From positions 1-38,574 of the forward strand of contig JADFXV010000026.1 in NCBI GenBank assembly GCA_015233395.1: a DNA stretch of 38,574 nucleotides, written 5' to 3'. Positions 1 through 38,574 of the stretch are shown here, one piece after another. Each line of letters opens with the position of its first letter. Position 1 is the first letter of the stretch. Source of the DNA: Desulfovibrionaceae bacterium (GTDB lineage: Bacteria; Desulfobacterota; Desulfovibrionia; Desulfovibrionales; Desulfovibrionaceae). The position numbers were made by a program, and so were the translations under genes. Under the pieces are notes generated by a model. That model searched no databases and was not told the origin of the DNA. It saw nothing but the letters and a program-made list of their open reading frames with translations.

Positions 1-439
1 AGCCTTTCAAGAGCAGGTCGCTTGCGGGCCTTGAGGCCAGATCGCGCGCGCACAAATCGTACAGGACGCGTCCGGCGACGTCGGCGGTGAACCCCTTGGC
101 CTTGACCGCCTTGGTCAAGGCGATCAACCAGGCGGCCTGGATCAGGTTTTCCTGGTTGCGGTTGGCCGCGCCGCCGATATAGGGCAGAGCCGGCAACAGC
201 TCCTCGAACCTGGCCGCGCTGTCGTCGGCCGCCTCGCGGGCCGCGGCGCGTCCGAGCCCGGGGGCCAGGAGCCGCGCGACCCCGTCGCGCATGGCGCCAA
301 ATTCGGCTGCGCGCCTGGCCTGCTCGGCCGGGTCCATGGCGTGGGCCGCCAGGCAGACGCCGGGGAAAAACGCCCCGCAGGCCGCGCCCAGTCCGGCCTG
401 GAGAAACCGGCGCCGGGAAAGAAAATATGTTCCGTGCAT
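1..439 (-). CDS. Tat-exported L-2-amino-thiazoline-4-carboxylate (ATC) hydrolase-like protein, C-terminus cut off
   Basis: The gene runs leftwards off the window, so only the first 146 codons are seen. The start ATG (437-439) follows a GAGGAG ribosome site. The N-terminus has a twin-arginine signal: SRRRFLQAG at residues 8-16, then a hydrophobic stretch ending near CLAA, so export in a folded state is likely. After a helical segment comes LPYIGGAANRNQENLIQAAW, which resembles the conserved PYIGG...N signature of the ATC hydrolase family; members often carry this name although few have been tested. The enzyme of that name opens a thiazoline ring in cysteine synthesis, but the true substrate here is unknown. 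A Tat leader is noteworthy because the characterised enzyme is cytoplasmic. The family call rests on one motif. Confidence 0.55.
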   Translation of the reverse strand, partial: MHGTYFLSRRRFLQAGLGAACGAFFPGVCLAAHAMDPAEQARRAAEFGAMRDGVARLLAPGLGRAAAREAADDSAARFEELLPALPYIGGAANRNQENLIQAAWLIALTKAVKAKGFTADVAGRVLYDLCARDLASRPASDLLLKG

Positions 440-764
440 CCGTGCGCTCCTCGACAGCGCGAACTTTGGGCGTTCAATTCCGGGAATGACCTGAAAACGC
501 CGCCCTTATCTCCGCCCCTGCCGCAAGACGGCCGCGCAGACTTCGCGCTATGGCGGTATCATCAAACCGCGCCGAACGAAATACCCGGAAGTTGTCTTGT
601 CCGGGCGCGCAGGCCCGAGGGCTCCTGAAAATGATGCAAGATTCCAAAGAGCGCAGCCCTTTGGCCGCCGAGGGGGTGAAAAAACCACTCTTTTGCAAGT
701 CCCTCCCGGTGCGCCCCTTTACTCCGGCTTGCGGGCCGGGGGGGTTGCGGGTTAGGCCTGGGAT
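440..764. other. Intergenic region between divergent genes, holding one copy of an interspersed repeat
   Basis: This 325-bp gap separates the start of the exported protein at 439 from the M23 peptidase start at 765. The open frames through it have no ribosome site and no recognisable protein features. Its right half is the repeat described at 627-738. I see no convincing promoter for either flanking gene. Confidence 0.6.
627..738. repeat. Interspersed intergenic repeat, copy A (about 110 bp)
   Basis: The segment aligns, with mismatches, to 9996-10105 in the same orientation. Shared blocks in order are AAATGATGC, a GC-rich hairpin, CTTTGGCCGCCG, an A-run, a T-run, then AGTCCCT and a CCGG-rich tail. 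In this copy an imperfect hairpin is formed by 644-652 and 656-664, with one mismatch and a 3-nt loop. It has no coding content. Two copies in one window, both in gaps, suggest a genome-wide family. Confidence 0.65.
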
Positions 765-1640
765 ATGATCTTTCGGGAATACGAAATTTGCCTGGTCCGG
801 CCCAGGGGCCTGAGGCGTCTGTGCGTGCTGCACGGCTCGCTGTGGCTGATTCCGGCGGCGCTCGCATTGCTCCTTGGCGGCCTGCTGACGCTCTTGTGGC
901 CGTACTATGCGGATTACGCCTCCTTGCGCCGCCAGTTGTCCGGGGTCGAGGCGGCGCAGGCGTTGCAACGCGATGCGATCTTGCTTCTCGTGCGCGAGGC
1001 GAACCGGACCCAGGCCGAGAGCCGCCGCATCTGGTCGTTCAACGCCAAGTTGTCGGCCCTCGCCAACATCGACGGCGCCACGCCGGCCAAAGGCGCCGTG
1101 CGCCAGGCCGGAGCCTTCGGGCTCGATCCTCTGGGGCTGTATCGCCCGGAAAATCTGATTCGCCGGCTTTTTCCGTATGACGACGCCCTGTCGCGGGATC
1201 TGTCGGCCCTGGAGACCTGGCAGCAGGAATTGGCGTTGGCCCTTCGCGACCAGCGGGTCCATCTGGCGGCCATGCCGTCGATCTGGCCGATCGACGGAGA
1301 TCTCTCGTCTCCTTTCGGATGGCGCCACGGCAATTTTCACAAGGGCGTGGATCTGTCCGCGCCGCAAGGCACGCCGGTGGTGGCCGCGGCCGACGGCAAG
1401 GTGACGTTCGTGGGCTACGACGGCGGCTATGGGCTGAAGATGGAGATCGAACACAAGTTCGGCATGAGCACGGTGTACGCCCATCTCAGCAAGGCCGAGA
1501 CGGCCGAGGGCCAGTTCGTGAGCCGGGGACAGACGATCGCCTTGTCCGGAGCCTCGGGGCGCGTCACCGGGGCGCATCTGCATTACGAGGTCCACAAGGG
1601 CGGGGCGTTGCAGGATCCGATGGATTACATGCTCGAATAG
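765..1640 (+). CDS. Membrane-anchored M23 (LytM-type) peptidoglycan endopeptidase
   Basis: This 291-residue protein has a short cytoplasmic N-terminus, one transmembrane helix at about residues 26-47, a charged helical and probably coiled-coil stretch (about 50-105), and a C-terminal M23 domain from about 175. The zinc ligands are visible: His192 and Asp196 in HKGVD, and the HLH motif at residues 271-273 that supplies the remaining ligand and the catalytic histidine. M23 domains cut peptide cross-links in peptidoglycan, so the protein is expected to act in the periplasm on the cell wall, possibly in division or growth. The ligand set is complete, so it is probably active rather than an EnvC-like activator. 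The start is the first ATG in frame; the upstream ribosome site is weak. It converges with the next gene, with 23 bp between stops. Confidence 0.88.
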   Translation: MIFREYEICLVRPRGLRRLCVLHGSLWLIPAALALLLGGLLTLLWPYYADYASLRRQLSGVEAAQALQRDAILLLVREANRTQAESRRIWSFNAKLSALANIDGATPAKGAVRQAGAFGLDPLGLYRPENLIRRLFPYDDALSRDLSALETWQQELALALRDQRVHLAAMPSIWPIDGDLSSPFGWRHGNFHKGVDLSAPQGTPVVAAADGKVTFVGYDGGYGLKMEIEHKFGMSTVYAHLSKAETAEGQFVSRGQTIALSGASGRVTGAHLHYEVHKGGALQDPMDYMLE

Positions 1641-1663
1641 CCCAAGGGGCGTCCGGCTCTTTC

Positions 1664-3565
1664 TCACTGCCCCATATCCCCGGCCCCAGGCTGGGACCGG
1701 TTCGTAACGGACCGTTCGGCGTCCGGCGCCTGGCCGCCGGCGGCGATCATGCCCGGCGGCCAGTCTATCGCCGCCGCCCTGACCCGACCGGGATACGGCG
1801 TGCACGGCAGGGGCGAATCCCAGCACTGGTCGGTTCCGATGGGAGCGTACCCCGTGATCGAGCCTTGCGGCGTCTGCACGGCGAATTGTTTCAGGCTTGG
1901 GGTTGGAATACGGGGTTCAATGGCCATGGGCGGGGGGGTGCGGAACTCGGGCAGCCGGGGCGCCTGCACGAGCACGGCGGTTACGGCCATCGCGGCCGCA
2001 AGGGCCGGGCCCAAAAACGGCTTGCGCATGAACGGCGCGGCAGCCAGGCCGGCCGTCAGGCCAAATCCCACCCAAGGCCACGCCTCGCCGAACCTCGGGC
2101 TCGGCGCGCCGAAAAACCACCAGCCGAGCATCATGGCGACGAAGCCCGCATAAAACAAGCGGACGGCCGGAGGCGGAAGCGCATCGATCGCCGCCTGCTT
2201 CGCCAGGGCGGGAACCGGGGATTGACGCAACCGCCGCCCCGCCTGGCCCGGACCGGGGCCACGGCGGCCTATGCTGTGCGCCAGCCACGCGGCGACCGCC
2301 AAGCCCAACCCGATGGCCAGCGCCTGAAATCCCGGCATATTCCCGTGCATCTTCCACCAGGCGGGAAACCAGCCGGAAAAACCGCCCGCGAAAACATCTT
2401 CCGGCGTCTTGCCGTCGAGTCTGGCGGCGCTGACAATCCAGTTCCAGGTATTGCGGATGAGGTCGGCGCGCTCCACGCTCCAGGGCAGCGGCAGGCGAAA
2501 ATAGGGGAGGGGGTAAAGCAGCCAGCCGCTGAGCAGGATGTTCCTGGCGAAATATCCGGCCAAGGCCGTGACCGGAAGCGCCAGCAATAACGCGCGCCGG
2601 GCAGGGCGGGAGGCGATGGCCGAGGGGCCGTGGGGCGCGGCGAGCGCCGGGACGAGCCCGAAGAGCACGGCCGGGGCGACGGAAATTTTCACCGTGAAGG
2701 CCGTGACGGCGTAGATCAGGCACAGCGCCCCCCCAAGGACGTCGCCCCGCGTCCTGGGAACGAACAATCGCCAGCCCGCTCCCGTGGGCAGGCGCAGCAT
2801 TTCCAGGATGGCCGCCATGACCAGCAGTTGCGGCAGTCCGTCGTAATACAGGGAGGGAAAGGCCCGCAGCTCCAAGGAAACGATAAACGGCAAGGTGAAC
2901 AGGCAAAACAGGCCGGCCAGGGGAATTTTTCGCGCCTGGAGCGCGGTTTTCGACCATTGTCCCGCCGCGACCAGGGGATAGAGCCAGCCCACGGTCCAGG
3001 CGCTGTCGCCCGGCGCGGTCCAGTTGTCGAACAAGGCCGCCTGCAGGAGAAAGGACGAGTTGAAGCCGAGACGGTCGTGGAGATTGGCGAGCCCGGTCAC
3101 GAGAGGATAGCCTGCCGTCCAGCGCACGGCGCTCAAATGGTACAGTCCGGTGTCGCCTCCGGGCATCCCCTCGTTGGTCGCCAGGATGTAGGCGCCGCAA
3201 ACGGCCAGGGCGCAGCAAAAAAGCGCGGCCGCTCCGTTTTGGACCGCGAGGGCGGAAAACGGCGGGGCCTTGCGGCCGCGTTCCCGGGTTTCCTCGGTGA
3301 CCAGGGGCGTAAACAAAAGCGAGGCCGCCGTCAGGAGCACGATGCCACGCCAAACGGCGGATAAAGCGAAAAAGATCGAAACGATCTGCAAAAGCGAAAG
3401 TTCGACGCAGGTTCCGATCCAGAACGCCTGAAAAATATCGCGGGGATAGAATTCTCGAAAATATGAATTCCGGCGCAAACACAGGAACAGAATGTTTGCG
3501 AGCGCAAGGGCGAAAAAAAACTGAATCGTCCACAAAATACCAATCGCTATCATCCGGCAATCCAT
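1664..3565 (-). CDS. Large multipass membrane protein, LIC_10190-like
   Basis: The 633-residue product is dominated by hydrophobic segments, about a dozen, starting at residues 6-30. A conserved-looking loop, GDTGLYH at residues 137-143, is followed by ATG-poor, aromatic-rich sequence containing GLANLHDRLGFNSS. This arrangement resembles the LIC_10190 family of membrane proteins and, loosely, GT-C glycosyltransferases, where an acidic loop after the first helices is functional. The last 90 residues form a soluble tail rich in Pro and Gly. The start (ATG 3563-3565) is the first in frame; a second ATG four codons on is equally possible and neither has a strong ribosome site. No neighbouring glycan genes support a specific pathway. 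A role in sugar or lipid-linked transfer is only a guess. Confidence 0.6.
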   Translation of the reverse strand: MDCRMIAIGILWTIQFFFALALANILFLCLRRNSYFREFYPRDIFQAFWIGTCVELSLLQIVSIFFALSAVWRGIVLLTAASLLFTPLVTEETRERGRKAPPFSALAVQNGAAALFCCALAVCGAYILATNEGMPGGDTGLYHLSAVRWTAGYPLVTGLANLHDRLGFNSSFLLQAALFDNWTAPGDSAWTVGWLYPLVAAGQWSKTALQARKIPLAGLFCLFTLPFIVSLELRAFPSLYYDGLPQLLVMAAILEMLRLPTGAGWRLFVPRTRGDVLGGALCLIYAVTAFTVKISVAPAVLFGLVPALAAPHGPSAIASRPARRALLLALPVTALAGYFARNILLSGWLLYPLPYFRLPLPWSVERADLIRNTWNWIVSAARLDGKTPEDVFAGGFSGWFPAWWKMHGNMPGFQALAIGLGLAVAAWLAHSIGRRGPGPGQAGRRLRQSPVPALAKQAAIDALPPPAVRLFYAGFVAMMLGWWFFGAPSPRFGEAWPWVGFGLTAGLAAAPFMRKPFLGPALAAAMAVTAVLVQAPRLPEFRTPPPMAIEPRIPTPSLKQFAVQTPQGSITGYAPIGTDQCWDSPLPCTPYPGRVRAAAIDWPPGMIAAGGQAPDAERSVTNRSQPGAGDMGQ

Positions 3566-3602
3566 CCCGGCTCACGGAGGAGCCGAAGGGGGCGCCAAGC
3601 CG

Positions 3603-3620
3603 GCCTCGCCGCGGCGAGGC
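3603..3620. repeat. Perfect 18-bp GC palindrome between two minus-strand genes
   Basis: GCCTCGCCG is followed directly by its reverse complement. It lies between the stop of the secreted TPR gene (3642) and the start of the membrane-protein gene (3565). No T-run follows on either strand, so termination is doubtful. Confidence 0.35.
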
Positions 3621-3641
3621 GAGAGGATGGCCCCGGGCGAT

Positions 3642-4580
3642 TTATTCGTTCGATTTGCTTTTGCAAAGATCCTCGTGCTTGGCGTTTTCGAACATTTCGC
3701 AGTCGCCGAGCTCGCAGGCTTTTTTGTAGTCGGCGCACATGTTGTCGTTTTGCCGCAGGTTGGAGTAGGCGAAACCCCGTCCTTTATAATAGTCCGCGTT
3801 CGAGCCGTCGATTTTGATGGCCTGGTTGAAGTCCTCGATGGCCTTGGCGTTCTGGTCCGAGCGGGCGTAGCTCAGTCCGCGCATGGAATAGGGCAGCGCC
3901 GCGCCGGGCGCGAGCTTGATGGCGGAGGTGTAGTCCTCGATGGCCCGGCCGTAGAGCTTCATGTAGTAGAAGGCGTGCCCCCGGTTGGTGTGGTATTCGG
4001 GGTTGGCCGGGTCGAGCTTGATGGCCTGGTCGAATTGGGCGATGGCTTGCTGGTATTGCTGATTCTTCCCGTTATCCACGCCCTTGTTGAAGAAGGCCTC
4101 GGCGTTTTGGGACGATTCGGGCCGTTGTTCCCTGGCCGGCTGGGCCAGCGGAGGCGGGGCGGTCTGGGCCGCGGGCTCCTCGCGCGCGTCGTCGCCGCGC
4201 CTTTTTTCGGATCCCTGGCTTTCCGAGGATTTGGAATGCCTGGATTTTTCCTTGTCCTTGTCCTTTTCCTTGCCCTTTTTGGCCGACTTTCCCTTGTCTT
4301 CCTTGGAGCTTTTCTCCTTGCCTCGGGATTTTGCGGACGGCTTGCCGTCCTTGTTTTTGGATTTCTCGTCTTTTCCCTTGGCTTTGTCGTCCTTGTCCTT
4401 GCCTTTGGACTTGTCGCCCTTTTTTACGGACTCGTCCTTGGAGGATTTGGAATCCGAAGAGCTTTTGCGGGATTTCGAGTCCTTCGAGCCTGAGCCCGCA
4501 TCATCCTTGGCGGCGAGCGCGGCGCCCTGGCCAAACGCGAGCACAAGCGAAAGCAACAGCACGGTCCATTTTGAAGGCAT
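3642..4580 (-). CDS. Secreted TPR protein with a long Lys/Ser/Asp-rich low-complexity region
   Basis: I start at ATG 4578-4580 (312 residues) because it opens a clean Sec signal peptide: basic MPSK, hydrophobic core to residue 20, cleavage near ALAA (residue 24). Longer in-frame starts exist but add an odd proline-rich leader. Residues 25-130 are almost only Lys, Ser, Asp, Glu and Gly, with repeated KDK, SKS and KGK patterns; this part should be disordered and highly charged. Residues about 158-285 hold three to four TPR units (FNKGVDNGK, YHTNRGHAFYYM, YSMRGLSYA, YYKGRGFAYSN). The C-terminus has four cysteines at 282, 289, 294 and 306, which could form disulfides after export. TPRs bind proteins, so this is likely a periplasmic scaffold; the charged region may bind polyanions. 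Function unknown. Confidence 0.8.
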   Translation of the reverse strand: MPSKWTVLLLSLVLAFGQGAALAAKDDAGSGSKDSKSRKSSSDSKSSKDESVKKGDKSKGKDKDDKAKGKDEKSKNKDGKPSAKSRGKEKSSKEDKGKSAKKGKEKDKDKEKSRHSKSSESQGSEKRRGDDAREEPAAQTAPPPLAQPAREQRPESSQNAEAFFNKGVDNGKNQQYQQAIAQFDQAIKLDPANPEYHTNRGHAFYYMKLYGRAIEDYTSAIKLAPGAALPYSMRGLSYARSDQNAKAIEDFNQAIKIDGSNADYYKGRGFAYSNLRQNDNMCADYKKACELGDCEMFENAKHEDLCKSKSNE

Positions 4581-4740
4581 AAACAATCCGGATGGTTTTG
4601 AGTCCATATCGATAGGTCCGGGCATGGGTGCGCCCGGCCTTGCCATCCCGGGTTGTCTTTTCCCGGGGGGCCGCATGAAACAGAGGGCGCCCCCTCTGTT
4701 CCCGTCCGCCTTCCCCCGCAATGCCGCGAACAAGCTCTAG

Positions 4741-4768
4741 ACTAAAAGCCAATGTCGCCGGATGTCAA
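4741..4768 (-). promoter_or_regulatory. Candidate sigma70 promoter for the secreted TPR gene
   Basis: On the minus strand there is a perfect TTGACA (4763-4768), a 16-bp spacer, and TTTAGT (4741-4746, four of six matches to TATAAT). It would give a leader of about 155 nt before the chosen ATG at 4580. Confidence 0.45.
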
Positions 4769-4798
4769 GCCTGCGACATGTTTTGCCCCCGGCATGTT

Positions 4799-4827
4799 TT
4801 GACAGGCCCGGGCAAGTGGTGTAGTCA
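4799..4827 (+). promoter_or_regulatory. Weak candidate promoter for the LpoA-like gene
   Basis: A perfect TTGACA (4799-4804) is followed at 17 bp by TAGTCA (4822-4827), with TG one step upstream. The -10 matches poorly, so this relies on the -35 box and on position 80 bp before the start codon. Confidence 0.3.
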
Positions 4828-4906
4828 ACGCATCCTCGGGGAACGCGGCTTTTGGGGCCAATCCCGGCCCGGCGCCCGGCGCCGCAACCGGCCGTCCCGA
4901 ACAACC

Positions 4907-6916
4907 ATGACCGACCGCCACCCTCCCTGCATCCTTGGACCGATCGCCGTCAGGACCGTCGCCTGGGGCATTGTGTTCGTTCTGCTGTCCGCCGCGGGCT
5001 GCGCCGGGCTTTTCGGCGGTCCGCCGGCCCCGGCCGCCACCGCCGCGCCCAAGGAATTCGTCGAGGCCCGCGCCGCCTGGGACGCCGGCCGCTACGCCCA
5101 AAGCGCCCGGATCTACCTGCATGCCGCCGGCGCCGCGGACCTGCCCGCGAAGCTCCTGTCCGAAGCCCTGGAACGCGCCGCCAAGGGCGCGGTCTACGCC
5201 GGGGACTACGCCCTTGCGGACCAGGCCCTGGCGGCCTGGGCCAAGCGCCTGCCCGAGGCCAAGAACGGCTGGCCGTGGCATTCTCTGTACGTCCAGGTTC
5301 TGGCCAAACAAAGCGGCGAGGCCAAGGCAGGGGAATACCTGGCCGGGCTGATGCTGCGCCCCGGCGTTCCCTGGGAGGTCGCCTCCCAGGCCGGGCTCGA
5401 ACTGGCGCGGCGCTACGCGGCGCGCGGCGAAACCGCGCGGGCCGTGGACGTGATCCGCGACGTCTACGACCGCGCCCCGGACAACCGGGAACGGGCGGCC
5501 TTCGAAGACCGCACGGCCCGCATCCTTTCCGGGCTGCCCCGGCCCGCGTTCGACAAGCTCGCCGCCCGCGTGGAGGCGGGGAGCCGGCTGCGTTTCCCCT
5601 ACGACCTGATCGTCTTCGAGCGCGCCCTGCGTGAAGCGCAGGGAAGACCGGAAAAATTCCTCGATCTTGAGCGCCTGGCCGGGGAATTGTCCGGCCAGGG
5701 CGAATTCGCCGACAAGGGCCTGCTCGCGCGGCTTCTGGCCGAATGGCGCGGGACGGCGGCGGCCCCGGCCGAGGCCGTGGCCGTGGCCAAACCCGGAGCC
5801 CTGGCCGTGGCCCTGGCGCTGCCCAGGGGCGGGGCCCTCAAAAGCATCGGCGACAGGGTCGCCCGGGGCGCGCAGCTCGCCGGCGAACTGCTGGCCAAAC
5901 AAGGCGTTTCACTCGACGTGCATTATATCGATTCCTCCGATCCGGGCTGGCTGGGCACCCTAGCCGCCCTGCCGCCGGAGGTCGCGCTCGTCGGCGGCCC
6001 GATGCAGAGCGAGTTGTTCAGCCGCGTCCAGGAGTCCGGGGCCGCCTCCGCTCGCGCCTTTTTCACCTTCCTGCCGAGCCTGGGCGAGGCGCGCGAAGGC
6101 GTAACCGCCTGGCGCTTCTTCAGCGGCCCGCGCGACGAAGCGAGCGCCCTGGCCGGCTTCGCCGTGGAGTACGGTTCAAAGGACATGGCCGTGCTCGCTC
6201 CGCAGGACCACTTCGGCGCGCGCATGACCGAGCTGTTCGGCGCCGAAGCGGCGCTCGCGGGCGGCCATGTGGAGGCGAGCGCCACCTATCCGCCCAAGGA
6301 CGCTTCCAAATGGGACGAGGCTGTCAAGAGCCTGCTCGTGGACGGCAAGCCCCGCTTCGAGACGATTTTTATTCCCGACGATTTCGGCCGGGCCGACGGG
6401 CTGATCCCGTACCTGTCCTACAACGGCATGAATTCTCTCCTGATCCTCGGCCCGCAGCTCTGGAGCGAGACCCTAAGCCAGCCCTCGGCCAGGCAGGTCA
6501 GGATCAACGCCGGCTATTACCGGCTGGCGGTCTGCCCCGGAGCCTGGTGGCCGGACAATCCCGCGCCGGCGGCCCAGGCCCTGCGCCAGGCTTCGCTCGA
6601 CGCCTTCCACGAGCCGGCCGATTTCTGGACCGCCCTGGGATATGATTTCATCCGCTTCGCCGCGAAATTTGGCGCCGTGGCCCCGGGATTTACGTCCGAA
6701 GAGATCAACCGCCGCCTGGCCGGATTCAGCGGCCTGGATTGGAGCGTGGCCCCGCTGTCTTGGGACGCGGCGGGCCAGGCCAAGCAGGCGCTCTTCCTGT
6801 TCCGCCCGAGCGTCCAGGGGCTGGTGGCCGTGGACAAGGAAGGCTTCCGCGAACGGCTCAACAGCATCCGGGGCGGCGAAGAACCCAAGACCCCGGCGCC
6901 GGGGGAAAAACAATGA
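4907..6916 (+). CDS. LpoA-like lipoprotein (penicillin-binding-protein activator family)
   Basis: The start ATG 4907 gives 669 residues and a lipoprotein signal: a hydrophobic core, then a lipobox ending SAAGC with the modified Cys32. The next 240 residues are alpha-helical and TPR-like. From about residue 285 the sequence has the alternating pattern of a type 1 periplasmic-binding fold (VALALPRGG, EVALVGGPMQSE, DMAVLAPQDHFGARM, ETIFIPDDF). This two-part design and the length match LpoA of E. coli (about 680 residues), an outer-membrane lipoprotein that stimulates the cell-wall synthase PBP1A. Family assignment is by architecture; the partner enzyme is inferred. Its stop overlaps the gatC start in ATGA, so the two are translationally coupled, an unusual pairing of envelope and translation genes. 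Frames starting upstream at 4721 are not used because they would bury the signal peptide. Confidence 0.75.
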   Translation: MTDRHPPCILGPIAVRTVAWGIVFVLLSAAGCAGLFGGPPAPAATAAPKEFVEARAAWDAGRYAQSARIYLHAAGAADLPAKLLSEALERAAKGAVYAGDYALADQALAAWAKRLPEAKNGWPWHSLYVQVLAKQSGEAKAGEYLAGLMLRPGVPWEVASQAGLELARRYAARGETARAVDVIRDVYDRAPDNRERAAFEDRTARILSGLPRPAFDKLAARVEAGSRLRFPYDLIVFERALREAQGRPEKFLDLERLAGELSGQGEFADKGLLARLLAEWRGTAAAPAEAVAVAKPGALAVALALPRGGALKSIGDRVARGAQLAGELLAKQGVSLDVHYIDSSDPGWLGTLAALPPEVALVGGPMQSELFSRVQESGAASARAFFTFLPSLGEAREGVTAWRFFSGPRDEASALAGFAVEYGSKDMAVLAPQDHFGARMTELFGAEAALAGGHVEASATYPPKDASKWDEAVKSLLVDGKPRFETIFIPDDFGRADGLIPYLSYNGMNSLLILGPQLWSETLSQPSARQVRINAGYYRLAVCPGAWWPDNPAPAAQALRQASLDAFHEPADFWTALGYDFIRFAAKFGAVAPGFTSEEINRRLAGFSGLDWSVAPLSWDAAGQAKQALFLFRPSVQGLVAVDKEGFRERLNSIRGGEEPKTPAPGEKQ

Positions 6917-7206
6917 AGATTACCCCCGAGCGGGTGGCCGCGGTGGCCAAGCTCGCCAGACTGACGTTCACCGCCGAGGAATTGACCCGCTTCGCCGCCC
7001 AGATCGGCGACATCCTGGCCTACATGGACATGCTCAATTCCCTGGACACCACGGGAGTCGAACCGCTCTACAGCCCTGCCGGGCTCGCCGGGCCCACCGG
7101 GGCGACCCGGCCGGACCAAGCCCGCCAGGCCAATTCCAGAAGCGAAACGCTGGCCAACGCGCCCGCGACCGACGGCGAATTCTTCCTCGTTCCCAGGGTC
7201 GTCTAG
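6913..7206 (+). CDS. gatC: Aspartyl/glutamyl-tRNA amidotransferase subunit C
   Basis: A 97-residue protein, the usual GatC size. The N-terminal helix pair (ITPERVAAVAKLARLTFTAE) and the FAAQIGDILAYMDMLNSLDT segment are the family signature, and the tail ends with the typical FFLVPRVV. GatC wraps around GatA and stabilises the GatCAB complex, which converts Glu-tRNA(Gln) or Asp-tRNA(Asn) to the amide form in the cytoplasm. It follows a GGGGGA ribosome site inside the previous gene and overlaps that gene by 4 bp. gatA follows after 153 bp, a larger gap than expected for subunits made together. gatB is not in the window. Confidence 0.93.
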   Translation: MKITPERVAAVAKLARLTFTAEELTRFAAQIGDILAYMDMLNSLDTTGVEPLYSPAGLAGPTGATRPDQARQANSRSETLANAPATDGEFFLVPRVV

Positions 7207-7230
7207 AGCCGGTTTTGGGAAAAAGAAAAT

Positions 7231-7292
7231 CGGGGGAGCAACCCTTCCTGCGAAAAACTTGTATGGCTTGGAACGCACGGGGGCTCCCCCCG
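7231..7292 (+). promoter_or_regulatory. Possible large stem-loop in the gatC-gatA spacer
   Basis: CGGGGGAGC (7231-7239) can pair with GCTCCCCCCG (7283-7292), leaving one bulged C and a loop of about 43 nt. It sits between two subunit genes on the same strand. Without a T-run it is not a clear terminator; it may process or tune the message. Confidence 0.3.
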
Positions 7293-7359
7293 GGTTCTCG
7301 CCCCCCAGGCTTGATTTGTTGGAGATTGCAGCGCACCCGCGGCGCAAAAGGATCGCTTG

Positions 7360-8835
7360 ATGTCAGACCTCCATCTTCTGAACCTGACCCAGGTCCGCGA
7401 CCTGTTGGCCAGGGGCGAGATCAAGGCCCAAGAGGCGGTCGCCGCCTGTCTGGGGCGGATTCACGACACGGAGCCCAAGATTTCCGCCCTGCTGAGCGTC
7501 CAGGGCGAGCAGGCTCTCGACGCGGCCAAGTCCCTGGACGCCGCCGGGCCGGATACGGACAAGCCCTTGTGGGGCGTGCCCATCGTGGTCAAGGACGCCA
7601 TCTGCGCCAAGCACGCGCCGACCACCTGCGCCTCGCGCATCCTGGAAAATTTCGTTCCCTTTTACGACGCCTGCGCCGTGGCCAGGCTGCGCGCGGCCGG
7701 GGCGATCATCCTGGGCAAGTCCAACATGGACGAATTCGCCATGGGGTCGAGCACCGAAAATTCCGCCTTCGGACCCACGGCCAATCCCTGGGATTTGTCC
7801 CGGGTTCCGGGGGGCTCAAGCGGCGGCTCGGCGGCCTCGGTGGCCGCGCGCCAATGTTACGGCGCGCTCGGCACCGACACCGGCGGCTCGATCCGCCAGC
7901 CGGCCTCGTTTTGCGGCGTGGTCGGGCTCAAGCCCACTTACGGCCGGGTGTCTCGCTTCGGGCTGGTGGCCTACGGGTCGAGCCTGGACCAGATCGGCCC
8001 CATGGCCCGCACCCCGCTCGATTGCGCCGCCCTGCTCTCGGTCATCGCCGGACACGATCCGGCCGATTCCACCTCGGCCGCGGTTCCGGCGCCGGACTAC
8101 GAAGCCGCCGTGGCCGCGCGCGCCGATCTTACCGGCTTGCGCCTGGGGCTGCCCGAGCAGTTTTGGGGCGAAGGCGTGGACCCCGAAGTCAGGGACGCCT
8201 GCCGCGCCGCCGTGGACGCGGCCGAAAAGCTCGGGGCCAAGGTCGTCGACGTGTCCTTGCCGCACACCCCCTACGCCGTGGCCGCCTACTACATCGTGGC
8301 CATGGCCGAGGCCAGCTCCAATCTGGCGCGCTTTGACGGCGTGCGCTACGGCTACCGCGATCCGTCGGCCGGGGATCTCGCCGGCCTGTACGAGAAATCG
8401 CGCGGCGCCGGGTTCGGCGACGAGGTCAAACGGCGCATCGTGCTCGGAACCTACGTGCTTTCGGCCGGCTACTACGACGCCTATTACCGCAAGGCAGCCC
8501 AGGCGCGAGAGCTTTTGCGCCGGGATTTTACGGCAGCCTTTGAGCGCTGCGACCTTCTGTGCGGCCCGGCCGCGCCGTTCACCGCCTTCGGGCTGGGCGA
8601 GAAAAAAGACGATCCGCTGCAAATGTATTTGAGCGACATTTTCACCATCTCGCTGAATCTGGCCGGCCTGCCCGGCCTGTCCCTGCCGGTCGGGCTCGGC
8701 CGCGACAGCCGTCTGCCCGTGGGCCTGCAACTCTTCGGCCCGGCCTTTGGCGAGGACGTCATCCTGGGCGCGGCCGAGGCTTTGTCCCAGGCCCTGCCCT
8801 CCTTGCCCCTGCCCCGGGGGATTGCGGCCGCTTGA
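7360..8835 (+). CDS. gatA: Aspartyl/glutamyl-tRNA amidotransferase subunit A
   Basis: The 491-residue product is a full-length amidase-signature enzyme. The Ser-cisSer-Lys triad is visible: Lys78 in GVPIVVKDA, Ser153/154 in GGSSGGSAA and nucleophile Ser177 in [11 protein letters not shown]. GatA hydrolyses glutamine and passes ammonia to GatB, which amidates mischarged Glu-tRNA(Gln) or Asp-tRNA(Asn). I choose ATG 7360, three bases after an in-frame TTG, because AAGGA lies at a suitable distance upstream. The gene is probably in the same transcript as the LpoA-like gene and gatC. The presence of GatCA suggests that this organism makes Gln-tRNA, Asn-tRNA or both by transamidation, though gatB and the synthetases are not visible here. 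Confidence 0.96.
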
Positions 8836-8995
8836 TGGGGGCGCGGTCTTGCTCCATTTTCCCGCTCTCTGCGTTCCCGTTCCCGCAAGCGGCCGCGCCG
8901 CGGCCGGGTCCGGGCGGCGCGGGCCTCGGCAGCGCAAGGCCCAAGGCGCACGCTTCCCAAGATAACCGGCCGGCAGCGCCCGAAAAAGGCCGCCC

Positions 8996-9922
8996 ATGCC
9001 GGTAAGCTGGCTTGCGCTTGCGGCCACGGCCCTGGATTTGGCCTTCGGCGACCCGCCGTTTTTGCCCCATCCGGTGCGCGGGATCGGCATGTGCCTGGAC
9101 CGCCTGGAAAAATCAGCGCCCGCCGGCCAAACCGCCCGCCGGCTGTACGGCCTGGCCTGCGTCGCCTTTCTGGCCCTGGCCTGCGGAGCGCTGGCCTGGA
9201 TATTGCCCCAAACGCCCGTGTTCGGCGTGTTTATCGCCGTGTACCTCGGCTTTTCCGGCCTGGCGCTCGGCTGCCTGGCGCGCGAAGGCGAAAAGGCCGC
9301 GCGCCTCATCGCCCGGGGCGACCTGGCCGCCGCCCGCCTGGCCGTCGGCCTGCTGGTCAGCCGCGACACCGCGCGCCTGGACGAGGCCGGCCTGCGCCGC
9401 GCCCTGGCCGAAACGCTCAGCGAAAATCTCTGCGACGGTTTTGCCGCGCCGCTTTTCTACCTCGCTCTCGGCGGCCCGGCGCTTTTGTGGGCCTACAAGG
9501 CGGTAAGCACCGCCGACTCCATGTGGGGCTACAAGACCGACCGCTTCCGCGCCCTGGGCTGGGCCGCAGCCAGGGGCGACGACGTTTTGGCTTTCATACC
9601 GGCCAGGCTGTGCGCCCTGGCCATGCTCCTGGCCGGACTCACGCTCGGGCTGAACGTCCGGGCCGCTTTCGCCAACCTGCGCCGCGACGCCGCCAAATCC
9701 GCCAGCCCCAACGCCGGCTGGCCCATGGCCGCCGCCGCCTGGCTGTGCGGCGCGAGCATGGGCGGAGTGGACAGCTACTTTGGAGCGCCCAAGCAAAAAC
9801 CCCTGCTCGGACCGGCCGGAGTTCCCTGGGACGAAACCCGCCTGGCCAGGCTGCGCCTGCTCGTGCCGGTCAGCGGCCTGCTGTTCGCATTGGCGGTGCA
9901 GTCGGTGGTTTGGCTGGCGTGA
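8996..9922 (+). CDS. cbiB: Adenosylcobinamide-phosphate synthase (CbiB/CobD)
   Basis: A 308-residue membrane protein with four or more hydrophobic helices. Family motifs are clear: DLAFGDPPFLPHPVRGIG near the N-terminus, ETLSENLCDGFAAPLFY, then AYKAVSTADSMWGYK and GDDVLAFIPAR, and SPNAGWPMAA. The enzyme attaches an aminopropanol-type linker (or its phosphate) to adenosylcobyrate in the membrane-associated late steps of B12 synthesis. It lies 160 bp after gatA on the same strand, with no other cobalamin genes nearby. No B12 riboswitch is seen upstream. The corrinoid product is relevant to nrdJ at 26779-29019 in the same window. Confidence 0.93.
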   Translation: MPVSWLALAATALDLAFGDPPFLPHPVRGIGMCLDRLEKSAPAGQTARRLYGLACVAFLALACGALAWILPQTPVFGVFIAVYLGFSGLALGCLAREGEKAARLIARGDLAAARLAVGLLVSRDTARLDEAGLRRALAETLSENLCDGFAAPLFYLALGGPALLWAYKAVSTADSMWGYKTDRFRALGWAAARGDDVLAFIPARLCALAMLLAGLTLGLNVRAAFANLRRDAAKSASPNAGWPMAAAAWLCGASMGGVDSYFGAPKQKPLLGPAGVPWDETRLARLRLLVPVSGLLFALAVQSVVWLA

Positions 9923-9995
9923 GAAGCGGTTCCGGAGGGATCTGCAAAAATCACCCGCCGCCTTGTCAGGCTCGCAACGCGGCTGAGCAACTCAT

Positions 9996-10105
9996 GGAAA
10001 TGATGCGGGATTGCACAGGGCTGCGCCCTTTGGCCGCCGCAGGCGCAAAAAACGCTGTTTTTGCCAGTCCCTCTCCGGTTTTGCTCTTCGCCAGGCGAAG
10101 GCCGG
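9996..10105. repeat. Interspersed intergenic repeat, copy B (about 110 bp)
   Basis: This is the second copy of the element at 627-738. It starts GGAAATGATGC, runs through a short AGGGC/GCCCT hairpin, CTTTGGCCGCCG, an A-run and a T-run, and then AGTCCCT. Unlike copy A, it lies between convergent genes (cbiB and the small membrane-anchored protein), so it is not tied to promoters. Confidence 0.65.
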
Positions 10106-10139
10106 AGGAGACGGCGCGCCGGTTCGGGCGATTGCGCCG

Positions 10140-10574
10140 TCAATCCCGGCCTTTGGGAAGACGCGCCTCGATCTGAAAACAATTCCTGCCCGGGCCGTGG
10201 CGCCAGAAAGCATCCCGGGCCTTGCCGTCGGTATCCGCATCCGGGGTCGTATGAAATTGCGCGCACAGTTCATACCTGTCGCGGCCGCGCGGCGTGTATT
10301 CATACGCAGTCCCGGACTGGGGATCCTTGAGGCGCGGCCCGTACTGGTCGCTGGGCTGAATGAGTTGTTCCAGACTGGCGGGCAGGGCGTCGTGCGTGCG
10401 CAGGTAGTTTTCCATGGCGCGCGCAATCGAGCGCAGATCGTCCACGACCATTTCATCCAGCCGCTTTTTGCGCGCCGCCCCAGGCGAGCCGATGACCGAG
10501 AGTCCCGCGCCGATGGCCAACAGCGCGACGAGGCTCGAACAGACGGCGAATACGGCCGGCCGCGTGAGCTTCAT
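10140..10574 (-). CDS. Small membrane-anchored protein, partner of the DUF5671 protein
   Basis: The 144-residue product has one N-terminal transmembrane helix (about residues 7-29), then KKRLDEMVVDDLRSIARAMENYLRTHDALPASLEQL, a helix followed by a small domain. That arrangement recalls the soluble part of type II pseudopilins (helix, then the LP..L turn), but no prepilin peptidase site precedes the helix. The tail has two cysteines. The start ATG overlaps the stop of the DUF5671 gene in ATGA, so the two are probably translated together and may form a complex. A longer frame reaching 10871 is a shadow of the upstream gene. Function unknown. Confidence 0.75.
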   Translation of the reverse strand: MKLTRPAVFAVCSSLVALLAIGAGLSVIGSPGAARKKRLDEMVVDDLRSIARAMENYLRTHDALPASLEQLIQPSDQYGPRLKDPQSGTAYEYTPRGRDRYELCAQFHTTPDADTDGKARDAFWRHGPGRNCFQIEARLPKGRD

Positions 10575-11200
10575 ACGGTTTCCCCCTTGCGAACGTCCCC
10601 GAGGAAGTAAAGGAAGACTCCGCCGGCGATGACCGCGACCGTGGCGACTTTGAGGGCGAAACGAATCGTGAGTTCGCCGCCGAGGGCGTTGTAGACCAGG
10701 CCTATCAAGTCGCCGGCCAGGGCGACCGAAGCCACGAAAAGCGTCATATAGGTCAGCCATTTGCGCGGCCGGGAATCGCGCCGCGCCGGATTGGCGGCGA
10801 TTGCCTTGCCGGCCGAGCGGAAGGTCGCAAGAAACACCGGAAAGGCGACGACCAGGGAGGACACGTCCCAACGGACGTTGGCGATGAAATTGTTCAACCG
10901 GCTTGCGTGGGCGGGGTCCGGCAAGGCGTGGTCGATGAACAAAAAAGCCATCGAACCGAGGCAGAAGGCGGCGTCATAGAGGGCGGCGAACATAATCAGG
11001 TAGATGAAAACTTCTCGCGCGGACAGGTATGGTCTCGGCCGGGGTACGGGAACGGGGAACTCGATGTCGGCAAAGCTCGCCAGGGCGGCCGTCACGTCGG
11101 CCTTGTTCCAACCCGCTTGCTCAAGCGTGGTTGCGATTTGCGTACGCTCGACCCCGTGGGCGAGCGCCTGCCGGGTGAATTCGATAAGCTCGGCGTTCAT
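10571..11200 (-). CDS. DUF5671-type integral membrane protein
   Basis: I start at ATG 11198-11200 (209 residues), preceded by GGGAGGG, rather than 17 codons upstream. The first 45 residues are soluble helices (ALAHGVERTQIATTLEQAGW) that look like a UBA-type or protein-binding bundle. Four transmembrane helices follow, beginning at SAREVFIYLIMFAALYDAAF, with the VRWDVSSLVVAFPVFL segment. The pattern, with a PDPA loop after the first helix, matches the DUF5671 family. No enzymatic residues are evident. It is co-transcribed with the small anchored protein at its 3' end and lies 63 bp downstream of an HD-GYP regulator on the same strand. Confidence 0.75.
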   Translation of the reverse strand: MNAELIEFTRQALAHGVERTQIATTLEQAGWNKADVTAALASFADIEFPVPVPRPRPYLSAREVFIYLIMFAALYDAAFCLGSMAFLFIDHALPDPAHASRLNNFIANVRWDVSSLVVAFPVFLATFRSAGKAIAANPARRDSRPRKWLTYMTLFVASVALAGDLIGLVYNALGGELTIRFALKVATVAVIAGGVFLYFLGDVRKGETV

Positions 11201-11263
11201 GGCGCCCTCCCGAGGGGGACCAAGGAGGCGTCCCTTGGCAATTGGGGTCATCCCCCGGTTCTT

Positions 11264-12838
11264 TCATTCTCCGTTGCAGGGAGTGTCGGAGAACCGGTCC
11301 CGGATGGCCAGGAACTCGTCCAGGTTGGCGAGCAGGAGGTCGAGCATTTCGGGATCGAACTGCCGGCCGCGCTGTTTGCGCATATACTGAACGATCCGCT
11401 CCATGTCCCAGGCTTTGCGGTAGACGCGGTCGCTGGCCAGGGCGTCGAAGACGTCGACCACGGCCCCCAGGCGGCCGTAGACGTGGATGGCCTCGCCCGC
11501 GAGCCGGTTCGGATAGCCCGTGCCGTCGTAGCGTTCGTGGTGCTGGTTGGCGATGATGGCCGCGGTCTGCAGGATGGCGCGCCGCGAGGGTTTGAGCAGT
11601 TCGAAACCCAGGCCGGAATGCTTTTTGACCTCTTCGAATTCCGCCTCGGTGAGCCGGCCCGGCTTGTTCAGGATGGCGTCCGGGATGGCCAGCTTGCCCA
11701 CGTCGTGCAGCGGCGCGGCCACGCGCAGCATGTCCGCCTCTTCTTCGGGCAGGCCGTATTTGCGCGCCAAAAGCCGCAGGTATTCCGAGACGCGGCGCAC
11801 GTGGTTTCCGGTTTCCTTGGAACGGCATTCGATGGTTTCGCCGAGCGTGAAGATGATTTCGCGCTGGGTGTCCTCGATTTCCCGGTTCAGGCAGATGTTG
11901 TCGAAGGCGATGCCCACGTTGTTGAAAAAAATGCCGACGAGTTTGCGGTCGAGCTCGCTCAAGACGCTGCAACCCTCAAAGTAGAACAATTTTTTCAGTC
12001 CGGTTTTGCTGCGCACCAAGCCGGCGAAGCGATTGCCCTCGATGTGGTGCATTTTCTCCGATCGGGCGGCGCGCAGGGCGAAGTCGACCACCTCTCCCGG
12101 CAGGTCGCGCTCCAGAATTCCGCCGAGGTATTGTTCGTAGACCCCGCGCGCGGCCAGGACGCCCATGCCGCCGCCGTTGGGGGCGAAGGCGGCGAATCCG
12201 GAAGGGGCGGCGGCGCGTTCGTGCAGGCAGGTCAGGATCTGGAGCTGTTTGAGCACGGAACCGGAGAATTTCTCCAGGCTTTTGCGCTCGAAGATCGCCT
12301 TGGAGGCTTCGATGACGTGTTCGAGTCCATCGCGGTTGGCCTCGATGGTCAGGATGTCGCAATAGGTGCGCAGGGCCGCCAGGATGGTGGTGGACAGTTT
12401 TTGCGCCGTGAGTTCGGTTTTTTCCTTGTAGTCGTTGATGTCGTATTCGACGATGATCCGGCCTTCCGGGGCGTGCCCGGGCTGGCCGGTGCGCAGGATG
12501 ATGCGCACGAACGGGTTGCCCACGGTTTCCCGGATGTATTTGACCAGGGCCAGGCCGGTGTCGTTTTCCTCCATGACCACGTCGAGCAGGATCACGGCCG
12601 CGTCCGGATTGGCGGCGATGACGCTTCTCGCCTGCTCGCCGGAGAAGGCGGAGACGAAGGCGAGCCCCCGGCCGCGGTATTTGAAGGAGGACAGAACCAG
12701 TTTGGTGACGCTGTGGACTTCGGCCTCGTCGTCGACCACGACCACTTTCCAGGGCGCCCCGCCGGTCTCGCCGGCGGGGCGCCTCCTGGCGGTTTCTGGC
12801 GCGTCGTCGGCGAACAGCAACTGGTCGTTGTGCGTCAT
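11264..12838 (-). CDS. Response regulator with DUF3369 and HD-GYP domains (cyclic-di-GMP phosphodiesterase type), copy 1
   Basis: The 524-residue product has a receiver domain at about 30-140 with acidic pocket Asp36/Asp37 and phospho-acceptor Asp86 (LLDVVME). A DUF3369 sensory-type region follows (about 165-320). The HD-GYP domain at about 325-515 carries HD at 378-379 (PLHDVGKL), HHE at 433-435 and the DGTGYP form of the GYP motif at 438-443. HD-GYP enzymes hydrolyse cyclic-di-GMP to pGpG or GMP. Phosphorylation by an unseen kinase probably controls activity; no sensor kinase is encoded nearby. The true start is ATG 12836-12838, matching the paralog; the open frame continuing to 14563 is a shadow. 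It lies 17 bp downstream of its paralog. Confidence 0.92.
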   Translation of the reverse strand: MTHNDQLLFADDAPETARRRPAGETGGAPWKVVVVDDEAEVHSVTKLVLSSFKYRGRGLAFVSAFSGEQARSVIAANPDAAVILLDVVMEENDTGLALVKYIRETVGNPFVRIILRTGQPGHAPEGRIIVEYDINDYKEKTELTAQKLSTTILAALRTYCDILTIEANRDGLEHVIEASKAIFERKSLEKFSGSVLKQLQILTCLHERAAAPSGFAAFAPNGGGMGVLAARGVYEQYLGGILERDLPGEVVDFALRAARSEKMHHIEGNRFAGLVRSKTGLKKLFYFEGCSVLSELDRKLVGIFFNNVGIAFDNICLNREIEDTQREIIFTLGETIECRSKETGNHVRRVSEYLRLLARKYGLPEEEADMLRVAAPLHDVGKLAIPDAILNKPGRLTEAEFEEVKKHSGLGFELLKPSRRAILQTAAIIANQHHERYDGTGYPNRLAGEAIHVYGRLGAVVDVFDALASDRVYRKAWDMERIVQYMRKQRGRQFDPEMLDLLLANLDEFLAIRDRFSDTPCNGE

Positions 12839-12855
12839 GGAAAAAGCCGCGGGCG

Positions 12856-14472
12856 TCAGGTTTGCGGCGAGCCGTCGTTTTGCGCCGCGGCGGGCAGCCG
12901 CCCGTCGAGATGATCGTCGCGCAGAGTCAAAAACTCGTCCAGGTGGACGAGCAGGATGTCGACGATGTCCGGGTCGAAGTGTTTGCCGCGCTGGGAGCGC
13001 ATGTGCTCGACCACGGCGCAGACGTCCCAGGCCTTGCGGTAGATGCGGTCGCTGATGAGCGAGTCGAAGACGTCCACCACCGCCGCCAGCCGTCCGTAAA
13101 GATGGATCTGCTTGGCCTTGAGCCCCAGCGGATAGCCCAGGCCGTCGTAACGCTCGTGGTGCTGGTGGGCGATGATCGCCGCGGCCATGAACACCTCCCG
13201 GCGCGAGGCCTTGAGCAGGTCGTAGCCGGCCCCGGGGTGTTTCTTGATGGTCTCGAATTCGGCCGTGGTGAGCTCCTCGGGCTTGTGCAGGATGGTGTCC
13301 GGGATGGCCAGCTTGCCCAGGTCGTGCAAGGGCGAGGCCAGGCGCAGGATCTCGGCCTCGTTTTCCGGCAGGCCGTATTTCAGGGCCAAAAGATGCATGT
13401 ATTCCGAAACCCGGCGCACGTGGTTGCCCGCTTCGGGCGAGCGGCATTCGATGGTTTCGCCGAGCGTGAAGATGATTTCGCGCTGGGTGTCCTCGAATTC
13501 CTTGTTCAGGTAGATGTTGTCGAAGGCGATGGAGACGTTGGAAAAGAAGATGTTGACCAGATGGCAGTCGAGTTCCGAGAGGGTGTCGTGGCCTTCGAAG
13601 TAGATGATGTTTCTCGACCCGGTTTTGCTTTTGAAGAAGCCGACATGGCGGTTGTCGTCCACGATGTTGGGGGTTTCGGATTCGATGGCCTGGCGTAAAA
13701 ACGCAAAAATCTTCGGGGATACGGCTTCTTCCAGGCTCTTGTCGACGATGTCCAGGTACTTGCCGGTGGCGGCCTTGATGATGAAGCCCTGTTCCTGGGC
13801 GGTGGCGGCGAAGCTGGAGTGGCAGTAGATGGCGTCGCGTTTGAGATCGAGCAGGGAGGTGAGCTGGGTGAGCACGCCGTTGGTGAATTTCTGCAGGCTT
13901 TTGCGCTGGAAGATGTCGCGCGAGGCCTCGATGATTTTTTCCAGTCCCTGGCGGTTGGACTCGATAGTCAGGATGTCGCGGTAGGTGCGCAGGGCGCTGA
14001 CGATGGTGGTCACGAGCTTCTGGGAGGTGAGCTCGGTTTTTTCCTTGTAGTCGTTGATGTCGTATTCGATGACCACCCGCTCTTCCGGGGCCTGGCCGGG
14101 CTGGCCGGTGCGCAGGATGATGCGCGCGAACTTGTTGGCGGCCTCCTCGCGGATGAACTTGACCAGCGTGAGCCCGGTGTCGTTCTCCTCCATGACCACG
14201 TCGAGCAGGATGATGGCCACGTCCGGATTGGCGAGGATGGCGCTGCGCGCTTCGCTGCCGGTATAGGCGCTGATGAAATGGAGTTTTTTGCGGCGGTAGC
14301 TGAAGTCGGACAACACCAGCCGGGTGACGCTGTGCACCTCGGCCTCGTCGTCCACGATGAGAATTTTCCAGGGTTCCGGATCGTCGAATTCCGCGCTGGC
14401 GCGGGCTTCGATGCAGGACTTCTTTCCGCATTCGCCGGAAAACAGCAACTCGTCGTTCGGGGACTGCGCCAT
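12856..14472 (-). CDS. Response regulator with DUF3369 and HD-GYP domains, copy 2
   Basis: A 538-residue paralog of the next gene with the same order: receiver (Asp41/Asp42, phospho-acceptor Asp91), DUF3369 (about 170-330) and HD-GYP (HD at 383-384, HHE at 438-440, DGLGYP at 443-448). All catalytic motifs are present, so both copies should be active cyclic-di-GMP phosphodiesterases. I start at ATG 14470-14472 with GGGGAAG upstream. The DUF3369 sensory parts of the two proteins are strongly diverged, while the receiver and HD-GYP parts are close. One stretch of 55 nt is identical. That suggests the copies sense different inputs but have the same output. It is first in the predicted transcript with copy 1. 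Confidence 0.92.
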   Translation of the reverse strand: MAQSPNDELLFSGECGKKSCIEARASAEFDDPEPWKILIVDDEAEVHSVTRLVLSDFSYRRKKLHFISAYTGSEARSAILANPDVAIILLDVVMEENDTGLTLVKFIREEAANKFARIILRTGQPGQAPEERVVIEYDINDYKEKTELTSQKLVTTIVSALRTYRDILTIESNRQGLEKIIEASRDIFQRKSLQKFTNGVLTQLTSLLDLKRDAIYCHSSFAATAQEQGFIIKAATGKYLDIVDKSLEEAVSPKIFAFLRQAIESETPNIVDDNRHVGFFKSKTGSRNIIYFEGHDTLSELDCHLVNIFFSNVSIAFDNIYLNKEFEDTQREIIFTLGETIECRSPEAGNHVRRVSEYMHLLALKYGLPENEAEILRLASPLHDLGKLAIPDTILHKPEELTTAEFETIKKHPGAGYDLLKASRREVFMAAAIIAHQHHERYDGLGYPLGLKAKQIHLYGRLAAVVDVFDSLISDRIYRKAWDVCAVVEHMRSQRGKHFDPDIVDILLVHLDEFLTLRDDHLDGRLPAAAQNDGSPQT

Positions 14473-14553
14473 GAACTTCCCGGGGCCTGAGGACGTTAAG
14501 GCAAGCGGATCGCTCCGGCCACAAACAATGCGGCAAGTTACCACGAAAGAAAA

Positions 14554-14565
14554 CGTTGCGCAACG
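14554..14565. promoter_or_regulatory. 12-bp perfect palindrome upstream of the HD-GYP pair, candidate operator
   Basis: CGTTGC is followed directly by GCAACG, 82 bp upstream of the copy 2 start. On the minus strand it overlaps TTGCGC, which with a 17-bp spacer to TAACTT could be a weak promoter. The position suits a repressor or activator site for the two-gene unit. Confidence 0.3.
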
Positions 14566-14658
14566 CTTGCCGGAGATTTCGGAAGGTTCGCGTAACGGGC
14601 CGGTATCGCGCGATTTTTGGTCCAAAAGGACCAAGGCGAGCGCGACGGCCGAGGATCG

Positions 14659-16233
14659 TCAGCCGCGTTTCGTGGAAATAAAACGCTTGGGATCCAGGCC
14701 GTATTTTTTGACCTTGTAGTTGACGATGCGATAGCTCTCGCGCAGGTCCCGGGCGGCCTTGAACATGTTGCCGCCGGCCTTTTTGAGCGCCTCGACCAGG
14801 AGTTCGCGTTCGAAACCGGCCACGGCCTCGCCAAAGGACAACCGGCTGTCGGTGGCCGAACTCTCCGCGGTCTGCAGGGTGGGCGGCAGATGGTAGGAGC
14901 GGATGACCCCCTCGTTGCAGACCGCCACCGCCTTTTCCATGCAGCCGCGCAGTTCCCGGACGTTGCCCGGCCAGTGGTATTGGCCAAGCAGGTCGATGGC
15001 CGGGGTGGAGATGCGCTTGACCTGCTTGTCCGCCTGCTGCGAGAATTCGGCCAGGAAGCGCTCGGCCAGCGGCAATACGTCCCCCTGGCGGTCGCGCAGG
15101 GCCGGGATGAAAATGGGAAAGACGCCGATGGCGTAAAGCAGGTCTTCGAGCAGCGCGCCCTGGTTGACCAGTTCCTCAAGCGCTTTGGTCGAGGCGCAGA
15201 TCAGCCGGACATTGACCTTGACCGGCTTGTCCGCGCCCCGGCGCGTGATTTCATGGTGCTCCACGGCGTGCAGCAACTGCGCCTGGACGGACGGCGGCAA
15301 TTCCTCCACGTCGCCAATGAACAGGCTGCCGCCGTCGGCCAGCTCGAATGCGCCCTTGCGGGTCTGCGTCGCCCCCGGGGCCTTGCCCTTTTGGACGCCG
15401 AACAAGGTTGCGGCGGCCTGCTGCGCTCCCGCCTCCCGGCCGGAAAAGCGCACCAGGGGCCTGGCCGCGCGGGCGCTTAGGGCGTGGATGGTTTCGGCCA
15501 TGAACTCCTTGCCCGTGCCCTCTTCGCCCCGGATCAGCACCGGGGCGCTCGCGGCCGCGGCCTGGGCCACCTGGCGCAGAACCAGGCGCATGGCCTTGGA
15601 AGCGGCCAGGGGTTTGGACAGGGCCGGCGTGTGCGGCGCGAACTCGCCGGGCTCTTCCTTGCGCGCTCTGTCCGGCTTGGCCAGCTCGGCTTCGAAGCGG
15701 TCGGCGCGCAGGCCGACGATGGCCGCGATGAGCTCCAGAAATCCCCGGTGGTTCTCCAAAAAGACCGTCGGCGCCTTGGGCAGGTCCACGCACACCAGTC
15801 CCAGGATCGCGGCCTTGGGCGCCGCCCCGCGCTCCGGCGGGCCGTGGCGCCTGGGCTGCGGGATCGGGGCGCAGATGCAGGACAGGGTTTCCAGCTCCAG
15901 CGGGGGGCGGCCCGCGAAATCGGGGTGCCCGTCGAGATTGTCCACGATCACGCCGCGCTTGGTCACGGCCACCTGGCCGATGAGCAGCGCGCCCGGGCCG
16001 TAGAGATGCCCGAAGCCGGATTCGCGGCTTTTGGACATGGAAATCCGCACGTTCTGGTGGGTTTCGCCGAAGATCATCAGGTGGGCCCGGGCGTAGCCCA
16101 GGTCCTTGATGAGGATGGAAAGCAGGCTGTCGAGGCCGGCGCGCAGGGGAGTGACGGCGCTTAAGTTGTCGATGATCGCCCGCAAGGCGGCCTGAAAGCC
16201 CGGCCAGGCGCCGTCGACGGCGTATTCGATCAT
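14659..16233 (-). CDS. GAF-AAA+-Fis regulator resembling sigma54 activators, with degenerate ATPase motifs
   Basis: The 524-residue product follows the plan of NifA-type activators: GAF sensor (about 17-180), AAA+ domain (about 205-430) and a Fis-type helix-turn-helix (about 475-515). Walker A is present as GEEGTGKE (236-243), and WPGNVREL (421-428) is intact. But the GAFTGA loop that contacts sigma54 reads GKAPGA (283-288). Walker B reads LFIGDVEEL instead of the usual LFLDEI-type. The FREDLYYRL block with the arginine fingers reads LLEDLLYAI (361-369), so both arginines are missing. It therefore probably cannot remodel sigma54 polymerase, and may instead be a ligand-sensing DNA-binding regulator. 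It lies 69 bp downstream of iorB on the same strand, so it may sense an aryl-pyruvate or regulate the ior genes. Confidence 0.85.
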   Translation of the reverse strand: MIEYAVDGAWPGFQAALRAIIDNLSAVTPLRAGLDSLLSILIKDLGYARAHLMIFGETHQNVRISMSKSRESGFGHLYGPGALLIGQVAVTKRGVIVDNLDGHPDFAGRPPLELETLSCICAPIPQPRRHGPPERGAAPKAAILGLVCVDLPKAPTVFLENHRGFLELIAAIVGLRADRFEAELAKPDRARKEEPGEFAPHTPALSKPLAASKAMRLVLRQVAQAAAASAPVLIRGEEGTGKEFMAETIHALSARAARPLVRFSGREAGAQQAAATLFGVQKGKAPGATQTRKGAFELADGGSLFIGDVEELPPSVQAQLLHAVEHHEITRRGADKPVKVNVRLICASTKALEELVNQGALLEDLLYAIGVFPIFIPALRDRQGDVLPLAERFLAEFSQQADKQVKRISTPAIDLLGQYHWPGNVRELRGCMEKAVAVCNEGVIRSYHLPPTLQTAESSATDSRLSFGEAVAGFERELLVEALKKAGGNMFKAARDLRESYRIVNYKVKKYGLDPKRFISTKRG

Positions 16234-16302
16234 ATCCCCGTCCCGCGTCGGCGGACTCTCCGGTTAAAGCGTCCGCACGGAGTGTTTGAGGACCTGCGTC
16301 CG

Positions 16303-16920
16303 TTAATTCTTTTGCGCCGCCGCCGCGCCAAGCCGCAAGGCGGCCAGGTTGACCTTGGCCAGGGCGGGCTTCAAATAGGCGGTCGCGGCCCTCTCCAGGG
16401 CGTCAAGACCGAAGGGCAAGGCCCCGGCTCCGGCGGCCGCGCCGAGCAGAACCATGTTGGCGCTCTGGGCGTTGCCCGCCCGGGCGCCCAGTTCCCGGCA
16501 GGGGACGAACACGGCCCTGGCCGCCCACTTCCGGGTTTCGGCCTCGATAACATCCTGTTTTGGGTAGGTATCTTGTCCGAGACTCACCCGCAAGGGGGGC
16601 ACGGACTCGGTGTTGCCCACCACCATCCCGCCCGAGGCGAGGTAGGGCAGCGCCCGCAAGGTTTCCAGGGGCTCAAAGCCAAGCAGCAGGCCGGCCTCGC
16701 CGAAGCCGATCTTGGGGCTCAGGTAACCGCCGAGCAAGACCGCCGATTCGACCACGCCGCCGCGCTGGGCCATGCCGTGGATCTCGCCCGCGCTGACCAA
16801 AAATCCCTCGTCCAGGGCCGCCTTGGCCAGCAGGGTGGTGGCCGTGAGCGTGCCCTGGCCGCCGACGCCGGTCAGAAAAATCCGCAGCCGCATCATGTTC
16901 GGGACCGTGTCCTGGCTCAT
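16303..16920 (-). CDS. iorB: Indolepyruvate:ferredoxin oxidoreductase, beta subunit
   Basis: The 205-residue product has the gamma-domain signature of 2-oxoacid:ferredoxin oxidoreductases: FLTGVGGQGTLTATTLLA near the start, then GEIHGMAQRGGVVESAVLLG, the usual IorB motifs. Together with IorA it oxidatively decarboxylates indolepyruvate and other aryl-pyruvates to acyl-CoA, reducing ferredoxin. Its ATG overlaps the iorA stop in ATGA (16917-16920), so the subunits are translationally coupled. A longer frame reaching 17655 is a shadow of iorA. Confidence 0.93.
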   Translation of the reverse strand: MSQDTVPNMMRLRIFLTGVGGQGTLTATTLLAKAALDEGFLVSAGEIHGMAQRGGVVESAVLLGGYLSPKIGFGEAGLLLGFEPLETLRALPYLASGGMVVGNTESVPPLRVSLGQDTYPKQDVIEAETRKWAARAVFVPCRELGARAGNAQSANMVLLGAAAGAGALPFGLDALERAATAYLKPALAKVNLAALRLGAAAAQKN

Positions 16921-18767
16921 TTCCCGGCCTCCTTGGACGTGGCCTTGATCTCTTTGCAGATCTGCGCGCAGAGCATGCAGCCGGTGCATTGGCTTTCGTT
17001 GATGGCGAAACGCCCGTTCTCCAGATAAAAGGCCGGGCAGGCCACGGTCGCCAGAACCTCGCCGCAGGCGTCCGGGTCTCCGGCGACGCGGGCCGCGACC
17101 GCCTTGGCGGATTTCTTCACCCTTTTGGCGTGGATCGGACAGGGCTCCTCGGCGATGAGCACGCGCACGCCGGAGGCCGCCGCCAGTTCGGCGATCGCCG
17201 CTGCCGCGGCCTTGTTGTTGACCGGGTTGACCTTCTTGACCTGGGTCACGCCGCAGGCGCGCACCAGGGTCATGATGTCCACCCGGGCCTCGTTCTCGCC
17301 GTGGATGGTGGCGTCCACCCCGGGATTGGGCTGGTGCCCGGTCATGCCGGTGGTGTGGTTGTCGAGGATGACCACGAGCAGGTTGTGCCCGTTGAACACA
17401 GCGTTCACCAGGCCGGTGATTCCGGAATGGAAAAAGGTGGAATCGCCGATGAAGGCGACCACGGGCTTGTCCGCGGCCAGGGCGAACCCGGAACCGGCCG
17501 AGACGCTCGACCCCATGCACAAAGTGAAGTCGGCGGCGCGAAACGGCGGCAGGATGCCAAGCGTGTAGCAGCCGATGTCCGAGGAATAATAGGCTTCGTC
17601 GCCGTACACCTGGCGCACGGCCAGAAACGAGGCCCGGTGCGGGCAGCCGGCGCACATGTTGGGCGGACGCTGGGCCAGGTCAAAGTCCGGCGGGGCGTGC
17701 GCCACGCTCACCGGCGCAAGCGCAAGCGCCCGGCGCAGGGCGTCGCGCACGACCTGGGTGGAATATTCGCCGTGGCGCGGCAGGCTCTCGCCCTTGCCCA
17801 CGACCACGGTTTTCAGGCCGTTTTTCTGGATGAGCGCGCGCAGGTCGTTCTCCAGGATCGGTTCGAGCTCCTCGATGACCACGACCGTGTCCCGGCCGCG
17901 CACGAAGTCGAGCAGCGCCTTTTGCGGCAAGGGATAAGTGAAGCCGAGTTCAAAGACGCTCAGCTTTGCGGCCAAGTCCGCGTCTTCGAGCAGCGCGTCG
18001 CGCAGGTAGGCGCGGCTGACGCCGCTTGCCAGCACGCCCACCGGCCCTTGGCCGGAAATGCGGTTGAAGGGCGAGCTTTCGACCGTCTCCCGGATGGCTT
18101 CCATCCGCTCAAGCAGCGCCGGGTGGTGCTGCCTGGCGTGGGCCGGCAGGGGCACGAACTGGCGGGGATTTTTTTGGCTCGGCCGGCGGCTTTTCGCGGC
18201 CGGAACCTCGCCCAAGACCACCGGGCCGCGCAGGTGGTTGACCCGGGTGGTGGTGCGCAGCATGACCGGATGGGCGGTCTCGCGCGAAAGCGTCAGGGCG
18301 TAGGCGGTCATGTCCTTGGCCTCCTGGGCGGTGGCCGGCTCCAGGCAAGGCATGCCCGCCAGGCGGGCGTAGTAGCGGTTATCTTGTTCGTTCTGGCTGG
18401 AATGGCAGCCCGGGTCGTCGGCCGAGAGCAGCGCCAGCCCGCCCGGGACCGTGATCTGGCACAGGGTCATCAGCGGATCGGCGGCCACGTTGACGCCGAC
18501 GTGCTTCATGGTGGCAAAGGAGAGCAGGCCGCCCAGGGCCGCGCCGCCGGCGACCTCCAGGGCCACCTTCTCGTTGACCGAGTATTCGAAATAGTAGGCG
18601 CCGCTGGCGCGCATGCGGAAAAAGGCGTCCGGAACCTCGGAAGAGGGCGTGCCGGGATAGCAGGCGACGACCGCGACGCCGCCTTCCAGCGCGCCCCGGA
18701 CGATGGCCTCGTTGCCGAGCAGCAGCATGGTTTCGCCTGATGCGGCCTCAAGCAGCGGGTAAGCCAT
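16917..18767 (-). CDS. iorA: Indolepyruvate:ferredoxin oxidoreductase, alpha subunit
   Basis: The 616-residue product is full length. Residues 1-350 are the pyrimidine and domain II part (LLGNEAIVRGALEGGV, ACYPGTPSSE, EYSVNEKVALEVAGGAA). The TPP-binding domain has CAGCPHR at 372-378 and the GDSTFF...LDN motif from 441 to 470. The C-terminal ferredoxin-like domain keeps one full CxxCxxCxxxC set (Cys594, 597, 600, 604), but in the first cluster region only Cys568 and Cys577 remain where four are usual. The enzyme converts aryl-pyruvates from amino-acid breakdown to aryl-acetyl-CoA, giving reduced ferredoxin. I start at ATG 18765-18767 with GGAGG upstream; the much longer open frame to 20657 is a shadow of roo and the TPR gene. 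Confidence 0.94.
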   Translation of the reverse strand: MAYPLLEAASGETMLLLGNEAIVRGALEGGVAVVACYPGTPSSEVPDAFFRMRASGAYYFEYSVNEKVALEVAGGAALGGLLSFATMKHVGVNVAADPLMTLCQITVPGGLALLSADDPGCHSSQNEQDNRYYARLAGMPCLEPATAQEAKDMTAYALTLSRETAHPVMLRTTTRVNHLRGPVVLGEVPAAKSRRPSQKNPRQFVPLPAHARQHHPALLERMEAIRETVESSPFNRISGQGPVGVLASGVSRAYLRDALLEDADLAAKLSVFELGFTYPLPQKALLDFVRGRDTVVVIEELEPILENDLRALIQKNGLKTVVVGKGESLPRHGEYSTQVVRDALRRALALAPVSVAHAPPDFDLAQRPPNMCAGCPHRASFLAVRQVYGDEAYYSSDIGCYTLGILPPFRAADFTLCMGSSVSAGSGFALAADKPVVAFIGDSTFFHSGITGLVNAVFNGHNLLVVILDNHTTGMTGHQPNPGVDATIHGENEARVDIMTLVRACGVTQVKKVNPVNNKAAAAAIAELAAASGVRVLIAEEPCPIHAKRVKKSAKAVAARVAGDPDACGEVLATVACPAFYLENGRFAINESQCTGCMLCAQICKEIKATSKEAGK

Positions 18768-18790
18768 GGTTGAGCCTCCGTGATGACGGC

Positions 18791-18832
18791 GCGCCGCTTC
18801 CCTCGGCTCCGGCCGGAGCCAAGGCGCGGCGC
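18791..18832. promoter_or_regulatory. Nested hairpin in the TPR gene-iorA spacer
   Basis: A perfect 16-bp palindrome at 18805-18820 (GGCTCCGG and complement) sits inside an outer pair GCGCCGC (18791-18797) and GCGGCGC (18826-18832). It lies between the TPR gene stop at 18881 and the iorA start at 18767. No T-run follows, so it may slow transcription or stabilise the upstream message rather than end it. Confidence 0.4.
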
Positions 18833-18880
18833 GCGGGAATGAGGGTTTCGCCGGGAGCCGGGCGGCCGGCCCGGCGCGGT

Positions 18881-19576
18881 TTAGGACGCGGGCTTGGCCG
18901 GGGCCTGCCCTTGCTTGGCCTTGATTTCGTTGATTTTGGCGTCGAAATAGGCCGAGGTGGCGTGCTGGCCCAGATCGCGCAAGGTCTGGTAGGCCGCCAG
19001 CGCCCTCGGATAGTCCCCGGCCTGTTCGGCATAGAGCGCCAACTGGCGGTTGAAGGCGACCTCGAAGGACTTGGGCATCGCATCCTTGGCGGCCACGAGC
19101 ACGGCTTCGGCCTGGGCGTTGTCGCCGTCCTGGGCCAGGGCGGCGGCCTGGCCGAGCACGGCCACGCCTCCCATGGCCGGGGTGGCGGATTTGGCGAGTT
19201 CGCCCCAGGCGCCGGCGGCCTTCTTGAACTGGCCCAGTTCGGTCGAGGCTTTGGCGAGTTCCAGCAGGACCGCCGGTTTGACCGCGTCCGGCGCCTTGGG
19301 CAGGAAGTTCTCCAGGGCCACGAGCCGGTCGGCGCCTTCCTTCTGGATCAGGAGCTGGCCAAGTTCGCTTTCCGCCTGGGCGACGGCCTTTTGCCGGTAG
19401 CTGCGGGCGACGCCGTAGCCGACGGCCAGGATCAGGAGCGCGGCGGCGGTCGCCGCCAGGGGCTTCCAGTTGTCGAGCAGTTTCTGCATGAACGCCGGGG
19501 CGCTGACGGCGACCGGCGCTTGGGACGCTTCCGGGCGGGGCTGGCCCGCGCCGGGTTGAGTCGGATCGAGATTCAT
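18881..19576 (-). CDS. Membrane-anchored TPR-like protein (YfgM-like layout)
   Basis: A 231-residue product: a Pro/Gln-rich cytoplasmic N-terminus, one transmembrane helix at about residues 38-57, then an Ala-rich helical repeat region (ESELGQLLIQKEG, VLLELAKASTELGQFKKAAGAW, YPRALAAYQTLRDL). This resembles YfgM-type TPR_21 proteins, single-span proteins with periplasmic TPR domains that assist secretion or chaperones; the resemblance is by layout. The start ATG 19574-19576 has GGAGG upstream. A strong promoter lies at 19625-19654. iorA follows after 113 bp on the same strand, so they probably share a transcript, although a functional link to indolepyruvate oxidation is not obvious. Confidence 0.8.
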   Translation of the reverse strand: MNLDPTQPGAGQPRPEASQAPVAVSAPAFMQKLLDNWKPLAATAAALLILAVGYGVARSYRQKAVAQAESELGQLLIQKEGADRLVALENFLPKAPDAVKPAVLLELAKASTELGQFKKAAGAWGELAKSATPAMGGVAVLGQAAALAQDGDNAQAEAVLVAAKDAMPKSFEVAFNRQLALYAEQAGDYPRALAAYQTLRDLGQHATSAYFDAKINEIKAKQGQAPAKPAS

Positions 19577-19592
19577 GGGACCTCCGAAAAGT

Positions 19593-19610
19593 GCCGCCGC
19601 CGGCGGCGGC
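19593..19610 (-). promoter_or_regulatory. 18-bp GC palindrome in the 5' leader of the TPR-ior transcript
   Basis: GCCGCCGCC is followed directly by GGCGGCGGC. In the mRNA starting from the promoter at 19625-19654 this hairpin lies just before the ribosome site of the TPR gene (GGAGG at about 19582), so it could limit translation. Confidence 0.4.
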
Positions 19611-19624
19611 CGTAAAGGGGTTGG

Positions 19625-19654
19625 ATTGTAGTCCAAAAAGAAGTAGCATGTCAA
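19625..19654 (-). promoter_or_regulatory. Strong candidate sigma70 promoter for the TPR-iorAB unit
   Basis: On the minus strand, TTGACA (19649-19654, perfect) is followed at 18 bp by TACAAT (19625-19630, five of six). The expected start is near 19618, giving a leader of about 42 nt. It lies in the 139-bp gap between this gene and the divergent roo. Confidence 0.7.
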
Positions 19655-19715
19655 AAGGCGCGTGCGGGTTCGCCCGCGAGGCGTCCGCGAAATCACGACA
19701 CAGCGAGGACAACCT

Positions 19716-20921
19716 ATGAAACCGGTGGCGATCAAAGACGATATCTATTGGGTCGGGGCCGTCGACTGGCAGCGCCGCGATTTCCACGGCTACACCATCT
19801 CGCCCTACGGCACGACCTACAACGCCTTCCTGGTCAAGGACGAGAAAATCACCCTGTTCGACTCCGGGCCCAAGGGCTTCGCCGGGGAAATCCTGTGCCG
19901 CGCGGCCCAGGTCTGCGACCTCGCGGACATCGAATACATCGTGGCCAACCACGGGGAAATGGACCATTCCGGCGCCCTGCCCGAACTGGTGGAGCGCATC
20001 CGGCCCAAAAAAGTCTTCTGTTCGCCCATGGCCGCGAAATCCCTGGCCGCGCACTACGACGTCTCCGGCTGGCCGCTTGAGGCCGTCGATTTCAAAACCC
20101 CGCTTTGCCTTGGCAAACGTAACGTCCACTTCGTCGAGACCAGGATGCTGCACTGGCCCGATTCCATGGTCAGCTATCTTGCCGAGGACAAACTGCTGAT
20201 TTCCCAGGACGCCTTCGGCCAGAACATCGCCGGGGCCGAGCGCTTCTCCGACGAGACCGACGAGGGGCTCCTGCGCCGCCAGGCCGCCCGCTACTACGCC
20301 AACATCGTGCTGCCCTATTCCCCGATGACGCTCAAAACCATCGAGGCCATTGAAAAGGCGGGGCTTTCCATCGACATGATCGCCCCGGACCACGGGGTGA
20401 TCTGGCGCGGGGGAAAGGACGTGGCCAAGGCCATCGCCTGGTACAAGGAATTCGCCCTGCAAAAGCCCACGCGCAAGGCCGTGATCGTTTACGACACCAT
20501 GTGGAAATCCACCGAAACCATGGCCCAGGCCGTGGCCTCGGGACTCGACGACGAGGGCGTCGCCGTGCGCATCATGGCGCTGAAGGTCAACCACCGCAGC
20601 GACGTCATGGAGGAGGTCTGGAACGCCGGGGCGGTCCTGGTCGGCTCGCCGACCCACAACAACGGCATCCTGCCCCCGGTCGCGGCCATGCTGACCTACA
20701 TGAAAGGCTTAAAGCCCAAAAACAAGATCGGCGCGGCCTTCGGCTCCTACGGCTGGAGCGGTGAATCCATCAAGATCGTAAGCGAAGCGCTTACGGACAT
20801 GGGCTTTGAAACCGTCCCCGGGGTCAAATGCCAGTTCGTGCCCAAACAGGAAGCCCTGGCGGCCTGCGTCGCGCTCGGCCGCACTGTCGGCGCGGCGCTC
20901 GCAGCCAAGCTCTCGGCCTGA
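19716..20921 (+). CDS. roo: Flavodiiron protein, rubredoxin:oxygen oxidoreductase
   Basis: The 401-residue product has an N-terminal metallo-beta-lactamase diiron domain and a C-terminal flavodoxin domain from about 254 (YDTMWKSTETMA). All six iron ligands are in place: His79, Glu81, Asp83 (NHGEMDH), His146, Asp165 and His226, with the numbering of the D. gigas enzyme. It reduces O2 to water (some members reduce NO) using electrons from NADH through rubredoxin, protecting an anaerobe from oxygen. No rubredoxin gene is adjacent. The start ATG 19716 has GAGG upstream; frames beginning at 19662 are ignored. It is divergent from the TPR-ior unit and is followed by dsbD after 73 bp. Confidence 0.97.
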   Translation: MKPVAIKDDIYWVGAVDWQRRDFHGYTISPYGTTYNAFLVKDEKITLFDSGPKGFAGEILCRAAQVCDLADIEYIVANHGEMDHSGALPELVERIRPKKVFCSPMAAKSLAAHYDVSGWPLEAVDFKTPLCLGKRNVHFVETRMLHWPDSMVSYLAEDKLLISQDAFGQNIAGAERFSDETDEGLLRRQAARYYANIVLPYSPMTLKTIEAIEKAGLSIDMIAPDHGVIWRGGKDVAKAIAWYKEFALQKPTRKAVIVYDTMWKSTETMAQAVASGLDDEGVAVRIMALKVNHRSDVMEEVWNAGAVLVGSPTHNNGILPPVAAMLTYMKGLKPKNKIGAAFGSYGWSGESIKIVSEALTDMGFETVPGVKCQFVPKQEALAACVALGRTVGAALAAKLSA

Positions 20922-20930
20922 TCCGGCAGT

Positions 20931-20971
20931 CCCGGGGCAGCTTCACGCGCGGCCCCGGGAAGCTGCCGGGC
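20931..20971 (+). repeat. Hairpin in the roo-dsbD spacer
   Basis: CCCGGGGCAGCTT pairs with AAGCTGCCGGG on the other side of a GC-rich loop, with a 2-nt bulge. It is 24 bp before the dsbD start and 10 bp after the roo stop. There is no T-run, so partial read-through into dsbD is expected. Confidence 0.35.
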
Positions 20972-20994
20972 GCGCCGCGCCCAAGCCGTACACC

Positions 20995-22923
20995 ATGAAA
21001 ACGCCTCGCCGCTTTGTGACCGGTTTCCGGACCGCCCTGCTTTTGGCCCTGCTTTTGGCCCTTGTCCTGGTTTTGCGGCCCGCCCGGCCGGCCGGCGCCC
21101 AAAATCCGGACCGCGTCCCGGCCAGCGCCCGCTTCGAACTCTTTCGCCTGGACGCGGGGGACGCCCCGGGGCATGGCGAAGATGCGCTTCTGGCCGTGCT
21201 CTGGTTCACCCCGGACCCGGGCTGGCACACCTACGCCCATGTCAACGGCCAGGCCGGCGCGCCGCTCTCCGCGAGCGTGAGCTTCGGCCCGGGGAAACCG
21301 GCGGCCCGGCTGGTCTATCCCGCAGGCCGGCCGGCGCCCGACGTCTCCGAACCGGACAAGGCGGTCTTTATCCACGACGGCCCGGCCCCGGTCATGGCCG
21401 TCGCGCCGCCGGGACTTACCGGGGAGATAACGCTTACGGGCGCGGTCCGGGCGGTTTTGTGCTCCAATGAACGCTGCCTCCAGGCGAGCGTGGAGGCGAC
21501 GGCCCAGGCGAACTGCGCCGCGATCCCCGGCCTGGCCCGGGCCAGGGAGCAGGCCTGGTATCCCGAATTCGCCCGGGCGGCCCGGGCGGCGGAATCGGCC
21601 GAACTGGCCGAACTGGCCGAATCGACCGAATCGGGCGCGTCCGCCTTGCCCGGCGGCGTCTCCGCGCCCGCGGCCGGCCCCGGCTATTCCCTGCTTACGC
21701 CTCGCTTCGCCGCCGGCGCCATGGAAGTGGCCGACATCGGCAAGGCCGTCTTGTTCGCCCTGCTGGCCGGGCTGATCTTAAACGTCATGCCCTGCGTCCT
21801 GCCGGTGGCCAGCCTCAAATTCAGCGGCTTTCTGGCCGCCTCCTCCGAGGATCCGCTGCGGCGTTTCAAGGACCTGCGCCGCTACAACGTGTTCTTCGCC
21901 CTGGGCATCCTGACCTATTTCTTGATCTTAAGCGTCGTGCTCGGCCTGGCCGAGATGGCCTGGGGGCAGCTCTTCCAGAGCACGGGCTTTATCCTTGGCA
22001 TGGCCACGACCGTCTTCGCCCTGTCGCTTTCCCTGTTCGGGCTGTACAATCTGCCGGTCATCGACCTCAAACGCGCGCCCAAGGCGGCCGGACACGTCAA
22101 CACCCGGGTCGCCGCCTTCGCCACCGGCATCCTGGCCACGCTGATGGCCACGCCCTGCAGCGGCCCGTTTCTGGGCGGGGTGCTGGCCTGGACCATGCTC
22201 CAGCCGGTCTGGGTCATCTCCACGGTCTTCGTCTGCATCGGCCTTGGCATGTCCGGACCGTACCTGGTCTTCGCCCTGCGGCCGGACCTGATCCGCTTTT
22301 TCCCCAAACCCGGCCCCTGGCTGGAATATCTCGAAAAAGGCGTGGGCTTCGTCCTGCTGGCCACCAGCCTGTATTTCCTGAGCGTCCTGCCGGCGCGCCT
22401 GGTCTTCCCCGCCCTCTTCACCCTGCTCGCCGTCGCCTTCGCCGCCTGGATGTGGGGCCAGTGGACCAGCCTGTCCCAAAGCGCGCTCAAACGCCGCCTG
22501 ATCCGCCTGGCCGCCGTGGTCCTGGTCCTGGCCGCGGGCTACGCGGCCTTTGCCGTAAAACCGCCGGCCGAGGCTGAATGGGAGCCCTTCACGCCGCAAA
22601 CTTTCCGGGAACTGCTCGGCAAACAGAACATGCTGATCGACTTCACCGCCGACTGGTGCCCGAACTGCAAATTGGTGGAAAAAACCGCCCTGACTCCGGA
22701 AAACAGGGCCGCCTGGAAACGAACCTACAACCTGCGTTTCCTCAAGGCCGACCTCACCTCCGGCGACCCCGAGGCCATGGCCTTGCTGCGCGCCCTCAAA
22801 AGCCAAAGCATCCCGGTCACGGCGCTCTTCCCCAGGGGGCCGGGCGCCGCCTCCCCGCTCGTGCTGCGCGACCTGTTCACCGCCTCGCGCCTGGCGGGAC
22901 TCTTGGCCGAGACGTTCAAGTAA
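20995..22923 (+). CDS. dsbD: Protein-disulfide reductase DsbD/ScsB-type
   Basis: A 642-residue product with three parts. After a signal peptide (residues 1-35) comes a periplasmic domain with Cys156 and Cys161 (VLCSNERC) where DsbD-type domains hold a redox pair. A membrane core of eight or so helices has the key cysteines Cys267 (NVMPCVLPV) and Cys388 (ATPCSGPF). The C-terminal thioredoxin-like domain has the active site WCPNC (Cys555, Cys558); E. coli DsbD has CVAC. DsbD carries electrons from cytoplasmic thioredoxin to periplasmic thiol proteins, for example in cytochrome c maturation, which is heavily used in sulfate reducers. A linker at about residues 199-215 is a tandem 9-bp repeat. 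The upstream long frame from 20806 is not used because it hides the signal. Confidence 0.92.
   Translation: MKTPRRFVTGFRTALLLALLLALVLVLRPARPAGAQNPDRVPASARFELFRLDAGDAPGHGEDALLAVLWFTPDPGWHTYAHVNGQAGAPLSASVSFGPGKPAARLVYPAGRPAPDVSEPDKAVFIHDGPAPVMAVAPPGLTGEITLTGAVRAVLCSNERCLQASVEATAQANCAAIPGLARAREQAWYPEFARAARAAESAELAELAESTESGASALPGGVSAPAAGPGYSLLTPRFAAGAMEVADIGKAVLFALLAGLILNVMPCVLPVASLKFSGFLAASSEDPLRRFKDLRRYNVFFALGILTYFLILSVVLGLAEMAWGQLFQSTGFILGMATTVFALSLSLFGLYNLPVIDLKRAPKAAGHVNTRVAAFATGILATLMATPCSGPFLGGVLAWTMLQPVWVISTVFVCIGLGMSGPYLVFALRPDLIRFFPKPGPWLEYLEKGVGFVLLATSLYFLSVLPARLVFPALFTLLAVAFAAWMWGQWTSLSQSALKRRLIRLAAVVLVLAAGYAAFAVKPPAEAEWEPFTPQTFRELLGKQNMLIDFTADWCPNCKLVEKTALTPENRAAWKRTYNLRFLKADLTSGDPEAMALLRALKSQSIPVTALFPRGPGAASPLVLRDLFTASRLAGLLAETFK
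21592..21636 (+). repeat. Five tandem 9-bp repeats inside dsbD
   Basis: Units GAATCGGCC, GAACTGGCC, GAACTGGCC, GAATCGACC and GAATCGGGC encode ESA, ELA, ELA, EST and ESG. They lie in the linker between the periplasmic domain and the membrane core, where length variation would be tolerated. Confidence 0.75.
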
Positions 22924-22957
22924 ACCCCCCGCTGCTCGCCCCTGCCCCGGCCGGCGC

Positions 22958-23806
22958 TCACGGGGAGCGGTCCAGAGTTTCCAGTGCATCGCCGGGCCAC
23001 AAGCGCAGGAAATGGCCGCCCGCGATGAACAGCGACATGTTCCATTCCAGCCAGAACAGAAACAGGATCGTGCCCGAAAGCGAGCCGTAGAAGGCGTTGT
23101 AGTTGGGCAGTCCGGTCAGCGCCCGGCTGAACACCAGGGTGATGACGTGGCTGGCCGCCGACAGGCCGGCCGCGACCGAGACCGCGACCGGCAGCCTGCG
23201 GCGCACCGGCAGGATGAAGAGGTACATCAGCAAAAACATCAGCGCGAGGCCCGCAAAGGAAACGAGCAGGGGCGACAGGGCCAGGTAGCCGGACGCGGCC
23301 TCCGGCAAAAGCTCCCCGGGCAGGTAGCTGAGCACCTGGGCCACGGCCATGAACAGCAGCAGGATCACCGCGAACGCCGGCCCGGCGATCCAGGGAAACG
23401 CGCGGCGATACCAGCGCCAGGCGGCCGCGCCGCGCCGCGCCCCGGCCGGACTCGGCCAATCGGCCAGCAGGCTTTGCTGCAACTCGAAAAAAAACAGCCC
23501 CGAGGTCCAGAACATGAACGCCACGCTGTGCAGGCCCAGATTGGAGGCGAGCAGCGCCAGGCCGCTTAGGCGCGACATGACCAGATCCTTGTACCAGGGC
23601 AGCACCAGTTCGAGCTGCTGGGCGATGAAGCTCCTGGCCGTCTCGGTTTCTCCGGCGATCACGCCGGCCGCCGAGACGGCCAGGAAGACAAGCGGGATAA
23701 AGGCCACCAGGGCGTAAAAACTCAGCGCGGCGGCCCTGGTGAAGCCGTGCCGGCGGGTAAATTCGCGCAAGGACGCGCCGAGCACGCGGGCGATGCGGGA
23801 GCGCAC
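22958..23806 (-). CDS. YihY/BrkB family membrane protein
   Basis: The 282-residue product has five or six transmembrane helices and the family features: ALSFYALVAFIPLVFLAVSA near the start, and LPNYNAFYGSLSGTILFLFWLEWNMSLFIAGG near the end. This family was once called RNase BN, but there is no evidence for nuclease activity; a transport or envelope role is more likely. The start codon is GTG at 23804-23806, preceded by AGAGGA. The gene lies 14 bp after the J-domain gene and is probably the last of a four-gene unit. Confidence 0.9.
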   Translation of the reverse strand: MRSRIARVLGASLREFTRRHGFTRAAALSFYALVAFIPLVFLAVSAAGVIAGETETARSFIAQQLELVLPWYKDLVMSRLSGLALLASNLGLHSVAFMFWTSGLFFFELQQSLLADWPSPAGARRGAAAWRWYRRAFPWIAGPAFAVILLLFMAVAQVLSYLPGELLPEAASGYLALSPLLVSFAGLALMFLLMYLFILPVRRRLPVAVSVAAGLSAASHVITLVFSRALTGLPNYNAFYGSLSGTILFLFWLEWNMSLFIAGGHFLRLWPGDALETLDRSP

Positions 23807-23820
23807 GGTCGTCCTCTTGG

Positions 23821-24603
23821 CTACTTGGCCGCCAGGCGCAGGAAGAGATCGCCCTTCCAGGGGCCGATCCGGCGGCCCATGCCTTTGAGCCGCACCGGCT
23901 TGCCGACGGTGAAATCGGGCGGCAGGGTCACTTCCACGGTCACAGGCTTGTCAGAGAGGCCGTAGGCGATGTTCACCCTGACCTTGGCCCCGGGCGTAAG
24001 CCGCGCGGCGGCGACGTGGACGATCTGTTCGTCGTCGAGCTGGCCGAGCAGCAGCGACTTGACGCCGCCCCAGATCCCCTCGCTCAGATCGAAGCTGACC
24101 TTGGCGTCGCCCCAGCTGAGCTTGAGCTCCTTCTGGGTGACCTGCTTGGCCGGCCGTTTGGGGGCGGCGGTATGGGCCTGGCGGTAGATGTCCTCGAACA
24201 CCTGGCGGGCGAAGGGATCCTTGAGCAGGTCCTGGAGCACCTCTTCGCGGCGGAAATAAAACAGGGTCTGGTCGCCGGAAGCGCTTTCGGCGGCCTGCTG
24301 GTAAGCGGCCTTGGCCTTTTTGCGGTGGGCTTCGGAGGCTGCTTCGGCTTGCGCTTCGGCCTTGGCTCCGGCCTTGGCCTTTTGCCTGGCCTGACCGGCC
24401 TGGCCGGCCGTGTCGTCCTCGATGTAATGCTTGAGCAGGACGTAGGCTTCGTTGATCTGCTGGAATTTGCCCTTGGCCCGGGGGTCGCGGGGATTGAGAT
24501 CCGGATGCAGGGAAAACGCGAGACGCCGAAACGCCTTTTTGACGTCCTCGATGCCGGCGCCGGGACGCAGTTCGAGAAGTTTGTAGGAGTCTTCAAGCGT
24601 CAT
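23821..24603 (-). CDS. J-domain protein without zinc finger (DnaJ-like co-chaperone)
   Basis: The 260-residue product begins with a J-domain (residues 1-62) carrying the HPD tripeptide at 33-35. A Lys/Ala/Glu-rich helical linker follows (about 65-100), then a C-terminal domain with WGGVKSLLLGQ and VEVTLPPDFTVGKPVRLKGMGRR, which resembles a single DnaJ substrate-binding barrel. There is no Gly/Phe region and no CxxCxGxG zinc finger. J-domain proteins stimulate the ATPase of Hsp70 (DnaK). Its start overlaps the cysteine-cluster gene by 11 bp, so it may serve maturation of that protein or a membrane substrate. Confidence 0.9.
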   Translation of the reverse strand: MTLEDSYKLLELRPGAGIEDVKKAFRRLAFSLHPDLNPRDPRAKGKFQQINEAYVLLKHYIEDDTAGQAGQARQKAKAGAKAEAQAEAASEAHRKKAKAAYQQAAESASGDQTLFYFRREEVLQDLLKDPFARQVFEDIYRQAHTAAPKRPAKQVTQKELKLSWGDAKVSFDLSEGIWGGVKSLLLGQLDDEQIVHVAAARLTPGAKVRVNIAYGLSDKPVTVEVTLPPDFTVGKPVRLKGMGRRIGPWKGDLFLRLAAK

Positions 24604-25075
24604 CGGGGTCCGCCTTGAGCATGGCCGCGAGCATCGCCGGACTGAGCTTGAGCGCCTCGGCCGCGCCGGCCTGGGAGGATTTGACCAGGCCGCGGGCTTG
24701 CAGGTACGCCGCGCCCTGCCTCGCGAACGCGGCGTGGGACGCGCCTTGCTCGATGCCCGGACACGAGTCCTTGGACAAGGCGAAACTGACCGCGTCGATC
24801 AGGTTGCCCCTGAAAAAGGGCCAGGCCCGGCAGATGTCCGGCCGGGCCGGATGCACGCCGCAGCCCGCCTCGAAAAAGACGCAATTTCCGTCCGCGCCCA
24901 CGGTCAAAAACACCTTGCCGGAGCGTTCGACCGTGTAGGCGGCCAAAAACGTCTCGCGGGCAGCGCCCAAATACGCGCACAGACGCTGCTGGTCGCGCTC
25001 GTCGGCAACGATGCCGCCCTCGCCCCGGCAGCACTGGCCGCAACGGCGGCAGGCGAAGGCGGAGGCCGCGCTCAT
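24593..25075 (-). CDS. YkgJ-type cysteine-cluster protein (metal-binding)
   Basis: The 160-residue product starts at ATG 25073-25075, which lies in the ATGA overlap with the stop of the CoA-binding gene. Cysteines are at 9, 12, 15, 16 (CRRCGQCC), 65, 72, 82 and 105, matching the family pattern CxxCxxCC...C...C...RPxxC. Such proteins are believed to bind zinc or an iron-sulfur cluster, and their exact role is unknown. The gene is translationally coupled to both its neighbours, suggesting that they act together. Confidence 0.88.
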   Translation of the reverse strand: MSAASAFACRRCGQCCRGEGGIVADERDQQRLCAYLGAARETFLAAYTVERSGKVFLTVGADGNCVFFEAGCGVHPARPDICRAWPFFRGNLIDAVSFALSKDSCPGIEQGASHAAFARQGAAYLQARGLVKSSQAGAAEALKLSPAMLAAMLKADPDDA

Positions 25076-25491
25076 TGCGGGAACAACCTCCGGTGCTCGA
25101 CCATCAGGCAGGCGTCGGACACGAAGAGCACGCCCGAACCGGCGAGCATCGAGGCGGCCTCGGCCGAGACCACGCCGCTTTGCAGCCAAAAGAGCTTCGG
25201 CCGCTCTGGCAGTTTAAGAACCTCGCGGGCATGGGCCGGGCAGTGCTCGGCCGCCCGGAAGACGTCCACCACGTCCACCGCTTCCGGGATGTCGGCCAGC
25301 CGGGCATAGGTCGCAAGACCCCAGACGTCCGCGCGCGCCGGATGCACCGGAATCACCCGGAACCCGCGCGCGATCAGGTACCGGCCCACGTCGTCGGCCG
25401 GACCGGGCTTGTCCTTGGCCCCGACCACGGCGACGGTGGCCGCCCGGCCCAAAATGCCGCGCACGCCCGCTTCGTCGAAATTGCCGCTCAT
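25072..25491 (-). CDS. CoA-binding domain protein (YccU family)
   Basis: A 139-residue single Rossmann-fold domain, with the nucleotide loop VAVVGAKDKPG (residues 20-30) and the strand GFRVIPVHP. The rest (DVVDVFRAAEHCPAHAREVLKL, KLFWLQSGVVS, DACLMVEHRR) is typical of YccU proteins, which bind CoA or a related ligand; function is unknown. It is first in the CoA-binding, YkgJ, J-domain, YihY unit, with an AAGG site before its start. It is divergent from mqnC, with 58 bp between starts. Confidence 0.9.
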   Translation of the reverse strand: MSGNFDEAGVRGILGRAATVAVVGAKDKPGPADDVGRYLIARGFRVIPVHPARADVWGLATYARLADIPEAVDVVDVFRAAEHCPAHAREVLKLPERPKLFWLQSGVVSAEAASMLAGSGVLFVSDACLMVEHRRLFPQ

Positions 25492-25549
25492 GAAACGCCT
25501 TTTCGTACGCCGCGAAATCGGTTAGAAGGCCCTCAACCGGGACGCAGCC

Positions 25550-26575
<1,026 letters not shown>

Positions 26576-26592
26576 AAACGAATCGGGGCAGG

Positions 26593-26615
26593 GGTCTTTT
26601 GCAAACAAAAGGACC
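26593..26615 (+). terminator. Small hairpin after mqnC
   Basis: GGTCTTTTG and CAAAAGGACC pair with one bulged base and a short loop. It is 18 bp after the mqnC stop. It has no T-run beyond the stem itself. Confidence 0.35.
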
Positions 26616-26665
26616 ACCGCCCCACGCTCGCTTCCCCCGAACCCACGCCCGTTCAAAAACGTTTT

Positions 26666-26710
26666 CGGCGGGCCGGCGCTCATCGCATCGCGATGAGCGC
26701 CAACCCGCCG
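26666..26710 (+). terminator. Long hairpin, likely terminator of mqnC
   Basis: An 11-bp perfect stem (26675-26685 and 26691-26701, GGCGCTCATCG and its complement) is extended by CGGCGGG/CCCGCCG (26666-26672, 26704-26710). A short A-run and TTTTTT follow at 26714-26723, giving a rho-independent pattern on the plus strand. Confidence 0.65.
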
Positions 26711-26730
26711 GTGAAAATTTTTTGAAGGGG

Positions 26731-26772
26731 GACCGGGGGGAAACTTTTTTTTAAAAAAGTTTCCCCCCGGTC
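26731..26772. terminator. Perfect 20-bp-stem bidirectional terminator between mqnC and nrdJ
   Basis: A GACCGGGGGG arm running into AAACTTTTTT is followed, after TT, by its exact reverse complement. The T- and A-runs at the centre give U-tracts in both directions. It ends 7 bp after the nrdJ stop codon on the minus strand and terminates whichever message reaches it. Confidence 0.8.
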
Positions 26773-26778
26773 TTCATC

Positions 26779-29019
26779 TTAGCCGCACTTGGTGTAGCCG
26801 CAGGCTTTGCAGACGTAGCAGCCTTCCTCGAAGATCAGGTCGGCGGAGCAGTCGGGGCAGGTGGGGTGGTAGAGCGAGCCGTTTTCCTCGGTGGCGGCGA
26901 TGCGTCCGCCCAGGTAGCGGTTTTCCAGCACCCAGGCGATGGCGTCGGGCAGGGACAGGAGCAGTCCTTTCTTCTGGAAGACCGGATTTTCTCCGCCGAT
27001 GCCTTTGAGTTGTTCGACGATGTCGGCCACGCTCACGCCCGAGCGCAGGGCGAGCGAGACCAGCCGGCCGATGGCTTCGGCCTTGGCGGTGATGGAGCGG
27101 CCGGATTTGCCGATGGTGGCGAAGACCTCGAAGGGTTTGCCGTCCATTTCGTTGACCGTGAGGTAGAGGTCGCCCAGGCCGATTTTGACTTTCTGGGTGA
27201 AGCCGTAGACCACGTCCGGCCGGTGTTTGACCTTGGTTTTGGCTTTGCCTTCGGCCTTGTCCGCGTCCGCGCCTTGGCCGGTGCACAGCACCTGCCCGGA
27301 TTTGCTGCCGTCGCGGTAGACGGTCACGCCCTTGCAGCCGGTTTCGTAGGCCATCATGTAGATGTCGCGGATGTCCTCGACGGTCGCGGAATTGGGCAGG
27401 TTGACGGTCTTGGAGACGGCGTTGTCGGTGAATTTCTGGAAGGCGGCCTGCATCTTGAGGTGCCAGACCGGCTCGATGTCCATGGCGGTGATGTAGATCT
27501 TGCGCAGTTCCTCGGGGATCATCTCGATGTGCGCGATCGAGCCCGTGCGGGCGACTTCCTCCATGAGCATCTGGCTGAAGGCTTCCGAGGCGCGCAGGGC
27601 TTTTTCGAAATAGGGGTTGATCTCCATGAGTTTTTCGCCGTCCATGACGTTGCGCGAGAAGCACAGGGCGAAAAGCGGCTCGATGCCCGAGGAGCAGCCG
27701 GCGATGATCGACAGGGTGCCGGTGGGGGCGATGGTGGTGGTGGTGGCGTTGCGGTAGGGCCCCAGTTTTTTCTTGGCGTAGGCCGACTGGCCGTATTCCG
27801 GAAAGGCGCCGCGCTCGGCGGCCAGCTGTTTGGAGGCGTTCTTGGATTCGGTCTGAAAAAAGTCCATGACGCGTTCGCCCAGGGCGAGCGCCTCGCCGCT
27901 GTTGTAGGGCACGCCCAGTTGGAAGAGCAGGTCGGCGAATCCCATCAGTCCCAGGCCGATCTTGCGGTTGCGGCGCACCATGTCGGTGATCTGGGCCAGG
28001 GGATATTGCGAAGCGTCGATGACGTTGTCCAAAAAGCGCACCGAGAGGTGGATGACGCGGCGCAGTTCGTCCCAGTCCACGGCCGCGGCGTCGCCGGCGG
28101 CGGCCATCAGGGCCAGGTTGATCGAGCCCAGGTTGCAGGCCTCGTAAGGCAGAAGCGGCTGTTCGCCGCAGGGGTTGGTGCTTTCGATGTCGCCCAGATG
28201 GGGGGTGGGATTGTCGCGGTTGATGCGGTCGAGGAAGATGATGCCCGGATCGCCCGACTCCCAGGCCTTCTGGACCAGGATGGCGAAGACGTCGCCGGCG
28301 TTGAGCGTACCCTTGGACTGGCCGGTGTGGGTGGCGATCAGGTCGTAGTCCTCGCCTTTTTTGGCCGATTTCATGAAATTTTCGGTCAGGGCGACGGAGA
28401 TGTTGAAATTGTTGAGGTCGCCTTCGCGCTCCTTGCAGCGGATGAATTCCAGGATGTCCGGGTGGTCGACGCGCAGGATGCCCATGTTGGCCCCGCGCCG
28501 CGTGCCGCCCTGCTTGATCTGCTCGGTGGCGGTGTTGAAGATGCGCATGAAGGAGACCGGTCCGCTGGCCACGCCGCCGGTCGAACCGACGCGGCTGCCC
28601 TGGGGCCTGAGCCGGGAAAAGGAAAAGCCCGTGCCTCCGCCGGATTTGTGGATCATGGCCGCGTATTTCACGGCGTCGAAGATCTCGTCGATCGAATCCG
28701 AGACCGGCAGGACGAAGCAGGCGGCCAACTGGCCCATTTCCGTGCCGGCGTTCATCAGGGTCGGGGAATTGGGCAGAAATTTGAACGAGGTCATCAGTTC
28801 GTAGAATTCCCGGGCCAGATCGGCCTCGGCGTACGGCGATTTCTCGAACTTGGCCTCTTCGGCGGCCACGGTGGCGGCCACGCGCCAGAACAGCCCGGTT
28901 TCGGTCTCGATGGGCTTGCCCTCAAGGTCTTTGCGCAGATAGCGCTTGGCCAGAACGATCCGGGCGTTTTTCGTGAGCGTGGGCGGCGCAAGATCGCCGG
29001 GCATGGCGGGCAAATTCAT
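26779..29019 (-). CDS. nrdJ: Class II (adenosylcobalamin-dependent) ribonucleotide reductase
   Basis: The 746-residue product has a complete set of features. Catalytic Asn282, Cys284 and Glu286 lie in NPCGEQPLLPYEACN; Cys101 and Cys295 form the likely redox pair that reduces the substrate. KSGGGTGFSFSRLRPQGS and GTRRGANMGIL are effector- and substrate-site motifs. The C-terminal tail CPDC...CYVCKACGYTKCG (from about residue 720) is a zinc-ribbon-type region plus cysteines that re-reduce the active site. It makes deoxyribonucleotides with adenosylcobalamin instead of oxygen, as in many anaerobes. The start ATG has AAGGAG upstream. A promoter and leader with repeats are predicted at 29020-29218, and cbiB supplies a B12 synthesis step elsewhere in the window. 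Confidence 0.96.
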   Translation of the reverse strand: MNLPAMPGDLAPPTLTKNARIVLAKRYLRKDLEGKPIETETGLFWRVAATVAAEEAKFEKSPYAEADLAREFYELMTSFKFLPNSPTLMNAGTEMGQLAACFVLPVSDSIDEIFDAVKYAAMIHKSGGGTGFSFSRLRPQGSRVGSTGGVASGPVSFMRIFNTATEQIKQGGTRRGANMGILRVDHPDILEFIRCKEREGDLNNFNISVALTENFMKSAKKGEDYDLIATHTGQSKGTLNAGDVFAILVQKAWESGDPGIIFLDRINRDNPTPHLGDIESTNPCGEQPLLPYEACNLGSINLALMAAAGDAAAVDWDELRRVIHLSVRFLDNVIDASQYPLAQITDMVRRNRKIGLGLMGFADLLFQLGVPYNSGEALALGERVMDFFQTESKNASKQLAAERGAFPEYGQSAYAKKKLGPYRNATTTTIAPTGTLSIIAGCSSGIEPLFALCFSRNVMDGEKLMEINPYFEKALRASEAFSQMLMEEVARTGSIAHIEMIPEELRKIYITAMDIEPVWHLKMQAAFQKFTDNAVSKTVNLPNSATVEDIRDIYMMAYETGCKGVTVYRDGSKSGQVLCTGQGADADKAEGKAKTKVKHRPDVVYGFTQKVKIGLGDLYLTVNEMDGKPFEVFATIGKSGRSITAKAEAIGRLVSLALRSGVSVADIVEQLKGIGGENPVFQKKGLLLSLPDAIAWVLENRYLGGRIAATEENGSLYHPTCPDCSADLIFEEGCYVCKACGYTKCG

Positions 29020-29120
29020 GAATTCTCCTTGACGAACATTTGCGAGCTTTTGGGCGGCGAACGGGAAAAGACAGGCCGGCCTATCACGGCCCGCGCAAGG
29101 ACAAAGCCCCCGGCGGCCGG

Positions 29121-29180
29121 GCCGGACCGGGCCGAACCGCGCCGGACCGGGTCGAACCGGGCCGAACTGGCGCGGTCCGG
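29121..29180. repeat. 20-bp tandem repeats in the predicted nrdJ leader
   Basis: Units 29121-29140 and 29141-29160 differ at two positions (GCCGGACCGGGCCGAACCGC against GCCGGACCGGGTCGAACCGG). A third, degenerate unit follows at 29161-29180 (GCCGAACTGG...). The block is very GC-rich and lies within the predicted 5' leader between promoter and ribosome site. Confidence 0.6.
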
Positions 29181-29190
29181 CGGAAATGGC

Positions 29191-29218
29191 ACTATATTCA
29201 AAAAAAGCCCGTTGTCCA
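29191..29218 (-). promoter_or_regulatory. Candidate nrdJ promoter with overlapping half NrdR-like site
   Basis: On the minus strand TGGACA (29213-29218, five of six) is 16 bp from TATAGT (29191-29196, five of six). AT-rich sequence lies upstream (about 29219-29277), like an UP element. The stretch ATATAGTG around the -10 matches one half of the NrdR consensus box; the other half does not match. Confidence 0.55.
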
Positions 29219-29329
29219 TCCGAAAATTTCGCAGATCAAAATAAAATCGTTTAATATCGGATTGTTACAAACAAACCCAGGGGTTTTGGGGGGTTCGGGG
29301 AAAGTTCTTGGGGGAAGGGGGGGCGGCGA

Positions 29330-29353
29330 AGGCCCTTTTTCAAAAAAGGGCCT
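29330..29353 (-). terminator. Terminator of the TPR/OGT-like gene, overlapping its stop codon
   Basis: AGGCCCTTTTT and AAAAAGGGCCT form an 11-bp stem with a 2-nt loop. The stop codon of the OGT-like gene (29340-29342) lies inside it. A run of C and G follows on the minus strand instead of U, but the A/T centre can supply pausing. Medium confidence. Confidence 0.5.
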
Positions 29354-31442
29354 CCCCCCGATACGCCGCTTCAAAAAAGTCTTCCAGCTCCCGGACCGCG
29401 CCGTCGTCGTCGAACAGGGCGTGGTTGCGCCGCCCGATGCTCCGGCCGAGGGCGGCGCGGGCGTCCGGGTCGCGCGCCAGACGCACGGCTTTTTCCACAT
29501 AGTCGTCCGGAGAAGAGGCCACGGGCTCGTCCAGGCCCATTTGCCGGTAGCAGGCCAGCGAGATGCGTCCGCGCAGAAAGGCGCCCGGCAGGGTGACGAC
29601 CGGCGCGCCAAGGGCCAGGGCTTCCAGGGTGGTGTTGCCGCCGCCGAAGTGGAAAGTGTCCAGGACGACGTCGGCCATGCCGAGCGCGCCGGTGAATTCC
29701 TCCTCGGACAAGCGGGGCAAAAAGACGATGCGGCCGGGATCGTGCGCAAAGCCGGCGCTCAAGCGCCGGCGCACGATCTCGGCCCAATGCGGGTGCTTGC
29801 CGTGGATGGCGGCGATCAGGGCCTTGGGATCGCTTTGCAGGATTCCCGCGAGCGCGGCGTCGAAATCGGGGTGGTATTTGAACAGGCTCTGCGGGCACAG
29901 ATAGACGCGCTTGCCCCGAGGCAGGCCGAAATCGGCGGCGGAGTATGTCCGCGAAGGCGGCGCGGGCCTGGGGTAGCGCACGGGCAGCCGGGAAAAGCGC
30001 ACGACCCGTTCGCTGAAGCCCTCTGGGCAGTCTTGCGGGGTGAGCTCGCGGCTGGACAGGAAATAGTCCACATTGGCGACGCCGGTGGTCAGGGGGTGCC
30101 CCCAGCCCACGCACTGCACCGGGGCGAGCCGGGCGAAGGACAGAAAATAGCTCAGGGCGTGCATGCCGATGTCTGGATAAAAAAGAACGTCGCAGGCGGC
30201 CTCGGCAAGCATTTGCCTGGCCCGGGGCAGGGAGTCGGGCAGGACGGCGGCCAGATCGGCGGCGGCCGTCAGGGCGCGGCTTCTTGCGTCGTCGACCCCG
30301 GACAGGCGAAAAAGGGCCACCTCGAAGCGCTCGCGGTCAAGGTGTTCGATCAGGCCGCCGTAGAGCTTGCCGATGGTGTGGTTGTGGAAAAAAGCCGAGA
30401 TCAGGCCCAGGCGCGGGCGGGTTTTCCCCGGGCGCCGCCGGGCGCAATGCGGCGCGGTGAACGCAAGCTCCGAACAGGCGCGCAGGTGCAATGCGGCGAT
30501 GGAGCGCTGGAGCGTCAGATCGTCGCGGCCGTGGTAGGCGAGATAGAAAGCGGTTTCCCCGACTTCGGCGTACGGGTCGCGGATGCGCGGCCCGGACGCG
30601 TCAAGACGCGCAAGCTCGCCCGCGAGCGCGCCGCGCACGGCGTCGATGTGCGCCGCGCTCTCAACCACCGGCGGCGTCAGCAAGGCCAGACGCAACGCCA
30701 GGCCCGTCGACGCAGAGCAATCCAAGGCCCGGTCGCGAATCTGGCCGGCCTGCTGGGCGAACCCCATTTCGCTTACGGTCGAGGCCAGGTTTCCGAGCGC
30801 CTCGGGAAAACAGGGGCGCGCGGCCACGGCCGCCTCGAAGGCCTCCCTGGCCTCGTCCAGACGCCCTTGCGCCTTGCAGGCCGCTCCCAGGCTGTTGGCG
30901 GCCTCGGGATCGAACGGACGCTGGACCAGAGCCTGGCGCAACCGGTCCGCCGCTTCCCCGAACCGCCCGAGAGCAAGCAGGGCGTTGCCCTGGCCGGCCA
31001 ACGCGTCCGGCAGGCCTGGCGAATCCGGCTGCAAGGCCGAGGCGGCAAGGTGCGCCGCCAGCGCCTCTTCGGCCAGGCCGAGGTGCAGCAAGGCCGCTCC
31101 CCGGCCGTTTTGGGCGTGGGCGTCGCCGGGCGAAAGCGCGGCGGCCCGGTCGAAAGCGGCCAGGGCGCGGGCGTAATCTCCCCGTTCGATATGGGCGCGG
31201 CCAAGGGCCAAGGCCGCGTCGGCGTTGCCGGGATCAAGACGCGCCGCGAGGGCCAGACGCGCCGCCGCTTCGGAATAATCGCCGGTCTCAAGACACAAGA
31301 CGCCAAAGGCGAACAGCGCGACGGCGTCGCGCGGCGCGCGGCCGAGATAGTCGAGATATAACCCGCGGGCGCGGTCGCGACGGCCGGCGGCGTGAAGACC
31401 GAGCGCGGCCCGGAGCAGATCGGCGGGGTCGTTGCCGGACAT
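29340..31442 (-). CDS. TPR protein with O-GlcNAc-transferase-like (SPINDLY/GT41) domain
   Basis: The 700-residue product has about six TPR units (residues 8-235; GDYSEAAARLALAARLDPG, GDYARALAAFDRAAAL, GRLDEAREAFEAAVAARP), a linker, and a GT41 catalytic domain (about 350-690). GT41 motifs are visible: PDIGMHALSYFLSFARLAPVQ, GWGHPLTTG, LFKYHPDF, and DTFHFGGGNTTLEALALGAPVVTLPG near the C-terminus, the sugar-nucleotide pocket. Family members add GlcNAc or fucose to Ser/Thr; bacterial members often glycosylate flagellin or other surface proteins, but the acceptor here is unknown. I start at ATG 31440-31442; the frame upstream to 31619 runs through the hairpin array and is not convincing. No flagellar or glycan genes are adjacent. 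Confidence 0.85.
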   Translation of the reverse strand: MSGNDPADLLRAALGLHAAGRRDRARGLYLDYLGRAPRDAVALFAFGVLCLETGDYSEAAARLALAARLDPGNADAALALGRAHIERGDYARALAAFDRAAALSPGDAHAQNGRGAALLHLGLAEEALAAHLAASALQPDSPGLPDALAGQGNALLALGRFGEAADRLRQALVQRPFDPEAANSLGAACKAQGRLDEAREAFEAAVAARPCFPEALGNLASTVSEMGFAQQAGQIRDRALDCSASTGLALRLALLTPPVVESAAHIDAVRGALAGELARLDASGPRIRDPYAEVGETAFYLAYHGRDDLTLQRSIAALHLRACSELAFTAPHCARRRPGKTRPRLGLISAFFHNHTIGKLYGGLIEHLDRERFEVALFRLSGVDDARSRALTAAADLAAVLPDSLPRARQMLAEAACDVLFYPDIGMHALSYFLSFARLAPVQCVGWGHPLTTGVANVDYFLSSRELTPQDCPEGFSERVVRFSRLPVRYPRPAPPSRTYSAADFGLPRGKRVYLCPQSLFKYHPDFDAALAGILQSDPKALIAAIHGKHPHWAEIVRRRLSAGFAHDPGRIVFLPRLSEEEFTGALGMADVVLDTFHFGGGNTTLEALALGAPVVTLPGAFLRGRISLACYRQMGLDEPVASSPDDYVEKAVRLARDPDARAALGRSIGRRNHALFDDDGAVRELEDFFEAAYRGEALF

Positions 31443-31502
31443 GATCCGCCTTGTCGCGAAATCGTTGCGCAGTGTCAATCCGCGTCCGCGTCCTCGCCCT
31501 CC

Positions 31503-31653
31503 GGGGATCCAAGGGGCTTTGCCCCTTGGATCCCCACCGGGGAGGCAAGCGCCTCCCCGGACCCCCGCGCCGGGGGGGCACGGCCGCGCCCCTTGACGTG
31601 GGGGTCCGGGGGCGATCATCGCCCCCGGCGAGGTCCAGGGGCGGAGCCCCTGG
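31503..31653. repeat. Array of four hairpins between divergent genes
   Basis: Four inverted repeats follow one another. They are 31503-31535 (15-bp perfect stem, TTT loop, GGGGATCC-based), 31537-31560 (10-bp stem, AAGC loop), 31606-31628 (11-bp stem around one base, CCGGGGGCGAT) and 31635-31653 (8-bp stem, GGA loop). They look like REP/BIME-type palindromic units. No coding content is seen, and the flanking genes diverge, so this is not a shared terminator. Confidence 0.75.
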
Positions 31654-31732
31654 TTGGAGAAATGGTTGGACCGGGCCGGTGAAATATTTTATCAGGGGGT
31701 CGTTGCAATGCGTCCTGTAAGGATCGTATTTC

Positions 31733-32533
31733 ATGGCGTCTCCGTCTTCCTCTCCGGACAAGCCTTCGCCCGCGCGCATCAAGGGCGTTTTTTCCATGAC
31801 GAAGGACTCGTTCGTCGGCGCCGGCGCCACCCGCAGGAAGGTTTCTCAGGCGGTGCATTATTACGCCGAGGAGGACGGCGGGGGCGAGATCGCGATGCGG
31901 GCGCTCAACCCGCATTTTGTTCCTTCGGGTCCGGCCAAGCTCGTGACGCGCGAGGAGCTTTTGTCCAATTTTTTGCCCGACCCGACGCTTTACCTGCACA
32001 AGGTTCTCCCGGCCATGCGCCGGGTCGACGAGTCCGTGGAGCGGGCCGACCGCCACCGGAGCCAGGGCGAGCTTTTCACCGCCGAATTCGACTACAAAGA
32101 GGCGTTGTCGCTGGACGAGGAGCATGTCCGGGCCACGTTCGGCCTCGGTTTGACCTATCTGGAGCGCGGCGAGAACGACAATGCGGTCATCGTTTTCCAC
32201 CGGATCGTCGAGCTCGACCACGCCTTCGACACCAGCAACAAGCATCTGTTCAACGAATTCGGCATCCGGTTGCGCAAGAACAGGATGTATCCCCAGGCCT
32301 TGCGCTATTATTTCCGGATTTTCGCTAAGGTCAAAAACGACGACCATTTGCTGTACAACATTTCGCGCACCTTGTTTGAAATGAGCCGTCATTTGCCGGC
32401 GCGGCATTTTCTGTTCAAGGCCATGGCGATCGATCCCGGGCTCAAGGAGGCGGCCGCGCTCGGGCGGGCCATCGAGGCCGAGTTGGCCAAAAGCGATGCA
32501 AAGCCGAGAGGCAGGGGCCGGCGGCAGCGATGA
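31733..32533 (+). CDS. TPR protein, conserved Desulfovibrio-type
   Basis: A 266-residue protein with an N-terminal region of unknown fold (about 1-100), containing KGVFSM...GAGATRRKVSQAVHYYAEE and MRALNPHFVPSGPAKLVTREELL. From 105 come TPR-like units (SQGELFTAEFDYKEALSLDEEHVRATFGLGLTYLERGENDNA, LFNEFGIRLRKNRMYPQALRYYFRI). This layout is familiar to me from desulfovibrios as a conserved protein of unknown role; that is recollection, not a computed match. TAAGGAT lies before the ATG. It overlaps the next gene by ATGA, so it is coupled with the MshEN-like protein and may bind it. Confidence 0.85.
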   Translation: MASPSSSPDKPSPARIKGVFSMTKDSFVGAGATRRKVSQAVHYYAEEDGGGEIAMRALNPHFVPSGPAKLVTREELLSNFLPDPTLYLHKVLPAMRRVDESVERADRHRSQGELFTAEFDYKEALSLDEEHVRATFGLGLTYLERGENDNAVIVFHRIVELDHAFDTSNKHLFNEFGIRLRKNRMYPQALRYYFRIFAKVKNDDHLLYNISRTLFEMSRHLPARHFLFKAMAIDPGLKEAAALGRAIEAELAKSDAKPRGRGRRQR

Positions 32534-33399
32534 GCGTCAATTTTCTCGGCCGTTTTCTCGTTCAGGAAGGGGGCATCAGCGAATCCCAACTGGCCGAGGC
32601 CGTCGCCCTCCAGGAGCGGTGCAACCGCAGGCTGGGCGAGGTGGCGGTCTGCAAGGGGGTCTTGACCCGGGAGCAGGTCGAGCAGGTGTTTGAGGCCCAG
32701 CGGACGCTCGACGCGCCTTTCGGCGAGATTGCCGAGCGCCGGGGCTTTTTGGACCGCCGGGAGCTTGACGGCCTGTTATTCTCCCAGATGATAGGCTGCC
32801 GCCATCTGGGCGAATGCCTGCTCATGCTCGGCCACCTAAGCCGGGAGGATTTCTCCGTGCTGCTTGAGCGCTACCAGGGCGGGCAGCGCGCCTTGGCGGT
32901 CAACGTCGAATACCTTTTGGCCGGCAGCGGCGAAAACGCCCTCTTGTGCCTGGCCTGGGCGGCGGTGGAGAAGGCCTTCGCCCGGTTCGCCTCGGTCCGG
33001 CTCAAGATCGAGGCCGTGGGCGCGCCGCCCGGTTGCGGCGAATTTACGACGGGATATTGCATCGAGACGGAACTGGCCGGTCGCGGCGCGGCGCGTCTGG
33101 GTCTGGCCGCGAATTTCGCCCCGGCCGAGCCGGCCGCGGCGCTCCCGGATGCGCGGCGGACTTTGGACCATGAGGACGTCTGCCGCGTGGCGGCAAAGTA
33201 TTTTGTCGCCGGGCTTGCGGACTACGGCCTTAGTCCGGCGCCGGCCAGGGCGTGGCGCGCGGACCCGGCTCAGGCCGAACGCAGCGCCCGGGGCGGGGGC
33301 GCGCTGCTGCTCACATCGCCGCGCGGCCGCATGGGTTTGTGGCTACGCTGCTTAGACGGCGCCGGTCGCCCGTGCCGTCTGCCGGGCTGCGCCGGTTGA
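32530..33399 (+). CDS. Protein with four MshEN-like repeats and a CheX-like domain, possible c-di-GMP receptor
   Basis: The 289-residue product opens with four copies of a motif at an exact 29-residue period: LGRFL at 6, LGEVA at 35, FGEIA at 64 and LGECL at 93, each continuing as xxGxLxxxxLxxxLxxQ. In MshEN domains two such 24-residue motifs with a 5-residue spacer bind cyclic-di-GMP, so four motifs could be two tandem sites. Motif 2 (RLGEVAVCKGVLTREQVEQV) fits the consensus best; motif 1 has Phe where Arg is usual. The C-terminal part (about 125-240) loosely resembles CheX or a related fold (LDHEDVCRVAAKYFVAGLADYGL) but lacks the CheC/CheX ExxN phosphatase residues. The CheX link is weak. 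It is coupled to the TPR protein by ATGA. Confidence 0.7.
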   Translation: MSVNFLGRFLVQEGGISESQLAEAVALQERCNRRLGEVAVCKGVLTREQVEQVFEAQRTLDAPFGEIAERRGFLDRRELDGLLFSQMIGCRHLGECLLMLGHLSREDFSVLLERYQGGQRALAVNVEYLLAGSGENALLCLAWAAVEKAFARFASVRLKIEAVGAPPGCGEFTTGYCIETELAGRGAARLGLAANFAPAEPAAALPDARRTLDHEDVCRVAAKYFVAGLADYGLSPAPARAWRADPAQAERSARGGGALLLTSPRGRMGLWLRCLDGAGRPCRLPGCAG

Positions 33400-33412
33400 A
33401 GGCTTGGGTTCA

Positions 33413-34972
33413 ATGCCCCGCGATGATTTCACTTGCGTCAGCATGGAGCCTTCCTCGGCTCCGGCCGGGGCGACCATGGCCCAGGCTCTTTTTTTGGGCG
33501 GTTTTTTCACCGGACGGGCGCTGTGTTCCGGGCTTGGCCGTTGCGGCTTGTGCCGGGTGCGCTACCGGGGCCTGGCTCCGGAAGCGACCGCCACCGAGCG
33601 GCGCAAGCTCGGCCCGGACCGGTTGGGCGAAGGCTGGCGGCTGGCCTGCCAGCATCCCGTCCAGGCGGCGCAGCTGCTCGTGCCGGCCGGTTCCGGGGGA
33701 GGTTCCGGGGCGGCAGGCTCCGGGCCGCCGGCCCGGCCCATGGACGTCATGGCCGGTCTGGTTTTGGCCGTGGACGTGGGCACCACCGGCCTGGAATGGG
33801 AGGCCGCGCTCGACGGCCGGCCGGTCGCGCACGGCCGCGACCTCAATCCGCAGATGGGCGCGGGCGCCGATATCGTCTCGCGGCTGGCGTTCGCCGCCGG
33901 GGACAGGGGCTACCTGCGCGGCCTGCTTCTTGATTACCTGCGCCGGGTGATCGGCCGCCTGCCCGGCGCGCCGGAGTCGATGTGCCTGGCCGGAAATCCG
34001 GCCATGATGTATATTGCGCTCGGCCTGGACGCGCTTAGCCTGGCGCGCGCGCCGTATCGCCTGGACTTTGCGGGCGGCGCGCGGGTCAGGCTGGCCGGCG
34101 ACTTGCCCGAGGCGCTGATCGCCCCGCTTTGGGGGCCGTTTGTCGGCGGCGACGCGAGCGCCGGGCTGGTCCATCTTGCGCTTGCGCGCGGCGGCGGCGA
34201 TTATCCCTTTCTGCTGGCCGACCTGGGCACCAACGGCGAATTTCTGCTGGCCGCCGGTCCGGGCGAATTCTGGGCCGCGAGCGCCCCGCTGGGACCGGCG
34301 CTGGAAGGTTCGGGGCTGACCCACGGGGTTTTGGCCGGACCGGGCTGCGCCGTGGCCTTTGACGCCGCGCCGTCGGGCCTGGCCCCGGTCACGTTTTCCG
34401 GCGAGGACGACTGGAACGGCGGGGTTTCGGGCACGGGCTACCTGTCCTTGATCGCCACGCTCACGCGTTTCGGGATTATCGCCCGCGACGGCCGGTTCGC
34501 CGATTTGGCCGCGAGCCCGGCTCTGGCCGGACTGGCCGGCCGTTTCGGGATCGCGCCGGTCCGGGGCGCCCCGGAAGCGGGACTTGCGCTGTCGAAGATG
34601 ACCTTGTGGGCCTCGGACGTGGAGGAGGTCCTTAAGGTCAAGGCCGCCTGCAACGCGGTCTTTTCCCGCGTGCTCGCGGCGGCCGGGCTCGACCCCTGGC
34701 GGCTGGTCACGCTCGATCTGGCCGGGGCCCTGGGCTATCACGTCCGGGCGGCCGATCTGGAGGAACTCGGGTTCATCCCGCCCGGGCTGGCCCGGATCGC
34801 GGTCAAGGCGGGCAACACGGCGCTTGCCGGGGCGCTCGATCTGCTGGTCGATCCCCGGGCGCTCGAACTCGCCGCCGCGGCCGCGGCCCGCGCCCGGGTT
34901 CTCGATCTGGCGCTGGACCCCGGCTTTGAACGGGAGTATCTGGCGCGGATGGTTTTTGAATATGTCAGTTGA
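33413..34972 (+). CDS. ASKHA-domain protein with 2Fe-2S ferredoxin domain (corrinoid-activation type)
   Basis: The 519-residue product (ATG 33413) has an N-terminal plant-type 2Fe-2S domain: ALCSGLGRCGLC...WRLACQHPV supplies four cysteines. An ASKHA-type ATPase domain follows with AVDVGTTGLEW as the phosphate loop, GNPAMMYIALGL, VGGDASAGL, LLADLGTNGEFLL and GALGYHVRAADLEELGF. This is the plan of RamA and related DUF4445 proteins, which use ATP to reduce Co(II) corrinoids to Co(I) for methyltransferases. RamA proteins also carry 4Fe-4S domains; here only the 2Fe-2S is seen. No corrinoid methyltransferase is nearby, so the partner is unknown. The last codons overlap the next gene by 11 bp. A TTG nine bases earlier is an alternative start. 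Confidence 0.85.
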   Translation: MPRDDFTCVSMEPSSAPAGATMAQALFLGGFFTGRALCSGLGRCGLCRVRYRGLAPEATATERRKLGPDRLGEGWRLACQHPVQAAQLLVPAGSGGGSGAAGSGPPARPMDVMAGLVLAVDVGTTGLEWEAALDGRPVAHGRDLNPQMGAGADIVSRLAFAAGDRGYLRGLLLDYLRRVIGRLPGAPESMCLAGNPAMMYIALGLDALSLARAPYRLDFAGGARVRLAGDLPEALIAPLWGPFVGGDASAGLVHLALARGGGDYPFLLADLGTNGEFLLAAGPGEFWAASAPLGPALEGSGLTHGVLAGPGCAVAFDAAPSGLAPVTFSGEDDWNGGVSGTGYLSLIATLTRFGIIARDGRFADLAASPALAGLAGRFGIAPVRGAPEAGLALSKMTLWASDVEEVLKVKAACNAVFSRVLAAAGLDPWRLVTLDLAGALGYHVRAADLEELGFIPPGLARIAVKAGNTALAGALDLLVDPRALELAAAAAARARVLDLALDPGFEREYLARMVFEYVS

Positions 34973-36329
34973 ACGCAAGAAATCGCCCCGACCGGCCAAA
35001 CCGGCCAAGCCGGTCCGGACCGGTCCGGTCAAGCCCCGGGGCGGCGAGCGTTCCGGTTCCGAGGCCGCCCGGCAGGCCAATCAAGCCGGTCAGGCCTCTC
35101 GGGCCGGGGCTGGCCCCGCGCCTCAGGCGAGCGCGTATCCCGCCGCGCCCGAATCGCCGGGCAGGCGTCTTATCCCGGTCGAGCGTCTTTTTCCCGAGAC
35201 CGGGCCGCCTTTCCCGCAGCTCGCCGAAGAGCTCCAGGCTTACGCCGGTCTGCTTGCGGCCGCCTGCCCGCTCAAGCCCAAGCATCGCGCCCTGCTCGCC
35301 CGGGCGGTCAGGGATCTTTCCCGGGACCTGACCCGGGACCGGGGGTCGGGACTGGCCCCGAACTATTTGAGCGACAAGGCCAAGCTGGCGGCCTACGTCC
35401 GCTATTTTCTGCCCTGGAACCTGTTGCGCCTGGGCCGGCTTTTGGCCGCGCTGCCGCTTGACCCGCCGGAGGGCGCCCATATCCTGGACGCCGGGGCCGG
35501 ACCGCTGACCTTTGTCCAGGCCTTGTGGCTGGCTAGGCCCGACCTGCGCGGCCGGGCCCTGCGCTTTACCTGCGCCGACAGCGCCCCGGCCGGGATGCGC
35601 CTGGGGCTCGCGCTTTTTTCCGCCCTGGCCGGACAGACGCCCTGGGAAATCCGTTTGGTGCACGCGTCGTTTCCGCGTTGCCTGGAGGGGCCGTACGACC
35701 TGATCGCCCTGGTCAACGTCATCAACGAACAGATGCTGGGCCTTGAGCGCGGCGGCTCCCGGGGCGGCGGCCGCGACGACCTGGCCGAGACGCTGCTTGC
35801 CTCGTTGGCCCCGGCCGGCCGGCTTTTGGTGGTCGAGCCCGGGACCAGGATGTGCGGGCGCAGGATTTCCGGCCTGCGCCGGGCGCTGCTCGAAGCCGGG
35901 GGGCGCGCGCTTGCGCCGTGCACGCACCAGGACGCCTGTCCGCTCGGCCGGCCCGACGCCAAGGGCTGGTGCCATTTCAACCTGAGCGTCCGGGGGGCTC
36001 CGGCCTGGCTGGCGGCGCTGTCGGCCGAAGCCGGCCTGCCCAAGAAATCGCTGAGCCTGTCGTTTTTGCTGGCCGCCGGGCCAGACGCGCAGGCGAGCCC
36101 CGGGCCAAGCGTTGCCGGAACCTACCGGGTGGTGTCCGAGGATTTCCCCCTGCCCGGGCGCGCCCAGGCTTCGGCCGGGCGGTACGGCTGCGGCCCGGCG
36201 GGGCTCGCGTTGCTCGTCTCGCGCGAAAGAGGACTGGTCCCCGGGGACGCGGTGCGCCCGGCCGAGGGCGGGTCCGGGGCCGGTCCCTCCAAAGATCCCA
36301 AGACCGGGGCGGTGCAGATCGAGTTGTAG
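34962..36329 (+). CDS. Rsm22-like methyltransferase with cysteine cluster
   Basis: The 455-residue product begins inside the ASKHA gene (ATG 34962). Residues 1-65 are a disordered Lys/Pro/Ala tail. The SAM domain has LSDKAKLAAYVRYFLPWNLLRLGRLL and motif I DAGAGPLTF (176-184). The C-terminal part has four cysteines at 298, 320 (APCTH), 326 (ACPL) and 337 (WCHF), the typical pattern in Rsm22 and mitochondrial METTL17, where they ligate a 4Fe-4S cluster. Rsm22 proteins are associated with the small ribosomal subunit; the bacterial substrate is not known to me. Overlap with the ASKHA gene suggests coexpression; both are predicted iron-sulfur proteins. Confidence 0.85.
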   Translation: MSVERKKSPRPAKPAKPVRTGPVKPRGGERSGSEAARQANQAGQASRAGAGPAPQASAYPAAPESPGRRLIPVERLFPETGPPFPQLAEELQAYAGLLAAACPLKPKHRALLARAVRDLSRDLTRDRGSGLAPNYLSDKAKLAAYVRYFLPWNLLRLGRLLAALPLDPPEGAHILDAGAGPLTFVQALWLARPDLRGRALRFTCADSAPAGMRLGLALFSALAGQTPWEIRLVHASFPRCLEGPYDLIALVNVINEQMLGLERGGSRGGGRDDLAETLLASLAPAGRLLVVEPGTRMCGRRISGLRRALLEAGGRALAPCTHQDACPLGRPDAKGWCHFNLSVRGAPAWLAALSAEAGLPKKSLSLSFLLAAGPDAQASPGPSVAGTYRVVSEDFPLPGRAQASAGRYGCGPAGLALLVSRERGLVPGDAVRPAEGGSGAGPSKDPKTGAVQIEL

Positions 36330-36341
36330 CGCGCCCGGCCC

Positions 36342-36396
36342 GGCCACTTGACGGACCCGGAAAAAGTGTTCAATTGGCCGTGTCCGTCAAGCGGCC
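36342..36396. repeat. Imperfect 15-bp inverted repeat between the Rsm22-like gene and tolQ
   Basis: GGCCACTTGACGGAC (36342-36356) and GTCCGTCAAGCGGCC (36382-36396) pair with one mismatch, with a 25-nt loop. It starts 13 bp after the Rsm22-like stop. It lacks a T-run; the TTGACG within it has no -10 at the right distance. Confidence 0.5.
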
Positions 36397-36586
36397 TGGC
36401 CATGGGGCGCGGCCGCTCGCGCGGGGAAAATCCCGCATGCCGGAGGGAGCGAGAAAATATCGTGTTTTCGCGTTCCCGTTTATCAGTCGGGGCGGGCCAA
36501 AAGCGCGTCCCTTGGCGTATCGCCGCCGGAGCGCGGGGCGTTTTCGCTTCGCGCCGCGCCTAAGATCATTTTTCAGGACGAGGTTT

Positions 36587-37327
<741 letters not shown>

Positions 37328-37328
37328 C

Positions 37329-37763
37329 ATGGCCATCACTCCCGGCGGCGCCAAGGGATTGATGTCGGAGATCAACGTCACGCCCTTCGTGGACGTGATG
37401 CTGGTCCTGCTCATCATTTTCATGGTCACCGCGCCCATGCTCACCCAGGGTCTCGAAGTCGATCTGCCCCAGACCAGGACGGTCAGCGTCCTGCCCAAGG
37501 ACACGGAAAATCTGGTCCTGACCATCAAGCGCGACGGCTCGATCTACATCGACCAGTACCAGGTCGGGCTCGACGAGCTGACCGACCAGGTCAAGCGGCT
37601 GGTCACCGACCAGAAAAAGCTCCTGTTCCTCAAGGCCGACAAGGAAGTGGCCTACGGGGTGGTGGTGCAGGTCATGGGGCTGCTCAAGGGGGCCGGCATC
37701 GACCGTCTGGGCGTCGTGGCCGAGCAGGAACGCGACACCGGCCCGAAAGCCAAAAAGAAATAA
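37329..37763 (+). CDS. tolR: TolR/ExbD-type proton-channel subunit
   Basis: A 144-residue protein with one transmembrane helix (about 18-38) holding the essential Asp22 in [14 protein letters not shown]. The periplasmic domain (LEVDLPQTR..., [25 protein letters not shown]) is standard. It partners TolQ as the proton-transducing peg of the Tol motor. It starts one base after the tolQ stop, so both are in one operon. The C-terminus ends in a Lys run. Confidence 0.94.
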
Positions 37764-37793
37764 CCGCCCGGGCCGCCCGGAAACGTACGCCGC

Positions 37794-38574
37794 ATGCGCT
37801 TTCTCAGCTGGACTTTCTCCCTGTTTTTGCACCTCACCGTGGTGCTGGCCGGCCTGTTGTGGTCCATGGGCCCGACGCTGCACGTGCGCCTGGACGTCCC
37901 GGTCTACGAGGTCGAGCTGGTCGACGTCGCCCCGGGGCCGCCGCCGGGGCCTGGCCTCAAGCCCGAGGCCAAGGCCGGCTACGAAGGCCCGGGCAGCGAC
38001 ATCCGGCTTCCCCCGGGACCGGAAATTTCCAAGCCCGCAAGCTCGCCGCAACAGCCCGTCCTGCCCGAGCAGAAAGCCGAACCGGCCAAGCCCGAGCCGC
38101 CCAAACCCGACCAAAGCGTCCAGCAGGCGGCCGAAAAAGCCGCCGCTGAAAAGGCCGCTCAGCAGGCGGCTGAAAAGGCTGCGGCGGAAAAAGCCGCCCA
38201 GGCGGCCGCCGTCCAGAAAGCGGCCGCTGAAAAGGCCGCCGCCGAGAAGTTGCTCTCCGAAAAGAAGGCCGCCGAGGAAAAGGCGCTGGCCGAAAAGAAG
38301 GCCGCCGAGGCCAGGGCGGAAAAAGCCGCCGCCGAGAAAGCCGCCGCCGACAAGGCGGCGGCCGAGAAGAGGGCGGCCGAGGACAAGGCCAAGAGCGATA
38401 AGGCCGCCCTGGCCCAGGCTCTCAAGGACGCCCAGACCAAGGCTGGCAAGCCCGGCGCGCCGGGCGCCGGGGCGGCCGACTCCACCGTGGCCCAGGAACT
38501 GGCCAAGCTCCAGAAGTCCACCGGCTTTTCCGCCGGCGGCGGCGGGGGCGGAGGCGGCGCGGGCGGCGCGGGCG
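37794..38574 (+). CDS. tolA: TolA, truncated at the window end
   Basis: Only 260 codons are present before the window ends without a stop. There is a transmembrane helix at about 7-25, a Pro-rich segment with PGPPPGPGLKPEA, then a long AEKAA-rich helix (about 110-210), as in TolA domain II, which spans the periplasm. The last residues are a glycine run. The C-terminal domain III, which contacts Pal and TolB, is missing from the window, so the family call rests on architecture and on tolQR just upstream. TonB-like proteins share the Pro-rich part, but not this long Ala/Lys/Glu helix. Confidence 0.85.
   Translation, partial: MRFLSWTFSLFLHLTVVLAGLLWSMGPTLHVRLDVPVYEVELVDVAPGPPPGPGLKPEAKAGYEGPGSDIRLPPGPEISKPASSPQQPVLPEQKAEPAKPEPPKPDQSVQQAAEKAAAEKAAQQAAEKAAAEKAAQAAAVQKAAAEKAAAEKLLSEKKAAEEKALAEKKAAEARAEKAAAEKAAADKAAAEKRAAEDKAKSDKAALAQALKDAQTKAGKPGAPGAGAADSTVAQELAKLQKSTGFSAGGGGGGGGAGGAG

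Follow-up and report, generated by a model that had tools for sequence, protein, structure and literature searches.

A degenerate GAF-AAA+-Fis regulator encoded in the ior operon of Desulfovibrionaceae that probably no longer uses sigma54

We found that the last gene of an ior operon in a Desulfovibrionaceae bacterium encodes a regulator laid out like a sigma54 activator but stripped of its motor. Alignment with its relatives shows that, of the catalytic hallmarks, only Walker A and the sensor II arginine remain, and that the losses are shared throughout its clade. We consider it reasonably probable that the protein is now a sigma54-independent DNA-binding regulator that does not hydrolyze ATP and that acts, probably, at sigma70 promoters. 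The window, by which we mean the whole stretch of DNA analyzed (38,574 nucleotides of contig JADFXV010000026.1), carries the regulator gene with the following domains and motifs.

14659..16233, minus strand: degenerate GAF-AAA+-Fis regulator (524 aa; coordinates include the stop codon)
15709..16134, minus strand: GAF domain, aa 34-175 (Pfam PF01590)
15112..15603, minus strand: Sigma54_activat AAA+ core, aa 211-374 (Pfam PF00158)
14845..15096, minus strand: AAA+ lid, aa 380-463 (PF25601)
14701..14814, minus strand: HTH_8 Fis-type DNA-binding domain, aa 474-511 (PF02954)
15505..15528, minus strand: Walker A GEEGTGKE, aa 236-243, kept (alignment, residue table)
15370..15387, minus strand: loop 1 GKAPGA, aa 283-288, replacing GAFTGA (PDB and MAFFT alignments)
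15298..15324, minus strand: Walker B LFIGDVEEL, aa 304-312, with D307 changed to G and E308 to D (alignment, residue table)
15127..15153, minus strand: arginine-finger helix LLEDLLYAI, aa 361-369, with the arginines at 362 and 368 lost (alignment, residue table)
14950..14973, minus strand: WPGNVREL with the sensor II arginine, aa 421-428, kept (alignment, residue table)

The open reading frame runs uninterrupted by stops for 524 residues. A Pfam scan of the regulator placed the GAF, Sigma54_activat, lid, and HTH_8 domains each above cut-off, which bears out the GAF-AAA+-Fis layout proposed in a sequence-only reading of the window. NifA has the same layout, and NifA (TIGR01817) was the top NCBIfam model, but the score of 282.6 bits falls far below the cut-off of 528.85, and we therefore rejected an assignment as NifA. 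An AlphaFold model of the regulator had a mean pLDDT of 79.6. Its AAA+ domain resembles those of NtrC1, FleQ, FlrC, and LuxO (target-normalized TM-score of at most 0.94), and the AAA+ fold thus appears to be retained.

The sequence-only reading had called GKAPGA, LFIGDVEEL, and LLEDLLYAI altered versions of three hallmark motifs, and our alignments confirmed all three changes. The stretches align without gaps with GAFTGA, Walker B, and the arginine-finger helix, both in PDB relatives and in a MAFFT alignment of 60 homologs, and the arginine-finger positions in the window protein are L362 and A368. Walker A and WPGNVREL are present, as had been claimed. We found no second GAFTGA anywhere in the whole protein, so the displaced functional motif against which that reading had guarded is not there. 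Two further losses had gone unnoticed, one at the switch asparagine (N64 in PspF, S264 in the window protein) and one at sensor I (T349). The correspondence with PspF comes from our own alignment and from the PspF numbering in the available text of PMC4132715 and PMC7175178. Since PspF E108D and E108Q are described there as retaining some activity (PMC4132715), the altered Walker B is not in itself proof that function has been lost. With Walker A intact, nucleotide binding may survive. At sensor I, position 349 is histidine in 27 of 35 intact relatives; asparagine is usual there in most sigma54 activators.

Judged by its Sigma54_activat, lid, and Fis HTH domains, the regulator belongs with the sigma54-dependent enhancer binding proteins (EBPs). 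It departs from them in having GKAPGA for GAFTGA, GD for the Walker B DE pair, L362 and A368 for the two arginine fingers, and no detectable sigma54 promoter at its predicted target, the type III glutamine synthetase gene. Nine other sigma54-type activators in the window genome (L002-L010, of 14 listed) carry either GAFTGA itself or a version with one residue changed.

Of 149 genomes searched family-wide, 110 had a match at E<=1e-80, and 11 of the matches stand outside the motif classification. Our residue table holds 61 proteins including that of the window: 20 of clade I, 35 intact relatives, and 6 of a second degenerate group, clade II. Clade I, supported at 100/100 in the tree, consists of the window protein and L040-L058 and spans five genera of one family. 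N264, F285, T286, E308, R362, and R368 are absent from all 20 clade I proteins and present in all 35 intact relatives. Position 286 is serine in 18 of the 20, and GAFSGA has been counted as a tolerated variant (PMC4641369, available text), but the adjoining residues in those 18 proteins are not tolerated-type changes. Clade I has kept the Walker A lysine K242 (19/20), D364 (20/20), and the sensor II arginine R426 (17/20). Because the losses are common to 20 of 20 proteins, we rejected chance or sequencing error as their source. The latter had been named as an objection to the sequence-only reading, and it fails also because the intact orthologs form separate groups while the losses are clade-wide.

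Clade II (L084, L086, L087, L090, L092, and L093) shows a different residue pattern, with E308 in 0/6, R362 in 0/6, and R368 in 5/6, and with A or C, not D, at position 308. We classified 40 more homologs: 36 were intact, L418 was intact except for GAFTSA, and three (L416, L417, and L419) were degenerate. These three group with clade II, which has a support of 100/99, the tree that places them being without 14 rows and without 3 of 5 paralogs. Named genomes gave 583 matches; of the best 80, 75 had intact motifs and 5, from Solidesulfovibrio, Desulfovibrio sp. DV, and UBA12339, were degenerate; the 75 intact matches rule out universal motif loss. The genus-level search covered the window's own genome only. 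As intact motifs occur outside the family, the degenerate state is derived, and the best trees require two changes to reach it. An AU test against a single origin gave a p of 0.040 on the ATPase core without the motif columns and of 0.27 with the ATPase core removed. The differing residue patterns of the two clades also point to two origins, and we favor two independent origins, though these are not proven. A divergent intact branch (L080-L083, L085, L088, L089, L091, and L418) has a recognition helix of the TYRIxxYKxKKY type, and g42 carries a copy from this branch alongside a degenerate copy.

The regulator closes an operon whose other features are as follows.

16303..16893, minus strand: iorB, indolepyruvate ferredoxin oxidoreductase beta (reaches the PF01558 cut-off; below NCBIfam cut-offs)
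16917..18767, minus strand: iorA, indolepyruvate ferredoxin oxidoreductase alpha (TIGR03336 above cut-off)
18884..19576, minus strand: first gene of the operon, labelled TPR, 231 residues (gene order)
19625..19654, minus strand: predicted sigma70 promoter of the operon, TTGACA-18-TACAAT (sigma70 p 0.005)

TPR is a working label only, as neither Pfam nor NCBIfam matched the gene at E<=1e-5; by gene order it may be the counterpart of DVU1952. The order TPR-iorA-iorB-regulator, with the regulator last and directly downstream of iorAB as the sequence-only reading had it, was found in 20/20 clade I loci. It was also found in 24/27 main-group intact loci (a contig end cuts one of the three misses) and in 1/6 clade II loci, and an ior or TPR match was absent from all 8 neighborhoods fetched for the divergent intact branch. 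The sequence-only reading had asked whether orthologs share the losses and always lie next to ior genes; both hold for clade I, but ior linkage does not extend to all relatives.

DVU1949 of D. vulgaris Hildenborough appears, from the operon description in PMC4641369, to be the intact counterpart of the window regulator. According to the available text of that paper, DVU1949 is a single-component EBP with an exact GAFTGA and is predicted to regulate nitrogen metabolism; its co-transcription with DVU1952 is reported for seven genomes, and with iorAB for four, and it is presumed to regulate itself through a conserved motif. Nine operons make up its predicted regulon and serve nitrogen metabolism and transport; DVU1258 and DVU3392 are among them and are placed under the same regulator as the DVU1952-DVU1949 operon. 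A conserved sigma54 promoter near DVU1949 was not found by the authors, and the available text mentions no degenerate ortholog (PMC4641369). The window regulator falls in the tree among intact ior-linked relatives and shares with DVU1949 the TPR-iorA-iorB-regulator operon, as most intact main-group loci do. DVU1949, compared here by its description, keeps GAFTGA, whereas the window clade has lost the loop, Walker B, and the arginine fingers. We take DVU1258 to be the type III glutamine synthetase and DVU3392 to be type I.

Directly downstream of the regulator lie two response-regulator-like genes (11267-12598 and 12859-14634, both minus strand) that look like a tandem duplicate. Both match a NosR-type c-di-GMP phosphodiesterase model below its cut-off, and the 12859-14634 gene has DUF3369 and HD domains. 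On the other side, a divergent flavodiiron protein gene (19716-20918, plus strand; flavorubredoxin-like, below NCBIfam cut-offs) adjoins the ior operon; among the ior neighborhoods scanned, it is present in the window only.

We scored promoters with approximate sigma54 and sigma70 matrices and took p values from 200-300 dinucleotide shuffles. Intact relatives share a palindrome at the operon promoter, with the consensus TTTGACATTAATGTCAAA. It was found at p<=0.01 in 25/25 intact operon loci, scores that are not independent because 18 of the 25 promoters trained the matrix, and at p<=0.03 in the 4/4 clade II operon loci that have an upstream region. In contrast, none of the 20 clade I operon promoters has it at p<0.1, and at the window promoter the p is 0.78. 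Clade I retains the -35 element (TTTTGACA) and has lost the second half-site. At 15/25 intact and 3/4 clade II operon loci, the -35 of the best sigma70 match falls within the palindrome. No locus of any class had a sigma54 match at p<=0.05 at the operon promoter.

Across eight clade I genomes, we counted 31 occurrences of the pattern TTKACAWWWWTGTMAA, allowing at most one mismatch, compared with 6 for a reversed control, each palindromic place being counted once and G030 alone giving 11 and 3. By coordinates, 7 of the 31 lie upstream of a type III glutamine synthetase gene or glnA. A first pattern, TTTTGAC-N6-GTCA, which had 44 matches in 15 genomes against 20 for its reversed control, was set aside.

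The clearest contrast came from the type III glutamine synthetase gene, whose upstream region we compared in 67 genomes, 50 with an intact regulator (all regulators read) and 17 of clade I; 3/20 clade I genomes are without the gene. A sigma54 promoter at shuffle p<=0.05 was found in 35/50 intact genomes and in 0/17 clade I genomes, while the palindrome at p<=0.05 was found in 35/50 and 17/17, respectively. With a raw sigma54 score of >=9 the counts were 44/50 and 0/17, a cut-off chosen after an earlier scoring round that already included 14 of the 67 genomes; the shuffle p is the fairer measure, since the raw score climbs with local A+T. The 0/17 does not amount to 17 independent cases, because the clade I genomes derive from one transition, and some intact genera also fail at sigma54 p<=0.05 (g29, 0/8; g15, 0/2; g16, 0/1; g44, 0/1).

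The distance between the best site and the -12 element is 83-94, 116-118, 126-130, or 181-192 bp in 40/50 intact genomes (a clustering scored without a control), and the site looks like an upstream activating site. The predicted palindromic site at this gene is TTTACAATATTGTAAAA; in clade I it stands 166-279 bp ahead of the start codon, and in the window genome it occupies positions 24292-24307 of contig C73. Sigma70-like promoters overlap or adjoin it in g9 and in the window genome. All seven g9 genomes have, by eye, a TTTAC[AT]-17-TACATT pair with the -10 within the palindrome (shuffle p 0.005 and 0.055 in the two tested). The window genome has its best sigma70 match, TTGACA-16-TATGAG (p 0.05), just downstream of the site, whose center is 14 bp upstream of the -35 center.

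Other nitrogen genes gave a mixed picture. We saw no sigma54 contrast at p<=0.05 upstream of glnA, with 1/10 intact and 1/8 clade I regions positive (the start codon is misplaced in region L167). For amtB, of which we examined 30 of 51 matches, a sigma54-like promoter was present in 11/13 intact copies versus 4/14 clade I copies. Neither the site nor a sigma54 promoter reached p<=0.05 in any of 20 type III glutamine synthetase regions scored for clade II, four of them from genomes without a clade II regulator. A second type III glutamine synthetase of g42 (L300; G137:C1:2393700-2397400) has a perfect sigma54 promoter, TGGCACGCTTCTTGCT, with a palindrome upstream; the intact regulator copy of g42 is about 7 kb away.

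Selection has acted unevenly along the protein. Three clade I genera were tested, and their median omega in the AAA+ core was 0.19-0.26, compared with 0.02-0.08 in 5/6 intact groups with usable pairs and 0.15 in intact g42; pairs with dS<=0.05 or >=2.5 were dropped, which left the intact groups with 0 to 10 pairs per domain. The HTH omega was 0.03-0.04 within the clade I genera tested, and omega stays well below 1 in all domains, with its minimum in the DNA-binding domain. Mean identity in the core was 0.57 among 7 clade I representatives versus 0.81 among 8 intact ones, and in the HTH it was 0.84 versus 0.83; between clade I and the intact group the HTH averages 75% identity over these 15 hand-picked representatives. 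In these comparisons, constraint fell at the region of ATP hydrolysis and sigma54 contact and held at the DNA-binding end.

A genome-wide loss of sigma54 was rejected as the cause, as rpoN is present in 24/24 clade I and II genomes checked. The suggestion of the sequence-only reading that the regulator may not use sigma54 gains independent support from a predicted target without a detectable sigma54 promoter in the same genomes and from a relaxation of selection that is confined to the ATPase core. That reading had in mind a ligand-binding or scaffolding regulator; the scaffold found no specific support, and a DNA-binding regulator fits better, because conservation is highest in the DNA-binding domain.

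We propose that the ancestor activated nitrogen-assimilation genes through sigma54 under the control of its GAF domain, and that its descendant would no longer drive sigma54 promoters. The Fis domain would still bind palindromes of the TTTACA-N4-TGTAAA type, a link between protein and palindrome suggested indirectly by the operon promoter of the intact relatives and by the predicted DVU1949 regulon (PMC4641369, available text). The GAF domain, the likely input, would sense a small ligand. A 2-oxo acid would suit both the ior operon and NifA-type precedents. The AAA+ fold could serve as an assembly or relay platform, possibly ATP-bound without hydrolysis; ATP may be held as a structural ligand, since Walker A, D364, and mostly the sensor II arginine survive. 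At sigma70 promoters, the protein would be likelier to cover promoter elements and repress than to activate, and we slightly favor repression, although the promoter-like sequence just downstream of the site in the window genome suits an activator equally. We infer the absence of ATPase activity, the dependence on sigma70, the sign of regulation, the ligand, and the binding of this protein to the sites.

How this state arose can be sketched tentatively, in a history that is the most economical one and that we find plausible though short of probable. The ancestor would have worked in two modes, as a sigma54 activator at nitrogen genes and as a sigma70 repressor of its own ior operon, the latter through the palindrome overlapping the operon's -35. 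Clade I would then have discarded the ATP-driven half and reused the old activating site at glutamine synthetase as a sigma70 operator, leaving a pseudo-ATPase transcription factor, and clade II would have lost the same machinery, apparently independently.

NtrC of Rhodobacter capsulatus offers another model, in which the regulator activates at sigma70 promoters by recruiting or stimulating the housekeeping RNA polymerase, perhaps while bound to ATP. According to the available text of PMC10274813, the NtrC proteins of R. capsulatus and Caulobacter have the GAFTGA loop deleted and act on sigma70 promoters; the Caulobacter protein depends on conserved residues in both Walker motifs, A and B, and the R. 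capsulatus protein must bind ATP but need not hydrolyze it. Like the window regulator, they are nitrogen EBP-family regulators without GAFTGA. They differ in that their loop is deleted, whereas the window protein keeps the loop length and has lost its sequence together with the Walker B pair and the arginine fingers, and in that NtrC is a two-component response regulator and the window protein a GAF one-component regulator. The palindrome followed immediately by TTGACA-16-TATGAG in the window genome speaks for such an activator. However, that match has a p of only 0.05, the seven g9 genomes place the -10 in the site as a repressor would, and the intact operon palindrome often overlaps the -35 (15/25), so we regard sigma70 activation as unlikely, if still worth weighing.

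We consider it improbable that the palindromes belong to another regulator and that the window protein acts elsewhere, for example, on the ior operon only or on other genes. The loss of the palindrome from the clade I operon promoter is consistent with this, and some clade I amtB sigma54 promoters must have a different activator. Against it, the clade I HTH is strongly conserved relative to the intact group, the palindrome marks the operon promoter in all four clade II loci with an upstream region and in the 25 intact loci, of which 18 trained the matrix, and DVU1258, DVU3392, and DVU1952-DVU1949 are placed under one regulator in the available text of PMC4641369.

Continued support of sigma54 transcription, by the protein alone with its unusual loop 1 or in mixed rings with an intact activator, seems very improbable to us: Walker A, D364, and the fold are kept and intact-motif activators and rpoN coexist in the genome, but loop 1, the glutamate switch pair, sensor I, and both arginine fingers were lost together and the clade I predicted target has no detectable sigma54 promoter. 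Gene decay or a sequencing artefact is hardly credible, despite faster evolution of the ATPase core in clade I, given a stop-free reading frame in an identical operon at 20/20 clade I loci, losses common to independent assemblies of five genera, and omega well under 1 throughout and lowest in the DNA-binding domain.

Our favored reading remains a sigma54-independent DNA-binding regulator that would hydrolyze no ATP. In homology and in its defective loop 1 the protein resembles the known sigma54-independent EBP relatives without GAFTGA. TyrR, DhaR, HupR, VpsR, YplP, and about 110 homologs have a defective GAFTGA, with a change to Pro at loop position 4 favored in the roughly 110 deviating homologs (PMC3162934, available text). 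TyrR, DhaR, HupR, VpsR, and YplP share with the window protein the route of lost sigma54 contact, as different regulators in different organisms. Loss of GAFTGA is thus already known, from TyrR, VpsR, and Caulobacter NtrC among others. TyrR is also found in aromatic amino-acid metabolism. What our analysis adds is the joint loss of the Walker B pair, the glutamate switch, and both arginine fingers, the intact orthologs in the same operon, and the matching promoter change; in the literature searched, we found no prior description of such a degenerate regulator.

This appears to be a natural case of a regulator that changes its mode of action while its predicted DNA sites are kept and the adjacent sigma54 promoter is gone. 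How a regulon survives once its activator quits sigma54 is hard to see, and GAFTGA loss has so far been described case by case. With intact and degenerate orthologs in the same operon and one family, the state of the regulator, the site, and the promoter type can be compared gene by gene. This makes testable the question of whether an enhancer-type activator that loses its motor and keeps its sites can thereby turn into a repressor or activator of the classical kind. It also calls for caution, as PF00158 proteins annotated as sigma54 activators or NifA may be neither.

Two further one-mismatch palindromes were seen in the window genome. One, upstream of a porin-like open reading frame (L303, about position 2469; C25:3468-3483), precedes a gene without a Pfam match that we called porin-like by eye. 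The other (L304, about position 2760; C80:26259-26274) is found where a nitrogenase component 1-type gene (PF00148), presumably nifE-like, begins, and would link the site to nitrogen fixation.
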